Shown here piece after piece: positions 1 through 64,000 of a stretch of DNA of 64,000 nt. The notes under the pieces were generated by a model. It saw nothing but the letters and a program-made list of their open reading frames with translations. It was not told where the DNA came from and made no database searches. Source of the stretch: Gammaproteobacteria bacterium Ga0077554 (GTDB taxonomy: Bacteria > Pseudomonadota > Gammaproteobacteria > Ga0077554 > Ga007554); the NCBI GenBank assembly GCA_001464585.1, contig LNFF01000019.1, positions 1 through 64,000 of the forward strand, given 5' to 3'. The translations under genes were made by a program, and so were the position numbers. Every line of letters begins with the position of its first letter. Positions within the stretch are counted from its first letter, which is position 1.

Positions 1-167
1 TCGTTGCCGATGTCCTCCTGCCTGCATGGAATTACACGGTTCTACCAAATTTGAACTGGCAAAAAGGGGAAGTTATTTCGTAGGCGTTCCTTAGCGCCCC
101 CTGCCTTATAGGGCGCGACTACTTTTACTCCCACATCAATGTTACAACACTGAATAATCTGAAAACC

Positions 168-953
168 CTACCCAATCTGCACCCCACGCATCGACATCGA
201 CCCCAATGTAACAGCTTCGTTGAAGAAGCTTACCGAATCCGTTGATTCCTGCAATGCCAGAATGTACAACAGCGGTAAATAATGTTCTACCGTCGGCACG
301 GCCCATAACATTTTGGGATGCAGGTGCGGATAGTCAATCAACGCCGCGTGATTACCCGCTTCAATCTGTTGCGCGATGAGTTGGTCTATCTCAATAGCCC
401 AATCATAGGCTTCATCACGCCACATCACCTGCCGCAGATTATGCACGACGTTGCCGCTGCCGATTATCAACACACCCTCGTCGCGTAACGGGGCAAGAAT
501 CCTGGCAAATTGATAATGTTGTGCGGGTGTTTTGGCAAGATCAAGACTCAGTTGCAATACCGGGATCTCGGCATCAGGAAACATGTGGCACAGCACAGAC
601 CAAGTACCGTGATCGAGTCCCCACGCATAGTCAGCGGTAATGGGATGCTGCGCATTAAGCTGGGCGATGCGTGCCGCCCATTGCGGCGAACCGGGTGCCG
701 CATAACGCACATCAAACAACGGCTGCGGGAAACCGCCAAAGTCGTGGATGGTAGGCGGCGCATCCATGGCGGTGACCTGCGACCCCGGTGTCTGCCAATG
801 CGCGGAAATACAGAGAATGGCGCGGGGTCGAGGAAGTGTGGCACCCAATGCGCGCCAAGTGCGGCTGAAAGCGTTATCTTCGAGCGCATTCATCGGGCTG
901 CCGTGGCCGACGAAGAGCATCGGCATTTTATCAAGCACGCTATCAGTAGTCAT
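168..953 (-). CDS. ygiD: DODA-type extradiol ring-cleavage dioxygenase (4,5-DOPA dioxygenase family, YgiD-like)
   Basis: The 261-residue protein belongs to the class III extradiol dioxygenase superfamily in its short YgiD form, whose members open catechol rings such as DOPA using a single metal ion. Visible family motifs are GHGSPMNAL (His17), ISAHWQTPG (His52), GLDHGTWSVL (His115), SGNVVHNL (His171) and VEHYLPLLY (His224). His17, His52 and His224 fit the metal ligands and His115 the acid/base residue. The length is normal and there is no signal peptide, so it should act in the cytoplasm. It is followed downstream by about 165 bases with no convincing gene and only a weak GC hairpin (94-116). 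The CDGSH gene starts 45 bases upstream on the same strand, so co-transcription is plausible. The natural substrate is unknown. Confidence 0.88.
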   Translation of the reverse strand: MTTDSVLDKMPMLFVGHGSPMNALEDNAFSRTWRALGATLPRPRAILCISAHWQTPGSQVTAMDAPPTIHDFGGFPQPLFDVRYAAPGSPQWAARIAQLNAQHPITADYAWGLDHGTWSVLCHMFPDAEIPVLQLSLDLAKTPAQHYQFARILAPLRDEGVLIIGSGNVVHNLRQVMWRDEAYDWAIEIDQLIAQQIEAGNHAALIDYPHLHPKMLWAVPTVEHYLPLLYILALQESTDSVSFFNEAVTLGSMSMRGVQIG

Positions 954-998
954 GATACGCCTCCTTCCGCTCTCTGTGGTTCAACAGCTTTTTCAGGC

Positions 999-1232
999 CT
1001 ACGCTTTTTTGTGCGAGCCGTCGCAGAATGGTTTGTTCTGTGATTTCCCGCAGCCACACACCCAGATTGAACCGTCTTTTTCAGCGGTATGCGCCAGCGG
1101 TGTGATACCGGTGTTTAGAGTTCCATGTGTGCCATCACAAAACGGTGTGTTTTTTGTCTGGCCGCAACGGCATATATACACGGCTTTACCGGCCTGCACC
1201 GGAACTTCGTAGGGACTATTTTTGGTATACAT
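999..1232 (-). CDS. tandem CDGSH iron-sulfur protein
   Basis: This 77-residue protein carries two CDGSH [2Fe-2S] motifs. The first uses Cys21, Cys23, Cys32 and His36 (CRCGQTKNTPFCDGTH), the second Cys59, Cys61, Cys70 and His74 (CGCGKSQNKPFCDGSH). Each binds a cluster through three cysteines and one histidine. The tandem arrangement in under 80 residues is typical of small bacterial CDGSH proteins related to mitoNEET, thought to act in redox sensing or cluster transfer. It has no membrane anchor. The neighbouring YgiD-like dioxygenase on the same strand may be co-transcribed; whether the two work together is not known. Confidence 0.9.
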   Translation of the reverse strand: MYTKNSPYEVPVQAGKAVYICRCGQTKNTPFCDGTHGTLNTGITPLAHTAEKDGSIWVCGCGKSQNKPFCDGSHKKA

Positions 1233-1352
1233 TACATTTTTCCTTTTATGGTTATGGGTTGTGCCAAGAAGTTTGGCCAGTGATTTTTTATGGAAAATGG
1301 CAGTACCTTGGGGGGTCTTGCTGGTGTGAATACTATAGGATTATAGATGATA

Positions 1353-2909
1353 TCAAGGTGCTACGGAGGATATAGCCGATGTGATTGACCAGCCACCGCC
1401 CAGCGCCTTCATCAAATCAACGCTGTAAGCCAGTTGTGCCTGGCGATTTTGCACTAATGCCTGCGCAGCAGCGTGGGCAACGCGCTGTGAATCGAGCACA
1501 TCCAGATAGCCGCTATACCCCGCTTCGTAGCGCAGGCGCGACAAGCGCAGTGCGTTGTTTGCAGCGTCAACCTTGATTTTCAGATCAGTCAGTGCGGCGC
1601 TGGTTTGCTGCACGTTGGTGAGCGCATCGGCCACTTCGGTGAAGGCGACTTCTACCGCTTTCTGATAATCTGCAACCGACTGTCGTTGCCGGGCTTCAGC
1701 CTGACGCGTACGTGCGGCGTATTTACCCGCATCAATAATGGGCATCGCGGCCGACAGGCCCAGCGACCAGATGCGCGCTCCCTCTTTAAGCAGATCAACC
1801 AGGTCTGCACTTTGCCCGCCGAAGTTACCGGTCAGTGAAAAGGTCGGTAACTGTGCGGCACGAGCTACGCCGATTTGGGCATTGGCTGCGATCATCTGTT
1901 GCTCTGCCTGCTGCACGTCGGGGCGACGCTCAAGTAGCGTGGAAGGTAAGCCAACCGGCGGCAGTGCGGGCACGGGCAAACCCATCACATCACCTGCGGC
2001 AAACGTGATTTTCAGATTGCCACTTAATCTACCCAGTTGATGCTGGGCCAGCGCGCGCTGACGTTGCAGGTCGCGTAATTGCAGCGAGATATCGGCACTT
2101 TCACCCTGCGCCTGATTGACTTCCAGTGCTGATGCAAGTCCGCCGTTAGCGCGGCTTTTCACTACGGCAAGTGCCTCCTGGCGTGAAGTCAGGGTTTGTG
2201 TGGCGATGGCAATCTGTGCATCCAGCGCCCGTAATGTAAAATAAAGTTGAGTGGTAGTGCCTGCCAGCGTCAGCGCGGTAACGTCTTTGGCATAACGGGT
2301 GCTTAACACATCGGCTCGCGCACCTTCGGAAGCGCGCCGTAATTTACCCCACAGATCAAGTTCAAAAGATGTCGACAGCGCCAGCCGGTGGCTGTTGGTG
2401 ACCGAGGGTGTTCCCGGCGGAAAGGGTTGCGCTGTTAACGTGCTGGAACGCGAGCGTGCGCTGGAAGCTCCCAGATTTATTTCTGGTAACAGGTTAGAAC
2501 CAATTTCAGCCAAACGGGCTTCGGACTCATCAATCATTGCAATGGCTTTGTGAATGTCCGCATTGTTTTTCAATACGGCGGTTACCAGTTCATCAAGTGT
2601 TGCATCACCATAGAGTGTCCACCAATTGGCAGGCACAGCAGCCTGATCGTTACCAATACTGGCACTATCAGTTTCCGGGTAGCTGGAGGGAAGATTTATG
2701 GCAGGACGCTGGTAGTGCGGGCCCACGGCGCAGCCTGCCAGTGTTAAAGCTATAATCAAAGCCAATATCCCTCCATTCGCCCTGAGCCTGTCGAAGGGTG
2801 CTGCATGAGGGGCGGGTGGTTCGACAGGCTCAGGGCGAACGGCTAAACCGAACAATATTATCACCAGACCAGGAAACTGGAGAGACAGAGGGAGACGTTG
2901 CATCATCAT
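1353..2909 (-). CDS. RND efflux outer-membrane factor, OprM/NodT-type lipoprotein
   Basis: This is the outer-membrane channel of the tripartite efflux pump encoded just upstream. After the lipobox LTLAGC (Cys60) comes AVGPHYQRPAI, the usual start of a mature NodT/OprM lipoprotein, then two OEP repeats typical of TolC-like trimeric channels, ending with YLDVLDSQR and ALGGGW. The start ATG overlaps the stop of the transporter gene (ATGA), indicating translational coupling. The N-terminus is odd. About 24 residues (roughly 23-46, including PFDRLRANGG) are encoded by a dispersed palindromic repeat that sits in frame inside the signal peptide, so the lipobox lies at residue 60 instead of near 20-25. 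Either the long signal is tolerated or translation restarts after the repeat, where GGAGG precedes in-frame TTG codons. Confidence 0.88.
   Translation of the reverse strand: MMMQRLPLSLQFPGLVIILFGLAVRPEPVEPPAPHAAPFDRLRANGGILALIIALTLAGCAVGPHYQRPAINLPSSYPETDSASIGNDQAAVPANWWTLYGDATLDELVTAVLKNNADIHKAIAMIDESEARLAEIGSNLLPEINLGASSARSRSSTLTAQPFPPGTPSVTNSHRLALSTSFELDLWGKLRRASEGARADVLSTRYAKDVTALTLAGTTTQLYFTLRALDAQIAIATQTLTSRQEALAVVKSRANGGLASALEVNQAQGESADISLQLRDLQRQRALAQHQLGRLSGNLKITFAAGDVMGLPVPALPPVGLPSTLLERRPDVQQAEQQMIAANAQIGVARAAQLPTFSLTGNFGGQSADLVDLLKEGARIWSLGLSAAMPIIDAGKYAARTRQAEARQRQSVADYQKAVEVAFTEVADALTNVQQTSAALTDLKIKVDAANNALRLSRLRYEAGYSGYLDVLDSQRVAHAAAQALVQNRQAQLAYSVDLMKALGGGWSITSAISSVAP
2773..2842 (-). 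repeat. dispersed palindromic repeat, copy 1, inside the outer-membrane factor gene
   Basis: Two perfect 20-base inverted arms, TTCGCCCTGAGCCTGTCGAA (2776-2795) and its complement (2820-2839), enclose a 24-base spacer. Read on the minus strand, both arms and much of the spacer match the copy at 56961-57026, so the whole ~68-base unit is the repeated entity. It lies in frame in the signal-peptide part of the gene. The class resembles REP/BIME-like extragenic palindromes; I cannot name it further. Confidence 0.85.
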
Positions 2910-5900
2910 GAGCGATCCTCAATTGCCGCAGTGGACGTTGGTGCAATGGAATGTGGCTGATCATGTTTGTGCGAAGGCCGCGCCTTGCGCGCCAGTAACG
3001 TGAAAAATAACGGAATGAAAATGGGCGCGATGACTGTTGCGATAATCATGCCGCCGAACACCCCCGAGCCCATCGCCTGACGCGCCCCCGCACCCGCGCC
3101 AGTAGCAATCACCAGCGGCACGACACCTAGCACGAAGGCTAGTGAGGTCATAACAATCGGGCGAAACCGTAATCGTGCCGCTTCGCGCGCCGCCTGCGCA
3201 GGAGTCTTACCCTGCTCCATGCCCTGCATGGCAAACTCCGCAATCAGGATCGCATTTTTTGCTGCCAGGCCAATCAACACCACCAGGCCAATCTGAAAGT
3301 AAATATTATTTTCCATGCCGCGCAGGAATACAAAACCCAGCGCACCCAGCAATGCAAACGGCACGGCAAGCACTACTGCCAGCGGCACACCCCAACGCTC
3401 ATAGAGTGCCGCCAGAATCAGGTAGACCATGATCAATGCAAAGCCGAACGCGAATATAGAAGCATTACCCGTGCCTTTTTCCTGATATGCCTGGCCTGTC
3501 CATTCAATGCCATAATCTTTGGGCAAGGTTTGTTTGGCAATCTGCTCAACGGCGCGTATTGCTTCACCCGAACTGAAACCGGGCTTGGCAGAGCCCATTA
3601 CTTTTGCTGCAATATAAGAATTATAACGCTCGATCTGCTCGGGCCCAATCACGGTATCTACCTTGATCAAGGCTTTGAGCGGGATCATGGTATTGGTGGT
3701 AGATGAGCGCACATAAATATTTCCCAGATCTTCGGGCTTCGAACGGAACGGCGCATCTGCCTGCACAGTGACACGATAAGTACGGCCCGCCTTGTTGAAG
3801 TCATTAACATACAGCGAACCCATCTGCGCCTGCAATGCGGTAAAAACCTCATTGACGGGCACACCTAGCGAGAGCGCTTTTTCCCGGTCAACTTCAACAC
3901 GCAATTGCGGCACCGTGGGGCGATAAAAAGTTGTCAACCCTGCCAATGCCGGATGCTTGCCCAGCTCCGCAATAAAGTCGTTAGTCACTTGTGAAAGCTG
4001 CTGCGGATCGGCGTTGGTACGACCCTGCACATACACTTCAAATCCCCCTGCGGCGCCCAGGCCCATGATGGCAGGTGGATTGAACGCAAATGCAATACCA
4101 TCTGATAGCATGAAACCTTTGCCGCTCACCTCTTCCACCAGTTGTTGCGCAGTCTGCTTACGCTCGTCCCATGGTTTCAAGGGCATAAAAATGGTCGCGG
4201 CATTATTTTTATTACCACCACCGATAAGATCCAACCCATCAACAACAAATATATTTTCAATGGCTTCGTTGTTACTCATCATATTGCGCAATTGCGTTGT
4301 GGTTTTGCCAGTACGCTCCAGCGTGGCGCCGTCAGGCAGAATAACCGCAGTGATAATATAGCCTTGATCTTCTGGTGGCACAAAGCTGCCAGGCACCCGC
4401 CAGAACAATACAGCAACAGCGCCGAGCAGCAGCACAAACACGGTGAGCGATGCAATACGGCGTGCCAGCACTACATCGACCGCACCCAAAAAGCGTAGCG
4501 TGATCCAGTTAAAAATACGGTTGAAAGGCGTGAACAATTTATCCAACACGCCGCCCGTATGATCGCTGGATTTTAGCAGCACTGCGCACAGCGCCGGCGT
4601 CAGCGTCAGCGCAACAACGCCAGAAATAACCACAGCTACCGTAACTGTAACGGCAAACTGTCGATAGAGTTGTCCCGCAATGCCACCCAGAAACGCAACC
4701 GGGATGAATACCGCGCTCAACACCAGCACGATGCCGATAATGGCGCCCTGCACTTCGCGCATCGCTTCCATCGCCGCATCAAATGGCTTCATCTTGTGTT
4801 CACGCATCAGGCGTTCGACATTTTCCAGAACTACAATTGCGTCATCAACCACAATACCAATCGCTAATACCATGGCGAACAAGGTCAGCATGTTGATGGA
4901 AAAACCAAACATCCATAATCCGGCAAACGTGCCGATCAACGACACTGGCACCGCCAGCATCGGAATCAGCGTCGCGCGCCACGTCTGGAGGAACATAAAT
5001 ACCACCAGCAAAACGATAATGGCAGCTTCGACGATGGTGTAAATAACACTTTTAATCGAGGCCGCTACAAAGCGCGTTGTATCATAGGGAATCAGGTAAT
5101 CCAGATCCGTGGGAAAGCGGTCTTTTTTCAAATCCGCCATTTTATTCCTGACGGCCTCTGCAACGTCCAACGCATTGGCGCCCGATTGTAAAAACACCGC
5201 CAAAGCAATGGCCGGTTGACCATTAACACTGTTTTTCACATCGTAATTTTGTGCGCCGAGTTCGATGCGCGCCACGTCCTTGAGCCTGAGCACACCGGTG
5301 GCGCCCGCCGAACGCAGCACAACTTCCCCGAACTCTTCTGGCTGAATCAGACGCCCACGCGCCGTCACCGTATACACCAGCTCCTGACCTTTGAGCGCGG
5401 GTTCAGCGCCTATTTTTCCGGCGGCATACTGCGCATTTTGCGCGTTAATGGCCCTGATAACATCGTCGGTGGTTAAGCCCAGTTGCGCCATGCGATCCGG
5501 CTTAAGCCAGATTCTCATTGAATAGTCGCGCGCGCCGAAAATCGAAACATCTGCGGCGCCGGGAATACGTTTCAGTTCATCGAGTACATTCTGTGTGGCG
5601 TAGTTCGATAAAAATAGTGTATCAAAGGTGCTTTTAGGCGAGTTGAGCGCCACCACCAGCAGAATATTCTGCGAACGCTTGGCTACCATTACACCATTGC
5701 GTCGTACTTCATCGGGCAAGCGTGGCGTGGCAAGCTGCACGCGGTTATTGATATTAAACATCGCCTTGTCGACATCCGTGCCGACTTCGAAAGTGGCTGT
5801 GATCTGAGCCTGGCCGTTCGATGCAGAGCTTGAATTAAAATAAAGCATGCTCTCAACGCCGGAGAGCTGTTCTTCAATAGGGCCGGCGACCGTCTTGGAC

Positions 5901-6070
5901 AGGGTTTCTGCTGAAGCACCAGGATAGTTTGCAGTAATGGTGATGGTGGGTGGTGCGATTTCAGGATATTGAGCCACCGGTAAAATCGTCACAGCGACCA
6001 GCCCGGCAAGCACGATGATGATCGCTAATACCGTCGCAAAAATAGGCCGTTCGATAAAAAATTTAGGCAT
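2906..6070 (-). CDS. RND multidrug efflux transporter, AcrB/MexB-like (HAE1 family)
   Basis: The 1054-residue inner-membrane pump has the full length of AcrB/MexB proteins. It starts with MPKFFIERPIFATVLAI, the family N-terminus with the first membrane helix. The proton-relay aspartates are present in GIVVDDAIVVLENVERL of the fourth helix. The second half repeats the twelve-helix plan and ends with the usual GVFGGMIIATVIAPIFIPLFF block. Such transporters capture hydrophobic drugs, dyes, bile salts or solvents in the periplasm and export them with proton antiport through an adaptor and an outer-membrane channel. The adaptor gene lies 59 bases upstream and the channel gene overlaps its stop, so all three form one operon. 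A divergent TetR-type repressor with an operator in the shared promoter region suggests ligand-induced expression. The substrate range cannot be read from the sequence. Confidence 0.95.
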   Translation of the reverse strand: MPKFFIERPIFATVLAIIIVLAGLVAVTILPVAQYPEIAPPTITITANYPGASAETLSKTVAGPIEEQLSGVESMLYFNSSSASNGQAQITATFEVGTDVDKAMFNINNRVQLATPRLPDEVRRNGVMVAKRSQNILLVVALNSPKSTFDTLFLSNYATQNVLDELKRIPGAADVSIFGARDYSMRIWLKPDRMAQLGLTTDDVIRAINAQNAQYAAGKIGAEPALKGQELVYTVTARGRLIQPEEFGEVVLRSAGATGVLRLKDVARIELGAQNYDVKNSVNGQPAIALAVFLQSGANALDVAEAVRNKMADLKKDRFPTDLDYLIPYDTTRFVAASIKSVIYTIVEAAIIVLLVVFMFLQTWRATLIPMLAVPVSLIGTFAGLWMFGFSINMLTLFAMVLAIGIVVDDAIVVLENVERLMREHKMKPFDAAMEAMREVQGAIIGIVLVLSAVFIPVAFLGGIAGQLYRQFAVTVTVAVVISGVVALTLTPALCAVLLKSSDHTGGVLDKLFTPFNRIFNWITLRFLGAVDVVLARRIASLTVFVLLLGAVAVLFWRVPGSFVPPEDQGYIITAVILPDGATLERTGKTTTQLRNMMSNNEAIENIFVVDGLDLIGGGNKNNAATIFMPLKPWDERKQTAQQLVEEVSGKGFMLSDGIAFAFNPPAIMGLGAAGGFEVYVQGRTNADPQQLSQVTNDFIAELGKHPALAGLTTFYRPTVPQLRVEVDREKALSLGVPVNEVFTALQAQMGSLYVNDFNKAGRTYRVTVQADAPFRSKPEDLGNIYVRSSTTNTMIPLKALIKVDTVIGPEQIERYNSYIAAKVMGSAKPGFSSGEAIRAVEQIAKQTLPKDYGIEWTGQAYQEKGTGNASIFAFGFALIMVYLILAALYERWGVPLAVVLAVPFALLGALGFVFLRGMENNIYFQIGLVVLIGLAAKNAILIAEFAMQGMEQGKTPAQAAREAARLRFRPIVMTSLAFVLGVVPLVIATGAGAGARQAMGSGVFGGMIIATVIAPIFIPLFFTLLARKARPSHKHDQPHSIAPTSTAAIEDRS

Positions 6071-6129
6071 GGGATGCAGCTCCCGCTGAATGACTGATAA
6101 GCCGAACTATCGGTTGCCCGAAATGCGTG

Positions 6130-7374
6130 TTACTTTTTGGCAGGGCTACCAGCGCCCGCAGGATTAGGCGCACCCGGGCCTTGCCCCGGCGCATGCGGCG
6201 CCACTGGCGCACCGGGCCGCAGCTTCATCAAGTTGTCGATAATAACTTTGTCGCCGGGATTCAGGCCTTGCGTAACAACCCAGTCATGTCCTGACCAGCC
6301 GCTGGTTTCGACGGGACGTGGCGCCACAGTGTTGTTGGGTGCAACGGTAAACACCACTTTGCCTTGATCACTCTGTAACAACGCGGACTGTGGCACCAGA
6401 TAGGCTTGACGATTACCGGTAGTCACCTGTACACGAACAAACTGGCCGGGCAACAGCGCAAATTTAGTGTTGGGAAATTCCGCGCGCAACGGCACTGTTC
6501 CGGTTCTCGCATCAACACTCGATCCCGAAAAATTGAGTTTACCGGATGGCTCATAAATACTACCGTCTGCCAGCACCAGTTTTACATTCGTCTTGCCTGA
6601 CGTTTGGCGTAACTGCAAAGTTTCACTTTCAGAAAGCGAGAATCGCACCCAGATCGGATCAGTGGCGCTGATAGCCGTCATCAAGCTCGTTTCACTACCC
6701 GCAGTTATCAGGCTGCCTTCAGAATGCAGCGCCCGGCCAGTGACGCCAGCAATCGGCGCCGTGACGCGAGTGTATGAAAGATTCAACTCAGCATCCCGTA
6801 CCCGCGCCTCGCTCGCGGTGAGTTGCGCCTGTGATGTTTTTAGCGTTGAAGTTGCATCATCGTATTCACGCTGGCTAATCGCTTTTTCTTCGGCCAATGT
6901 TTTAAGGCGCGTTCCTTCCCGTTGCGCCCGTTCAAGATTGGCTTTTTCCTGCGCCAGCGAAGCGCGCGCCTGCGCCAGGGCGCTCTCATAAGGCATCGGA
7001 TCAATCATGAATAGCACAGCGCCAGCTTTAACCGTATCGCCTTCGGTGTAGAGTTTCTTGTTCACAATGCCAGAAACCCGCGCACGCACCTCAACTTCCT
7101 TGGAACCTTCAGTCTGCCCCACTGCCTCAAGCGTAATCGGCACAAGCTGTGGCTGAACGTCAATCACCGTTACCGGTAGCGCCATACCACCCGGAGGGCC
7201 ACCGGCAGAGCCTTGGGCGGCCTGCTCAGGCTGGCCGCAGGCGGTAAGAAACGCCAGCACCGCTATCCCGCCGAGGCTATTTACTAAACGCCGACGCTTA
7301 TATTGGTACTGGTGCTGGAAGAATGGAGGCGGAACACTCACAAACAGCGAGATCATGAACTGGAAGTTGGCCAT
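6130..7374 (-). CDS. RND efflux periplasmic adaptor, AcrA/MexA-like lipoprotein
   Basis: This membrane-fusion protein links the RND pump to the outer-membrane channel. It has the lipobox FLTACG (Cys46 from the chosen start), a lipoyl/barrel-sandwich region split by an alpha-hairpin (EVRARVSGIVNKKLYTEGD, then a coiled coil of Ala/Glu/Arg-rich heptads, then SYTRVTAPIAGVTGR) and a C-terminal beta-barrel with VPQSALLQ. I start it at ATG 7374, which has AGGA seven bases upstream, and not at the longer in-frame ATG at 7419. That codon lies inside the promoter spacer and the presumed operator and so cannot be in the mRNA. The residues before the signal core (Gln/Tyr-rich) are unusual, and a later alternative start cannot be excluded. 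First gene of the adaptor-pump-channel operon. Confidence 0.9.
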   Translation of the reverse strand: MANFQFMISLFVSVPPPFFQHQYQYKRRRLVNSLGGIAVLAFLTACGQPEQAAQGSAGGPPGGMALPVTVIDVQPQLVPITLEAVGQTEGSKEVEVRARVSGIVNKKLYTEGDTVKAGAVLFMIDPMPYESALAQARASLAQEKANLERAQREGTRLKTLAEEKAISQREYDDATSTLKTSQAQLTASEARVRDAELNLSYTRVTAPIAGVTGRALHSEGSLITAGSETSLMTAISATDPIWVRFSLSESETLQLRQTSGKTNVKLVLADGSIYEPSGKLNFSGSSVDARTGTVPLRAEFPNTKFALLPGQFVRVQVTTGNRQAYLVPQSALLQSDQGKVVFTVAPNNTVAPRPVETSGWSGHDWVVTQGLNPGDKVIIDNLMKLRPGAPVAPHAPGQGPGAPNPAGAGSPAKK

Positions 7375-7401
7375 GGGGGCATCCTGCTGGAAACCAAGCT
7401 T

Positions 7402-7432
7402 AATATAATATACAATCATGATTGTATGTCAA
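7402..7432 (-). promoter_or_regulatory. pump operon promoter with TetR-type operator
   Basis: On the minus strand, TTGACA (7432-7427) and TATTAT (7410-7405) are separated by 16 bases. Those 16 bases (7411-7426) are the perfect palindrome TACAATCATGATTGTA. A repressor dimer bound here would cover the whole core promoter. AcrR/TtgR-type repressors are known to use such operators, and a TetR gene begins 115 bases away on the opposite strand. Confidence 0.7.
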
Positions 7433-7546
7433 TACATCTTTAAAAAAATATATTGTGTCATTAGATCAGCGCAGTGCTAATATCACACCATTCGGGAGCG
7501 CATATACACGATAACCAACCACACTTTAACATGATGATATGACACT

Positions 7547-8170
7547 ATGGTTCGCCGCACCAAAGAAGATTCTCAAGAAACCCGCCTCGCCATTATAGCT
7601 GCGGCGCGTGCAGTATTTCATAAGCATGGCGTAACTCGCACCACCATGGAGCAGATCGCCACCGCTGCAGGTGTTACGCGCGGCGCCATTTACTGGCATT
7701 TCACCGACAAGACAGCACTCTTTTACGCCATGCGCGAACAAGTCACGCTACCGCTGATGGATCGCACCAGCCTCGAACTGCTCGGCGAAAAAGCCTGTGA
7801 TCCATTGCAACGCATTGAAAATTTTTTAAGTGCGGTTATGGAAGCAATTACTGGCTGTGAAAATGTGCGTGGTACATTTGAAATCATGAATTTTAAATGT
7901 GAGTATGTTGATGAGTTACGTCACGAATTAGTCGCATGCCGTGCTGTCCATCACGAGTTGCTTGCCAAATTCACCAGTCTCTACCGGGAAGCGCAACGCG
8001 CCACCCTGCTGCGGCCTGGACTCACGCCAGACATCGCTGCGGCTGACACACTGGTATTCAGTTTTGGTTTAATCCGCCTGTGGCTTATGGATGAGGATGG
8101 CACGCTGGTGCGTAACCGCGTCGCAAAACTCATCGCAGCACATGTGAAGAATCATCGGGCGATTATTTAA
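7547..8170 (+). CDS. TetR/AcrR-family transcriptional repressor of the divergent efflux operon
   Basis: The 207-residue protein has a classic TetR N-terminal DNA-binding domain at about residues 10-56 (TRLAIIAAARAVFHKHGVTR, then TTMEQIATAAGVTRGAIYWHF). Its helical C-terminal part resembles that of AcrR, TtgR and MexR-like TetR regulators of RND pumps (GCENVRGTFEIMNFKCEYV). It is transcribed divergently from the pump operon, with the palindromic operator at 7411-7426 in the shared region, the standard layout of a drug-responsive local repressor. Its 3' end overlaps the convergent yejF 3' end by eight bases. The inducing ligand is unknown. Confidence 0.9.
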   Translation: MVRRTKEDSQETRLAIIAAARAVFHKHGVTRTTMEQIATAAGVTRGAIYWHFTDKTALFYAMREQVTLPLMDRTSLELLGEKACDPLQRIENFLSAVMEAITGCENVRGTFEIMNFKCEYVDELRHELVACRAVHHELLAKFTSLYREAQRATLLRPGLTPDIAAADTLVFSFGLIRLWLMDEDGTLVRNRVAKLIAAHVKNHRAII

Positions 8171-9809
8171 TCTGCCCATTAAACAATGAAGCATGCAACA
8201 AAGTCTGCGTGTATTCATGACGCGGTGCGGTAAACAACTGCTCGGTATCGCCTGACTCCACCACGCTGCCACCACGCATGACCATTACACGATGCGCCAT
8301 GGCGCGGATCACCTTGAGATCATGGGTAATAAATAAATAACTCAGCCCATGGCTAACCTGAAAGCCTCTTAACAATTCCAATACCTGTTTCTGCACGGAC
8401 ACATCCAGCGCGCTGGTGGGTTCATCCAGCAAAATCAGTTTTGGCTCCAACACCACCACGCGTGCAATGGCGATGCGTTGGCGCTGGCCGCCAGAAAACT
8501 CATGCGGGTAGCGCGACAGCATGTCACCGGATAAACCCACTTCGCCCAGCACTTTCACGATGCGTTCACGGCGCTGCATTTTTGTCAGCGCAGGAAAATG
8601 AATCTGCAAACCTTCACCAATAATCTGTTCAACCGTCATGCGCGGCGACAGGGATGAATAGGGATCCTGGAATACCACCTGAAAATTCCGCCGTAGCAGA
8701 CGTAACTGGCGTGGACCCACGGTATCCAGGCGTTGCCCATCAAATACGATTTCGCCGGCGCACTCCTGCAAGCGCAGCAGGCACATGCCCAAGGTAGATT
8801 TACCTGAGCCTGATTCGCCGACAATGCCCAGCGTCTCGCCTTGGCGCACGGTGATGTCGACATTGTCCACAGCTTTGACTTCGCCAATTGTATGGCGAAA
8901 AAACCCGGCTTTAATGGGGAAAGCGCATTTCAATTTATGAGCTTGCATCAATACAGGACGTGTCGCCATACTGGCCGCCGTTTCGTCGGCCAATAGTCTT
9001 GTCGGTTCACTGTCCAATAAAAATCGCGTGTAGGGATGCTGTGGCGCGGCAAACAAGTCATTAACCGTGGCCTGCTCTACAAGATGGCCGTGCTGCATTA
9101 CACAGATACGATCCGCAAAACGCCGTACCATGTTCAGGTCGTGGGTAATCATTAGCACAGCCATCGAGAAATCGCGCTGTAAATCCTCCAGCAAATTGAG
9201 AATCTGCAATTGAATCGTGACGTCCAGTGCGGTGGTTGGCTCGTCCGCAATCAATAGTTTGGGGCTGCATGCCAGCGCCATGGCGATCATCACCCGTTGC
9301 CGCTGCCCACCGGACAGCATATGCGGGTATGCGTCAAAACGCTTGTGCGGTTCGGGTATGCCGGTGCGATCCAACAGTTCAAGCATACGTTGGCGCGCCA
9401 TCGCTTTGCTCATGCCTTCATGAACCATCAAAGGTTCAATCAGTTGCTGGCCAATGGTGTAGACCGGGTTGAGCGCCGTCATCGGCTCCTGAAATATCAT
9501 GGCAATATCTTTGCCGCGTATACCGCGCAGGGTGCGTTGATCACACTTGAGCAGATCCCTGCCCTGAAAATAAATTGCGCCACTGGGATATGAAACATGA
9601 TGACGATCATGCAAATGCAATATTGATAATGCAGTAACCGACTTCCCAGAACCAGACTCCCCTACCAGGGCGAGCTTCTCGCCCTCATGAATCTGAAAAC
9701 TGAGGTTGTGCACTACTTCGCTTGAGGAAGCGGCATGACCAAACTGTATTGAAAGATTTTCAATCGACAGCAATGGGTGTACAGGTGTTTGATCAGACAT
9801 GGGCATCAT
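8163..9809 (-). CDS. yejF: peptide ABC transporter, double ATP-binding subunit YejF
   Basis: This 548-residue protein is a fusion of two oligopeptide-type ABC ATPases. Each half has a Walker A GESGSGKS (first at about residues 50-57), a signature motif (LSGGQRQRV, then FSGGQRQRI) and a Walker B with DEPTTALD or DEPTSALD. Each half ends with the C-terminal region typical of Opp/Dpp ATPases. It powers the YejBE permease, which imports peptides and, in Escherichia coli, antibiotics of the microcin C type. It is the last gene of yejA-yejB-yejE-yejF and starts ten bases after yejE. The start shown is the first of two close ATGs; the other (9800, MSDQ) is equally possible. Its end overlaps the convergent TetR gene. 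Confidence 0.93.
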
Positions 9810-9819
9810 TCTTTAATTA

Positions 9820-10899
9820 TCAACCGCGCCGCGCATCAAGCGCTTCGCGCACTGCTTCACCAATAAAAATCAACAGCACCAAGGTGCTGACCAGAACACC
9901 AAACGTGGTCATGGACAACCACCAGGCGTCAATATTATCTTTACCTTGTGCCAGTAATTCTCCCAGGCTGGGCGTGGTCGGGGGCACGCCCAAACCAAGG
10001 AAATCGAGGCTCGTCAAGGCCAGAATAGAGCCACTGATACGGAACGGCAAAAACGTAATGACAGACACCATGCTGTTCGGCAATAAATGGCGCAGCATGA
10101 TGGCACGGTTGGACACTCCCAGCGCACGCGCGGCTTTCACGTAATCCATGTTGCGTCCACGTAAAAATTCGGCACGTACATAATCCGCCAATCCCATCCA
10201 GCCAAACAGCGCCAGCAAGATAATCAGCAGTAACACGCTAGGCTGAAAAATGGAGGAGAAAATAATCAACAAATAAAGCTCTGGCATGGAACCCCACACC
10301 TCAATCACCCGCTGCGAAAACAGGTCAAAGCGCCCACCCAGATAACCTTGTAATGCACCCGCGATAATGCCAATGGCGGTAGCCACTACCGTGAGCGCCA
10401 GCGCAAATAACACTGACAGGCGAAACCCGTAGATTAATCGCGCCAGCACATCGCGCCCCCGGTCATCCGTGCCGAGAAAGTTTTGCGCCGAGGGCGGCGC
10501 AGGATTCGGGTGTTCGGTGGCAAAATTTATGGTGTCATAGCTGTAGCGATTAGGCGCGTACCACACCCAATTGCCTGGCTGCGTCAGGCGATCCCTAAGA
10601 TAGACATCGTTATAATCGGCTTCGGTTTCAAAATCCCCACCGAATGCGGTTTCGGGATAACTCTTGATTATTGGAAAATAAAAAGAGTCCTGGTAATACA
10701 CCAGGATGGGCTTGTCATTACTCAGGATTTCCGCACACAAGCTCAATATAAATAAAACCATGAAAATCCACAGGCTCACATAGCCACGCCGATTGGTCTT
10801 GAAACGCAACCAGGCACGCCGTGCGGGTGAAAGTGGCTGTACGTTGGATAATGGCGCGCGAATGGCAGTGGCGCCGTGTTGGCTCACACTATTGCTCAT
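9820..10899 (-). CDS. yejE: peptide ABC transporter permease YejE
   Basis: A 359-residue inner-membrane permease of the OppC/DppC class. The first membrane helix (GYVSLWIFMVLFILSLCAEI) is followed by a long periplasmic insert containing AFGGDFETEADYNDVYLRD, which distinguishes YejE from OppC. The inner-membrane component motif EFLRGRNMDYVKAARALGV, which docks the ATPase, comes next, and the protein ends in further helices. It pairs with YejB to form the channel. Its start overlaps the end of yejB by four bases (ATGA), implying coupled translation. Confidence 0.93.
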   Translation of the reverse strand: MSNSVSQHGATAIRAPLSNVQPLSPARRAWLRFKTNRRGYVSLWIFMVLFILSLCAEILSNDKPILVYYQDSFYFPIIKSYPETAFGGDFETEADYNDVYLRDRLTQPGNWVWYAPNRYSYDTINFATEHPNPAPPSAQNFLGTDDRGRDVLARLIYGFRLSVLFALALTVVATAIGIIAGALQGYLGGRFDLFSQRVIEVWGSMPELYLLIIFSSIFQPSVLLLIILLALFGWMGLADYVRAEFLRGRNMDYVKAARALGVSNRAIMLRHLLPNSMVSVITFLPFRISGSILALTSLDFLGLGVPPTTPSLGELLAQGKDNIDAWWLSMTTFGVLVSTLVLLIFIGEAVREALDARRG

Positions 10900-11948
10900 G
10901 AAGAGACAGATTCAAACTGAATACGCGGGTCTACCAGAACATAACACAGGTCAGATAAAAGTTTGGCGACCAATCCCAGCAAGGTAAATAAATACAGCGT
11001 GCCCAACACTACCGGATAATCACGTTTCACGACTGACTCATAAGACAATAACCCCAAGCCATCGAGTGAAAAAATTGTCTCTATCAACAAACTGCTTGCG
11101 AAAAAAGCACCCATGAATGCCGCAGGGAATCCCGTCACCAGCGGTATCATGGCATTACGGAATACATGCTTGTACAGCACCGTGCCTTCCTCCAGGCCTT
11201 TGGCACGTGCGGTTAGTACATATTGTTTGCGGATTTCCTCAATGAAACTGTTTTTGGTCAGCATGGTCGTGATCGCAAAGCCGCCCACCACGGATGCAAT
11301 AATGGGCAACGTCATATGCCATAAATAATCAGTGATTTTGCCATACCATGACAGCGTATCCCAGTTGTCAGACACCAAACCGCGTAAGGGAAACACACTC
11401 CAGAAGCTGCCGCCACCAAATAACACGAGCAACGTGATGCCCAATACAAAACCGGGAATCGCGTAACCGATTAAAATAACCGTGGTACTTGCAACATCAA
11501 AGCGCGAACCGTCACGCACCGCTTTGGCAATGCCCAAAGGGATAGATGTCAAATAAACAATGAAGAATGTCCACAAGCCTAAACTAATCGACACCGGCAA
11601 CTTGGAAATCACCAGATCCATTACCGATTTGTGATGGAAATAACTGTCACCCAGATTGAATGTGGCGTAATTCACCACCATGTCAACAAACCGCTCATAC
11701 ACCGGCTTGTCAAAGCCGTACAGCGCTTTGAGTTTTTCAAGACGTTCGGCATCCAGACCCGCATTGCCCCGGTATAATGGCACGCCACCGCCCCCACCTT
11801 CACCGCTGGCACTGTGGTTTTGCATTTTACTGATCAGTTGCTCAACGGGACCACCGGGAACAAATTGGATAATGGCAAATGTCACCAGCATCACGCCAAA
11901 CAGCGTGGGAATCATTAGCAGCAGGCGTTTAAGGATATAGGCAGCCAT
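10896..11948 (-). CDS. yejB: peptide ABC transporter permease YejB
   Basis: A 350-residue permease of the OppB/DppB class. It starts with MAAYILKRLLLMIPTLFGVM, the family's first helix. A Gly-rich periplasmic insert at about residues 45-60 (SGEGGGGGVPLY) is typical of YejB. It also has the ATPase-docking loop with YVLTARAKGLEE and ends after RIQFESVSS. It lies three bases downstream of yejA and overlaps yejE by four bases, so the four genes form a tight operon. Confidence 0.93.
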   Translation of the reverse strand: MAAYILKRLLLMIPTLFGVMLVTFAIIQFVPGGPVEQLISKMQNHSASGEGGGGGVPLYRGNAGLDAERLEKLKALYGFDKPVYERFVDMVVNYATFNLGDSYFHHKSVMDLVISKLPVSISLGLWTFFIVYLTSIPLGIAKAVRDGSRFDVASTTVILIGYAIPGFVLGITLLVLFGGGSFWSVFPLRGLVSDNWDTLSWYGKITDYLWHMTLPIIASVVGGFAITTMLTKNSFIEEIRKQYVLTARAKGLEEGTVLYKHVFRNAMIPLVTGFPAAFMGAFFASSLLIETIFSLDGLGLLSYESVVKRDYPVVLGTLYLFTLLGLVAKLLSDLCYVLVDPRIQFESVSS

Positions 11949-11951
11949 GGT

Positions 11952-13745
11952 TTAAGGTTTTTTCCACCAGGTGCGTATCATCCATGCATCTACACCATAA
12001 TACAGTGGCAGTTTATCCGGGTACGCAAGGTTCTTGCGGTAAGCAACGCGATGAACGGGGGTGTACCAGTTAGGCACCAGGTATTCGCCATGCAATAACA
12101 CCCTATCCAACGCGCGGGTAGCGGTCACCAACTGCGCCCGGCTCGGCGCATACACTACTTTCTCCACCAGCGCATCCACCACGGGATCCTTGATGCCCGC
12201 TATATTATTGGATCCTTCCTGATCGGCTGTCGATGAATGCCAGTAATTAATCTGCTCATTGCCGGGTGATTGTGATTGCCCGAACAAATTGACAACCATA
12301 TCAAAATCACGGGTATCAATACGCCGTTGGTACAGTGCCACATCAACCGTGCGATAGCTGACCTTAACCCCTACTTTTGCAAGATTCTGCGCGAACGGTT
12401 CGACAATGCGGCCAAATGCTTTCTGCGCCAATAGAATTTCAAATTCCATTCTTTCGCCTTGCGCATTTTTCAATACACCGCCCTGGAGCTTCCAGCCCGC
12501 GCTGGTGAGTAATTCTTTAGCTTTGCGCAAGTTGTCACGTAACGCACCGGAGCCCGTGGTTGTCGGTGGTTTCCATTCCGTGGTAAAAACTTCAGGCGGC
12601 AGTTTGGCGCGGAACGGCTCCAGCAGCGCCAACTCATCCCCTTTCGGCAATCCTGAAGAAGCCAGCTCGCTGTTACTGAAATAGCTGGTGTTGCGTTTAT
12701 ATTGATTGTAAAAAAGATTCTGATTTGACCATTCAAAATCAAAGGCCAGGGCGATAGCTTTGCGCACCCGTTTATCCTTGAATAAAGCACGGCGCGTATT
12801 AAATACAAAGCCTTGCATGCCGACATTATTACGGTGGGCCAGTTCTTTGCGATTTATCGAGCCATTATCAAAATGCTGCCCCACGTAATCACGCGCCCAC
12901 TGCTTGGAATTCAGCACATGAATAAAATCAAATTCCCCTGCTTTGAAAGCCTCAAGCTGCACTGTGTCGTCGGTATAATATTTAAATGTAATACGGTCGA
13001 AATTAAACATGCCGCGCCGCGCGCCCAGATCACGCGCCCAATAAGCCGGATTACGTTTATAGGTAATATTTTTTCCTAAATCATATTTATCTACCACATA
13101 TGGCCCACTGCCGAGGGGTAATTCCGTTACAACTTTATCGAACGCTTTATTGCCCACCCATTTTTTTGCAAAAATAGGGATCTGCGCAGTAATCAAATGC
13201 AACTCAGGATTAACCTTGGCAAATTCAAAACGTACCGTACGTGCATCAACAACCGTTGCGCGCTTGATATCATTCCACATAAAGCGATACAGGGGGTGCG
13301 CCTGCTCGCTCTTCAACATATCGAAAGAAAATTTTACATCCTCCGCTGTCACGGGTGCGCCGTCGGAAAAACGCGCCTTGCTGTTCAGGCGAAACGTGAC
13401 TGATAATTTATCTTGCGCAAGCTGTATGTCTTCCGCCAGATGTGCGTAAAGACTAAACGGTTCATCCAGGCTCTGCTCCATCAAGGTTTCAAACACCAGA
13501 TCGGAAACACCGGCGGCGGCGATCCCTTTTAACAGAAAAGGATTTAACCCATCGTAATTACCAAACCCGGACAGCACCAATTCACCACCCTTGGGCGCAT
13601 TGGGATTCACGTAATCAAAATGCGTGAACCCGGCCGGATACTTTGGCGCATATCCCAACGCCATCGCTGGCGCGGCCATACTGGGCGCGGGCACACTCAA
13701 CACCACCCACAAACCCAGAACATTTAACAAACGCTTGGTAATCAT
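11952..13745 (-). CDS. yejA: periplasmic peptide-binding protein YejA
   Basis: The 597-residue solute-binding protein belongs to family 5 (SBP_bac_5). It has a Sec signal peptide (hydrophobic core LNVLGLWVVLSVP, cleavage near SMAA). The mature start YAPKYPAGFTHFDYVNPNAP is characteristic of YejA, and the DGAPVTAEDVKFSFDML block is shared by all peptide-binding proteins of the family. It delivers peptides to YejBEF. It is first in the operon, followed after three bases by yejB. A 14-bp hairpin lies just upstream at 13785-13819 in the intergenic region shared with the divergent fabI. No separate regulator gene is adjacent. Confidence 0.93.
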   Translation of the reverse strand: MITKRLLNVLGLWVVLSVPAPSMAAPAMALGYAPKYPAGFTHFDYVNPNAPKGGELVLSGFGNYDGLNPFLLKGIAAAGVSDLVFETLMEQSLDEPFSLYAHLAEDIQLAQDKLSVTFRLNSKARFSDGAPVTAEDVKFSFDMLKSEQAHPLYRFMWNDIKRATVVDARTVRFEFAKVNPELHLITAQIPIFAKKWVGNKAFDKVVTELPLGSGPYVVDKYDLGKNITYKRNPAYWARDLGARRGMFNFDRITFKYYTDDTVQLEAFKAGEFDFIHVLNSKQWARDYVGQHFDNGSINRKELAHRNNVGMQGFVFNTRRALFKDKRVRKAIALAFDFEWSNQNLFYNQYKRNTSYFSNSELASSGLPKGDELALLEPFRAKLPPEVFTTEWKPPTTTGSGALRDNLRKAKELLTSAGWKLQGGVLKNAQGERMEFEILLAQKAFGRIVEPFAQNLAKVGVKVSYRTVDVALYQRRIDTRDFDMVVNLFGQSQSPGNEQINYWHSSTADQEGSNNIAGIKDPVVDALVEKVVYAPSRAQLVTATRALDRVLLHGEYLVPNWYTPVHRVAYRKNLAYPDKLPLYYGVDAWMIRTWWKKP

Positions 13746-13784
13746 GTAATGTTATTCCCAATGGAAAAGGTTATTCCTGTCACC

Positions 13785-13819
13785 AACATGCAAGCTTCAA
13801 CCACCGAAGCTTGCATGTT
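13785..13819. repeat. 14-bp perfect hairpin between yejA and fabI
   Basis: AACATGCAAGCTTC (13785-13798) and its exact complement (13806-13819) enclose a seven-base loop. It lies about 40 bases upstream of yejA and 157 bases upstream of fabI, so it could sit in the yejA leader or serve as a protein-binding palindrome. A TATAAT-like sequence follows at about 13824. Its function is not known. Confidence 0.6.
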
Positions 13820-13975
13820 CTCATATAATATTACACTTCAACTGGTTAAATCATTTTTTTGGTTTCATGCCGCTCTTCAAAAAACTAGCCTCTGGGGCTA
13901 TTCAGATGTATCATCCTGAAAACGGGGATTGCTAGTATTATGGCAACTTTAGAGAGATAACAACAGGAGATCATT

Positions 13976-14758
13976 ATGGGCTTTTTGCAGGGCAAACGCG
14001 CTCTTATCGTCGGACTCGCCAGCACCCGCTCTATCGCTTGGGGCATCGCCAAGGCCATGCAGCGCGAAGGGGCGGAATTAGCCTTCACTTATCAGAATGA
14101 AAAACTCAAGGAACGGGTAGAAAACATGGCCGCTGAATGCGGCTCGGAAATCACCATGGCCTGCGATGTCGCCAGCGACGAGCAGATCGACGCTGCATTT
14201 CAGCATCTGGACGATTTCTGGGATCACCTTGACATTATTGTACACTCGGTAGCATATGCACCGCGCGAACAACTGGAAGGGCCTTACCTTGATTGCGTTA
14301 CCCGCGAAGGGTTCCGTGTTGCCCACGACATCAGCTCTTACAGCTTTGCGGCGCTGGCCAAAGCTGGTCGCAATATGATGGAAGGCCGCAACGGCGCGCT
14401 GCTCAGCCTCAGCTATCTGGGTGCAGAACGCACCATGCCCAACTACAACGTCATGGGACTGGCTAAAGCCAGCCTGGAGGCCAACGTGCGCTATATGGCC
14501 AGCACCTTAGGGCCAGACAACATCCGTGTCAACGCCATCTCCGCCGGCCCCATAAAGACCTTGGCAGCCGCAGGCATCAGCGATTTCCGCAAGCTGCTGG
14601 ATCATGTAGAAAAAACCTCCCCGCTACGCCGTAACATCACCACCGAAGAAGTCGGTAACGTTGCTGCGTTCCTGTGCTCTGACCTGGCGTCAGCCATTAC
14701 TGGAGAGATCGTGTATGTAGACGGCGGCTATAACACCGTGGCCATGGGGGGGATTTAA
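13976..14758 (+). CDS. fabI: enoyl-[acyl-carrier-protein] reductase (NADH), FabI
   Basis: This 260-residue short-chain dehydrogenase-like enzyme performs the last step of each fatty-acid elongation cycle, reducing enoyl-ACP with NADH. It matches the FabI subgroup closely: [19 protein letters not shown] at the nucleotide-binding end, [13 protein letters not shown], and the active site [19 protein letters not shown] with Tyr147, Tyr157 and Lys164, spaced as in Escherichia coli. The ribosome-binding site AGGAG lies six bases before the ATG. It is a single gene, convergent with ppiD, with a long hairpin between them. FabI is the target of triclosan. Confidence 0.96.
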
Positions 14759-14785
14759 AGAAGGAAGGAAAATCCCTGTAATATT

Positions 14786-14843
14786 GTCATTTCGACCAAC
14801 GGGAGAAATCCTGCTTAAGATTTCTCCCGTTGGTCGAAATGAC
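14786..14843. repeat. 25-bp perfect hairpin between convergent fabI and ppiD
   Basis: Arms at 14786-14810 and 14819-14843 (beginning GTCATTTCGACCAACGGG) are perfectly complementary around an eight-base loop. The position between convergent ends suggests bidirectional termination. There is no T-run next to the stem, and the arm sequence looks like a mobile intergenic palindrome, so it may be a repeat acting as a terminator. Confidence 0.75.
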
Positions 14844-14857
14844 AAACGCATTGTTAC

Positions 14858-16765
14858 TTAAAGACTTTCAGGCTTGCGCTCAACCTGCGCCTTTTTCTTG
14901 AGTTCTTCGACAAACGCCTTGAACTCGTTTTCCGCATTAGCACGTAATGCCGTCTGTTTAAGATTTTCACGCATCGCATCATCGGCACTGGCGGGTGTTG
15001 CTTCACGCACACCGTGCAATATCACCACCATGTACTCACCGCCCGCATCCCCTGCCCAATAAGAAGCACTGCTTGCAGCAGGCTTGGGGATTTTAAAGGC
15101 TGCGCTAATGGCGGCGGGCGCATCGGTCGACTGGTTGTCGCGTTTCACATACCCTACCCGCTTCCACTCCGCATGATTTTCTTTCGCAAGTCCGGCCGCA
15201 TCTGCACCTTTTTTAAGCGCCGCCAGCAATGCTTCTCCCGCCGCTTTTGCCTTGTCACGGGCTTTTTCTGTATGCAGGCGCGTGACAATCAATTCACGTA
15301 CCGCTTCAATGGGCTGTGTCGCCGCCGGTTTATGTTCTTTAACACGCAACACCACAATCGTATTGGGGCTTATCTCAATGGGCTCACTATTGTTGCCGCG
15401 CAACACATCTTCACTGAAGGCGGCTTCGCGCACTTTGGCATGGGTAGCCACACCCACGCCCGCGTCTGCGGTGAATAAACCACTGGACTGAACAGTCAAA
15501 TTGGCTACCTTGGCGGCATCACCTAGCGTATCAGGGTGTTCATAAGCAGCGTTAGTAATCAACTCGACCTGCTCAAAAAACTGCTCTTCCCCTTTACGGC
15601 GGCGATAATCCGCTTCGAGTTTGCCACGCAGTTCTTCAAAAGAAGCGGGGCGATTGACTTTGACATCCACTAATTTGATGATATGAAAACCGAAGTCACT
15701 TCTGACCACGTCACTGACCTGACCTTTTGCCAGGCTGAAAGCGGCCTGCTCAAAAGCCTTATCCATGACACCGCGACCAAAAAAACCTAAATCACCACCC
15801 GCTGCCGCAGAACCGGGATCTTCGGAATTCTGCTTGGCCAACTGCTCAAAAGACTCACCAGCGCGCACACGCGCCAACAGTTTATCTGCTTTGCTACGGG
15901 CTGCCGCTACCGCCGCATCATTGGCTGATCTGTCGACCTGTATCAATATATGACTGGCGCGGCGCTGCTCATCTTTCGCCATGCTGGCGGACTGATCGGC
16001 ATACAGGCTCTGCAAGGCAGCGTCATCCACAGGAATTTTCTGTGCGATGGCTTGCGCGGAAAATTCTATGTAATCAATACTGACCTGTTCGGGAACTTTA
16101 AATAAATTTTTATTTTTTTCATAGTATTGGCGTATTTCGGCATCATTGACGGCAGCCGTGCCCATGAACATCGCTACAGGTAATTTTAAATAACTTATAT
16201 CGCGCTGCTGTTCGCTCAACAACAAGGCGCCATCAACTTCACGCGAAGTTACCAGCGCAGTGCCAATGATGCTGTTACGCAATTGATTTACCAGGATGCT
16301 GCGACGCAAGCGATCTTCAAATACTCCGGCCGTAGCGCCCTGTCCACGTAAAAACTGGTTATATAATTCCGGATCAAACTTGCCGTTAGTCTGGAAGTTC
16401 TCCACTTGCTCAATTTCGGTCTTTAACTGCACGTCACTGACACGAAACCCGGCATCGCTGGCTGCTTGTGCCAGAACTTCTTCTTCTATAACCGAATTAA
16501 GCACTTCCTGCTTGAAGCGTTTGTCATCAATTAATGCGGGGTCAATTTTACCCCCCAGCATTTCCTCGAGACGCGCACGCTGGCGCTCATAGGCATTTTG
16601 AAAGTCATTCTCGGTAATGGCAATGCCATTAACCTTGGCCACATATGTTTTGGCATCGCCCGAAAAATATTCGCCGATACCCCATAATGCAAAGGGAATT
16701 ATAAGCAATAAAACAACAGCCCATGCAAACCAGCCTTGAGCACGATCTCGAATGACTTGAAACAT
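14858..16765 (-). CDS. ppiD: periplasmic folding chaperone PpiD (SurA-like N-domain plus parvulin domain)
   Basis: A 635-residue inner-membrane-anchored chaperone. A single N-terminal helix (WFAWAVVLLLIIPFALWGI) is followed by a SurA-type N-domain (NGIAITENDFQNAYERQRAR). A parvulin domain lies at about residues 262-355 (RRASHILIQVD and GFFGRGVMDKAFEQAAFSL, ending FGFHIIKLVD), followed by a C-terminal region with a second, degenerate parvulin-like segment. It assists proteins leaving the Sec translocon. Its place downstream of hupB and the two tRNA genes on the same strand matches the lon-hupB-ppiD order of many gammaproteobacteria. The length is close to the family norm. Confidence 0.93.
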   Translation of the reverse strand: MFQVIRDRAQGWFAWAVVLLLIIPFALWGIGEYFSGDAKTYVAKVNGIAITENDFQNAYERQRARLEEMLGGKIDPALIDDKRFKQEVLNSVIEEEVLAQAASDAGFRVSDVQLKTEIEQVENFQTNGKFDPELYNQFLRGQGATAGVFEDRLRRSILVNQLRNSIIGTALVTSREVDGALLLSEQQRDISYLKLPVAMFMGTAAVNDAEIRQYYEKNKNLFKVPEQVSIDYIEFSAQAIAQKIPVDDAALQSLYADQSASMAKDEQRRASHILIQVDRSANDAAVAAARSKADKLLARVRAGESFEQLAKQNSEDPGSAAAGGDLGFFGRGVMDKAFEQAAFSLAKGQVSDVVRSDFGFHIIKLVDVKVNRPASFEELRGKLEADYRRRKGEEQFFEQVELITNAAYEHPDTLGDAAKVANLTVQSSGLFTADAGVGVATHAKVREAAFSEDVLRGNNSEPIEISPNTIVVLRVKEHKPAATQPIEAVRELIVTRLHTEKARDKAKAAGEALLAALKKGADAAGLAKENHAEWKRVGYVKRDNQSTDAPAAISAAFKIPKPAASSASYWAGDAGGEYMVVILHGVREATPASADDAMRENLKQTALRANAENEFKAFVEELKKKAQVERKPESL

Positions 16766-16998
16766 AATGGCAGAAGTTCTTTAAGAGTGGGATAGGTGAA
16801 ACGTACATTGGCTGGAGGGTCAATAAACTGTTACCGCAAGCATTCATGCCTTCTATCCGGGGACAGGGTTAGCATCTCGCCTGCGAACATCTCGGACCCT
16901 ATGCCTATAGTACCAATGTTCGCGCTCTAAACCTCGAACGCTAACAGTGTTCTTTCACAACGATAGAACACGTAAAAGACGCTCTTTACTAAAAACAA

Positions 16999-17075
16999 TG
17001 GCGGAGTGGACGGGACTCGAACCCGCGACCCCCTGCGTGACAGGCAGGTATTCTAACCAACTGAACTACCACTCC
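16999..17075 (-). tRNA. tRNA-Asp (anticodon GTC)
   Basis: A 77-base cloverleaf on the minus strand. GGAGTGG pairs with CCACTCC, the D-arm contains AGTTCAGTTGGTTAGA, the anticodon arm is CCTGCCTGTCACGCAGG with anticodon GTC, and the T-arm contains GGTTCGAGTCC. The CCA end is encoded at 16999-17001. It lies ten bases after tRNA-Val. Confidence 0.97.
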
Positions 17076-17085
17076 CCGGTCTTTC

Positions 17086-17161
17086 TGGTGGGTGCTGAGG
17101 GGATCGAACCCCCGACATTCGCCTTGTAAGGGCGACGCTCTACCAGCTGAGCTAAGCACCC
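17086..17161 (-). tRNA. tRNA-Val (anticodon TAC)
   Basis: A 76-base cloverleaf on the minus strand. The acceptor stem is GGGTGCT/AGCACCC, the D-arm TTAGCTCAGCTGGTAGAGC, the anticodon arm CGCCCTTACAAGGCG with anticodon TAC, and the T-arm GGGGTTCGATCCCC, with an encoded CCA. It starts only 12 bases after the hupB stop, so it is probably processed from the hupB transcript. Confidence 0.97.
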
Positions 17162-17173
17162 TGAGAAAGTCGG

Positions 17174-17446
17174 CTATTTTACGGTATCCTTAAGCGTTTT
17201 ACCAGCCTTAAATGCCGGAACCTTCGAAGCTTTTATTTTAAGCGCCTCGCCGGTCTGTGGATTGCGGCCCGCACGGGCAGCGCGCTTGCGCACCGTAAAC
17301 GTACCAAAACCCACCAGGCTCACACTATCCCCTTTCTTCAAAGCCTTGCTGATGGCGCTGATCGTAGCATCCAATGCTTTTCCGGCAGACACTTTGGACA
17401 GATCTGCGGAATCGGCAATCGCATCGATCAATTCTGATTTATTCAT
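17174..17446 (-). CDS. hupB: DNA-binding protein HU-beta
   Basis: The 90-residue histone-like HU subunit bends and compacts DNA. It starts [11 protein letters not shown], has the [20 protein letters not shown] segment leading into the DNA-binding arm (RNPQTG) and ends [12 protein letters not shown] chose ATG 17446, with GGAG six bases upstream; an in-frame ATG four codons earlier (17458) is part of this leader. In relatives hupB follows lon directly. Here a 6.5-kb block with decayed insertion sequences separates them. The two tRNA genes follow almost without a gap. Confidence 0.95.
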
Positions 17447-17711
17447 CTCGTACTCCATATTGATAATTTACAAAAAAGTGATAGCGCAAACAGCCCCCAC
17501 GCTCCTACCATCAACCCAAATGTTTCATAAACACCCACGAAGATCACTCAATGCGGTAATTTATACAGACAACCAAGCGACGCTAATCCCCCTGCGCCAA
17601 TGACAGAACAAGCAAAAAGCACGGGGTTTGGAACTATTCGAATTATACCCCAGACCACAATCCAACACAGCAATACAAAACTGTGACAGACTTTATACCA
17701 ACAGCATCGAA

Positions 17712-17767
17712 TGTCTGTCAAGCAAAGTCTTGTCTATCAAGCGAAGTCTTGCCTATCCAGCGAAGAG
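17712..17767. repeat. three 19-base direct repeats upstream of hupB
   Basis: Three consecutive copies of a 19-base unit, TGTCTATCAAGCGAAGTCT in the middle copy, lie at 17712-17730, 17731-17749 and 17750-17767, with a few substitutions. The 17447-17806 stretch holds no gene otherwise. The repeats could be protein-binding sites for hupB control or slippage products; neither is shown. Confidence 0.75.
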
Positions 17768-17806
17768 TGGCATTCCGCAGGATAATTCACGGGTATTATT
17801 CGCCAT

Positions 17807-18114
17807 AGTGAATACTCCACCGGCTAAAGCCGGTGGCTTCGGATTACGGCTTAAAGCCTGATTTCATCGACCCTTCGCGTCGATTACAGGACGCGGAAAT
17901 CATCATCGGACTCTTCCGGGTTCTGATCTTCGATATATTCCTTCCATACTTCGTCCGTCACCTTCCCACTCGATGTAACCCAATTGCCCCTCGCCCACAA
18001 GCGCCGCCCCAGTATCTCTTCCTCAACGCCGCAAACTCCGATAGCACAAGTGCGAACTCTTACCCATCAGATATTGAACCGCTCTTGATACCGATATTTG
18101 CGGCGGTATACCTA
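17807..18114 (-). mobile_element. IS200-like element remnant, copy 1 (3' part of tnpA and right-end hairpin)
   Basis: On the minus strand the sequence encodes the C-terminal half of an IS200/IS605 Y1 transposase: GIPPQISVSRAVQYLMGKSS, then, after a frameshift, VTDEVWKEYIEDQNPEESDD ending FRVL-stop. Beyond the stop lies the perfect palindrome at 17817-17836 (CCACCGGCT arms with a two-base loop), as expected for a subterminal hairpin recognised by TnpA. The 5' half is missing and the IS1182-type relic abuts it. The same sequence recurs at 23484 in the same orientation. Confidence 0.8.
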
Positions 18115-18545
18115 TGAAGCCACGGCCGCGCGTGAGGCCAAGAAACTTGCGCGAGTGGTTGGACAAAAACACAGAAGATCACAAGGGTGCCAAAGGCGCG
18201 GTCCGCCTCTCCAACCGCACGGACAATGAATCGGCCAAGATGGCCGGCCACCGGCAAAGGCGTTGTTCAAGGCTATACCGGGGGGCGGTGGATGGAGACA
18301 CAGGTCATCGTCGATGCCCAAGCCCATGGCACCGGATCGGAACCGGAGCTGTTGCTGCCGGTGGCCGCAACCACCGCCGCGCTACGCACGGACACGACCG
18401 TGATCACCGCCGATTCGGGCTATCACTCCGAAGCCAATCTCAAGGCGCTTGCCGGCCAACAGATCATAATCGCTACCGTAAACGCGATGAGCGTTATGCC
18501 AACCAAGACATCCATAAAACCAAGCAGGATCTGTTTTCCCCGTGA
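18114..18545 (+). pseudogene. IS1182-family-like transposase fragment, frameshifted
   Basis: Three transposase segments lie in two alternating frames. The first is WLDKNTEDHKGAKGAVRLSN with RTDNESAKMA. The second is TGKGVVQGYTGG, then VIVDAQAHGTGSEPELLLPV and VITADSGYHSEANLKALAG. The third returns to the first frame with RKRDERYANQDIHKTKQD. This order and wording match the C-terminal catalytic half of IS1182-type DDE transposases, including the aspartate of TADSGYHS. Both ends are missing and two frameshifts separate the parts, so it is dead. Confidence 0.75.
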
Positions 18546-18663
18546 CGATGCAATTTGGCTATTATCCCTCATATCCCTCAAACTGAGGTTTTTTGAAGTC
18601 GTGCACAAAGGTCTCCATCACTTATTTGCTTTCTCATTTTTAATATGGGGACTCACGATTATG

Positions 18664-19035
18664 TTAGGCGGGGGCGGTAGAAACACCACTACGTGTTCGC
18701 GGGGTAGACGCTTCAGGCAAGAGAGTTGCCAAAGTGCGGCCAATAGCAACAACTTTGAATACCTTTGCCAAAAATTGCTCTATTCGAACCAATTTAGGAG
18801 AAGGGGTATGAGCCGGTTTATTACGGGGACGACGCGTCAATAATCCTACAGCCAAACCCGCGCCCGCATAGGTTATCAATGCCGCCGGTGAGACGAGCCG
18901 CTGCCGCACATGCTGTTTCAGGAGAAAAGTACGTTCACTCATTATCTGCCGACGTATATTAATATTGCTCTCTACCTGTTCAATCTGCGCAGCAAGGGAT
19001 AACCTGGCTCCTTTGCCTGTATCATGGATTATCAT
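18664..19035 (-). CDS. small basic YqjK-like protein
   Basis: A 123-residue protein whose N-terminal half is helical (SLAAQIEQVESNINIRRQIM), followed by a short hydrophobic stretch (LITYAGAGLAVGLLT), an Arg/Pro-rich link and a further helix. The position matches YqjK, the third member of the yqjD-yqjE-yqjK cluster of Escherichia coli; sequence support is weak, so the name is by context. It overlaps the preceding holin-like gene by 14 bases, so they should be translated together. It ends close to the IS1182 relic and its C-terminus may have been changed by that insertion. Confidence 0.6.
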   Translation of the reverse strand: MIIHDTGKGARLSLAAQIEQVESNINIRRQIMSERTFLLKQHVRQRLVSPAALITYAGAGLAVGLLTRRPRNKPAHTPSPKLVRIEQFLAKVFKVVAIGRTLATLLPEASTPRTRSGVSTAPA

Positions 19036-19450
19036 TATTACTTTCCTTCATGGGTGGGGCGGACTGCAAACTACGTAGTGTGGCAGGCCAGCCCAGATGA
19101 CGGCTCTGACGTCGCATTGATTGATATAAAAAAGCTGCCAGAACAAGATTAGCTATAACACCTAGCAAAATAGCCAAACTCGTCATAAGACCCAAGTATA
19201 TCAGCCAGAGTATGACGGCACTGAGCAGGCCCAACCATGCAGTAACCAAAAGTAGCCCGATTGCTACACCACTAATTACCATTGATACTAAACTTTTACC
19301 TGCCTGCTGAGTCTCTAATGCTACCAACTGGACGCGATCATGTACCAAACCCCGGAACTCCAGCCATAACGCCTTGGCTTCATTCAACAGTGTGGAACCC
19401 TCACCTACAGGTTCCTGCGCAGTCGCTATATCTGGAACAGGACGCGTCAT
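19022..19450 (-). CDS. YqjE-like phage-holin-family membrane protein
   Basis: The 142-residue protein begins with an amphipathic region (LLNEAKALWLEFRGLVHDRV) and carries two adjacent membrane helices at about residues 53-105 (LVSMVISGVAIGLLLVTAWL and LAILLGVIANLVLAAFLYQ). This is the plan of the Holin-X/YqjE family, chromosomal inner-membrane proteins unrelated to phage lysis. The DUF883 gene precedes it by seven bases and the YqjK-like gene overlaps its end. In Escherichia coli the equivalent genes are stationary-phase induced; no such control can be read here. Confidence 0.8.
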   Translation of the reverse strand: MTRPVPDIATAQEPVGEGSTLLNEAKALWLEFRGLVHDRVQLVALETQQAGKSLVSMVISGVAIGLLLVTAWLGLLSAVILWLIYLGLMTSLAILLGVIANLVLAAFLYQSMRRQSRHLGWPATLRSLQSAPPMKESNNDNP

Positions 19451-19457
19451 GATAACC

Positions 19458-19811
19458 TCAGCGAGAGCTAACTAAACGGCTCAGCAAAAACCCGACAGCC
19501 ACGGCTATCCCTATGGATGTGAGCGGATTTTCACGTACATAATCCCGTGAAGCTTCAGTGGCGCGGGCTTGCGCTTCTTTCAATTGCTCTCCTTTTTCGC
19601 CTAGCGTTTCTGCAGCACTTGCCGCAACGCCAGCTAATTTATCTACTACGTTATGCGCACTGGCAGCAACACGATCAACGGCAGGACGGGCTGCTTCGGA
19701 CGCTTTATCAATCGCATGATGCACTCCACTGGTGGCGTTATCGATATTGTTAGCCACGTTCTTTCCCATTGCAGCAGGATTTGATGACAAATTACTGGTA
19801 GTTGTTTCCAT
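19458..19811 (-). CDS. DUF883 (YqjD/ElaB-like) membrane-anchored protein
   Basis: A 117-residue protein with a long Ala-rich amphipathic helical part (VDRVAASAHNVVDKLAGVAA, GEKGEQLKEAQARATEASR) and one C-terminal membrane helix (PLTSIGIAVAVGFLLSRLV). This is the DUF883 architecture of YqjD, ElaB and YgaM, which bind ribosomes and tether them to the inner membrane in stationary phase in Escherichia coli. The ribosome-binding site is good (AAGGAG before the ATG). It lies between the 25-residue peptide gene and the YqjE-like gene in one same-strand cluster. Confidence 0.85.
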   Translation of the reverse strand: METTTSNLSSNPAAMGKNVANNIDNATSGVHHAIDKASEAARPAVDRVAASAHNVVDKLAGVAASAAETLGEKGEQLKEAQARATEASRDYVRENPLTSIGIAVAVGFLLSRLVSSR

Positions 19812-19885
19812 GGTATTCTCCTTAAAAATTATTAAATCAATCTGGATCGATATTAATCCTGCACATCATTTATATTTAACCAATA

Positions 19886-19963
19886 TTAATTAAAAAATAT
19901 ATAAATAATAACTAAAATGATTACGGGAACGCCAAGAAGCCACCCAATCAAATATTTACCCAT
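19886..19963 (-). CDS. 25-residue single-helix membrane peptide
   Basis: A very short gene begins ATG at 19963 and stops TAA at 19886-19888. It encodes MGKYLIGWLLGVP, then an Ile/Val-rich stretch and IYIFFN. Nearly all of it is one transmembrane helix with a single basic residue at the N-terminus, giving an N-in topology. AAGGATG lies about eight bases before the start. It precedes the DUF883 gene by 74 bases on the same strand. I recall very similar tiny peptides next to envelope-stress genes in other Proteobacteria, but no function is known to me. Confidence 0.65.
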   Translation of the reverse strand: MGKYLIGWLLGVPVIILVIIYIFFN

Positions 19964-20543
19964 TTCAATCATCCTTTACTTAAAGGGGGTTGCTCGGATG
20001 TATACGTTACCTATGAAAAAGGCTATCGTACACCTATAACTTTCCCACTCTTGAAGACTATCAAGGCAAATGGATAAAGCTTGATTTCAGTGTAGTTATC
20101 GAGCATTCAAAAGTCCGTACGCTGACGCACATATAATATAAAAATTGGCTATCCTGCTTAAGAGCCAGGTTAGCATATTAATCGGGCCAGAGCGGCACAT
20201 CGCGCCGACAAAACACGTGGAGGCTCCCTTTGTAGCGAAGCGAAATACGGCGCTGCGCAAGACCGATGTGGCAAGGGTGCATATTGCCTACGGGTTAGCG
20301 TGGTCATGAGTGAGTTCATATGCCCTGGGTGAGCCGACGACGTACCCGATGCAGCACCTATAGAAGTGCAGAATTAAGTTACGGGTTTTTAGAAATGACT
20401 GTCAGACTTACGTTTAACCGGGCTTCTTAATCAGAGCGTTGGTGGGCGTACCGTTTAGCAAAGGTAGGCTGATAAATCCGGCCTCCGCCTTGAGGGTGCC
20501 GACATAAGAAAAGATAACTATATAAAAAATATAGTATAAAAAA
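19964..20543. other. 580-base stretch without a recognised gene
   Basis: It lies between the 25-residue peptide gene and tRNA-Asn. No open frame with a credible start, no known RNA and no repeat shared with the rest of the window was seen. Its base composition is mixed. It may hold the promoter of the yqj-like cluster at the left and debris of older insertions in the middle. Confidence 0.5.
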
Positions 20544-20619
<76 letters not shown>

Positions 20620-20800
20620 ATAAGGATAGAAGGTGGACGCGTATAGTACTTGCAGGGCACCCTTGCGGTCAATAGCGGGCGCTTCTATAAATTTCGTTGT
20701 GGCTGGGCTCGGCTTGCCCCCTGCCCAGCGGGCGCAATAACTACGACCTTAATTATGTTAAAATATCCATTTTGGTAAATTTAAGTTAATAAAGGATACC

Positions 20801-21679
20801 ATGCCGTCCAGCGACACGTTGCAACGCTTCATTTTTGAAGAAGCGCCAATCCGGGGGGAAATTGTGCGGCTCGACGCCACCTGGCGAGCCGTGCTGGAGC
20901 GCCGCGACTACCCCCCCGTGCTGCGCGACCTGCTGGGGGAGATGATGGCCGCAGCGGCCTTACTGTCGGCCACGCTCAAATTTGATGGCGCGATGATCAT
21001 GCAGATTCAGGGTGACGGGCCGGTCAGCCTGCTGGTGGTGGAATGCACCAGCGAACGCACCTTGCGCGCGCTCGCCCAATGGAGCGAAGGCGTGCAGCCC
21101 GCGCCGCTCGCCGAATTGCTGGGGGACGGCAAGCTCGTCATCACGATTGACCCGAAACATAACAAAGAACGCTATCAGGGCATTGTCAGCCTGGAGGGTG
21201 GGACCATTGCAGAAGTGCTACAACATTATCTGACCCATTCCGAACAACTCGACACCCGCTTGTGGCTGGCGGCTAACGACCAGTACGCGGCGGGAATGTT
21301 GTTACAACGTCTGCCTCACGATAGCGACGAGGACGCCTGGCCGAGGGTTGCGCACCTGGGCGCGACGATTACACATCATGAGCTGTTAGAACTTCCCGCA
21401 GAAGAAATTATTCATCGCCTGTATCACGAAGAAGATGTGCGGTTGTTTGACGGCGAGCCAGTCAGCTTCCGTTGTTCGTGTTCGCGCGAGCGTGTTGCGG
21501 GTGTGCTGCGCATGCTCGGCCATGATGAGGTTCAGGGCATTCTGCGCGAACAGGGTACAGTGAGCGTGAATTGCGAATTCTGCGGCAAACATTATACGCT
21601 GGATCCGATTGACGCCGAGGTGATCTTCGCAGCTTTTGGCGAACTCTCGGGCACGGCACCGTCCGCAGTTAAACATTAA
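20801..21679 (+). CDS. hslO: redox-regulated chaperone Hsp33
   Basis: The 292-residue protein is a holdase activated by oxidation. The four zinc-binding cysteines form the CxC/CxxC pattern at Cys225, Cys227, Cys258 and Cys261 (RCSCSRERV and NCEFCGKHY). Under hypochlorous acid or peroxide-plus-heat stress these form disulfides, the zinc is lost and the protein binds unfolding clients. The N-terminal domain is intact ([20 protein letters not shown]). AAAGGA lies eight bases before the ATG. queF follows after 17 bases in the same direction. Confidence 0.96.
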
Positions 21680-21696
21680 ATCGATTGGAATTTATC

Positions 21697-22086
21697 ATGA
21701 CTACCCAAGCCACCAAGCAGCTTGAAACATTTGACAACCCGAGAGTGGATCGCGACTACACCATTCATATCAGTGTTCCTGAATTTACCTGCCTGTGCCC
21801 CAAAACCGGCCAGCCGGATTTTGCAGTCATTGAAATTGCGTATGTGCCGCATCTGCGCTGCGTGGAACTTAAGTCGCTGAAGCTTTACATCTGGTCATAC
21901 CGCAACGAAGGTGCTTTTCACGAAGCGGTGACGAATCGCATTCTCGATGATCTGGTGCAGGCATGTGATCCGCATTTTATGCGGATCACCGCTAAATTCA
22001 ATGTGCGCGGTGGTGTTTATACTAACGTGGTGGCAGAACATCGCAACGCTGCCTGGGCGCCGCCTGCACCAGTGACGCTGCCGTGA
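21697..22086 (+). CDS. queF: 7-cyano-7-deazaguanine reductase, unimodular QueF
   Basis: QueF reduces preQ0 to preQ1 with NADPH in queuosine biosynthesis. This 129-residue form is the single-domain, Bacillus-like type, not the two-domain enzyme of Escherichia coli. Visible are the nucleophilic Cys34 and the acid Asp41 in [16 protein letters not shown] and the QueF motif [20 protein letters not shown] with its substrate-binding glutamate. I start at ATG 21697; an upstream in-frame TTG adds only four residues. The stop overlaps the start of the kinase gene. No other queuosine gene lies in the window. Confidence 0.95.
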
Positions 22087-23384
22087 CTGACCTTTATCTT
22101 GGCATTGATCTGGGCACCTCAGGTTGCCGCATCATTGCCATAGATAACAACAGTACAATACACGGACAAAGTAGCCGCGCCCTGCCCGCACCGTTACGCA
22201 ATGGCGACGCAGTAGAACAAGATCCACAGTTGTGGTGGACAGCGACCCAGGAAGCCCTGCATGACCTGTTGAACTCCCTCCCAGACGATGGCGCGCAACA
22301 GGTACGCGCCATCGCCGTGGATGGCACCTCTGCCACGCTGCTGCTGACTGACGATGCCGGCCACCCACTCTGCCCCGCGTTGATGTACCACGATGCACGC
22401 AGCGCCCAACAAGCAGCGCAGATCAAAAGCGCCGCATCTCCTGAAAGTGGCGCGCACGGCGCGACCTCAGCGCTGGCAAAACTGCTTTATCTGCACCAGC
22501 AATCTGATAAGGCGCAGCCAGAGATTGCACACGCACGACATGCCGTGCATCAAGCCGACTGGATTATGGGCCAGCTCAGTGGCCACTTCGGCATAAGCGA
22601 TGAAAATAACGCGCTGAAACTCGGTTATGACGCCGTAAAACGCGAATGGCCGGCGTGGCTGGATAAACTCGGCATCAACAAAAAACTCTTACCGGAGGTA
22701 TTACCGCCCGGCACACCGATCGGCACTATTACCGCCCAGATTCAACGTGAGTTTGGCCTGTCACCAGACACGCGCGTGGTCACCGGCACTACTGACAGCA
22801 CAGCGGCTTTTCTTGCAACAGGCGCGCACAGTGCTGGTCAAGCGGTAACGTCATTAGGCTCAACGCTGGTGATTAAAATCATTTCACCAAAACCCATTTT
22901 CGCACCCACCTATGGAATATACAGCCATCGTCTTGGTGACCTATGGCTGGCAGGCGGCGCATCAAACAGCGGTGGCGCGGTATTGCTGAAATACTTCACG
23001 CAAGACCAGCTTACCGCCATGACACCGCAGCTACAGCCTGCGCAAGCCACTGGCCTGGATTATTACCCGCTACTGGCGCCGGGCGAACGCTTCCCGGTGT
23101 GTGACGCCACATTTGTGCCGCGCTTAACCCCACGCCCTGCCGATGATCTGCAATTTTTCCAGGGCATGCTGGAAGGTATTGCGCGTATTGAACAACAAGG
23201 CTATCAACGGCTGGCTGAACTGGGCGCACCCTACCCGACTGCGGTATACACCGCAGGCAGCGGCGCACGCAACAGGGCCTGGCAAGAAATCCGGCAGCGC
23301 ATGCTTAATGTGCCGATACACGACGCCAAACAGCAAGATGCCGCCTATGGTGCAGCGTTGCTGGCGAAGGGATTATTCAAGTAG
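22083..23384 (+). CDS. FGGY-family sugar kinase, short D-ribulokinase/xylulokinase-like
   Basis: The 433-residue kinase has the FGGY phosphate-1 motif at the N-terminus ([18 protein letters not shown]), the second half starting [18 protein letters not shown], and an adenosine-binding segment [20 protein letters not shown] near the end. At 433 residues it is shorter than true xylulokinases (about 480-500) and resembles the compact cyanobacterial/plant group reported to phosphorylate D-ribulose. The substrate is an inference. Its GTG start overlaps the queF stop by four bases, indicating coupled translation with an unrelated pathway. No pentose transporter or isomerase is nearby. Confidence 0.85.
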
Positions 23385-23483
23385 CTGATATTAGATACAA
23401 CGTCCACGTTACCAAACTCATATAACTATCTCCACTACCCCTTGATCGCCGTTCACCCGAAGTTGATCTCCCTCTTTAACTGC

Positions 23484-23930
23484 AGTGAATACTCCACCGG
23501 CTAAAGCCGGTGGCTTCGGATTACGGCTTAAAGCCGGATTTCATCGACTCTTCGCGTCGATTACAGGACGCGGAAATCATCATCGGGCTCTTCCGGGTTC
23601 TGATCTTTGATATATTCCTTCCATACTTCGTCCGTCACATTCCCACTCGATGCAACCCAATAGCCCCTCGCCCACAAGCGCTGCCCCCAGCATCTCTTCC
23701 TCCCTCGATACCGATATTTGCGGCGGTATACCTCTCAGCAGATGCACATGATCCCGGTTGACCGAACCCGCATGGATCGTCATTTCCTGGCTGCGCCAAT
23801 CTCTCGCAACAGCGCTACCCATACCAGATGATACTTACAATCCCATATCGTATGGCTGCCACGCTTGTAATCTTTCCTCCCCCATTCTAATCCGCCCCCC
23901 TACCCATGTCGCCTAAAGGCGAGGAATTTG
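23484..23930 (-). mobile_element. IS200-like element remnant, copy 2 (both ends, internal deletions)
   Basis: On the minus strand, reading from about 23895, come DYKRGSHTIWDCKYHLVWV (Y1 transposase N-terminus), a deletion, then SQEMTIHAGSVNRDHVHLL with the HUH metal-binding motif (His-Val-His), and GIPPQISVS. A second deletion removes the region with the catalytic tyrosine, and the C-terminus NPEEPDDDFRVL-stop follows. The right-end palindrome at 23494-23513 is identical to that of copy 1. Left-end foldbacks lie near 23905-23950. It is inactive. Confidence 0.8.
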
Positions 23931-23984
23931 CGGATCCCCTATCGGGGACTTTAAAAACTCATCCGATGCACAGAGTAGTTGCCA

Positions 23985-24024
23985 TAAAAAACGGGCTGAA
24001 TGTATTGTTACACATTCAGCCCGT
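23985..24024 (-). terminator. Rho-independent terminator of lon
   Basis: On the minus strand, 25 bases after the lon stop, ACGGGCTGAATGT (24024-24012) pairs with ACATTCAGCCCGT (24003-23991) around an eight-base loop, directly followed by six T residues (23990-23985). Confidence 0.9.
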
Positions 24025-24048
24025 CAGTTAATGACAGCACTAAAAATT

Positions 24049-26484
24049 CTAGTGTGGCAATAACAGGTTATCCTTGGCAACCTTGGCAGCCTCTGCCGTA
24101 GCTTCTTTACCGGCGACGGGCGCCGGCACCAAGGGTTCAGGCATATGCTGCAATGCCACCTGTAATACTTCATCAATCCACTTCACAGAACGTATATCAA
24201 GATGTTGTTTGATATTTTTGGGAATATCAGCAAGATCACGCATATTTTCTTCAGGAATCAACACCACGGTGATACCACCACGGTGTGCCGCCAGCAGTTT
24301 TTCCTTTAAACCACCAATTGGGAGTACTTCACCACGCAAGGTTATCTCACCCGTCATTGCGACATTGGCCCGCACCGGGATGTTGGTCAGCGCCGAAACT
24401 AATGCGGTGCACATGCCCACACCTGCGCTCGGGCCGTCTTTGGGAATCGCGCCTTCGGGCACATGAATATGAATATCATGTTTTTGATAAAACTCCTGCT
24501 CAATTCCTAATACCCCGGCACGGCTGCGCACCACGGTCATGGCGGCCTGCACTGACTCCTGCATGACCTCACCCAACTGTCCGGTAATAGTAAGCTTACC
24601 TTTCCCTGGCACCACGGCCGCTTCGATGGTCAGCAGATCACCGCCCACTTCGGTCCACGCCAGACCAGTGACTTGCCCTACCTGGTCATGTTCTTCGGCA
24701 CGCCCATAACGGAAGCGATGCACGCCCAGATATTTCTCAAGATTCCGCTGTGTTATCGTCACCTTTTTATCGGTAGGTTTGAGCAATACTTCCTTGACGA
24801 CCTTGCGGCAAATTTTCGCCAGGTCACGTTCGAGACTGCGCACGCCCGCTTCACGGGTGTAATAACGGATGATGTCGCGCACCGCTGATTCAGCAAGCAC
24901 GATCTCCTCTTCCTGAAGGCCATTGGCTTTAATCTGCTTGGGCACCAGATAACGCATGGCAATATTAAGTTTCTCGTCTTCGGTATAACCCGGAATACGG
25001 ATGACTTCCATGCGATCCAGCAACGGCCCGGGAATATTCAGGCTGTTGGCGGTTGCAATAAACATGATCTCCGACAAATCATAATCCACTTCCAGATAAT
25101 GATCGTTGAACGTATGATTCTGTTCGGGGTCAAGCACTTCGAGTAATGCGGAAGCCGGATCTCCGCGAAAATCCATCGACATCTTGTCAATTTCATCGAG
25201 CAGGAAAAGCGGATTACGCGTTTCGATCTTGGCAAGGTTCTGTACTATCCTGCCCGGCAATGAACCAATATAGGTGCGCCGATGGCCGCGAATTTCGGCC
25301 TCATCACGCACACCGCCCAATGACATGCGCACAAACTTGCGGTTTGTAGCGCGCGCAATAGAACGCCCCAGCGAGGTTTTACCGACGCCCGGCGGCCCTA
25401 CCAGGCACAACACTGGCCCCTTGGATTTGGTGACGCGCTGTTGCACGGCAAGGTACTCAAGAATACGTTCCTTAACTTTTTCCAGGCCGTAATGATCTTC
25501 TTCAAGCACCTGCTCAGCCAGCGCCAGGTCATGCTTGAGTTTGGTGCGTTTCTTCCATGGCACATTGACCATCCAGTCAATATAGTTACGTACCACAGTT
25601 GCTTCAGCGGACATCGGCGACATCATTTTCAGCTTGTTTAATTCAGCGCGCACTTTGGTGCGGGCTTCTTTGGACATGCCGGCTTTTTCAACTTTTGCTG
25701 TCAGCTCTTCGAGTTCATTCGGCACATCATCCATTTCACCTAATTCTTTCTGGATGGCCTTCATCTGCTCGTTGAGGTAATACTCACGCTGATTTTTTTC
25801 CATCTGGCGCTTGACGCGGCCACGCACGCGCTTTTCGACCTGCAACAGATCAATTTCGGATTCCATGACCGCCATCAGGCGTTCCATGCGGGCGCGGATA
25901 TCCACCAACTCCAGAATATTCTGTTTCTCTGAAATCTTCAGCGACATGTGCGCCGCAATGGTGTCGGCCAACCGACCGGCATCATCAATGCTGGCCAGGG
26001 AAGACAAAATTTCCGGTGGAATTTTGCTATTAAGCTTTACATACTGATCAAACTGGTTGAGCAACGAACGTGATAATACTTCTGATTCACGTTCCTCAAG
26101 CAGTGGGGAATTCTGCACGGCGATTTGCGCGGAAAAATAATCCCGTGCGCCGAGAAAGTTGAGGATGTTGGCACGCGTGGTGCCTTCTACCAGCACTTTC
26201 ACCGTACCATCCGGCAACTTCAACAATTGCAGGATACTGGAAAGCGTTCCGATGCGGTAAATATCATCTTCCAGGGGGTCATCCAGGGAAGCGCTTTTCT
26301 GCGCGACCAGGAGAATCTGCTTGTTGCCTTCCATTGCGGCGTCGAGCGCCTTGATGGATTTTTCACGGCCTACAAAAAGAGGAATCACCATATGCGGGTA
26401 GACCACTACATCGCGCAATGGCAGGACGGGGGTTACCATTAACTGATTGGCGATGACTTCTGATGTTTTATCATTCTGATCCAT
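24049..26484 (-). CDS. lon: ATP-dependent protease Lon
   Basis: Lon degrades misfolded and short-lived regulatory proteins. The 811-residue protein has the N-terminal substrate-binding domain ([20 protein letters not shown]), an AAA+ module with Walker [16 protein letters not shown] and Walker [11 protein letters not shown], and a C-terminal peptidase domain with catalytic Ser in [10 protein letters not shown] and Lys in [15 protein letters not shown] start at ATG 26484, with GAGGTG eight bases upstream; the longer ATG at 26499 lies before that site. It follows clpX by about 400 bases and ends in a clear terminator. A heat-shock promoter was not identified with confidence. Confidence 0.96.
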
Positions 26485-26887
26485 TAGAGGGCACCTCATT
26501 GTAGGCTAAAAAGAATTTTCTAATACTGATGTCAGGTTTAATCTAAAAACGGTCATTGAAAATAGTGGCGCACCTTGCTTTATCATGCAATACATATGCC
26601 CAATAAGGCCGTGACTGATGCAGGGATAATCTGGGAGGAAATCAGTTCAAAATGAAGTCTTCGATCAATCGAGAAGAATAGCTGCCGCTATTTAACGGGA
26701 AGGAGCGAACAATTCAGTCAAAACGACTCTTCCGTAGGAAATTAGCCTGTAAATCAGTCAGGCTCCAAATGACCTTAAACTTTAATGTGGGCGGGGACAC
26801 AAAACTTCAAGTTAGTAATCAGCCACACCGCCAAATAAATGGCTTAAACATTGCCAAGCCGTCGTGGCCTGATTGGGAGAGACGCGC
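26485..26887. other. lon-clpX intergenic region, about 400 bases
   Basis: No gene was found. The part next to lon must hold its promoter on the minus strand; no convincing sigma-32 or sigma-70 match could be fixed by eye. The remainder shows no clear stem-loop terminator after clpX, so read-through from clpX into lon is possible. Confidence 0.5.
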
Positions 26888-28174
26888 TTATTCGCCCGCC
26901 GCCGCACGTGGGTATTCCGCATCCTGATATACCATAATCGGGGCAGACTCACCGCGAATCACTCCGGCATCCACGATGACTTTAGCGACATTTTCCAGCG
27001 AAGGAAGGTCGTACATGGTTTCGAGTAACACATGCTCAAGTATCGAACGCAGGCCACGGGCTCCAGTCTTGCGATCCATGGCTTTACGGGAAATGGCGCG
27101 CAACGCGTCTTCACGAAATTCAATGTCACTCCCCTCCATTTCAAACAGTTTGGTGTATTGTTTGGTGATGGCATTTTTGGGTTCGGTGAGAATGCGCACC
27201 AACTGCTCTTCATCAAGCTCTTCAAGCGTGGCTATCACGGGCAGACGGCCGACAAACTCGGGAATCAATCCATATTTAATCAGGTCTTCCGGCTCCACCG
27301 CACTCAGTAATTCACCAATATTCTTTTTGTCATTTTTGCTTTTCACTTCGGCAGAAAAACCGATGCCGCCCTGTTCAGAACGGGCGCGCACCACTTTATC
27401 GAGACCGGAAAATGCGCCGCCGCAAATAAACAGGATGTTGGCGGTATTTACTTGCAAAAACTCCTGTTGTGGATGCTTGCGGCCCCCTTGTGGTGGCACC
27501 GAGGCAATGGTGCCTTCAATCAGTTTCAGCAAGGCCTGCTGCACGCCTTCGCCTGATACGTCACGCGTAATCGAGGGGTTGTCTGACTTGCGGGAAATTT
27601 TGTCAATTTCATCAATGTAGACAATGCCGGTCTGCGCCTTTTCAACATCATAGTCACACTTCTGCAACAGTTTTTGAATGATGTTTTCTACATCTTCGCC
27701 CACGTAACCCGCTTCGGTAAGCGTAGTGGCATCGGCAATCGTGAACGGCACATTCAACAGGCGCGCTAAGGTCTCGGCCAGCAGTGTTTTGCCGGAGCCG
27801 GTGGGGCCAATCAACAGGATATTGCTTTTGGAAAGCTCAACATCGCCGCTCTTTTTCGGGCCGACGTTAAGGCGTTTGTAGTGATTGTAGACCGCTACGG
27901 AAAGCACTTTTTTAGCGGGCGTCTGGCCAATCACATAATCATCAAGAATCTGCTTGATTTCGTGCGGCGTAGGCAGCTTGCTGCCTTGCGCTGACGGGGA
28001 TTTCTCCTGCATCTCTTCGCGGATAATGTCATTGCATAGCTCAACACACTCATCGCACACAAAGACTGATGGACCCGCAATCAGTTTGCGTACTTCATGC
28101 TGGCTCTTGCCGCAGAAAGAACAGTATAAAAGCTTCTTTCCGTCGTCGCCAAAACCGTGTCTGTCGTCACTCAT
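26888..28174 (-). CDS. clpX: ATP-dependent Clp protease ATP-binding subunit ClpX
   Basis: The 428-residue AAA+ unfoldase recognises substrates such as ssrA-tagged proteins and feeds them to ClpP. It has the N-terminal C4 zinc-binding domain with Cys18, Cys21, Cys40 and Cys43 ([21 protein letters not shown]), Walker [16 protein letters not shown], Walker [11 protein letters not shown], the ClpP-docking IGF loop (GGIGFSAEV) and the sensor-2 region ([16 protein letters not shown]). It follows clpP by 28 bases in the standard tig-clpP-clpX-lon order. Confidence 0.97.
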
Positions 28175-28202
28175 CGCGCCACCTCAAGATATGTACACGT
28201 GT

Positions 28203-28841
28203 TCAAATCTGCGTCCGTTTCGAAAGAATGGCATCAATCAGCCCATACTCTACTGCGGCTGCCCCATTCATAAAATTATCGCGGTCTGTATCGACGCGGA
28301 TTTTTTCGATGGGCTGCCCCGTGTGCTGAGCCAAAATCCTATTCAACCGTTCCCGCACTTGCAGAATCTCGCGCGCGTGAATATCAAAATCCGAAGCCTG
28401 CCCCTGAAATCCACCTAATGGCTGATGGATCATCATGCGTGAATGTGGCAGACAGTAACGCTTGCCTGCGCTACCCCCCGCTAACAACAGCGCGCCCATA
28501 CTGGCGGCTTGTCCAATGCACATAGTACTGACGTCGGGCTTGATAAATTGCATCGTATCATAAATCGCCATGCCGGCACTGACGGAGCCGCCCGGCGAAT
28601 TAATGTAGAGGTGAATATCCTTATCCGGGTTTTCTGATTCCAAAAAGAGCAACTGCGCCACGACCAGATTGGCCATGTAGTCTTCCACTTGCCCGACCAG
28701 AAAAATGACCCGTTCTTTTAATAAACGCGAATAAATATCATAAGCACGCTCACCCCGTGCGGATTGCTCGACCACCATCGGGACGAGATTCAATGCCGCA
28801 GGGTAAAGCGCACTGTCCTTAATAAGGCTATCGGCCATCAT
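28203..28841 (-). CDS. clpP: ATP-dependent Clp protease proteolytic subunit ClpP
   Basis: The 212-residue serine peptidase has the catalytic triad Ser114 ([11 protein letters not shown]), His139 ([11 protein letters not shown]) and an Asp in DTDRDNFMN. It forms a double-ring barrel that works with ClpX or ClpA. I start at ATG 28841 because AAGGGA lies seven bases upstream; a longer in-frame start at 28880 would add 13 residues overlapping that site. Immediately upstream is tig. Propeptide cleavage, usual in this family, would remove the first residues. Confidence 0.96.
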
Positions 28842-28889
28842 CTTGTTTTCCCTTAGTAATATTGGCTGCAATACTGGCAAATCAACAAG

Positions 28890-30215
28890 TTAGCCCTGAA
28901 CTGACTTTATCAACTCATCAAAAGACGTAGGCACTTCATTTACCTGAACTTTTTCGGCTATCCACTCCACTGCCTGATCTTCCAGCACCACCGCTTCAAC
29001 ACCTGCCATGCGCTCCCGCTTGGCATAATACCAGCGCAGCACTTCAGTGGGGTCTTCATAGCTCGCGGCAGCGGCTTCTACCATGGCACGCACCCGCTCC
29101 GGCTGGGCTTTAAAGCCATTCTGGCGAATGATTTCAGCGAGAATCAGCCCTAAAGCGACCCGGCGACGCGCATGCTCTTCGAACATGACCGGTTGCAAAT
29201 TGATGCTGGCCGATCCGCCGCCGCCACGCGCTTCCATATCATCCTTGGCCTGCTGCATTAACTGGCCAATTTCCGAATCCACCAACGCACGCGGCAAAGT
29301 CAGTGGATTGGCTTTCAGCAAACCGTCGAGCACTTGTTGTTTGACCTTGCGCTTGATGGCTTGTTCGGCCTCGCGCTGCATATTATTTCTGACTTCACTG
29401 CGCAACGCCTCAATGCCGCCTTCGCTGATGCCAAAACCAAGCGCAAATTCATCGTTCAGCTCCGGCAGTTTGGGCACGGAAACAGCCGCTACTTTAACGG
29501 CAAATTGCACGGCTTTGCCTGCCAGCTCTTTGGCGTGATACTGCTCAGGAAAACGTACGTTAAGGACACGCTCTTCGCCCGCCTTTACGCCGATCAGTTG
29601 CGATTCAAAACCGTCAATAAAGCTTTTGGAGCCAAGCACCACCGGCACCTGGTTGCCCTCGTTGCCGACAAATGGCTGGCGATCCCCGTTATCATCAATA
29701 AGGGTGCCGACAAAATCAATGACCACCCGGCCACCATCCTGCGCACCGTTTGTGGCGTCTTCCCATTCATTACGCTGCTTGCGCAACCGTTCGATTACGG
29801 CGCTGACATCGGCATCGGCGATCTCAGTGGTCGGCTTGGCAAGCGTGATGTTATCCAGGGACACCTGAGTGACCTCCGGGTAGATCTCAAACACGGCAGT
29901 ATATTCCAGGCCTTGACCCGGCTCGGCGCTGCTCTCCTCAATCCGTGGGTTACCGGCGGGACGCAACTGCTGCTGTACGACCGCTTCCTGAAAACTGGAA
30001 CGCACGACTTCGTCCTGCACCTCGAAACGCACCTGCTGGCCATACTTGCGCTGCACCACGGTAAACGGCACCTTGCCGGGGCGGAAACCATCAATTTTAG
30101 CGCGGCGCGCCAGCGATTTAAGGCGATCCTGAACTTCTTTTTCGATACGCTCGGCGGGCACCTTTACGGTAAGGCGACGCTCAAGACCCTCACTGGACTG
30201 GATTGAAACTTGCAT
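28890..30215 (-). CDS. tig: trigger factor, ribosome-associated chaperone and prolyl isomerase
   Basis: The 441-residue protein has the ribosome-binding domain with its signature loop (KIDGFRPGKVPFTVVQRKYG, corresponding to the GFRxGKxP motif), an FKBP-like domain at about residues 150-245 (DGGRVVIDFVGTLIDD, then IDGFESQLIGVKAGEER) and the helical C-terminal chaperone part. It is the first chaperone to meet nascent chains. It heads the proteolysis locus, 49 bases before clpP. A six-residue Gly/Ala/Ser stretch (ARGGGGSAS) in the C-domain is a minor oddity. Confidence 0.96.
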   Translation of the reverse strand: MQVSIQSSEGLERRLTVKVPAERIEKEVQDRLKSLARRAKIDGFRPGKVPFTVVQRKYGQQVRFEVQDEVVRSSFQEAVVQQQLRPAGNPRIEESSAEPGQGLEYTAVFEIYPEVTQVSLDNITLAKPTTEIADADVSAVIERLRKQRNEWEDATNGAQDGGRVVIDFVGTLIDDNGDRQPFVGNEGNQVPVVLGSKSFIDGFESQLIGVKAGEERVLNVRFPEQYHAKELAGKAVQFAVKVAAVSVPKLPELNDEFALGFGISEGGIEALRSEVRNNMQREAEQAIKRKVKQQVLDGLLKANPLTLPRALVDSEIGQLMQQAKDDMEARGGGGSASINLQPVMFEEHARRRVALGLILAEIIRQNGFKAQPERVRAMVEAAAASYEDPTEVLRWYYAKRERMAGVEAVVLEDQAVEWIAEKVQVNEVPTSFDELIKSVQG

Positions 30216-30338
30216 TTTCTACGCTACCTCGTCGCGGCGCACACACGCCGTCTAATTTTAACCTGATAAATTTAACCAATTGAAAATTAAATATGTTTAA
30301 TGTCAGTTTTTGAAATATTCATATAACACAACGTTGGC

Positions 30339-30423
30339 TGGTGCGAAAGGAGAGACTCGAACTCTCACAGGTTACCCCGCTGGTACCTAAAACCAGTGCG
30401 TCTACCAATTCCGCCACTTTCGC
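30339..30423 (-). tRNA. tRNA-Leu (anticodon TAG)
   Basis: An 85-base class II tRNA on the minus strand. The acceptor stem is GCGAAAG/CTTTCGC, the D-arm contains GGCGGAATTGGTAGACGC, and the anticodon stem CTGGT/ACCAG encloses the loop TTTAGGT with anticodon TAG. The variable arm is long and the T-arm contains GAGTTCGAGTCTC. The CCA end is encoded. It lies upstream of tig on the same strand, a common position. Confidence 0.95.
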
Positions 30424-30771
30424 AGGTTATTCACGACCCTGGGCTATGGATCATTGCATACGCTGCCAAACCTCGGTGCCACACTACAGATTAGACCACA
30501 AAACCGTGATTTTTTGCATCATTATAAGGATGTAAAACCTCAAAAAGCAGCTAAAAACTATAAAACTGCTTTAAAAGACGCTTTTTTGACCGCTCTAATG
30601 CGTGGACTTGTAGCAAATCATCTTGGGGGCATTCACCCCACTGTTCTGCAACGCCTCTATTTCATGGCTATAATGACATTATACAGTTGGCGCCACGTTC
30701 AGCCAATCTTACCATTACTTTACCGTAGTTAACCTGCTGTCTTCGCGCGCACTACGCAACTTTGAGAGTCT
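30424..30771. other. 350-base gene-free stretch between tRNA-Leu and the PsiE-like gene
   Basis: It should contain the tRNA-Leu promoter (minus strand, near 30424-30480) and the 3' end of the PsiE-like transcript. A/T-rich short repeats of the AAAAGC type occur at 30540-30590. No coding region is convincing. Confidence 0.5.
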
Positions 30772-31269
30772 TTACTTAAAGGAGGAAGTCCGCCAAGCTG
30801 CCAGCCCCTGCGATTGCCGGAGACGATCGTCACGCTCACGCAATAACCAGTAAACAATTCCCAGAGCCAGAGTGATTGCGGCCAAACCAAGCATGATTTC
30901 GGCGGATGTCTCCTTGAGATCCAGGATGATGAATTTACGGGCTACAGCCAGTAGAGCGATAAGCAAGATTACCTTCATCTGGATGATGCTCTGCTGCCGC
31001 TTTACCACATATTGAAGTGTATGGTTGAACTCCAGTGCGATCAATACCGTCATGATCTCGCCAAAGACATTTTGAAACACCTTATGGTCGAGGGGATCCA
31101 GCGCGCCAAACACGAGACCGCCAACAACCCCGACCAACAAACGGAAAGTAGCCACCAGGATTACGAGCGTAATCAGCAGCGTGAGCGCAAAGGCAACTAC
31201 GCTTTCAAAGCGTTGATAGAAGGTCATAATGCTCCACTGCTTCGGCAAAAGGCTCTGCAACCTCATCAT
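30772..31269 (-). CDS. PsiE-like phosphate-starvation-inducible family membrane protein
   Basis: A 165-residue integral membrane protein with four predicted helices (FALTLLITLVILVATFRLLV; VFGEIMTVLIALEFNHTL; MKVILLIALLAVARKFIIL; EIMLGLAAITLALGIVYWLL). The order and the segments GEIMTVLIALEF and VARKFIILD are those of the PsiE family (phosphate starvation-inducible). I start at ATG 31269, with AAGGAG eight bases upstream. No Pho box was identified. Function unknown; in this window it begins a stretch rich in stress-related genes. Confidence 0.8.
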   Translation of the reverse strand: MMRLQSLLPKQWSIMTFYQRFESVVAFALTLLITLVILVATFRLLVGVVGGLVFGALDPLDHKVFQNVFGEIMTVLIALEFNHTLQYVVKRQQSIIQMKVILLIALLAVARKFIILDLKETSAEIMLGLAAITLALGIVYWLLRERDDRLRQSQGLAAWRTSSFK

Positions 31270-31287
31270 TTTATTCACTCCTTGCAA

Positions 31288-31904
31288 GTTTGTATGACTT
31301 GCCTAACGACAGTGCAAAAACTACTTGGAAGATCGGAAGCTGCGATTTAGGGAGTACGTTGACCCCAACTCGACAGTGGATCGTTCCATGCAGCCGATTC
31401 TATGGGGTTTCCTTTTCACATTTTCAAAGAATTTTTCGCTCACAGGTTTTTTTCTACAACCTGCCTCTTCATCCCCCCACAAAAAATTGCCCAACAATGG
31501 AGGGATGCTTTTACCTAACCGAATGATTGGCGTTGATAAGGGATTTTTTCGTTGGTTTAGCTTTGTGCTATCCGCCAGCATGCGCGGCTTTCTGGCTCGC
31601 CATACGGCTTTGTCCACACTGACTTTTGCTGCACTTTACAAGAACTGCCGCCAAAGGCTGTCCCGAAAGTAGACCGGGCGGTTCTTCAAATGGACTAAAA
31701 TGGTGTTTTAATATTCCACCCATATAGGCACATCGGCATAGCCCCCGCTTATTTTTTATATTTTGTAACCACGTTTCCTTTTTTCATTTTTGTGTGCGAT
31801 TCCGTACAGATCCCCTAACTTCTTATCGTTAAATTAACTGTTAACAGCATGCGGGGTAATTCCGCAATGCAATTTTAAGCCACATAAGCCACAAAGGAGG
31901 CAAT
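31288..31904. other. 617-base stretch without a convincing gene
   Basis: Overlapping open frames of about 100 codons on both strands (31325-31672 plus, 31321-31617 minus) have atypical residue composition, no ribosome-binding site and no recognised domain. The right end must contain the promoter and leader of the csbD-like gene (A/T-rich, with TTAACTGTTAACAG near 31833). The rest may be decayed foreign DNA. Confidence 0.45.
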
Positions 31905-32129
31905 ATGAACTGGGATATTATTGAAGGAAACTGGAAACAATTTAAGGGCAATATGAAGGAGCGGTGGGGAAAACTCACTGACGATCATCTGGATACTATC
32001 GCTGGCAAACGTGACCAGCTAGCGGGCAAGATCCAAGAAATGTATGGCGTAAGTAAAGAGGAAGCTGAAAAGCAAATCAAGATATTTGAAGAGAGTGCCC
32101 AACAGAAGAGGCAGTTCAGGGATTCTTAG
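31905..32129 (+). CDS. CsbD-family stress protein, copy 1
   Basis: The 74-residue protein has the typical CsbD start MNWDIIEGNWKQFKGNMKER followed by WGKLTDDHLDTIAGKRDQLA and a helical, charged tail. CsbD proteins are small, abundant and induced by general stress (sigma B in Bacillus) or by phosphate limitation in some Proteobacteria; their biochemical role is unknown. The ribosome-binding site AAAGGAGG is nearly perfect. A closely similar paralogue lies at 47592-47792; this copy has an extra C-terminal QQKRQFRDS tail. Confidence 0.92.
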   Translation: MNWDIIEGNWKQFKGNMKERWGKLTDDHLDTIAGKRDQLAGKIQEMYGVSKEEAEKQIKIFEESAQQKRQFRDS

Positions 32130-32216
32130 TTGGAACAATTATTTATTCTGACATCATTAGCAATCACGACACGTTGGGCGGCGGGGTTATCTGTCATCCA
32201 CAAGAGGTTTAAAATT

Positions 32217-32666
32217 ATGGCAACTCTCCATGCTTATCTTAAGTTTCCTGGTAATGCTGAGAAAGCTTTAATGTTTTATCAACATATATTTGGTGGCGAA
32301 TTTTTGGCTGTCCTACGTTTTAAAGACAATCCAGATATAGCAGAAAAATTATCTGAACAGGGTAAAGAAAAAATCCTATTCATGGTGCTCACGATTGGTC
32401 ACGGTACAACGCTAATGGCAAGTGATGTACTCGAATCAGCAGGGCATCCACTCACGAGCGGGAATAATTACTATGTCTATGTTGGTGCTGATACTCATGA
32501 GGAAGGTGAGCGCATCTTCAATAAACTCTCTGAAGACGGTGAGGTCGAAACTCCATTCCAAAAAACGGATTGGGGTGCATTTTTTGGAGCCTTAAAGGAT
32601 AAATACGGAACACCCTGGATGATTAATTACCAAGAAGCTCTCGGTTCTCTCAAGAAGAAGCCATAG
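32217..32666 (+). CDS. VOC/PhnB-like (glyoxalase superfamily) protein
   Basis: A 149-residue protein of the PhnB/YjdN type: start MATLHAYLKFPGNAEKALMF, YQHIFGGEFLAVLRF, a central LMASDVLESAGHPLTSGNNY and the end WGAFFGALKDKYGTPWMINY. Members have two paired beta-alpha-beta-beta-beta modules; many lack a known reaction. I start at ATG 32217, with AGAGG upstream; an earlier in-frame TTG is not supported. Such VOC genes are frequent integron cassette cargo, which is of interest because the next gene ends in an attC-like site. Confidence 0.85.
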   Translation: MATLHAYLKFPGNAEKALMFYQHIFGGEFLAVLRFKDNPDIAEKLSEQGKEKILFMVLTIGHGTTLMASDVLESAGHPLTSGNNYYVYVGADTHEEGERIFNKLSEDGEVETPFQKTDWGAFFGALKDKYGTPWMINYQEALGSLKKKP

Positions 32667-32728
32667 CGAAATGAAAAAGAAGACATGGATCGTCAGATCG
32701 AGAGCTTGAAATTGCACACCAAACCAAC

Positions 32729-33321
32729 ATGAAAGATGAAACATATATCATTCTTCTTCGCGGTGTGACCCCAAGTGGCAAGAACAAGGTCCCGATGGCA
32801 CCGCTGCGCGCGGCTCTCACCAAAGGAGGACTGAAAGACGTGCAGGCGTATATTCAAAGTGGCAACGTCATCGCCGCATCTGAACTAACTCAAGCTGCGC
32901 TTGAGAGGCTTGTGCGTGAAGTCATTCGTAAGAGTTTTGGGGGAGATCTAGCCGTTGTGGCGAGAACTGCGAAGCAGTTTGCGCGCGTCGTAAAGCAGAA
33001 TCCATTCGCAGATGCCGATGGGCAGGGTTATACTCCTCTCTGCTTGCCACAGAACCTGGCAAGAAGCTATTGAGAGAGCTTGTATCCACCGACTTCTCGC
33101 CTGACCAAGTCAGGTATGTAAACAACACGATATACACGCTATATGCGACCAAGCACAGTGATTCCAAGTTCAACAACAACTTTTTCGAGCGCAAGCTCAA
33201 AGTCACAGCGACTACCAGAAATCTCAACACTATGCTCAAGCTCGTTGCTTTAGCCGCCGCCCAACAAGACGCTCCAGCCGACGGCTCTGTCGCCGCTTCG
33301 CGTCGCCAGAGACGCGGCTGA
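32729..33321 (+). pseudogene. DUF1697 protein gene, frameshifted
   Basis: The 5' part (from ATG 32729) encodes a normal DUF1697 N-terminus (YIILLRGVTPSGKNKVPMAP, LKDVQAYIQSGNVIA, then ADADGQGY). Near 33027-33032 the frame changes, and the first frame stops at 33071-33073. The downstream frame carries the remainder (LLATEPGKKLLRELVSTDFS, FERKLKVTATTRNLNTMLKL). One inserted or lost base therefore divides a full-length domain. The last codons of the second frame run into the attC-like site, as cassette genes often do. A sequencing error could also produce this picture. Confidence 0.75.
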
Positions 33322-33336
33322 GCTTCGTCGTTAGGG
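33259..33336 (+). repeat. attC-like integron cassette recombination site
   Basis: An imperfect 78-base palindrome lies at the 3' end of the DUF1697 gene. The outer boxes are GCCCAAC (fits RYYYAAC) at 33259-33265 and GTTAGGG (six of seven positions of GTTRRRY) at 33330-33336. Inner arms CCAGCCG and CGGCTG pair, and a second inner foldback CTCTG/CAGAG surrounds the centre. No integrase gene and no second site were found in the window. Confidence 0.6.
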
Positions 33337-33390
33337 TGGATATACACGGAACATTCTGAAATTCGATATTACGATATGGAGGTTTAGATT

Positions 33391-33939
33391 ATGAAGTGGA
33401 AAAATTCGTTAGCTGCAATGGGACTGATAATGCTCAGTCTATTTGTCACCCCCACGGTCTCAGCCGATAGCAAGGCAGAGATCGACCCGAACGTGAATCA
33501 AACCTTGACGCAGTTCTATGCTCAGCATGCGAAAAATAAAGGCCTTGCGGAAAAAGCGGCTGGCATGCTTATCTTTCCACGTATTACTAAAGCTGGGTTG
33601 GGAATCGCTGGCGAGTATGGCGAGGGTGTTTTGCAAGTCAAGGACATGCCTGTTGACTACTATACTATCAGCTCTGCTTCGATCGGCCTTACCCTCGGTG
33701 TTGCAAGTCGTAGCCAAATCATCATGTTTATGACCCAAGAAGCGCTGGACAAATTCAAGAATAGCGACGGGTGGAAGATTGGCCTCGATGCTAATGTGGC
33801 TATCATATCAATGGGGGCAGGTGGAGAATATGATACTAAAACCCTCCAGGAACCTATCCTTGGCTTCGTGTTCGGTGAGAAGGGGCTGATAGGTGACCTG
33901 TCACTGGAAGGCTCCAAGATCACGAAGGTACAGAAGTAA
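33391..33939 (+). CDS. SYLF/Ysc84-domain lipid-binding protein, secreted
   Basis: The 182-residue protein has a Sec signal peptide (LAAMGLIMLSLFVTPTVSA) and a SYLF domain: AAGMLIFPRITKAGLGIAGE near residue 58, VDYYTISSASIGLTLGVASR, and the end VFGEKGLIGDLSLEGSKI. SYLF proteins bind phosphoinositides in eukaryotes; bacterial members are periplasmic or outer-membrane-associated and of unknown role. The ribosome-binding site is TGGAGG. It follows the attC-like site by about 55 bases, so it may lie just outside a former cassette. Confidence 0.85.
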   Translation: MKWKNSLAAMGLIMLSLFVTPTVSADSKAEIDPNVNQTLTQFYAQHAKNKGLAEKAAGMLIFPRITKAGLGIAGEYGEGVLQVKDMPVDYYTISSASIGLTLGVASRSQIIMFMTQEALDKFKNSDGWKIGLDANVAIISMGAGGEYDTKTLQEPILGFVFGEKGLIGDLSLEGSKITKVQK

Positions 33940-34105
33940 ATTGATTGGGTCAGCCACACATTGTTTGAGTATCTTTTGCGGTACGTCCAAGTCACCGAAT
34001 AGATGCTTGTGGGGGTGGCGGCGCCCTGGGGCATTGGTTCGGACAGCGTACCGCCATGTCTACGTGGATTATCTATCTCAGCCCCAATCGGGGGAAATAT
34101 ATGCC

Positions 34106-34651
34106 CTAATCTGTACTTGAATGGGCGCGCCGCTCCCTGAATGTTTTCTGTAATACACACAATTGCAGATCCTCACGATAAGGAATCCCAAACCGCTCAT
34201 CACCATAAGGAAAATCAACACCTTTTCCCGTATTCACATAACCCCGGCGCTCATACCACTGAATTAGTGCGGTTCGCAGCGCAATAACGGTCATAATCAT
34301 CGTTTCACACTGCCATTCTTTGCATGCAAATGTTTCAGCATGCAAGAGAAATGTTTTCCCAACCCCTTGCGCCTGACTTTCGGGTTTTACCACAAACATG
34401 CCCAGGTAGCAGTTCTTTTGTTCGCGCCGCAGATGCACACTGCCAATCAACACATCATCCAAAAAACACAGTAAAAATATATTACCAGGCGTTTTCATAA
34501 TTTCCAGGATCGCATCCGGATCGGTTCTTTGACCCCCCAGTAAATCTGCTTCGGTAGTCCAGCCTTGACGACTCGATTCACCCCGATAAGCAGAGTTTAC
34601 CAACGTCGCAATTTGAGTAGCTTCAGTTTCCTGGGCAAATCGAAATATCAT
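34106..34651 (-). CDS. GNAT-family N-acetyltransferase
   Basis: The 181-residue protein has the GNAT fold signatures: MIFRFAQETEATQIATLVNS at the start, a core strand FLDDVLIGSVHLRR, and the acetyl-CoA-binding motif A YLGMFVVKPESQAQGVGKTF with the Q-x-x-G-x-G/A pattern. Later ALIQWYERRGYVNTG marks the C-terminal half. The acceptor substrate is unknown. It is a single gene on the minus strand, with no strong ribosome-binding site before the ATG. Confidence 0.85.
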   Translation of the reverse strand: MIFRFAQETEATQIATLVNSAYRGESSRQGWTTEADLLGGQRTDPDAILEIMKTPGNIFLLCFLDDVLIGSVHLRREQKNCYLGMFVVKPESQAQGVGKTFLLHAETFACKEWQCETMIMTVIALRTALIQWYERRGYVNTGKGVDFPYGDERFGIPYREDLQLCVLQKTFRERRAHSSTD

Positions 34652-34724
34652 GGTTTACAAAAATATCTCACAAATACGCCCGCTTATAAATTAAACCTTA
34701 TTCAGGTACCAACAAAATGACGGA

Positions 34725-34759
34725 CTGAACGGCCTCCGGCTTTAGCCGGGGCCGTTCAG
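34725..34759. terminator. hairpin after the WHy lipoprotein gene
   Basis: CTGAACGGCC (34725-34734) pairs with GGCCGTTCAG (34750-34759), and inside these CCGGC pairs with GCCGG. It lies nine bases after the stop of the minus-strand lipoprotein gene, so termination is likely there. The T-run, however, follows on the plus strand. The inner CCGGCTTTAGCCGG also occurs in the IS200-like end hairpins. Confidence 0.55.
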
Positions 34760-34768
34760 TTTTCCGTT

Positions 34769-35251
34769 CTATTGTCCCTCTAACCACGGTAGTTTAATCT
34801 CCCCCTCTTCGTGAAAGGGCAACGATATTGCGGGTTGTGCCAGATGTACTTTGCCCGTTACCCCGTAACTGGCGGCCGGGGTTTTACTTTCTGCCATTTC
34901 TTTGAGCTGCCGGGTCAGGCCCACGAGCGTGCTCACGGCTTCCACATCCAGCACTGCTGAGCCAAAACGCGGGACGTTCACCGGGTTGCCGCTGACGCCT
35001 GTAACGAACGATTGTCCATTCAATTTGATTTCGAATTGCACACCCCTGATCGCAAAATCGAAGTCATTGGGATTTTGCACGCGCAGCTTCACTTGATAGC
35101 GCTGTTCCAGGATACCCGCCTCCACCAGCTCAATCGCAGTGATGCTGACACGCGGAGCTTCGGGCTTGTGGGGCAGTGCCGCACAGCCCACCATCAATGC
35201 AAAGATCAGTGTGATGCCTGATAAGCGCCTACCTTTTGGTTTGGTCGTCAT
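34769..35251 (-). CDS. LEA type 2 / WHy-domain lipoprotein
   Basis: A 160-residue protein with a lipoprotein signal (LIFALMVGC, Cys23) followed by one WHy (water stress and hypersensitive response) domain: VSITAIELVEAGILEQRYQV, LRVQNPNDFDFAIRGVQFEI, LNGQSFVTGVSGNPVNVPRF. WHy/LEA14-like domains are associated with desiccation tolerance in plants and protect enzymes from denaturation in some bacteria. It is probably anchored to the outer membrane facing the periplasm. It lies downstream of the giant glucan synthase gene on the same strand, separated by a 320-base repeat-containing spacer. Confidence 0.85.
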   Translation of the reverse strand: MTTKPKGRRLSGITLIFALMVGCAALPHKPEAPRVSITAIELVEAGILEQRYQVKLRVQNPNDFDFAIRGVQFEIKLNGQSFVTGVSGNPVNVPRFGSAVLDVEAVSTLVGLTRQLKEMAESKTPAASYGVTGKVHLAQPAISLPFHEEGEIKLPWLEGQ

Positions 35252-35574
35252 GATTCGCTACTCGGTTACCTGTGAAGAGCCTAGATAATACGGCAAACTC
35301 GCAGCTCAATCCAGGGGGTGGAAGGGGATACAACATTAAATGATCCCCACCCCAAGGGGCGAGGAATCTTAAGATCCCTCTCTACGTTCGGGATGACAGT
35401 AAACGCCGCAAGCGGCGGGGGAGAGCGTAGCGAGGGGCTTGAACCCGAAGGGATTGAACAAGAAATTACTACCCTTTACCCTAATGGCATTCCAAAAAAT
35501 TTATCGCTTGGCGATGCCGGGAAGTTCAAGCACGCTCGCGCTCAACTTTAGCATGAGCCTGCATTATTGCATAT
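35252..35574. other. repeat-rich spacer between the WHy lipoprotein and the glucan synthase
   Basis: It holds fragments of dispersed repeats: CGGGATGACAG at 35389-35399, the foldback CGCCG/CGGCG at 35404-35418 and GGGAGAGCGTAGCGAGGGG at about 35419-35438. The last is shared with the proC 3' end at about 62138. No gene is evident. Confidence 0.6.
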
Positions 35575-38500
35575 TCAATATTGAACAGGCGGCAATGCCA
35601 TAATTTTTACTTCGGCCGTGTGATCCTGACGGTCATCGATGAGCGGTATGATGTTATCTGTACATTCGATGTCATCTACTATCACGCGCATTGCATTGCT
35701 TCTCAGTGCATCATCGGACGCGGCTTGGGTTACGGTGATATGATACATCGTCTCGCGATAGCGGTAATGCAACTTGAACTCTGCCCACTCCGCAGGGAGG
35801 CATGGCGCAAAATGTAACTTGTCTACTTCCAGTCGGAGTCCGAGCAGAGATTCTACGATCAGGCGATACATCCAACCCGCCGAGCCGGTATACCAGCTCC
35901 AACCACCACGACCAGCATGCGGTGCGACTGCGTAGACATCGGCAGTGACTACGTAAGGCTCAACTTTATAAATCTCTGCATCCTCGGGCGATTTTGAATG
36001 ATTGATAGGATTGATCATGGTCAACAGTTCCCATGCCCGCTGGCTATCGCCCAGGGCGGCGAACGCCATGGTCGTCCAGATTGCAGCATGCGTGTATTGC
36101 CCACCATTTTCACGCACACCGGGGACGTATCCTTTGATGTAACCCGGATCCATGTCCGACGTATCAAACGGTGGATCCAGGAGTTGAATCAGTCCATGAT
36201 CATGCCGCACCAAGCGCGCATAGACGGCGCTCATGCCCTTGCGCGAGCGCTCTGCATCACCCGCACCAGAAAGTACTGACCAGCTTTGTGAGATCGAATC
36301 AATTTGGCATTCAGCATTAGCCGCCGACCCCAAGGGGGTGCCGTTATCAAAGTAAGCGCGACGATACCATGCGCCATCCCAGCCATTTTGTTCGATACGC
36401 TCACGCAGTTGCGCCGCTTCTTTTCGACAATCTTCGGCAAAAGATACATCATCTACACGTTGCGCCAATTCAGCGAAGCGCGTCAGCACTTCATACAAAA
36501 AGAACCCCAGCCAAATACTCTCGCCTTTGCCGTGCAGTCCTACTAAATTCATACCATCATTCCAATCGCCTGAACCGATCAGCGGCAAGCCATGCTCACC
36601 GAATCTGAGACCGTGGCGGATGGCTCTCACACAATGCTGATACACACTGGCGGTAACTGTGGAGTGTTGCGGCAGATCGTAATAAGAGTCGTCTTCCGCC
36701 CCAACAGCACGGCCCTCCAGGAAGTGGACAGATTCATTCAGCACGCCAGTATCACCGGTACAGAGCACATACCGACACGCTGCCAACGGCAACCACAGAT
36801 AATCGTCGGAGCAGCGGGTACGTACACCGCGGCTTGAGGGCGGATGCCACCAATGCTGCACATCACCTTCCAGAAATTGATGCGCTGCGCACAGCAGTAA
36901 TTGGTCGCGCACGCGTTGTGGTTCAGCATGAATCAGCGCCATCACGTCCTGTAACTGATCGCGGAAACCGAAAGCGCCACCTGATTGATAATAACCGCTG
37001 CGCGCCCACAGACGGCAGGCAAGCGTCTGATACACCAGCCAACCGTTGGTCAATACGTTAAGGGAGGCATCGGGCGTTTCCACTTGCACGGCGCCCAACG
37101 TACGTTTCCAGTAGCGCCACACTCCTTCAAGTTCAGTGTAGGCCGCAGCCGAGCCGCGAAAGCGTTTCACCAGCTTGCGCGCATCATCAATGCCTGATCT
37201 TCCGGCTTGGCCGAGCCGGAAGATAATCTCGCGCTCTTGCCCATCAGCCAAATCAAAATTTACTTGAATCGCAGCACAGGGATCCAATGCCGCGCCCACT
37301 TTACCCGAAAGCCGCGCCCGGGACATCGCTGCGGGCTTTTTTAGCGAGCCGTTACGGCCAATGAATTCAGTGCGGTCACCACTCAGCGTGCAATTAGGGT
37401 CATCCACATCGAAGAACGCAATTCGATCAGCGAATTCCGGATTATAAGGATTACGTGCGAACAGCGCACCACTCTCAGAATCGACTTCAGTGGTGACGTG
37501 CATAACAGATTTTGGCCGCAAATCGCCTAGCACCCACTCCACATAGCCCGTCGCGGAAAGACGGCGCGGCCGTCCGGAAACGTTACGTACTTTCAGTACC
37601 GAAAACTTGACTGCCGCATCCAGCGCCACATATACCCACAACTCGGAGCTAATGCCACCTTCACTATATTCAAACACGCTATAGCCGAAGCCGTGACGAC
37701 TAACGTAAGGATTCGCTCCGCGCGTGGGCAAGGGAGTGGGAGACCAGAAATAACCGCTCTCCTCATCCCGCAGATAAAACGCTTCACCACTGGCATCGGA
37801 TACCGGATCATTGTGCCAGGGGGTAAGGCGAAACTCATGCGCGTTTTCGCTCCAGGTATAAGCTAGCCCATTCTCAGAGATAACCGTACCAAAATGTGGA
37901 TTTGCCAATACATTTACCCATGGTGCGGGGGTCATATGCCCGGCGGTGGTAGTCATGACGTACTCGCGCCCATCGGTGGTGAATCCACCGATCCCATTGT
38001 GCAGAATGAGATCACGCGGCGGCTCGACGCTGGGTGAAAATTCCGGGCGGTGACGTCGCGTCGGCTGAAAGCGTGGCACGCGCATTCCCTTTGGACTCTG
38101 ACGATTGACCTGTTCTGCGAGCGTTCCGCGAGTATCGCTGAGAATAATGCGTGCCACTGACTGGAACAGAATGCGGTCTTCGCTGGACATCTGTTCTGCA
38201 AGACGCACGAAAATGCCCCCCGGTCGATCTATCACATGGGCTTCGACGCCTGCTGCAATCAAGCCGATAATCTGATCTTGAAGCAACTGCCGATAACCAG
38301 CCCGGTCTTCGTTCCAGATGACCAAATCCACTGCAAGCCCTTTTAAACGCCAATAAGCGTGCGCTTGCACCAGTTGTCGCACCAGTTCGATATTATCCGC
38401 ACTGCCAATCTGTAATAGCACAATGGGCAAGTCACCGGAAATAGCATAGCCCCATAAGCCGGATTGTCCACGGCGATTCTGTAACAGAATACCTGCGTCG

Positions 38501-41500
38501 GCCCGTAGCGAGACATTAGCATAGACCAAAGAGTTGGCCAGCCGCCCATAGAGTTGCGCATCGGCCTCGCTGGCATTGAGCTGACGCAATACGACTTGAG
38601 CATGGGTCCACGCGAGTTCGAAAACACGATTCGCCAAGCGTTGATCGTGGTATTTTTCGACCATACCTAAAACCGCCTCACGCGTCTCCCCCATACCAAT
38701 CACCATATCAAGAGTGACTGTCTGTTGGGGATCAAGCGTGATGGAATAGCGAATGGCGACAATCGGATCCAATACTGAACCCTGACTGCCAGAAAGCGCG
38801 CCGGAAGAAATTTTTACATCGCTCAATGCCTGTGGATTGGCGGCGGTGCGGCCACGGCCAATAAACTTCATCCGGTCGGTTTCATAGGAAATCTCATTGA
38901 CATCCGCGCCATGCGCCGCCATCAGATGAAACATCCATGGCGTGCTTTCATTGGCTGAACGGGGACGACGCGTGCAGAGTATGGCCTGCCGTTGTTCGAT
39001 AATTTCGGTTTGTACAAAAAGATTGCTGAAGGCGGTGTGCAGCGCATCGGCGGCGGGCACGGAAAGCACTACTTCCGTATAACTTGTAACAGTAATGGTA
39101 CGGCGTGTCCGCGCACGGTTAGTAAGATGCACACGGCGCAATTCAATATCATCTTCCGGCGACACTACAATTTCAGTATGTGTCTCAAAATTATAATCAC
39201 GGCGACGGAATTCGGCACGTCCTTCCGAAAAAATCGCTTCATAATGGTCTGGCTGTTTCAGTGTCGGCTGATGCGCGGTTGACCACACTTCTCCACTTTC
39301 AACATCGCATAAATAACAGAATGTCCCCCAATGATCGCACGTCGTGTCTTCACGCCAGCGGGTAACTGCGAGATCTTTCCAGCGACTGTAGCCACCTCCC
39401 GCATTCGTGACCATCACATGGTAACGGTCATTAGACAACAATTGCACTTCGGGGGTTAGCGTATTGGGGCTGTTGAAAACACGAATCGGCGCTTCTGCGC
39501 TACTGGAAGTCGGTCGAATATCAGAAAGTTGGGGCATGCGTGGGAAGAGTCCAGTAGCCCTTGGAATCCTTTCCTGAAGCAATAGCAAAGTTGATTGCAA
39601 CAAAGGGTCACATTCGAAGCGCCGCTGCATCGGTCTATCCAGGAGTAGATAGGCGAGAGAAAGCAAGCCCATTCCCTGGTGATGCGCCATGTAAGAACGC
39701 ACTATTGATCTCGATTCGCCGCGGCGTTGGCGCGAGGGGGTATAGTCAACGGCTTCATAAAAGCCGAATTTTCCTTCAAGCCCTTCGCTGGCGAGCCGTT
39801 GCAGATTAAGGCATGCAGCTTCCGGAGCCACCATCAAGGCCAGCATTGAAGAATACGGTGCAATGACCAGATCATCGGCGAGTCCGCGTTTAAGTCCCAG
39901 CCCCGGCACGCCAAAGGCGCGGTATTGGTAGTTGAGATGGATATCGACCAGATTGTATCCCGACTCCGACATACCCCACGCTACACCACGCTGCCGCCCA
40001 TATTCGACCTGACGCTCTACCGCTGCCTTATAGGTCTGATCGAGCAATGTATTATCAAAAGTCGGCATGACCAGAAGCGGCATCAAGTACTCGAACATCG
40101 AACCGCTCCACGACAAAAGAATCGGTTCGCCGCCCGCAACGGTGAGTTGTCGCCCTAAAGCAAACCAGCTTTCCTGTGGCACTTGCCCTTGTGCAATGGC
40201 AACAAAATTAGTCAACCTGGCTTCTGAAGCCAGTAGATCGTAGTAACTTATATCACGCCGCAACTCATTTACGTTGTATCCGATCGCCAGCAAACGGGAT
40301 GTTTTATCGTACAGGAAGTCATACTCCATATAAGCAAATTCACTTGCTTGCCGAGCCAGTTGTTCGACAGCCGCTATCCGCTCTGAGGCGCGGCGGCCAG
40401 CGGTAGCGACGCAGCGTTGCAGCTCTTGCAGCCATTCACGTTCCGTGGACGTCGGGGCGCCAGCAAGGAGCTGCTGCCCGATTACCGGAAGCACATCTGT
40501 TTCGAGTCTTGCCAATTCACGCAACGTGGGGATTGCACCAATACTGGGGTAGTCGCCGAGTCCACTGGGTGCAGCCGGCAGCGAAAGCCACGGCGCAAGA
40601 AACGTCAACTCATCAAGGGCTGCGCGGCATTGCCGGATCAGCGTCCGCGTCCACCAATTCGCATCGCTCTCAGTAGCCGTTTCAGAGCGTACTGCGCTAG
40701 CGTGATCCACGGTCGGGTGGTGCGCGGAACCCTCATCGACTTCCTTGTAGATTCCGTTTTGGCTACGGCTAAGTTTAAGATCGGTCTCCGCCACAACTGA
40801 GCTTTCTTCTTCTCTGGCTCCTCCTCTGGCCCACATCCGCTCGACGTTTTTTTGAGGCGTCATGAGGACAGTATCCAGGCTGTCGACAAATTCCGCCGCA
40901 CGTCTTGCCAACAGGTCAAGACACTGCCACGCTTGCACCAGCGTGCTTGGCCGGGAAGCGCATGCGGCCGCAAAATCCGCGTTAAATTGTGCAAGTGAAG
41001 CCGGCGATGAGGTGCTTGCCGCAGCGTCGACCAGAATGGCTAGCGTGTCGTGCAGCCCATCAAATACTCGCGCCCCCAGGATCGGGGCATCGGGAAGCGC
41101 GAGCAGACCGGGCCGCAAGGTCAACAGATGGCCCGCGAGATTTCCGCTGTCCACCGTCGAAACATAGATAGGGTGCAGTGGTTTCAGCGATAAGGTGTCG
41201 TACCAATTGTAGAAATGGCCACGGTGACGTTCCAAACTCTGCATGGTGCGCAGGGAGTTTGCCGTGCGCTCGATGAATTGTCCGGCCGGAATGTAACCGA
41301 AATCGTAGGCAGTTAAATTAGCCAGTAGTGACATGCCTATATTAGTGGGCGAGGTGCGATGAGCCACTGAAGCGCCACGATACTCCTGATAGTTATCCGG
41401 CGGTAGCCAATGATCTTCCGGGCCGACAAAGGTCTCGAAAAAGGCCCATGTTTTGCGCGAAAGCTTGCGCAGAAAAACGATCTGCTCAAGTGTCAACCGC

Positions 41501-44500
41501 GCTTCGCGGTGCGTTAGCGGTTGGCTGAGCCACCACGCAAGCACGGGTGAAGCCAACCACAGCAGCAGAACAGGCGCCGCTACGGTGAGTACTGCGGGCT
41601 TGAACAGCAAGAGATATATCGTTGTGGCAACGGTGATCAGTGGCGCGATCCACATCGCGCGCAAAGCAGCGGTGAAATCCGTGCGGCTATTACGTGCCGC
41701 TTCGCCCGAAGGAGTCCATTCGAGCAGCCGTCGGTGCGTAAACAACATGCGCCACGCCGTGCGCACGATCGCATCCAGGCTGAAGTAGGCCTCATAGGGC
41801 AGGCAGGCCAGGGTAAAGGCCGCCTGTGCCAAGCGATGCATCGCCGCATCGCGTGTGGCAGCAAGATGCTGCCGGAACAGCACTTCGCGCGGCTTGTGAA
41901 ATATTTCCAGAACAGAGGCGATCAGGGGCGGAATCAATATTATGCCGATCACCAACACCGTCCAAACCCAGGACGATTCAAGCAGTGTCCAACCCAGCAG
42001 CAACAGCAGCGTCAATGCCATCGGCACAAGACTGCGCCGCAGGTTGTCGAACAGTTTCCATTGCGATAGCCACGATAGCGGGTTCTTCTGCCGTCGTCCA
42101 CTGGAGCCGGGAACACGCGGTAGCAGCCACCCAGCCAATTGCCAATCACCACGTATCCAGCGATGACGGCGGCTCACATCGGTACTGTAATGCGCAGGAT
42201 AATCCTCATACAAATGCACATCGCTCAATAGGCCTGCGCGCGCATAACATCCTTCCAATAAATCATGGCTAAGAATCCGGTTTTCGGGAAATCGTTCATT
42301 CAATACCTGCTCGAAGGTATCCACTTCATAGATTCCCTTGCCAATAAACGAACCTTCTCCAAAAACATCTTGATATACGTCCGAAATGACACGGGTATAA
42401 GGATCAATACCAGCATCAAAACCATGCAGTTGCGCATACAGCGAACGATTGGCTCCTTTCAGGCTGGCGCTAACACGCGGTTGAAGAATCCCGTAGCCCT
42501 CGCAGACTCGTTTTTTCTTTGCGTCGTAACGCGCCCGATTGAGGGGATGCGCCATAGCGCCTACCAATTCCCACGCAACATCACGTGGGAGCTGTGTATC
42601 AGTGTCTAACGTCAGGACATATTTCACCCCAATTAGACGGCTGATATCCCCCACAATGTGTGAAAACCGTTTTCCTGCCTCAGCACGTGTTTCACCACGC
42701 AGCAATGCATTCAAATCGGAAAGTTTGCCACGTTTGCGCTCATACCCCATCCACATCCGCTCTTGGGGATTCCAGCGGCGTGGACGGTGAAAAAGAAAGA
42801 AAATATCGTTATTTTTAGCGCTATATTTTTCATTCAATGCTTCGATGCGCATCTGGGCCAACCGTATCAACGGCTCATCTTCACCCAAAGTTTCTACATG
42901 CGCATCCCGAAAGTCTGTCAATAAGCCAAAATACAGATTATCGTCCCGATTCGCCAGGAAGCGGACTTCCAGGGCTTCGATCAGCTCGTCAATATTCGGT
43001 AACGAAGTGAGCATTGTCGGCACCACAACTAGCGTCTGCGACTGCGCAGGGATGCCCTTCGAGAAATCCATACGTGGCAAACGATGCGGGCGCACCAGTA
43101 ATGTCGTCAACCAGTTCACCAAAGCCAGCCCCAACTGACTGCTGGACAGCAAGGCGAGTATGCTGATCAGCACCAGCATCTCATACGCAACTCCTTGCGC
43201 CTGCATTATTGCCCATAGGCTCGCGCTAAATAATAATGTGAGTAATGTAATCGCGCCAAGATACAACCCCAATGTGTACCCCGAACTTATTTTTGCGAGA
43301 GTTACAGAAACTGAAAAATGTACTTTCGCCCGTCTTTGCAGGGCGTGCAATCCACGGTCTATTAAATAGAAACCCACATGTGTCGTCCGTTCCCCACTAT
43401 TCTGCTCTGCAGCCTGAGCCACCTGAGCAAGCTGGATGGCATTGCGTGCCACTTCAACTTCCGAAAAAGAACTCGTCTTCGCAATCCTTTCAATCACATG
43501 GCGATAGCGATCACGGGTAGCAAAATCCATTTCACCATAAACTCCCGCTGGATCCTCGCGCAGGGTTTTTTCCACGATACTCATGGTTTCGACAAACTCA
43601 CGCCAATCCATATTTCCCAAAAAACGCAAACTACCAATGCTGTTACTAATAGACACCTGGTCAGCAGCCTGTTGCTGATTACCAGATCGCACTAACTGCT
43701 CAATGGTCAAACCCTGTTCGGCAAGCACTTGTTCAACCCAAATGAGAGGCAATGCTAATGCCAGACTTTGTCCGTGCAAACGACGGGTAAACTCTGACAC
43801 GAAAGGAATCGTCATCGGTGGGTGAGATCGGGCCATATCAGCAACCACCAGCACCAGGCTTTTCGGGTCTTTCTCCGCAACCACCGTCATCTGCTCGACC
43901 CATCCCGTGGCAAGATCGCGATCTATCCTGCCAGCCGCAATGCGCACAGCGACACGTCGTAAATTTTCAATCAACGCCAGCCGCAGCATGATGGGAATGG
44001 CCCATAATTCACCCAATTTAAGCACATTAACTGTCTGGTAGGCCGCAACGAAACGACTCAGGCTTTCCGGATCAACTCGCCCATCACCATGCGATATTAT
44101 TTCCAGCGCAATATCATATACCCGTGGCAATCCCGCCGAAGATCCGCTCGACAAGCGCGGCAATTCCCGGCTATACCCGGGGGGCAAATGGCGCTTGGCC
44201 GTACGAATTTGTTCTTCTATTAAATAAAAATTATCCAGCAACCATTCGCTGGCGGGAGTAATCTGCTGATTCGCTTTAACCGCAATCGTAAGACGGTCAC
44301 AGACGCCCACCAAAATCTCTTCATTTTCCGCCAAACGTGCCAGAAGCTGATCCTGGGATCGTATCTGGGTCAACTTATGGCCCGCCGCGAGGCGCTTGGC
44401 ATGCTGTTCTAACTGATCGGCACTGAATAATTCGGAACGGAGGGGGGGTTCATCAAAAGAATGTTTAATGGGAATGCCGCTATCGCGCAAATGCATTCTC

Positions 44501-44544
44501 AATTGATGTAAATATCGGAAAAAACGAATATCGCCAGTTTTCAT
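35575..44544 (-). CDS. ndvB: cyclic beta-1,2-glucan synthase homologue (NdvB/Cgs-type, GT84 plus GH94)
   Basis: This 2989-residue inner-membrane enzyme is slightly longer than rhizobial NdvB and Brucella Cgs. Two helices (about residues 420-485) precede the GT84 glycosyltransferase domain (about 500-800) with YVLTLDTDTQLPRD near residue 646 and a QxxRW-like RHRWIRGDWQL. Two helix pairs follow (about 838-880 and 960-1003). Then comes a glycoamylase-like domain (about 1400-1620, SYYDLLASEARL, FGVPGLGLKRGLADD). Two carbohydrate-binding beta-sandwich modules start near 1708 and 2198. A C-terminal GH94 phosphorylase domain has RCSDDYLWLPLAA (near 2578) and GSGDWNDGMNLVG (near 2658). Known homologues build, size and cyclise beta-1,2-glucan using UDP-glucose; the rings accumulate in the periplasm during low-osmolarity growth. 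The exporter NdvA is not in the window. It is the largest gene here and no frameshift is visible. Confidence 0.92.
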   Translation of the reverse strand: MKTGDIRFFRYLHQLRMHLRDSGIPIKHSFDEPPLRSELFSADQLEQHAKRLAAGHKLTQIRSQDQLLARLAENEEILVGVCDRLTIAVKANQQITPASEWLLDNFYLIEEQIRTAKRHLPPGYSRELPRLSSGSSAGLPRVYDIALEIISHGDGRVDPESLSRFVAAYQTVNVLKLGELWAIPIMLRLALIENLRRVAVRIAAGRIDRDLATGWVEQMTVVAEKDPKSLVLVVADMARSHPPMTIPFVSEFTRRLHGQSLALALPLIWVEQVLAEQGLTIEQLVRSGNQQQAADQVSISNSIGSLRFLGNMDWREFVETMSIVEKTLREDPAGVYGEMDFATRDRYRHVIERIAKTSSFSEVEVARNAIQLAQVAQAAEQNSGERTTHVGFYLIDRGLHALQRRAKVHFSVSVTLAKISSGYTLGLYLGAITLLTLLFSASLWAIMQAQGVAYEMLVLISILALLSSSQLGLALVNWLTTLLVRPHRLPRMDFSKGIPAQSQTLVVVPTMLTSLPNIDELIEALEVRFLANRDDNLYFGLLTDFRDAHVETLGEDEPLIRLAQMRIEALNEKYSAKNNDIFFLFHRPRRWNPQERMWMGYERKRGKLSDLNALLRGETRAEAGKRFSHIVGDISRLIGVKYVLTLDTDTQLPRDVAWELVGAMAHPLNRARYDAKKKRVCEGYGILQPRVSASLKGANRSLYAQLHGFDAGIDPYTRVISDVYQDVFGEGSFIGKGIYEVDTFEQVLNERFPENRILSHDLLEGCYARAGLLSDVHLYEDYPAHYSTDVSRRHRWIRGDWQLAGWLLPRVPGSSGRRQKNPLSWLSQWKLFDNLRRSLVPMALTLLLLLGWTLLESSWVWTVLVIGIILIPPLIASVLEIFHKPREVLFRQHLAATRDAAMHRLAQAAFTLACLPYEAYFSLDAIVRTAWRMLFTHRRLLEWTPSGEAARNSRTDFTAALRAMWIAPLITVATTIYLLLFKPAVLTVAAPVLLLWLASPVLAWWLSQPLTHREARLTLEQIVFLRKLSRKTWAFFETFVGPEDHWLPPDNYQEYRGASVAHRTSPTNIGMSLLANLTAYDFGYIPAGQFIERTANSLRTMQSLERHRGHFYNWYDTLSLKPLHPIYVSTVDSGNLAGHLLTLRPGLLALPDAPILGARVFDGLHDTLAILVDAAASTSSPASLAQFNADFAAACASRPSTLVQAWQCLDLLARRAAEFVDSLDTVLMTPQKNVERMWARGGAREEESSVVAETDLKLSRSQNGIYKEVDEGSAHHPTVDHASAVRSETATESDANWWTRTLIRQCRAALDELTFLAPWLSLPAAPSGLGDYPSIGAIPTLRELARLETDVLPVIGQQLLAGAPTSTEREWLQELQRCVATAGRRASERIAAVEQLARQASEFAYMEYDFLYDKTSRLLAIGYNVNELRRDISYYDLLASEARLTNFVAIAQGQVPQESWFALGRQLTVAGGEPILLSWSGSMFEYLMPLLVMPTFDNTLLDQTYKAAVERQVEYGRQRGVAWGMSESGYNLVDIHLNYQYRAFGVPGLGLKRGLADDLVIAPYSSMLALMVAPEAACLNLQRLASEGLEGKFGFYEAVDYTPSRQRRGESRSIVRSYMAHHQGMGLLSLAYLLLDRPMQRRFECDPLLQSTLLLLQERIPRATGLFPRMPQLSDIRPTSSSAEAPIRVFNSPNTLTPEVQLLSNDRYHVMVTNAGGGYSRWKDLAVTRWREDTTCDHWGTFCYLCDVESGEVWSTAHQPTLKQPDHYEAIFSEGRAEFRRRDYNFETHTEIVVSPEDDIELRRVHLTNRARTRRTITVTSYTEVVLSVPAADALHTAFSNLFVQTEIIEQRQAILCTRRPRSANESTPWMFHLMAAHGADVNEISYETDRMKFIGRGRTAANPQALSDVKISSGALSGSQGSVLDPIVAIRYSITLDPQQTVTLDMVIGMGETREAVLGMVEKYHDQRLANRVFELAWTHAQVVLRQLNASEADAQLYGRLANSLVYANVSLRADAGILLQNRRGQSGLWGYAISGDLPIVLLQIGSADNIELVRQLVQAHAYWRLKGLAVDLVIWNEDRAGYRQLLQDQIIGLIAAGVEAHVIDRPGGIFVRLAEQMSSEDRILFQSVARIILSDTRGTLAEQVNRQSPKGMRVPRFQPTRRHRPEFSPSVEPPRDLILHNGIGGFTTDGREYVMTTTAGHMTPAPWVNVLANPHFGTVISENGLAYTWSENAHEFRLTPWHNDPVSDASGEAFYLRDEESGYFWSPTPLPTRGANPYVSRHGFGYSVFEYSEGGISSELWVYVALDAAVKFSVLKVRNVSGRPRRLSATGYVEWVLGDLRPKSVMHVTTEVDSESGALFARNPYNPEFADRIAFFDVDDPNCTLSGDRTEFIGRNGSLKKPAAMSRARLSGKVGAALDPCAAIQVNFDLADGQEREIIFRLGQAGRSGIDDARKLVKRFRGSAAAYTELEGVWRYWKRTLGAVQVETPDASLNVLTNGWLVYQTLACRLWARSGYYQSGGAFGFRDQLQDVMALIHAEPQRVRDQLLLCAAHQFLEGDVQHWWHPPSSRGVRTRCSDDYLWLPLAACRYVLCTGDTGVLNESVHFLEGRAVGAEDDSYYDLPQHSTVTASVYQHCVRAIRHGLRFGEHGLPLIGSGDWNDGMNLVGLHGKGESIWLGFFLYEVLTRFAELAQRVDDVSFAEDCRKEAAQLRERIEQNGWDGAWYRRAYFDNGTPLGSAANAECQIDSISQSWSVLSGAGDAERSRKGMSAVYARLVRHDHGLIQLLDPPFDTSDMDPGYIKGYVPGVRENGGQYTHAAIWTTMAFAALGDSQRAWELLTMINPINHSKSPEDAEIYKVEPYVVTADVYAVAPHAGRGGWSWYTGSAGWMYRLIVESLLGLRLEVDKLHFAPCLPAEWAEFKLHYRYRETMYHITVTQAASDDALRSNAMRVIVDDIECTDNIIPLIDDRQDHTAEVKIMALPPVQY

Positions 44545-45086
44545 TTATGACTACATTTATTTTGAAGTTTATTTATTTCCAGCCAAAGCGAATCGTTTAT
44601 CACTTGCTGAACATGAATTTATTGAAAAGTGTCATTACCTCAATACGCATACTATGCCATCCTCCTCTAATTGCAGCCATCCAATCGGTGTGATTCATTA
44701 TCAACGGTATACAAAGAATTGCTGGTGAATGTTAGTATATCGTTATTTCCAATGGGTATTGCTGGTGGTATTTTTGAAGGCGGATAACTCAACGTGATGG
44801 CTTTCGTTGCATACAAAAGGCCATTTTTGCCATGAGGGCGCAATTCACTGTGGAATTTTTGTATATTTAGAGCTTTTAAAGAGTTTTTAGAGGTGCTTTT
44901 TTGAAAAATCAGAGGGTATTTCATTAAATTCATTTTCATTTGAATTGTTGATTAATAAAATCACATGGGCATCTTTAGCTTAAAATAATTTTAAAATTCT
45001 GTAATTTAAAAAATTAACTACATTATTTGTTTTCATATCCCCGCCATTTCTGGCGGGGATCTTTCATATCATCACGTCTGCAAATG
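44545..45086. other. 540-base A/T-rich spacer upstream of the glucan synthase
   Basis: It must contain the ndvB promoter. Poly-A/T tracts fill 44880-45030. A hairpin ATCCCCGCCA/TGGCGGGGAT with a four-base loop lies at 45037-45060, close to the 3' end of the SPW gene, and probably ends that transcript although no T-run follows. A 90-codon open frame (44667-44939, minus) has no ribosome-binding site or recognisable domain. Confidence 0.5.
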
Positions 45087-45473
45087 TTAAGCCGCGCTGG
45101 GCTTGTCCATTTCGCGGATGGATCTGCGTCGATATAATCCAAACGTTGCGCCAATCATCACTAGAACCCCAACAATTAATCCATTTTCGGATAAGCCAAA
45201 CGCGGAACTTCCAAAAAGTCCAGGAAATAATTCTTCGTTGTTGAAAAAATAAGATGAGGCAATCAACCACGCCCCTAAAATCACAAAAGCCCACTCTTTC
45301 CATGCGTTAGGCCGCATAATTGCCGCAATGGCCGCCAACTGAAGGAACAAACCCACAATCAGTGAATTGGTAAAAAGCGCTTCATCTCCTGGCGTCCGTG
45401 GAAGAAAAAATGGGGAAATTAACAACCAAAACCCTAACACCAATATCGATACATCTTGCCAACTTTTTTTCAT
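45087..45473 (-). CDS. SPW-repeat membrane protein
   Basis: The 128-residue protein has four membrane helices in two repeats, each with the SPW-type pattern. The first is SWQDVSILVLGFWLLISPFF; the second is WKEWAFVILGAWLIASSYFF. SPW proteins are small integral membrane proteins of unknown role, found mostly in environmental bacteria. The ribosome-binding site AAGGAG lies nine bases before the ATG. It starts the minus-strand group read towards the glucan synthase but is separated from it by 540 bases. Confidence 0.85.
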   Translation of the reverse strand: MKKSWQDVSILVLGFWLLISPFFLPRTPGDEALFTNSLIVGLFLQLAAIAAIMRPNAWKEWAFVILGAWLIASSYFFNNEELFPGLFGSSAFGLSENGLIVGVLVMIGATFGLYRRRSIREMDKPSAA

Positions 45474-46015
45474 GATAGATCTCCTTAATAAAAATTAAAA
45501 ATTATAATTTACTCTCTACTCACCTTTATTAATCGTTGGGTTTCAATATTATTCAAACACTGCCCACTTCCGATCCATTTCTGGTCAATACAGAGGAAAT
45601 TGGCCATTGATCCAAGGTTACACTGAAACTTCTTACTGTTCCGTGCGTTATCGAACACATACACCCACTATAAAACCACTGTACAGAATAGTTATAAACT
45701 TGTGATTTATTAACGCCATTTATTTAGCGCACTTTATAGAGATGGCAGGAAACCACTAAAATCACATTTGATGAAAAAAAGGGGCGGAGACTTAAAATAA
45801 ATTGTCTCATTAGAGGTTTTATTATTGAATGACAGTTTAATTATTACGCTTTAAAACAATAAAATATCTATGGAATAAAGCGATATACGCCGAATAAACA
45901 CACAAAACACCTACAACACATATCTGTAAAAGTGATAAACATTTATTTAAAAAAGGGCTGCGCTACTATATTATTTCTAACACTCCCATAGCGCAGCCCT
46001 TACGAACCAACTCTA
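45474..46015. other. 540-base spacer between the SPW and OmpA-like genes
   Basis: A/T-rich. The left part should hold the promoter of the SPW gene and the right part a terminator (45949-46001). No coding region was seen. Confidence 0.5.
45949..46001 (-). terminator. Rho-independent terminator of the OmpA/DUF4398 transcript
   Basis: On the minus strand AAGGGCTGCGCTA (46001-45989) pairs with TAGCGCAGCCCTT (45965-45953) around a 23-base loop and runs into TTTTTT. It lies 15 bases after the stop of the OmpA-domain gene. Confidence 0.85.
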
Positions 46016-47083
46016 CTATCCCCCCGTGCGCGGCGAAATATTGCCGGTATTGTCAGAGACAACAACCTCAACTCGACGGTTTAGTTGCCGTCCAGCGGGA
46101 TTACCGTTGTCAGCCACGGGAAAAGATTCACCGTAACCTATCGCGCTAACACGCTCAGCTTCAACACCCATATTTATTAGCGCAGTGCGTACCGCCTCCG
46201 CGCGTTTTTCAGATAGTTGCTGATTATAGTCCTCGCTGCCTCTACTGTCCGTAAACCCTTCAATCAGGACTTTTCGTTCTGGATGTTGCTTAAGAAAATC
46301 AGCAAGTTTTTGCACATTACGCATCCCCCCAGACTTTAGCTGTGCTTTATTCGTATCGAACACCACATCACCCAGAGTAATTACCATCCCTCGATCGGTT
46401 TTTTTTGCCTCCATATCTTTTAACTGCAATTCTACGTCTTTCAATTCAGCTTCTAATTGCCGCGCACGGTTTTCAGCCTCCTGGGCTTGTTGAAGGGCAG
46501 CTTGTGCGCTCAGATCTGCTTCGCTGGCGGCCTGTTTTTCTGTAGCAGCTTCACGTTGAGCAGTTTCAGCAGCGCTCTTTGCTTCTTGTGACTCGTGCTG
46601 TGAGGCCTCTGCGAGGCGCTTGGCTTCTTCCGCATCGCGCTGGGATGCTTCGGCCAAGCGCTTCGCTTCCTCGGCTTCACGCTGTGAAACCTCGGCGCTA
46701 CGTTGAGCTGTATCGGCTTCCCGGGTCCGTGCTTCAAGTCGAACCCGGTCACGCTCCACATTTGAGTTGGTGACTGCCAACTCGGCCGCTTTCTGTTTAG
46801 CGGTTTCTTCCGCGATTGCGACTTTTTGTTTAGCCACATAAGCTAAATGATTAATCAAGTCATTATCTTCCCGTTTATTCCACGCTTGGGTAGCTTTGTC
46901 TAATGATTCACCGGCCTCTTTTAACTCCAGCGGTGCAAGTTGACTAACCTCGGAGCGCGCTTGCGCGTTATTGTAATTATTGCGCGCCTCATCCAAAAGA
47001 GAGTTATTGGGTGGCAAAGAACTACATCCCGCAAGCACAGAAAAAGTTAACAGGGTAATAGGTATAAAACGATTCTTATTCAT
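46016..47083 (-). CDS. DUF4398 / OmpA-domain lipoprotein with coiled coil
   Basis: The 355-residue protein has a lipoprotein signal (LLTFSVLAGC, Cys20), a DUF4398 domain (ARNNYNNAQARSEVSQLAPL, ELKEAGESLDKATQAW), and a long coiled coil at about 110-230 built of near-repeats of SQREAEEAKRLAEA. A C-terminal OmpA-like peptidoglycan-binding domain follows (LIEGFTDSRGSEDYNQQLSE, RVSAIGYGESFPVADN, NRRVEVVV). It should tether the outer membrane to peptidoglycan across a long periplasmic rod. A second DUF4398 lipoprotein gene lies 20 bases upstream in the same transcript. The coiled-coil part is made of tandem DNA repeats and may vary in length between strains. Confidence 0.9.
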   Translation of the reverse strand: MNKNRFIPITLLTFSVLAGCSSLPPNNSLLDEARNNYNNAQARSEVSQLAPLELKEAGESLDKATQAWNKREDNDLINHLAYVAKQKVAIAEETAKQKAAELAVTNSNVERDRVRLEARTREADTAQRSAEVSQREAEEAKRLAEASQRDAEEAKRLAEASQHESQEAKSAAETAQREAATEKQAASEADLSAQAALQQAQEAENRARQLEAELKDVELQLKDMEAKKTDRGMVITLGDVVFDTNKAQLKSGGMRNVQKLADFLKQHPERKVLIEGFTDSRGSEDYNQQLSEKRAEAVRTALINMGVEAERVSAIGYGESFPVADNGNPAGRQLNRRVEVVVSDNTGNISPRTGG

Positions 47084-47103
47084 GATTAATTCCTCGCTGC
47101 GTC

Positions 47104-47481
47104 TTATGGAGTTTTACGGTTGATTTCTTCGCGTAAAATGCGAATGTCATTTTGAATAACCTCTGCTGCTTTTTGTGCCTTGGCTGATTGTGCTTTCTTT
47201 TCAGCCAGCCGTGCATCTACCTGGGCTTGCTCAGCCAACAACCGTGCATTTTCATAATCTTCTTTTTCCAGGGCACGATTGGCGCGATCCATTTTTTCCT
47301 GGGCGGCTCTCATCTCTATGGAGGCGAATTCGTTTCCACCCGCGCTGACGGCACTGTTGATTGTCGCTTTAGAAACCGCCATTTGCTCGGACGGGGCTGG
47401 CATACTGGCGCAACCTACCATTAAAAGAGCAGCACAACTGGCAACGCCGCCAGTCCGATACCATTGATAAAATCTATTCAT
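47104..47481 (-). CDS. DUF4398 lipoprotein
   Basis: The 125-residue protein has a signal with lipobox LLMVGC followed by ASMPAP, then the DUF4398 motif NEFASIEMRAAQEKMDRANR and a helical charged region (EDYENARLLAEQAQVDARLA). It equals the N-terminal domain of the neighbouring OmpA-domain protein without coiled coil or OmpA part. I start at ATG 47481, with AAAGGAG seven bases upstream; longer starts at 47514 are unsupported. The two genes are close enough (20 bases) to be one operon and the two proteins may interact. Confidence 0.87.
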   Translation of the reverse strand: MNRFYQWYRTGGVASCAALLMVGCASMPAPSEQMAVSKATINSAVSAGGNEFASIEMRAAQEKMDRANRALEKEDYENARLLAEQAQVDARLAEKKAQSAKAQKAAEVIQNDIRILREEINRKTP

Positions 47482-47591
47482 AAATTTCTCCTTTATTAAA
47501 AACATGACTGGCATTGCTTACACCTATAATTTCATACCCACTGTGGTGAAAATTTAACGGCGTCATATGTTTTTTGCGTGGTTAAGTTCAT

Positions 47592-47792
47592 TTATTTCTG
47601 ACGACTTTCCCATTCTGAAATTTGTTTTTCGGCTGCATCCTTACTAAGCCCGTACGTTTCCTGGATCTTGCCAGTTAACTGATCTCGTTTACCGGCAATA
47701 ACATCCAGATCGTCATCTGTGAGCTTTCCCCACTGTTCCTTGATATTTCCTTTCAATTGTTTCCAGTTTCCTTCTATACGATCCCAGTTCAT
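47592..47792 (-). CDS. CsbD-family stress protein, copy 2
   Basis: The 66-residue protein starts MNWDRIEGNWKQLKGNIKEQ and is mostly identical to the copy at 31905 over its first 58 residues, differing in the tail (SEWESRQK). AAGGAAAT precedes the ATG. It stands between the DUF4398 pair and the ferritin-like gene, all on the minus strand, in a group whose families are commonly induced by osmotic or general stress. Whether the two paralogues respond to different signals cannot be seen. Confidence 0.92.
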   Translation of the reverse strand: MNWDRIEGNWKQLKGNIKEQWGKLTDDDLDVIAGKRDQLTGKIQETYGLSKDAAEKQISEWESRQK

Positions 47793-47968
47793 GATTATTT
47801 CCTTGTGTTGTTGGTTAATGAGGTTGCAATTAAATTTCGAGTTCCACCATTCTCAAAAGTCTTCCTTAGCGCTATAAAAGTACAAAGTAAGTTAAGGTTC
47901 TCAATTTTATGATATATATTTAGTCAAATTTAATCTTTGCGTCTGTCTGCCACCGCACAAAACTATTG

Positions 47969-48331
47969 TTAGGGAAGATTGCCCAACCATGAACGGCTCT
48001 TTACACGACCACAAATCAAGCAATAGGTCGTTTTATCTCCAAGCCAACAAGAAATCAGGGGGACACTACAACAGAGTCTTGAGAGCCATGAAAATGAAAG
48101 TGGAAAACTGACAGAAAATGGATGCGCATCACCAGCTACCCGGTTCCGCTCACTGAATCGCCAATCCCGTTCAACTGTTTTTACTGGCGCATTCGAGTCC
48201 GTCTGATCAGCGACGGTTTCTGAACTGCGATGGCAACGCCCAGGGCGTTTGTTAATGTGGAAATATAGAACAGTAGCCACCACCACTACCACGGATCCAA
48301 AGTTTGGAAAAGTAGTGGCTACAATGCTCAT
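47969..48331 (-). CDS. possible small membrane protein overlapping the ferritin-like gene
   Basis: This open frame of 120 codons starts with an ATG that overlaps the stop of the ferritin-like gene (ATGA), a pattern of coupled translation. The first 27 residues form a plausible membrane segment (FGSVVVVVATVLYFHI). The remainder is Arg/Ser/Cys-rich, matches no family I know and may be translated non-coding DNA. Treat as doubtful. Confidence 0.3.
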   Translation of the reverse strand: MSIVATTFPNFGSVVVVVATVLYFHINKRPGRCHRSSETVADQTDSNAPVKTVERDWRFSERNRVAGDAHPFSVSFPLSFSWLSRLCCSVPLISCWLGDKTTYCLICGRVKSRSWLGNLP

Positions 48332-48900
48332 GTGATAGCAGCCGAGGGTGGCGTGGTTATATCGGAAGGCACATCCTGCAAAAGGTCAGCAAGCTCATCG
48401 GCATGCTCTTCCTCCATGGCAAGAATGGACTCTAATAAGCGTCGCGTAGTTGGATCTTCATTACCCAGAAATTGAATAATTTCACGGTAGCTGTCAATGG
48501 CAATACGTTCCGCCACAAGATCTTCTCTAATCATATCCAGAAGTGTTGCGCCTTCCACATATTCAGCATGACTGCGATTTGCTAACCCTTCGGGAGAAAA
48601 ATTCGGTTCACCTCCTAACTGAACAATTCGTTCCGCCAATTGATCGGCATGAGCCTGCTCCTGATTGGAATGCACCAGAAATTCATTAGCGATGCTTTTA
48701 GATTGCATGCCCCTTGCCATAAAATGGTGGCGCCGATATCGAAGCACACAGATAATTTCTGTCGCTAGGGAATTATTAAGCAATTTAAGCACCATTTCCC
48801 TGTCTGCGCTGTAGCCGGATGTCACCGCGCCTTCATCAATGTGATGACGTGCCCGCTGACGTAAAGTTTTAACATCGGTCAGAAATTTTTCTTTTTCCAT
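48328..48900 (-). CDS. ferritin-like / bacterioferritin-type protein
   Basis: The 190-residue four-helix-bundle protein carries the di-iron residues of the bacterioferritin/ferritin-like group: NSLATEIICVLRYRRHHFMA in the first helix, EFLVHSNQEQAHADQLAERI in the second, DMIREDLVAERIAIDSYREI in the third and LESILAMEEEHADELADLLQ in the fourth. The E-x-x-H pairs QEQAH and EEEH are clear. It probably oxidises and stores iron or protects against peroxide. It is longer than bacterioferritin, with an N-terminal extension and a C-terminal tail. A haem-ligating methionine was not assigned. Confidence 0.85.
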   Translation of the reverse strand: MEKEKFLTDVKTLRQRARHHIDEGAVTSGYSADREMVLKLLNNSLATEIICVLRYRRHHFMARGMQSKSIANEFLVHSNQEQAHADQLAERIVQLGGEPNFSPEGLANRSHAEYVEGATLLDMIREDLVAERIAIDSYREIIQFLGNEDPTTRRLLESILAMEEEHADELADLLQDVPSDITTPPSAAIT

Positions 48901-49659
48901 ATAAACCTCGGTATTATTAATGCCGTTTAAATAGACTGTATTTTCAATTTATATGCTAGGATTTATATTTTCTTTGCCATTGGATATACGGCAATAAAAC
49001 TAAGAAGTATAGATTACCGAACAATCTTTATACCTTCTGTGCGTTCGCACACAGAAGGTATAAAGATTGTTCATTAAATAAAAGTCCATTATCAATAAAA
49101 TACATATTGATTTTTGAAATTCAGATGGTGTTTAATGTAGCGTTTCTGACGGGATGTCTTACTCGATATGCGCCTACCAAGCGGTTTTAATACTTGCTCA
49201 CTAACATTCCGGCGCTACGAAACAGGCGCAGCATAAGCATGTTATATGGAACAACTAATAATCGCTGTAACAACGTTCTCTAGCCCTGCCGAATAAATAA
49301 TCGCCAGTTATAAGTTCATACCTTCGCGCTACGGTGGGATGAATCAAATGTAAGCAGCTTTTCAAGGCTTTATTATTGACAAATTTAGAGAGTGTGCCTG
49401 ATAATTCAAATAAGATCGGTGCGGTTGCATACATAATATTACAGCTACTTGAAGGAGGTAATAGCCACACTACGGTTCATTTATAATAGTTGCCGATGCC
49501 ATGAACGAATTGCCATAGCTTCGCCTGATCACCACTTCGGCCCATTTGAAGAAGACGCGTGTTTTTGTAGAATATTTTAAACCTGTGATTGCGTGATGCA
49601 CTCTACCGCCTGCTAAATTGTAGAGTCATATAATTCTGACTAATGACCTGGAGAATGAT
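48901..49659. other. 760-base spacer between the ferritin-like and Crp/Fnr genes
   Basis: It contains a perfect 23-bp hairpin (49019-49072) and, near 49205-49255, a weak foldback between TAACAT and ATGTTA. Divergent promoters for the ferritin-like gene (left) and the Crp-type regulator (right) must lie here. An open frame at 49255-49470 (minus) has no support. Confidence 0.5.
49019..49072. repeat. perfect 23-bp inverted repeat upstream of the ferritin-like gene
   Basis: Arms at 49019-49041 and 49050-49072 (beginning GAACAATCTTTATACCTTC) are exactly complementary around the loop CGTTCGCA. It is 120 bases upstream of the ferritin-like start. It could be a transcriptional terminator, an RNA leader or a mobile palindrome. 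Confidence 0.8.
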
Positions 49660-50433
49660 GTGACTTCCCTGCATGACCCCCGACAAAATTATCTGCTCGC
49701 CGCATTGCCGACGACCGAATTTGAACGACTGCTCCCTCATTTTGAACTGATCCCGATGCCTCGTGGTGAAATACTCTATGAGTCAGGCGACGAGTTACAG
49801 CATGTTTACTTTCCAACCACCTCTATTCTCTCTTTGCATTATGTAACAGAAGATGGTTCCTCAGCCGAAATCGCGAGTGTGGGCAAGGAAGGCATGTTTG
49901 GGGTTTCGCTGTTCATGGGCAGCAATACCATACCCAGGAGTGCGGCCATACAAACAGCCGGCCATGCCTACCGCCTGAAGGCAAGGGTCATGATGGAAGA
50001 ATTCAACCGCGCTCAGGGGCGCCGCGCCGGGGTGATGCAGCGTTTAGTGCTGCGTTATACCCAAGCGCTGATCACGCAAATGTCACAGACTGCTGTTTGT
50101 AATCGTCACCATTTGCTGGATCAACAACTCTGCCGGTGGTTACTGACAACGCTCGACCGTTTACCCTCGAATGAACTGGTAATGACCCAGGAAATGGTGG
50201 CTAACATGCTCGGCGTGCGCCGTGAAGGTGTCACCGAAGCGGCCGGAAAATTACAGAACGCCGGCATCATCAGTTATCGCCGTGGCCACATTACAGTGCT
50301 TGACCGAAGTGGCTTGGAAGCTAACGCATGTGAATGTTACAAAGTAGTCAAGCAGGAATTTGATCAGCTCTTATCCGATTTCCAGGAGCCGCACAACCCT
50401 CCCAAGAAACACCTCCCAAGCACCTGGTTATAA
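49660..50433 (+). CDS. Crp/Fnr-family transcriptional regulator
   Basis: The 257-residue protein has an N-terminal cyclic-nucleotide-binding-like domain (FELIPMPRGEILYESGDELQ, FPTTSILSLHYVTEDGSSAE, GKEGMFGVSLFMGS) and a C-terminal winged helix (LVMTQEMVANMLGVRREGVT). The wording matches the Crp/Fnr subgroup with ILSL and EGMFG motifs, common in environmental Proteobacteria, in which the ligand is unknown. The N-terminal cysteine cluster of Fnr is absent, so it is not an oxygen-sensing Fnr. The start is GTG, with GGAG seven bases upstream. A GAF protein gene lies 130 bases downstream. Confidence 0.88.
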   Translation: MTSLHDPRQNYLLAALPTTEFERLLPHFELIPMPRGEILYESGDELQHVYFPTTSILSLHYVTEDGSSAEIASVGKEGMFGVSLFMGSNTIPRSAAIQTAGHAYRLKARVMMEEFNRAQGRRAGVMQRLVLRYTQALITQMSQTAVCNRHHLLDQQLCRWLLTTLDRLPSNELVMTQEMVANMLGVRREGVTEAAGKLQNAGIISYRRGHITVLDRSGLEANACECYKVVKQEFDQLLSDFQEPHNPPKKHLPSTWL

Positions 50434-50563
50434 ATCGGGTTTGCGCCTGGTTTGGATAATTGGCTTTGAAGATTATTTATTAGTATTTGAGATCCCACCA
50501 TTGCCTAAGTGTTTCATCTGCTATTCAAGGCGGGGTTTACTTATATTGGATCAGCAGGCATTC

Positions 50564-51031
50564 ATGGCTAAATTTACAGACTCCTTTCATCACCTGAAAA
50601 CCATTCTGCGCAAAGGTGATGTGCGCAGTGCAATCATTTACCTGAATGGATTAACAGAGCATCGGTTCACCTCTGTGTATCGCTTCGACCAGGAAATACT
50701 GACTAATGTCTACTTTTTCGACCGCGAAAATCCAATGCAGGAATCAACGCCCGACATTCCAGTCATGGCCTCATATTGCGGATTCGTCCGTAACAGCCAT
50801 AACACGTTCACAACCTTTGATTCCCTCCAGGATGATCGACTGCACGACCACCCAAAACAGTTAGTGGTAAGATCGTATTGTGGTATGCCGCTGCTTGATG
50901 AAAATGGCAAGATGTTCGGGACGATTTGCCATTTTGACTTTCGACCCTTGCCCATCAGCGATACAACCGTGAAGCTGCTGGAGTCTATAGCGCCATTACT
51001 GAAGCAAGCCACGCGGCCTTTTACTCCTTGA
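50564..51031 (+). CDS. GAF-domain protein
   Basis: The 155-residue protein is nearly all one GAF domain: KFTDSFHHLKTILRKGDVRS, ALIYLNGL-like helix, RFTSVYRFDQEILTNVYFFD, PVMASYCGFVRNSHNTFTTF and VVRSYCGMPLLDENGKMFGT. The last is a hallmark of GAF domains that sense small ligands or light-related chromophores in phytochrome-like and FhlA-like proteins. No output domain is attached, so it is a free-standing sensor or enzyme-like domain. I start at ATG 50564 since the upstream extension overlapping the Crp gene looks non-coding. Its neighbour suggests a signalling pair, but this is unproven. Confidence 0.75.
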   Translation: MAKFTDSFHHLKTILRKGDVRSAIIYLNGLTEHRFTSVYRFDQEILTNVYFFDRENPMQESTPDIPVMASYCGFVRNSHNTFTTFDSLQDDRLHDHPKQLVVRSYCGMPLLDENGKMFGTICHFDFRPLPISDTTVKLLESIAPLLKQATRPFTP

Positions 51032-51220
51032 ATTAAGCAACCGCCTTGCTGGCTTGGTCTGCTATCTTTTTTATTTTCTTTTGTATTTATAGAGTATTGC
51101 ACGCTATGGATGCCACGCTTATGGTTTTTGCGTAATGAGTAGCCCCTCTCTCTCGGGTGATTAAAGTGAGATGGGATATTTATCCAGGGAATTGACTTTT
51201 ATTATTCAGGGGATGAAGCC

Positions 51221-52672
51221 ATGGTGAAAAATGTGAACAGATTTACATTGATTCAGCAAAACGATACACACTCTTATATGGAAGCCCACTGGGAACATTT
51301 CTGGCGCAATGGGAGACCTGAACACCGCCGTGCAGGGGGGTATGCGCGCGCGGCTACTATTGTCCGCCAACTTGAAGCCGAAACCGCCGGGCATTGCCTG
51401 TTAGTGGATTGCGGCGACACCATTCACGGCACGGGCCCGGCAATGTGGACCCAAGGCGCCGCGATTGTATCCGCGCTTAATGCAATGGGCGTGGGGCTTA
51501 TGACACCCGGTAATTGGGAATTCGGTTTTGGCCCCGCAATTCTGCGTGAACGTGTTGCTGAGATGCAGTTTCCGGTGATTGCCTGCAACGTGGAACAAGC
51601 CGCTACCGGAGAGCGGGAATTCTCCCCAAGCGAAGTCCGCGAAATTGGCGGCGTGCGCATAGGGTTTATTGGTGTAACTACACCCATCGTTACGCAGACG
51701 ATGCCGAAGAAGTTTGGTGAAGGACTACGTTTTTCTGAGGGCGCTGAGGCCTTGCCCCGCTGCATCAGTAAATTGCGGCGTGATGAGCAGGTTGAATTGA
51801 TTGTGGTAGTTTCACATTTGGGATTCCCTCAGGAGGTAAAGCTTGCGAAAGAAATCGAGGGGATTGATGTGATATTGGGAGGACATACCCATAATCGACT
51901 TACCGCACCAGTGCGCGTTGGTAAAACACTCCTGATCCAATCCGGTTTTGATGGTGCATTTTTAGGGAAACTGGATGTGGATGTGAAAAATGGCCATGTG
52001 TGTGGCTTCCAGCATCACCTTATTGAAGTCTCGGAATCAATTATCCCTCACCGCGAAACCGAGCACGTCATTAACGAACAGCTTGCCCCGTTTCGGGATC
52101 GAATGAATGAAGTCGTTGGGCAAACCCGCACGGCCCTGAATCGTATGACCGTGCTTGAGTCGACAATGGACAATCTGATTACGGACGCCTATCTCGATTT
52201 GACGGGGGCGGATGTTGCATTGTCTCACGGCTGGCGATATGGTGCGCCCATCCCACCGGGGAATGTCACCTTGGGTGACTTATGGCAAATTATTCCGACT
52301 AATCCAGAACTTTTCACGATTGAAATGACGGGGGCGGAAATCCGGCAAAAGCTGGAGATGAGCCTCGAAAACGTCTATGCTTCAGACGCCTTTAACCAAA
52401 AAGGCGGCTATATTATTCGCGTTTCCGGCTTAAACGCGATTGTTCGCCTTAATAATCCTAAAGGTACGCGCATCGAACAACTGGACATCGCTGGCGCGCC
52501 ATTCGATGCTGAGCGACGCTATAAAGTGGCGGTGGGTGGTGAGCACGAAATCAAGATCGGCGAAAATAAACAACGTGTGGGAGCCACCGCCATTGAGGCG
52601 CTGCGTGAATATTTCCGGCGACATTCGCCCATTGAGGCAGAACTCACACACGCCAAATTCGTCGCCGTTTGA
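51221..52672 (+). CDS. SoxB/5'-nucleotidase-like metallophosphatase without signal peptide
   Basis: The 483-residue protein has a calcineurin-like metallophosphatase domain: QNDTHSYME (Asp15, His17), VDCGDTIHGTG (Asp66), GNWEF (97-101), VVSHLGF and GGHTHN, followed by a 5'-nucleotidase C-terminal domain (LGDLWQIIPTNPELFTIEMT, NQKGGYIIRVSG). The catalytic GNHE of UshA-type enzymes reads GNWE, and the segment PAMWTQGAAIVSALNAMG resembles the thiosulfohydrolase SoxB. Unlike UshA and SoxB it lacks a signal peptide, so it should act in the cytoplasm. Substrate unknown. The ATG follows a GGGGATG ribosome-binding region. No other sox genes lie in the window. Confidence 0.82.
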   Translation: MVKNVNRFTLIQQNDTHSYMEAHWEHFWRNGRPEHRRAGGYARAATIVRQLEAETAGHCLLVDCGDTIHGTGPAMWTQGAAIVSALNAMGVGLMTPGNWEFGFGPAILRERVAEMQFPVIACNVEQAATGEREFSPSEVREIGGVRIGFIGVTTPIVTQTMPKKFGEGLRFSEGAEALPRCISKLRRDEQVELIVVVSHLGFPQEVKLAKEIEGIDVILGGHTHNRLTAPVRVGKTLLIQSGFDGAFLGKLDVDVKNGHVCGFQHHLIEVSESIIPHRETEHVINEQLAPFRDRMNEVVGQTRTALNRMTVLESTMDNLITDAYLDLTGADVALSHGWRYGAPIPPGNVTLGDLWQIIPTNPELFTIEMTGAEIRQKLEMSLENVYASDAFNQKGGYIIRVSGLNAIVRLNNPKGTRIEQLDIAGAPFDAERRYKVAVGGEHEIKIGENKQRVGATAIEALREYFRRHSPIEAELTHAKFVAV

Positions 52673-52798
52673 ATGGCAAGCCGCTAAAAAAGAACCTCTA
52701 CCATTAATACCCATTTTCGATTAATCTTGCTGTGTTTTTATAGCGAATGCGCCAAGAACCTGCTGACCTCAGGCGCGCGAACAGAGGAGAGATAAACT

Positions 52799-53500
52799 AT
52801 GGGCGCACAATGGAAAGCAAAAGGTAGGGAAGCCGCGGCTAACGCCAAGGGCCGGATCTTTACCAAACTATCCAAGGAAATCATCGTTGCCGCGCGCGCG
52901 GGCGCTGACCCTGATATGAATCCACGCTTACGGCTGGCGGTGGAACAAGCCAAGAAAGCGTCCATGCCGCGGGAAACCATTGAGCGCACCATCAAGAAAG
53001 GCGCGGGTTTGCTCGACACCGGCGCGGCCTACGAGAAGCTCATCTACGAAGGTTTTGCCCCACACCGGGTTCCGGTGATTGTCGAGTGCCTGACAGATAA
53101 TGCTAACCGCACCGCGTCGAATATTCGCGTGCTGTTTCGCAAGGGACAACTGGGCGCGTTAGGCTCAGTCTCTTGGGACTTTGACCACCTGGGAATGATT
53201 GAGGCGTCTCCAGAGTCGCCAGGGGCTGACGCAGAGCTTGCTGCCATTGAGGCCGGGGCTTCCGACCTGGAACCTGCCGACGACGGCGCCACCTTGTTTC
53301 TCACCGAACCCACGGATATGGATGCGGTATGCCGCGCTTTACCCGCGTATGGATTTGTGGTGCGCTCTGCCCAGTTAGGTTACCGCCCCAAAAACCCGGT
53401 AACGCTGGGCGATGCGGAACGCGCGGAAGTTGAGGCGTTTCTGGAATCCGTCGATGAAGATGATGATGTGCAGAATGTGTTTGCAGGATTGGCGGGGTAA
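52799..53500 (+). CDS. YebC/PmpR-family protein
   Basis: The 233-residue protein has the YebC fold: [75 protein letters not shown] and [17 protein letters not shown]. The start differs from the canonical MAGHSKW of YebC and is closer to the YeeN subgroup, so this is likely a second paralogue and not the ruvC-linked yebC. YebC proteins are described as transcriptional regulators and, more recently, as helpers of translation through proline-rich stretches. It is a single gene, with GAGGAGA upstream of the ATG. Confidence 0.88.
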
Positions 53501-53619
53501 AGAGCCTATGTTAATTCAACCTGGAAAAAGAATTTATTCGCACCTACGCATGTAACCTACCGGATTTAGGGGGTAACGAATTGGTGCGCATGGCGTACCC
53601 TACGCCAAAAACTACAGCC

Positions 53620-54081
53620 TTACTGCGCAGGCGCAGGCGTTACGCTTGGAAGCGTCGGTAAATTTTTCTTTCGGGGATTAACCTTATACATCACCACCTT
53701 GATACCATCAAAATTAACGTCTTCACGTACGGTGAGGACTTCGTTGGCGTCGCCGTTAGTGTATTTGGTTTTATAGCGCGAGATGTATACATTGCCGGTT
53801 AAAATGGTATTAACCACGGTGTCCTTAATTTCATAACTGAGCAGATCACCAAGCAAAGCATGTTGCTCTTTCAGATAGCTTTCCCATTGCAGTGGATCTT
53901 CGTCTTTTGAAAATAACATCGATGCCTGCTCAAAATCCTTTGCCTTGATCATCTCATAAAATTTTTGATCAAGCGCACCGGCCTGTACCGGGTCTGCGGA
54001 CTTCTCGGTGCAGCCTGCCAGAAAAAATACCACAAAAAAAGAAAGCAGGCTGATGATGCGAAAATTTGCTCTGGGATTCAT
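53620..54081 (-). CDS. lipoprotein of unknown function
   Basis: The 153-residue protein has a lipoprotein signal (ISLLSFFVVFFLAGC, Cys23) and a mature helical/beta part (GALDQKFYEMIKAKDFEQAS, LKEQHALLGDLLSYEIKDTV, YISRYKTKYTNGDANEVLTV) ending in a Pro-rich tail. The mature part resembles small DUF4019/DUF3887-like periplasmic proteins with an SnoaL-like fold, which is a guess. I start at ATG 54081; an in-frame TTG at 54099 is less likely. It stands alone between YebC and rsmI. Confidence 0.75.
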   Translation of the reverse strand: MNPRANFRIISLLSFFVVFFLAGCTEKSADPVQAGALDQKFYEMIKAKDFEQASMLFSKDEDPLQWESYLKEQHALLGDLLSYEIKDTVVNTILTGNVYISRYKTKYTNGDANEVLTVREDVNFDGIKVVMYKVNPRKKNLPTLPSVTPAPAQ

Positions 54082-54130
54082 TTTATTTACCTGCGTCAAT
54101 CACGCACTCAACCTTGCACACATTATAAAA

Positions 54131-54210
54131 TGTAGTGAATAACCGAAAACAAAGAAAGTCCCTCCCACCCCTTGCTTCAACTATTCTTTGTAACGCGGTT
54201 ATTCACTACA
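54131..54210. repeat. 80-base structured palindrome after rsmI
   Basis: TGTAGTGAATAACCG (54131-54145) pairs exactly with 54196-54210, and inside it ACAAAGAA (54149-54156) pairs with TTCTTTGT (54184-54191), giving a long interrupted stem. It lies 20 bases after the rsmI stop (minus strand). It could end that transcript or be a MITE-like insertion. Confidence 0.7.
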
Positions 54211-54229
54211 AACCGGAAACGGCATAACT

Positions 54230-55075
54230 TCAACCGTCATCAACTATTTTAAGCGCCATGCTATACAAAAAATTCTTTTTTTGCCCGGTAATTTTTGCGG
54301 CCAGGGCGGTGGCTTGCTTCACCGGTAATTCATTCAGCAACACGCGCACAATTCGTTCAGCTTCAGCGTCGGTTTCAGCATTTTCGGCACGGGTAACGCC
54401 CTGCACCAGCACCACGAATTCACCTTTTTGCTGGTGATGGTCTGCCTGCGCCCACTGACATAATCCACTCAGGGTATCACCCTGGATGGTTTCAAAAACC
54501 TTGGTCAATTCTCGCGCCACTACGGCTCGGCGGTCAAGCCCCATAACCTGCGCCATATCCTGCAGGGAGTCGACAATGCGATGGCCTGACTCGAAGAATA
54601 CCATAGTCCGGCTGTCAATTCTAAGCTCTTCCAGCCGCTGCTGTCGAGCAGCCGTTTTGGCGGGCAAAAATCCTTCAAAAACAAAGCGGTCTGTAGGCAG
54701 GCCCGACACCGATAATGCCGCAATCAACGCGCTGGGGCCAGGAATCGGCACAACACGCAACCCGTGGTCACGCGCGGCACGCACCAGATGATAACCGGGG
54801 TCGCTGATCAATGGCGTGCCGGCATCGCTGATCAAGGCGATATTCTCGCCCGCTTGCAGACGCGTAATCAGATCGGCGCTGCGCTCGCGTTCATTGTGGT
54901 CATGCAAGGCGATGCAGGGCGTGATAATGCCAAAATGCCGCAACAGGGGCAGGCTGTGCCGGGTATCCTCAGCCGCAATCACCTGAACCTGCGTTAATGT
55001 CTCTATCGCACGCGGCGTCATGTCGCCAAGATTGCCCAGAGGCGTCGCTACAATGTAAAGTATGCCTGTGGACAT
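54230..55075 (-). CDS. rsmI: 16S rRNA (cytidine-1402-2'-O)-methyltransferase RsmI
   Basis: The 281-residue SAM-dependent methyltransferase modifies C1402 in the ribosomal decoding centre. Typical motifs are GILYIVATPLGNLGDMTPRA, VIAAEDTRHSLPLLRHF, ALISDAGTPLISDPGYHLVR and IPGPSALIAALSVSGLPTDR, followed by FEGFLPAK and FFESGHRI. It is divergent from lpoA, the standard arrangement of gammaproteobacteria (yraL next to yraM). The C-terminus extends to KNFLYSMALKIVDDG. The spacer to lpoA is 100 bases and must hold both promoters. Confidence 0.96.
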   Translation of the reverse strand: MSTGILYIVATPLGNLGDMTPRAIETLTQVQVIAAEDTRHSLPLLRHFGIITPCIALHDHNERERSADLITRLQAGENIALISDAGTPLISDPGYHLVRAARDHGLRVVPIPGPSALIAALSVSGLPTDRFVFEGFLPAKTAARQQRLEELRIDSRTMVFFESGHRIVDSLQDMAQVMGLDRRAVVARELTKVFETIQGDTLSGLCQWAQADHHQQKGEFVVLVQGVTRAENAETDAEAERIVRVLLNELPVKQATALAAKITGQKKNFLYSMALKIVDDG

Positions 55076-55175
55076 TAAAGAAACCCCTGAATCTAAAAAC
55101 GGCGATGGGACTCATCATGTTAGCGTATAATCATTACATGCAACTGCAATCAACACCAGCCCGGATATCTGATTT

Positions 55176-56495
55176 GTGACGCGTGTTCTCGCGAGTCTTA
55201 TGTTGCTATGCGCCGGATTCAGCCTGGCAGGCTGCGCCATAGCAATGGAAGAAAGTGGCATGGCGGCCGATTCTGCGCCAGTTGTGAGCGTTGGCAGCAC
55301 TGCCGATGTTGCTGAACGGGTGAATAGCGGAGTGGCGCGCCTGGCAGAGGCGCCAGCACGCATCGCCTTGCTGTTGCCCGCATCTGGCCCGTTGGCAAAA
55401 GCTGCGGAGGCGGTGCGCGATGGATTTTTTGCGGCATATTTTTATCGCCTCAACAAAACCTGGCAACCGGTGATTCAGGTTTATGATTCAGGCACACGCA
55501 CTGACACCATGCTAACGGCCTATCGCCAGGCCGTGGCGGACGGCGCCGGGATCGTGGTCGGCCCGCTTGATCGGGATGACGTAAAAGCCCTGGCGCATGG
55601 CGGTGATGAGTCTATACAGAGCGTAACCGTGCCAACACTGGCGCTGAATTACGTAGACAACGCCAATGGCCTGACTGGCGCCCCCGGCCATCTATATCAG
55701 TTTGGCCTGGCTCCCGAAGACGAAGCCCGCGCCGCCGCAGAACGCGCCTGGCTCGAAGGCCGTCGTAACGCCATTGCATTTGTGCAAAAAGGTGACTGGG
55801 GAGACCGCGTGCTGCACGCCTTCAAGACTCGCTTCGAGGCATTGGGCGGCACCGTGATTGACACGCAGAGTTATGACCCGGCCAGCAGTGATTTTGCAAC
55901 GCCCTTGCGCAAATTGCTGGGTGTCACCGAAACAAAAACACGCGCGCGTACCACCAAGATTGACCCCGCCATTCCCGAGCCGCCAAAACGGCGTCAGGAT
56001 ATGGATTTCATATTCCTCTCAGCATTTACGCAGCAGGCGCGGCAGATCCGGCCGCATTTATTATTCTATTATGCGGGTGACGTGCCGGTGTATACCACCT
56101 CCCATGTCTACACAGGCAAACTGGACAGGAACGCCGACGCTGACCTGAATGGCCTGATGTTCAGTGATATGCCGTGGGTGCTGGATGCGGAATCTCCTCA
56201 GCCATTGCAACGCGCTATCACACGCCTGTGGCCGCAGTCTGCCGAGCAGTTCAAACGCCTCTACGCGCTGGGAGTGGACGCTTACAACCTGATTCCGCTA
56301 CTGTCACGCATGAGCGCTGACCCTGGCGAACGCATGGCGGGTGAAACCGGTAATCTGCGCATGGATGAAGCGCAACGCATCCACCGTGAACTGCGCTGGG
56401 CGCGTTTTGTAGAAGGTGAACCACTGCTGCTCGAACGTCTGGCAGAACCAGTGGCGCCACCTGAACCAGTGCCGCAAACGGTACCATCGCCATAA
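55176..56495 (+). CDS. lpoA: penicillin-binding protein activator LpoA-like lipoprotein (short form)
   Basis: The 439-residue lipoprotein (FSLAGC, Cys20) has the LppC periplasmic-binding-like fold: RIALLLPASGPLAKAAEAVR, GIVVGPLDRDDVKALAHG, PTLALNYVDN, then WGDRVLHAFKTRFEALGGTV and VYTTSHVYTGKLDRNADADL, where LPxSG and VGPL are LpoA signatures. Escherichia coli LpoA (678 residues) has an N-terminal TPR domain that is absent here. LpoA activates the peptidoglycan synthase PBP1A from the outer membrane. It starts at GTG and is followed by yraN after 26 bases. Divergent from rsmI. Confidence 0.9.
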   Translation: MTRVLASLMLLCAGFSLAGCAIAMEESGMAADSAPVVSVGSTADVAERVNSGVARLAEAPARIALLLPASGPLAKAAEAVRDGFFAAYFYRLNKTWQPVIQVYDSGTRTDTMLTAYRQAVADGAGIVVGPLDRDDVKALAHGGDESIQSVTVPTLALNYVDNANGLTGAPGHLYQFGLAPEDEARAAAERAWLEGRRNAIAFVQKGDWGDRVLHAFKTRFEALGGTVIDTQSYDPASSDFATPLRKLLGVTETKTRARTTKIDPAIPEPPKRRQDMDFIFLSAFTQQARQIRPHLLFYYAGDVPVYTTSHVYTGKLDRNADADLNGLMFSDMPWVLDAESPQPLQRAITRLWPQSAEQFKRLYALGVDAYNLIPLLSRMSADPGERMAGETGNLRMDEAQRIHRELRWARFVEGEPLLLERLAEPVAPPEPVPQTVPSP

Positions 56496-56521
56496 CCGCT
56501 CCACCATCATCAGCAGACTCG

Positions 56522-56923
56522 ATGGGGAATTCTATTGAAACCTCTATTGGCCGGGCCGCCGAAGATCTCGCCTGCCGTTATCTGCAAGACCAGGGGTTAC
56601 ATTTGCTGGAGCGCAATTACCGCTGCAAACGCGGGGAAATTGACCTGGTGATGCGTGACGCCAGCAGCGTAGTTTTTGTGGAAGTACGTTACCGGCGCAA
56701 CATCCGTTTCGGCAGCGGCGCAGAAAGTGTGAACCGTTACAAGCAAGCCAAATTAATCGCCACTGCGTTACACTATTTACAATCAAACAAAGCAGCGGCA
56801 AAATCCCCAGCACGCTTTGATGTGATTTCTATCACTTTACAGGGCATGCCCGGACATATACAGAGCGGGCCTGGACATAATGAAATTCAGTGGATAAAAA
56901 ACGCCTTCGACGCCGCTCCCTGA
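56522..56923 (+). CDS. yraN: YraN family (UPF0102) endonuclease-like protein
   Basis: A 133-residue protein with the restriction-endonuclease-like fold: IGRAAEDLACRYLQDQGLHL, LERNYRCKRGEIDLVMRD and VVFVEVRYRRNIRFGSGAES. In this family the acidic residues of GEIDLV and VEV form the putative catalytic centre. The usual EVK lysine is arginine here (EVRYR), which occurs in members. Its function is not settled; a role in DNA processing has been suggested. It lies between lpoA and dolP; diaA, usual at this point in Escherichia coli, is missing. Confidence 0.92.
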   Translation: MGNSIETSIGRAAEDLACRYLQDQGLHLLERNYRCKRGEIDLVMRDASSVVFVEVRYRRNIRFGSGAESVNRYKQAKLIATALHYLQSNKAAAKSPARFDVISITLQGMPGHIQSGPGHNEIQWIKNAFDAAP

Positions 56924-56960
56924 AAGTGGCAAACCTAACCCAATACTGTTCGGTTTAGCC

Positions 56961-57026
56961 GTTCGTGGTGAGCCTGTCGAACCACCCGCCTCTCATCCTG
57001 AGCCCTTCGACGGGCTCAGGGCGAAC
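56961..57026 (+). repeat. dispersed palindromic repeat, copy 2, between yraN and dolP
   Basis: The unit GTTCG...TGAGCCTGTCGAACC (56961-56983) is followed by CACCCGCCTCTCATCCTGAG and the complementary arm TTCGACGGGCTCAGGGCGAA (57006-57025). It matches the copy at 2773-2842 (minus strand) along both arms and most of the spacer. One arm here has substitutions, so it is older or mutating. Confidence 0.85.
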
Positions 57027-57079
57027 GGGGGATGTATAAGCAAAAGTATTACAACCTAACTATTAAGGAGTATTAAAAC

Positions 57080-57661
57080 GTGGACAAGAAAATTTCATTA
57101 TTACTTATCAGCGGATGTATAACGGTTGCTTTGTTACAAGGCTGCGCTGGCGTACTGGTCGCAGGTGGCGCAGCCGGTGCGTCCATGGCGGGAGATCGCC
57201 GCACCGCGGGCACTTTCGTAGAAGATCAGTCCATTGAAATCAAAGCTATCAATTCAATATTTGGCGACAAGGAACTGGCCGACAAAGCGCGCATTAATGC
57301 CACTGCGTATAATGGCCTCCTATTGCTTACCGGGCAAACCCCCACAGAAGAATTACGCGACCGCGCCGTGAACCGGGTTACCGACATCGCAAAAGTCCGT
57401 CGCGTACATAATGAAATCACCATCGGCGAACCCATTGCATTTCAGATTACTACCAAAGACAGTTGGATTACTACGCGCGTTAAAAGCACCTTGCTCGGCA
57501 CAAAAAATATCGCTGCCAATCACATCAAAGTCGTCACAGACAGCGGCGTGGTGTATTTGATGGGGTTGGTAACACACGCCGAAGCCGGCACCGCCAGCGA
57601 TATTGCGAGCAATATTGAAGGTGTACAGCGTGTCATTAAAATCTTTGAGTATATTGATTAA
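57080..57661 (+). CDS. dolP: dual BON-domain outer-membrane lipoprotein DolP (YraP)
   Basis: The 193-residue lipoprotein (lipobox LLQGC, Cys22) has two BON domains at about 45-115 (VEDQSIEIKAINSIFGDKEL, LLTGQTPTEELRDRAVNRVT, KVRRVHNEITIG) and 120-190 (ITTRVKSTLLGTKNIAANHI, VYLMGLVTHAEAGTASDIAS). This matches DolP, which binds anionic lipids at the division septum and supports outer-membrane integrity and BAM function. AAGGAG precedes the start. It follows yraN after about 155 bases containing a palindromic repeat and is itself followed by the FAD dehydrogenase gene after four bases. Confidence 0.93.
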   Translation: MDKKISLLLISGCITVALLQGCAGVLVAGGAAGASMAGDRRTAGTFVEDQSIEIKAINSIFGDKELADKARINATAYNGLLLLTGQTPTEELRDRAVNRVTDIAKVRRVHNEITIGEPIAFQITTKDSWITTRVKSTLLGTKNIAANHIKVVTDSGVVYLMGLVTHAEAGTASDIASNIEGVQRVIKIFEYID

Positions 57662-57665
57662 AATT

Positions 57666-59057
57666 ATGATACCGCCCACCTTCCAACACCAGCTTGGCGC
57701 CATCGTTGGATCAGAGGGTGTGCTGAGCGAGATCGCAGATTGCTGGCCTTACGGTTATGATAATAGCCGCCGTCATGCGCCACCCGAGTTAGTGGCATTC
57801 GCCACCACACATACCCAGGTGCGTGACATTGTGCTGCTATGCAATGAGTATAATGTCGCGCTGGTGGCACGCGGTCGTGGCACCGGCACCACCGGAGCAA
57901 CGGTGCCGCTGCACGGCGGCGTGGTCTTGTCATTGGAACGCATGAACCGCATCATTAGCGTTGACCCTGACAATCGCGTGATCGTCGTCGAGCCTGGCGT
58001 CACTAATCAGGAAGTGCAGGATGCCGCAGGAAAGCATGGCTTTTTCTGGCCACCCGACCCCACCAGCGCCGCCTATTGCACCGTGGGTGGAAACCTTGCC
58101 TATAATTCTGCGGGGCCACGCGCCGTAAAATACGGTACGCCGCGTGAAAACACCCTGGGGTTACGCGCCGTCACAGGCGCAGGCGACGAAGTGCGTCTGG
58201 GCGTCTACACCACCAAAGGCGTGGTGGGTTATGACTTGACCCGTCTGGTGATTGGCTCGGAAGGCACTCTTGCCATCATTACCGAAGCCACCCTCAAACT
58301 GACGCCTTTACCCGAAGCCAAACGTACTTTACGCGCCATTTATAGCACCATGCGTGCGGCTGCCAGCGCGGTTTCACGCATCATGGCGCAACCGATGACG
58401 CCCTGCGCCCTGGAGTTCATTGATGGCCGCGCCATAGAAATGATCCGCAACTATTCCAAGGCTGATTTACCCATTGGCGCGGGCGCATTGTTAATGATTG
58501 AGGTAGACGGCGCCCAGGTCGCGATGGATGAAGCGGTAGCCGCCATCACGCGTGCTGCGCAAGGTGATGGTCTGTTGGACATTCAAGTTGCACGTACCCC
58601 GCAAGAGGTTAATGACATGTGGGCTACCCGCAAAGCGTTATCCCCGGCATTACGCACCATTGCGCCGAAAAAAATTAACGAAGATATTGTGGTTCCAGTA
58701 TCAAGAATGCCGGAATTGATTGATGGGCTGGAGCTGTTGTCGCAAGAGTTTGATATTACCATCGTCAACTTTGGACATGCGGGCAATGGCAATATTCACG
58801 TTAATTTGCTGGTAGACCCGGAAAATGCGCCGCAAATGCACCGTGCCGAACAATGCCTGGACAGAATGTTCAGCCTGGTATTGCAGTTAAATGGCACGTT
58901 ATCAGGCGAGCATGGCGTGGGTATTGAGAAGCGCGACTTCATTGACCGGGAAATTGACCCCACCACCCTGAAACTCATGCGGCAAATTAAAGCGCAGTTT
59001 GATCCGAAGGGGATATTGAATCCAGACAAGATGTTTCCGCCACACAGGGATGTGTAA
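57666..59057 (+). CDS. GlcD-like FAD-binding 2-hydroxyacid dehydrogenase
   Basis: The 463-residue flavoprotein has an N-terminal PCMH FAD-binding domain (VALVARGRGTGTTGATVPLH, VVEPGVTNQEVQDAAGKHGF, CTVGGNLAYNSAGPRAVKYG, GTLAIITEATLKLTPLPEAK) and the FAD-oxidase C-terminal domain with FGHAGNGNIHVNLLVDPENA and LSGEHGVGIEKR. It resembles GlcD and D-lactate dehydrogenases that oxidise D-2-hydroxyacids and pass electrons to quinone. No glcE/glcF genes are present. I start at ATG 57666, four bases after dolP. The last residues (HRDV) are encoded by a dispersed repeat that starts at 59037. Confidence 0.87.
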   Translation: MIPPTFQHQLGAIVGSEGVLSEIADCWPYGYDNSRRHAPPELVAFATTHTQVRDIVLLCNEYNVALVARGRGTGTTGATVPLHGGVVLSLERMNRIISVDPDNRVIVVEPGVTNQEVQDAAGKHGFFWPPDPTSAAYCTVGGNLAYNSAGPRAVKYGTPRENTLGLRAVTGAGDEVRLGVYTTKGVVGYDLTRLVIGSEGTLAIITEATLKLTPLPEAKRTLRAIYSTMRAAASAVSRIMAQPMTPCALEFIDGRAIEMIRNYSKADLPIGAGALLMIEVDGAQVAMDEAVAAITRAAQGDGLLDIQVARTPQEVNDMWATRKALSPALRTIAPKKINEDIVVPVSRMPELIDGLELLSQEFDITIVNFGHAGNGNIHVNLLVDPENAPQMHRAEQCLDRMFSLVLQLNGTLSGEHGVGIEKRDFIDREIDPTTLKLMRQIKAQFDPKGILNPDKMFPPHRDV

Positions 59058-59170
59058 GTGTCGTGGGAGGCAGGAGCCGTGAACGACCGCTGCACAGGGA
59101 AGAGCGATAGCGAAGGGTTCTGTAAGTGTCGCCAGAGGCAGGAAGCCGGAAGCGACCGCTGGTCTAAAGA
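59037..59170. repeat. dispersed repeat cluster overlapping the 3' end of the FAD dehydrogenase
   Basis: Two diverged units begin near 59056 (TGTAAGTGTCGTGGGAGGCA) and 59120 (TGTAAGTGTCGCCAGAGGCA). The flanking CCGCCACACAGGGATGTG is shared with the proC 3' end at 62109. The first part encodes the last codons of the dehydrogenase. Confidence 0.75.
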
Positions 59171-59192
59171 CTCCATAAACCTGAAAAATCCA

Positions 59193-61142
59193 TTACGCCG
59201 CCGCGACCGGGGTGCGCAATGCCTTGTCGATGGCATTCAGATCTTTAAGCTGCACTTCCAGCGCCGCCTTATGCCCTTCTATTTCTTTAAGCTTGGTTTC
59301 CAGGCTGTCTTTTGAATCATTAATTTTATTCAACGTTTCCAGTTGCTGCTCTAACTGCTGTTTGCTTTCATTAACCTGTTTGATCAGTGGTTGCATGATT
59401 TCTTTCAGCCAGTTATCGACATCCTGATTAGCCTTGGAAACTATCACACGCGCATGGCTGCCCAGCGAGATAAAAAATTTCTTAACGACAAAGCTTTGCT
59501 CTGTCATGGTCGTGACGGGGCTGTTACGGAACTTCTCGGCTTCTTCATAAAGTTTGTAAAATTCATCGGTGTATTTCTTTACCGAAAACATCTTGGGTGT
59601 CGTGCCAAGTGGCGCGCCATCTTCCTGAAATTTTGCATAGATGGCCTGCACTACCGCATAGGTTTGATCCGCCTGCCTGGCTACGACCTGCATGGTGTCG
59701 CGCATGTTATCAAAAAACACTTGCATGCCTTTTTTCAAGCCACCGGTACTCCAGCTACCTTCCATATCTTTACGTGATGCCGCAATCATTTTGTCGAAAG
59801 CGGTCAGGTTCAGCGCATCCATAATAACCTTGGCCTGCTGTGCCAAAACACGGCGGCTGGATTGGAAATGCTCGGTTTTTTTATTAAATGCAGCCTGTTT
59901 TTCGCGGGTTTTACGCACTAAATGTTGCAGCACGTCGGCGTTGGTGCTATCCAGGCCGCGCAGTTCATCAAGCTGTTTCTGCACGCCGTGAATCCGCACT
60001 TGCAGTGTATCGCGTGTGTCTTCAATAATAGCGCCAGCTTTCTCCAGGACATTGTTATTTATAATCGTCTGTTTCGCGGGCACAACATTATCTGACAAAA
60101 ACCGTTCCAGCGTGGGTAGACGGCTGCGCTCCAGCAATTCAGGGTCTTGACGGATTTTGGCCAACAAACCTTTTTGTGCCGAAACAGGAAATACGCTGGT
60201 AGGCTCTATGCCCAGCATGCGGGCCGTTTCTTTGCACTGCGACTCAATGGTGGCGTCAATTTGTCCCTGGTTTTTGATTTCATCCCACAGGGTATCAATT
60301 TTGTTGAGGGTAGCCACCAAGCCTATGCCCGACTCGCCACGGCAACTTCTAATATGATTTTGCCACATATCCAGGTCACTGCGCGTGACGCCGGTATCGG
60401 CTGCCAGCACAAATAAAACCGCCTGGGCATTGGGTAACATGTTCAAAGTCAGTTCGGGCTCACTGCCCAGCGCATTCAGGCCCGGGGTATCAAGAATCAC
60501 TAACCCCTGTTTCAATAAGGGGTGTGGAAAACTGATCATGGCATGACGCCATTGGGGGATTTCTACAGTATCTGGGGTCGGCTGTTTTTGCCCACCCTTT
60601 CCACCGGAGCCACCTGGCTCATCAACATATAATGCCAGGCGTTTTGCTTCGGCCACCGCTACCTGCTTGACCTTCACCACTTGCTGCATGGCTTCGGCCA
60701 TCTGGTCGGGTGAATTTATATCAAGCGAAAAAGTTGTCCAGCGTGATGGGTCACGCTTAAGATCGGCAATGCTGCTGTCTTCCAGACGGGTTTCAATGGG
60801 CAGCAAGCGGATATACGCCGTATCTTCCTGTTCATCGTAAAACAATTCTGTGGGGCACATGGTGGTTCTGCCCGCATCCGAGGGCAGCAAGCGGCGTTTG
60901 TAATCAGCGAAGAAAATAGAGTTGATCAACTCGGTTTTACCACGCGAAAATTCCGCCACAAACGCGATGGTCAAGCGATCAACACGCAATGTTTCAACAG
61001 CATCATAGAGGCGCAGGGTAATTTCCGAGCTACCTAATTGCTGTTTATCCAGCCATTCCTGGAGACGCCGTATGGTCTGGGCAATGTCGACCTTCCATTG
61101 ATCGAAGGCACGCATTTGTTGTTTGAAACGATCTTCTTCCAT
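59193..61142 (-). CDS. bacterial dynamin-like GTPase
   Basis: The 649-residue protein has a dynamin-family GTPase domain: P-loop AEFSRGKTELINS at residues 63-75 (the first Gly of GxxxxGKT is Ala), LPSDAGRTTMCPTEL (switch region), G3 VILDTPGLNALG (Asp218) and G4 ATLNKIDTLWDEI (Asn280). A Gly-rich insert GGSGGKGGQ sits at 177-185. The C-terminal half is helical, ending in a long coiled coil (KQQLEQQLETLNKINDSKDS). It is expected to bind or remodel membranes. Start chosen at ATG 61142; further upstream residues look non-coding. It stands alone, with no partner dynamin gene; many bacterial dynamins occur in pairs. Confidence 0.88.
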   Translation of the reverse strand: MEEDRFKQQMRAFDQWKVDIAQTIRRLQEWLDKQQLGSSEITLRLYDAVETLRVDRLTIAFVAEFSRGKTELINSIFFADYKRRLLPSDAGRTTMCPTELFYDEQEDTAYIRLLPIETRLEDSSIADLKRDPSRWTTFSLDINSPDQMAEAMQQVVKVKQVAVAEAKRLALYVDEPGGSGGKGGQKQPTPDTVEIPQWRHAMISFPHPLLKQGLVILDTPGLNALGSEPELTLNMLPNAQAVLFVLAADTGVTRSDLDMWQNHIRSCRGESGIGLVATLNKIDTLWDEIKNQGQIDATIESQCKETARMLGIEPTSVFPVSAQKGLLAKIRQDPELLERSRLPTLERFLSDNVVPAKQTIINNNVLEKAGAIIEDTRDTLQVRIHGVQKQLDELRGLDSTNADVLQHLVRKTREKQAAFNKKTEHFQSSRRVLAQQAKVIMDALNLTAFDKMIAASRKDMEGSWSTGGLKKGMQVFFDNMRDTMQVVARQADQTYAVVQAIYAKFQEDGAPLGTTPKMFSVKKYTDEFYKLYEEAEKFRNSPVTTMTEQSFVVKKFFISLGSHARVIVSKANQDVDNWLKEIMQPLIKQVNESKQQLEQQLETLNKINDSKDSLETKLKEIEGHKAALEVQLKDLNAIDKALRTPVAAA

Positions 61143-61242
61143 GCCCCTACTCACTGCCTGTGAACATTGTGGTTCCCATTGTGCGCTAAACTTGCTTCGC
61201 AGCCCCAATCGGGTTATCGGTCGTTTTCCTCAAGGCTTTAGC

Positions 61243-61405
61243 TTAGGGCCTGTTCGAAAATCACTTGGACATTTGACTCGCCGGTCTTGGGCGCGCTGCG
61301 TTGTTGCAAACCGCTTGTGTGGCTTGCCACACGGCGCACTTCGCGCCTAGCATCGCATCCCAATCCAGCGGCCAAATGTCCAAGTGATTTCCTCACAGGC
61401 CCTAA
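61243..61405. mobile_element. MITE-like element, 163 bases, with 33-base inverted ends
   Basis: The ends TTAGGGCCTGTTCGAAAATC (from 61243) and the complement ending in GGCCCTAA at 61405 are imperfect inverted repeats of about 33 bases. CACTTGGACATTTG matches exactly on the inner side, while the outer part has mismatches and a one-base shift. The interior (GCGCTGCGTTGTTGCAAACC) codes for nothing evident. It is flanked by TTAG/TAAA and is a plausible non-autonomous transposon. Confidence 0.7.
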
Positions 61406-61522
61406 ACACTCGATTCAGCCTGCCGTGGCTCAATACATAGCGGCACGCTGCCCAAATACTGAATGTATGAAATACTTTCCTGCCGTTCGTGCTGAGCGCG
61501 TGTTCATGTTGATGGGAGGCGC

Positions 61523-62101
61523 TTATCCCAATCCTCGCCCTATATCTGTCAAGGGTGCCACTACCAGAATTTTCATCAGGTGAAAAATAAGTAATAATGC
61601 TATTGGTGTAAGATCAAACCCGGAGATGGTGGGAATAATGCGGCGCAAAGGTGCCAGCAGGGGTTCATTTAACGCATGCAGCGGCCCATTAAGCGGGTTT
61701 GGGGTGCGCGGCCCAACCCAGCTTAGAATGACCTGCAATATAATGGTGATGGTATAGATGCTGATCATCAATTCAACAAAATCCGCCAGCGCCAACATCA
61801 ACAATCCCGCTACTGAAGGGGACTGGGCCGCAATCATATGAATGAGCCAGACCTTGGTCACTTGCAGGATAAGTACTACAATTACCGAGGCGGTATCAAT
61901 TCCGCCTACGCCTGGTACGATACGCCGTAAAGGAATAATCACCGGGTTGGTGACTTTGACTAAAAACTGGCTCACTGGATTGCGAAAATCTGCGCGCGCC
62001 CATTGTAATAATAGACGTAATACTACTGCGCCAATAAACAGGTCAAATAATGTTTTTATCACAAAAACCCCGGAGGCCGACAGATAGGGATTATCGATCA
62101 T
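61523..62101 (-). CDS. yggT: YggT-family membrane protein
   Basis: A 192-residue membrane protein made of two repeats of the YGGT domain. The first has VFVIKTLFDLFIGAVVLRLL, RADFRNPVSQFLVKVTNPVI and PLRRIVPG; the second has ISIYTITIILQVILSWVGPR, TPNPLNGPLHALNEPLLAPL and RRIIPTISGFDLTPIALLLI. Family members are related to YlmG/CCB3, needed for correct division or cytochrome assembly in other lineages. It follows proC with a one-base overlap on the same strand, in the usual yggS-proC-yggT order. Confidence 0.92.
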   Translation of the reverse strand: MIDNPYLSASGVFVIKTLFDLFIGAVVLRLLLQWARADFRNPVSQFLVKVTNPVIIPLRRIVPGVGGIDTASVIVVLILQVTKVWLIHMIAAQSPSVAGLLMLALADFVELMISIYTITIILQVILSWVGPRTPNPLNGPLHALNEPLLAPLRRIIPTISGFDLTPIALLLIFHLMKILVVAPLTDIGRGLG

Positions 62102-63000
62102 TATTGATCTCCCGCCACACAGGGATGTGCAAGTGTCGCGGGAGAGCGTAGCGAGGGGTCCAGGATGCCGGGAGCGACCAATAGTTCAGCCAGCTCTGTG
62201 GAGCGGCGATGGGCAGCAAGTAGCGCCGCACAGAATAATTCCTCGGTATTCCCTTCCTGCAATACTTTAATCGCCTGTTCGGTGGTGCCGCCTGGCGAAG
62301 TGACGCGCATGCGTAGCGCGGCCGTGCTTTCACTGCTCTCCAGCGCTATTTTGGCGGCGCCGTAAGCGGTTTGCAGTGTTAACAGGTGGGCAGTCTCGGC
62401 AGGCAATCCCAAGTCAACTGCGGCCTTCTCAAGAGCTTCCATCACCAGAAAGAAGTACGCGGGGCCACTCCCCGACAGCGCCGTCACAATATCCATCTGT
62501 GCTTCATCGTCTACCCATACCGCCAAGCCTACTGCACGCATTATCGATTCTGCAAGGTTGTGCTGCAGCTTTGTAACCTGGGGATTGGCATATAACGCTG
62601 TGGCGCCACTGCCGACCATAGCCGGGGTATTGGGCATGGCGCGTACGATGGCATGATGCCCGCCTAACCACGCATTCAGGGTTGGCTCACGAATGCCTGC
62701 GGCAATGGATATGATCAGTGGTTTTTTTTTCTGTAGGGCCGGCGCTACATCTTCGGCAGCGATTTTGAGAATTTGTGGTTTCACAGCAAAAATCACTACG
62801 TCAGCATGTGCAATAGCCTCTTGATTCTCACCGGTAGTGTGAATTAAAAAAGCCTGCTGCAAAGCATCACGCTGGGCAGCATGCGGATCAGAAACCCAGA
62901 TATTACGCGCCTGATAACCGTCGGCAATTAAACCGCCGATCAGGCTGCGCGCCATGTTACCGCCGCCCACAAAAGCTATTTTATTGTTTTTCATAAGCAC
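62101..63000 (-). CDS. proC: pyrroline-5-carboxylate reductase
   Basis: ProC makes L-proline from pyrroline-5-carboxylate with NAD(P)H. The 299-residue protein has the N-terminal dinucleotide-binding motif KIAFVGGGNMARSLIGGLIA, VIFAVKPQILKIAAEDVAP, AIVRAMPNTPAMVGSGATAL and the C-terminal helix bundle with ALSGSGPAYFFLVMEALEKA and RVTSPGGTTEQAIKVL, all standard. Escherichia coli ProC has 269 residues; here about 25 extra C-terminal residues (PSLRSPATLAHPCVAGDQ) are encoded by a dispersed repeat (62107-62180) read on the opposite strand to its copy at 59037. The original stop was presumably lost. The extension probably does not touch the active site. Confidence 0.93.
   Translation of the reverse strand: MLMKNNKIAFVGGGNMARSLIGGLIADGYQARNIWVSDPHAAQRDALQQAFLIHTTGENQEAIAHADVVIFAVKPQILKIAAEDVAPALQKKKPLIISIAAGIREPTLNAWLGGHHAIVRAMPNTPAMVGSGATALYANPQVTKLQHNLAESIMRAVGLAVWVDDEAQMDIVTALSGSGPAYFFLVMEALEKAAVDLGLPAETAHLLTLQTAYGAAKIALESSESTAALRMRVTSPGGTTEQAIKVLQEGNTEELFCAALLAAHRRSTELAELLVAPGILDPSLRSPATLAHPCVAGDQ
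62107..62180. repeat. dispersed repeat at the 3' end of proC
   Basis: CGCCACACAGGGATGTGCAA (from 62113) and the following GTGTCGCGGGAG recur at 59037-59066. GGGAGAGCGTAGCGAGGGG recurs at about 35419. The repeat forms the last 25 or so codons of proC on the minus strand. Confidence 0.75.
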
Positions 63001-63085
63001 CCTTGTATTAGTCGCGTAATATAGTGGAAAAGGCGCCGTTATACCAGCATGTCATGGACAACGTAGCCCGATTCGGAGGCGCCGC

Positions 63086-63871
63086 TTACGTTCTCTCACC
63101 AAAAATCGCACTCCCGATGCGCACCAGCGTTGCGCCTTCGGCGATCGCGGCATCCATATCATTGGACATGCCCATGGAGAGTGTATCAAGACCAAAACCG
63201 TCCCGGTTCAACTGTTCAAAAGCTTCACGCGCCACGCTAAAGGCATGGCGCTGATCGGCAAAATCCCGCCTGGGCGCAGGAATCGCCATCAAACCGCGCA
63301 GCTTAATATGAGGCAGCGCGGCAACACTACTAGCCAATCTCTGCAAGGCCGCACGATCATGCACATCCACACCAGCCTTTTGCGCCTCACCGCCCACCTT
63401 GACTTGCAGACAGATATTCAGCGGCGGCAATGATGGGGAACGCTGCGCACTTAACCGCTGCGCAATAAGCTCACGATCTATGCTGTGCACCCAGGCAAAA
63501 TGCTGCGCGATCTGCCTGGTTTTATTGGATTGCAGCGGCCCGATGAAATGCCATTCTATGCCTTGGCCATGATCTATGCCGCCCTGGCTGTGCAATGCTT
63601 CAATCTTGGGCAACGCTTCCTGTAAATAACTTTCACCAAAAAGCATTTGCCCTTCTTCGTGCGCCGCGCGAATCGCCGACACTGGACAGGCCTTGCTCAC
63701 TGCCAGCAATGCCACTTCGCCGGGCAGGATGCCCAAGTGCGGTGAGCGCAGGGATGCGCAAGAACCGCCACCCCACGCCCGGCCATAACGCTGCTCAGCC
63801 TGGGCGATGCGCTGCCTCACCGCCAACAGCCGCGCACGAATAGATTCTCTATCAGAACCTGGGGTATCCAT
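63086..63871 (-). CDS. yggS: YggS-family pyridoxal-phosphate homeostasis protein
   Basis: The 261-residue protein has the PLP-binding barrel fold of alanine racemase. Lys60 in ALLAVSKACPVSAIRAAHEE binds PLP. Other motifs are LFGESYLQEALPKIEAL, WHFIGPLQSNKTRQIAQHF, VHSIDRELIAQRLSAQR, LRGLMAIPAP and LSMGMSNDMDAAIAEGATLV with the phosphate-binding RIGSAIFG. It buffers free PLP and affects amino-acid homeostasis. It is longer than the usual 230-240 residues because of an insert after residue 30 (RAWGGGSCASLRSPHLG), part of which may come from a repeat. proC follows after about 85 bases. The 129 bases upstream hold the promoter only. Confidence 0.93.
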   Translation of the reverse strand: MDTPGSDRESIRARLLAVRQRIAQAEQRYGRAWGGGSCASLRSPHLGILPGEVALLAVSKACPVSAIRAAHEEGQMLFGESYLQEALPKIEALHSQGGIDHGQGIEWHFIGPLQSNKTRQIAQHFAWVHSIDRELIAQRLSAQRSPSLPPLNICLQVKVGGEAQKAGVDVHDRAALQRLASSVAALPHIKLRGLMAIPAPRRDFADQRHAFSVAREAFEQLNRDGFGLDTLSMGMSNDMDAAIAEGATLVRIGSAIFGERT

Positions 63872-64000
63872 TTTCCAGACACTCGTGTTTTACAGATTTT
63901 GTATTGTGTAGAGCCGTCCGGCTGAAGATAGCTATTTTACGCGAAATACTCATCTTTAATACTCGCACATCATTCAAAAAATCACGCCCCCTGCCGCTAA

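Follow-up and report, generated by a model that had tools for sequence, protein, structure and literature searches.

How does an integron gene cassette come to lie in a stretch of chromosome that has no integron? This question is raised by an imperfect palindrome of 78 bases at positions 33259–33336 (+ strand) of the 64,000-nt stretch of DNA analysed here as a whole (the window). The initial annotation had described this palindrome, with its outer boxes GCCCAAC and GTTAGGG and its internal arms, as the attC-like end of a possible stranded cassette, and the palindrome is present as described. The R'' box (GCCCAAC) occupies 33259–33265 and the R' box (GTTAGGG) 33330–33336, while the arms L'' (about 33271–33284) and L' (about 33313–33323) read GCTCCAGCCGACGG and CGCGGCTGAGC, respectively.

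The attC-like layout was assessed with a covariance model built from 27 aligned attC sites, taken from plasmid integrons and from arrays of other genomes, the site at 33259–33336 being left out. Searching the 64-kb window with filters off, we obtained 50.3 bits for this site (E 6e-11) and 11.6 bits (E about 1) for the second-best place; the E-values are rough owing to a short calibration, but the gap between the scores is large. Likewise, a combined motif and folding scan for RYYYAAC/GTTRRRY boxes with paired arms returned this site as the sole place in the window, and zero places in three mononucleotide-shuffled windows. Folded as single-stranded DNA, the bottom strand of the inserted form reaches −25.4 kcal/mol (z −3.9 versus dinucleotide shuffles, compared with z −3.0 for the top strand). 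Extrahelical bases in the folded bottom strand are the means by which attC sites are recognised, and the bottom-strand arm of our site displays one unpaired T and one unpaired G. A BLAST search against 72,556 plasmids matched two records, with 76–78% identity over about 75 bases: one is the attC behind aac(3)-Id, adjoining intI1, the other the attC in front of aadA9, adjoining an integron integrase. Both share the 78-base length of the window site; however, they go with other cargo and belong to arrays beside intI, whereas the window attC stands alone.

Hairpins are common at gene ends, and the palindrome could in principle be a chance hairpin or a transcription terminator. Yet it has no T tract and was not called by the terminator scan (promoter and terminator scans alike gave little above shuffled sequence), it obtains its E-value of 6e-11 from an attC model trained without it, it resembles the attC of plasmid integrons, and the left end of the segment carries an exact partner, GTTGGGC. 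The chance-hairpin or terminator reading can be given next to no weight. A search of Rfam gave no match. The 78-base palindrome is a genuine attC site.

The limits of the cassette follow from the chemistry of recombination. The IntI cut falls between G and TT of R' (PMC12901181), so that the first bases of a cassette are TTRRRY and are expected to be complementary to R''. From 31835 to the attC there is a single GTTRRRY on the + strand, GTTGGGC at 32173–32179 (+), which is the exact reverse complement of R'' and one of two copies of GTTGGGC on this strand of the window. With the crossover between 32173 and 32174, the cassette extends over 32174–33330 (+) and comprises, in 1157 bp, two genes followed by attC, bounded by matching core sites; the open reading frames and attC lie on the same strand, the second frame ending within attC. 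The cassette proposed earlier is thereby upheld, although it begins at this core site, which ends 37 bases before the VOC start codon, and not at the start codon itself (32217). Taken alone, the GTTGGGC match is modest evidence for the boundary, because about 8% of random 7-mers find an exact partner in the 1.2 kb upstream of them. An exact left partner also accompanies most of the other lone attC sites in this genome and its genus, including in this genome the cassettes in L107, L108 and L109 and the first of L110. The boundary rule is further supported by L108, where the block of homology in common with a sister genus sets in precisely at the left core site that was predicted.

The R' box had been noted as deviating from consensus at one position. 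The deviation is real: GCCCAAC fits RYYYAAC, while GTTAGGG fits GTTRRRY at 6 of 7 positions. It is not a flaw, however, since target DNA supplies the six bases that follow the crossover, and an odd last base is therefore expected. The 3' part of R', TTAGGG (33331–33336, +), would be target-derived after insertion, as indicated by TTGGGC at the left end together with the G/TT crossover of IntI. In the circular form the box becomes GTTGGGC, which fits at 7 of 7 positions, the ends are perfectly complementary, the predicted fold improves from −25.4 to −30.3 kcal/mol, and the bottom strand is more stable than the top one.

The first gene of the cassette (32217–32666, +) encodes a VOC / 3-demethylubiquinone-9 3-methyltransferase-like protein of 149 aa (Pfam PF06983, 34.6 bits; PF00903, 31 bits). 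No match at E <= 1e-20 was obtained in the other genomes of the family that were searched, and 369 genomes of the class yielded five distant relatives at this threshold. The best of them (L198; 38% identity over 140 residues) is encoded by a cassette gene between two attC sites of an array, in keeping with the earlier statement that VOC proteins are cassette cargo. The second gene is a DUF1697 gene split by a frameshift. Its N-terminal part (32729–33073, +) matches PF08002 at 101.8 bits (profile positions 3–97 of 137) and residues 3–96 of a full-length DUF1697 protein; the family match runs to residue about 98, and the frame changes near 33010–33040. The remainder lies in the other frame (33031–33321, +), and its product shows a weak but collinear match to residues 102–174 of the same full-length protein (23% identity, E 0.068). 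Thus the observation that the DUF1697 gene ends inside the palindrome applies to the shifted frame, which ends at 33321, and not to the frame matching DUF1697, which stops at 33073. The frameshift itself, placed near 33030 by the initial annotation, is borne out, but loss of selection on the cassette need not follow from it, given a full-length integrase elsewhere in the genome; with a single assembly to go by, the frameshift may be biological or an assembly error. Among plasmids, DUF1697 has distant homologues only, mostly in Bacillota and archaea, and a scan across genomes found one distant match, in a Frankiaceae MAG, at a locus from which attC is absent.

The two genes differ in GC content (0.41 for VOC, 0.50 for DUF1697), and the nearest VOC cassette gene, that of L198, carries its own attC directly behind it. 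The segment might therefore represent two cassettes that became fused, either before or after insertion, when the first attC was lost, which would be a variant of the explanation preferred below. However, neither a GTTRRRY nor an attC remnant is found between VOC and DUF1697, and pairs of genes within one cassette are known in this genome (L108, L109), so that we regard the fusion as possible but doubtful.

On the left, or target, side the cassette is flanked by a CsbD-like gene (31905–32129, +; Pfam CsbD, 71 bits) and on the right by a Ysc84 gene (33391–33939, +; Pfam PF04366, 44 bits). A comparison with relatives had been suggested earlier, and in 55 related genomes nothing of the 2 kb around the cassette was found except the flanking genes and attC fragments. 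Two genomes of the same family have a Ysc84 gene with 77% identity to this one; in both, neither csbD nor the cassette lies beside it and similarity stops about 15 bases upstream of the ysc84 start codon. A DNA search of the 55 relatives and a protein search with Ysc84 found csbD and ysc84 adjacent in no genome, the genes being present in a few relatives. Further downstream in the window (35575–44544), an ORF of 2989 aa appears by eye to resemble a cyclic beta-glucan synthase type protein.

The VOC-DUF1697-attC cassette is a SALIN, a term defined in PMC12690207, and its circle was most probably inserted by IntI acting in trans at a secondary (attG-like), non-integron chromosomal site. The locus has a single attC with neither an integrase nor another attC adjacent, and by the attI search of the genome and the attC model its target is neither attI nor attC. 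The cassette would have been excised as a circle with the expected junction ...TTCGTCGTTGGGCGGCGG. The bottom strand of its attC would then form a hairpin with two extrahelical bases, and an IntI in trans, the genome's own or another, would join the attC core G/TT to a chromosomal G/TT between the CsbD and Ysc84 genes (...ATCACGACACG/TTAGGG...), the uninterrupted target being expected as ...GCAATCACGACACG/TTAGGGTGGATATAC... The product would be flanked by GTTGGGC, the cassette's own start, and by GTTAGGG, made of the G of attC and the TTAGGG of the target. The cassette and csbD point the same way, so that transcription from the csbD promoter may reach the VOC gene. We infer the insertion event, the identity of the acting integrase and the expression of the cargo, and the empty target site likewise, since no genome searched has csbD next to ysc84; that IntI can excise and integrate this cassette is a prediction.

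Alternatively, an integron array (CALIN) could once have stood at this very place, the cassette being what is left of it after deletion of integrase, attI and other cassettes. Elsewhere in the genome, attI copies without full intI (on contigs C15, C23, C16 and C32) imply that decayed or duplicated platforms exist. At the cassette, however, and on the whole 109-kb contig, the genome search with attI found no attI similarity and the attC model no second attC, the integrase lies on another contig, and at the left end an exact core site abuts unrelated DNA. As no attI, intI or further cassettes remain, a decayed array is less likely than insertion, and we consider it improbable. Among known systems, one close to this case is the insertion of cassettes at attG sites, said to have been shown experimentally in E. 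coli by Loot et al. 2024 (Nat Microbiol 9:228; cited in PMC12901181 and PMC12444791); the window cassette is similarly joined to a chromosomal G/TT that is neither attI nor attC, but it is a natural case, with an empty site that is deduced. Recombination of IntI1 at secondary sites with GTT motifs has been reported as well (PMC10127599).

Searching the rest of the genome for intI and other attC sites, as had been advised, was productive. Contig C21 encodes an integron integrase that is intact, with 341 aa and a score of 492 bits against a cut-off of 265; it is accompanied by attI and by the beginning of the first cassette, where the contig ends; intI is present in 7 of the 7 family members sampled. 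The earlier remark that the window has no integrase is thus correct for the vicinity and does not extend to the genome, and "stranded" describes the position of the cassette without implying that its integron system has vanished. The attC model returned eleven sites in this genome, few of them clustered, and about eight places other than the window site bear attC. Cassettes away from intI are found at C6:255517 (L108), C25:89173 (L109), C6:49245 (L106), C1:20127 (L107), C15:64875 and 65313 (L110) and C23:7472 (L105), all in this genome (G000). Several lone cassettes (L108, L109) carry small gene pairs that are putatively toxin-antitoxin-like, to judge from resemblance. Visual inspection places L108 behind ftsH, L110 behind topA and L109 just behind an apparent tRNA end. 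In another family member (G006), nearly all attC sites belong to one long array, whereas those of this genus are scattered over many contigs; contig counts differ and the spread may partly be due to assembly. The window site and several other attC sites lie well inside contigs.

A sister genus has a lone attC (L023, G003:C45:51477-51554) that is 86% identical to the window attC; it lies elsewhere, its R' box is degenerate (GATAGAG), and its cassette is another, shorter one. We also observed a short element of about 90–150 bp, bounded by the inverted ends CTGTAGAAAAAC...GTTTTTCTACAG and located at attC R' boxes (L110:4930-5031, and L112, L113, L114, L116 and L123 in G001, a genome with 19 copies of its ends); it looks like a MITE-like element targeting attC. 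The right junction GTTGAG[GC]CTGTAGAAAAAC, seen at other lone cassettes, was considered as a shared target and rejected, as it is the end of this inverted-repeat element against attC; the junction is absent from the window site.

The attI copies deserve separate mention. Four copies of the attI region without full intI, 77–100% identical to the attI beside intI, are present in this genome, at C15:64074-64165 (L110, L236), C23:5451-5540 (L105, L238), C16:16952-17017 (L233) and C32:52226-52279 (L239). Downstream of the copies on C15 and C23 come attC cassettes, while those on C16 and C32 are partial, the C16 copy ending with its contig. A short stretch of the 5' end of intI is part of the C23 and C16 copies, a feature compatible both with duplicated, decayed platforms and with separate docking sites. 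Similar copies occur in two relatives, G001 (C26, C79, C41, C5) and G003 (C29). In a brief literature search we found no published description of four attI copies without full intI in one genome, and several such copies in the same genome are a more unusual observation than a SALIN. A tentative reading, which we hold to be less than even in likelihood, is a dispersed integron: the one integrase of the genus would serve several chromosomal docking sites, with cassettes stockpiled genome-wide and not in one array. Such docking sites would comprise attI copies that retain no more than a short 5' stretch of intI and attG-type sites devoid of attI, like that of the window.

SALINs have already been described, and the window cassette is a new, well-delimited example. 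Like the 115 orphan cassettes scattered over 41 Shewanella genomes (PMC9229058), it has one attC with a cassette and no integrase nearby. Nothing essential sets it apart from described SALINs; here its two ends and its cargo are resolved, and the genome has an intact integrase elsewhere. Integron activity is known to leave lone cassettes outside integrons, although few such outcomes are documented: laboratory work has demonstrated insertion outside integrons, and genome surveys have tallied lone attC sites. Cases with both junctions, the cargo and a co-resident intact integrase can help to show where in a chromosome insertion occurs in nature and whether cassettes are expressed at such sites. 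This genus offers several such cases together, and the genome, with its intact integrase and further stray cassettes, makes a good natural case.
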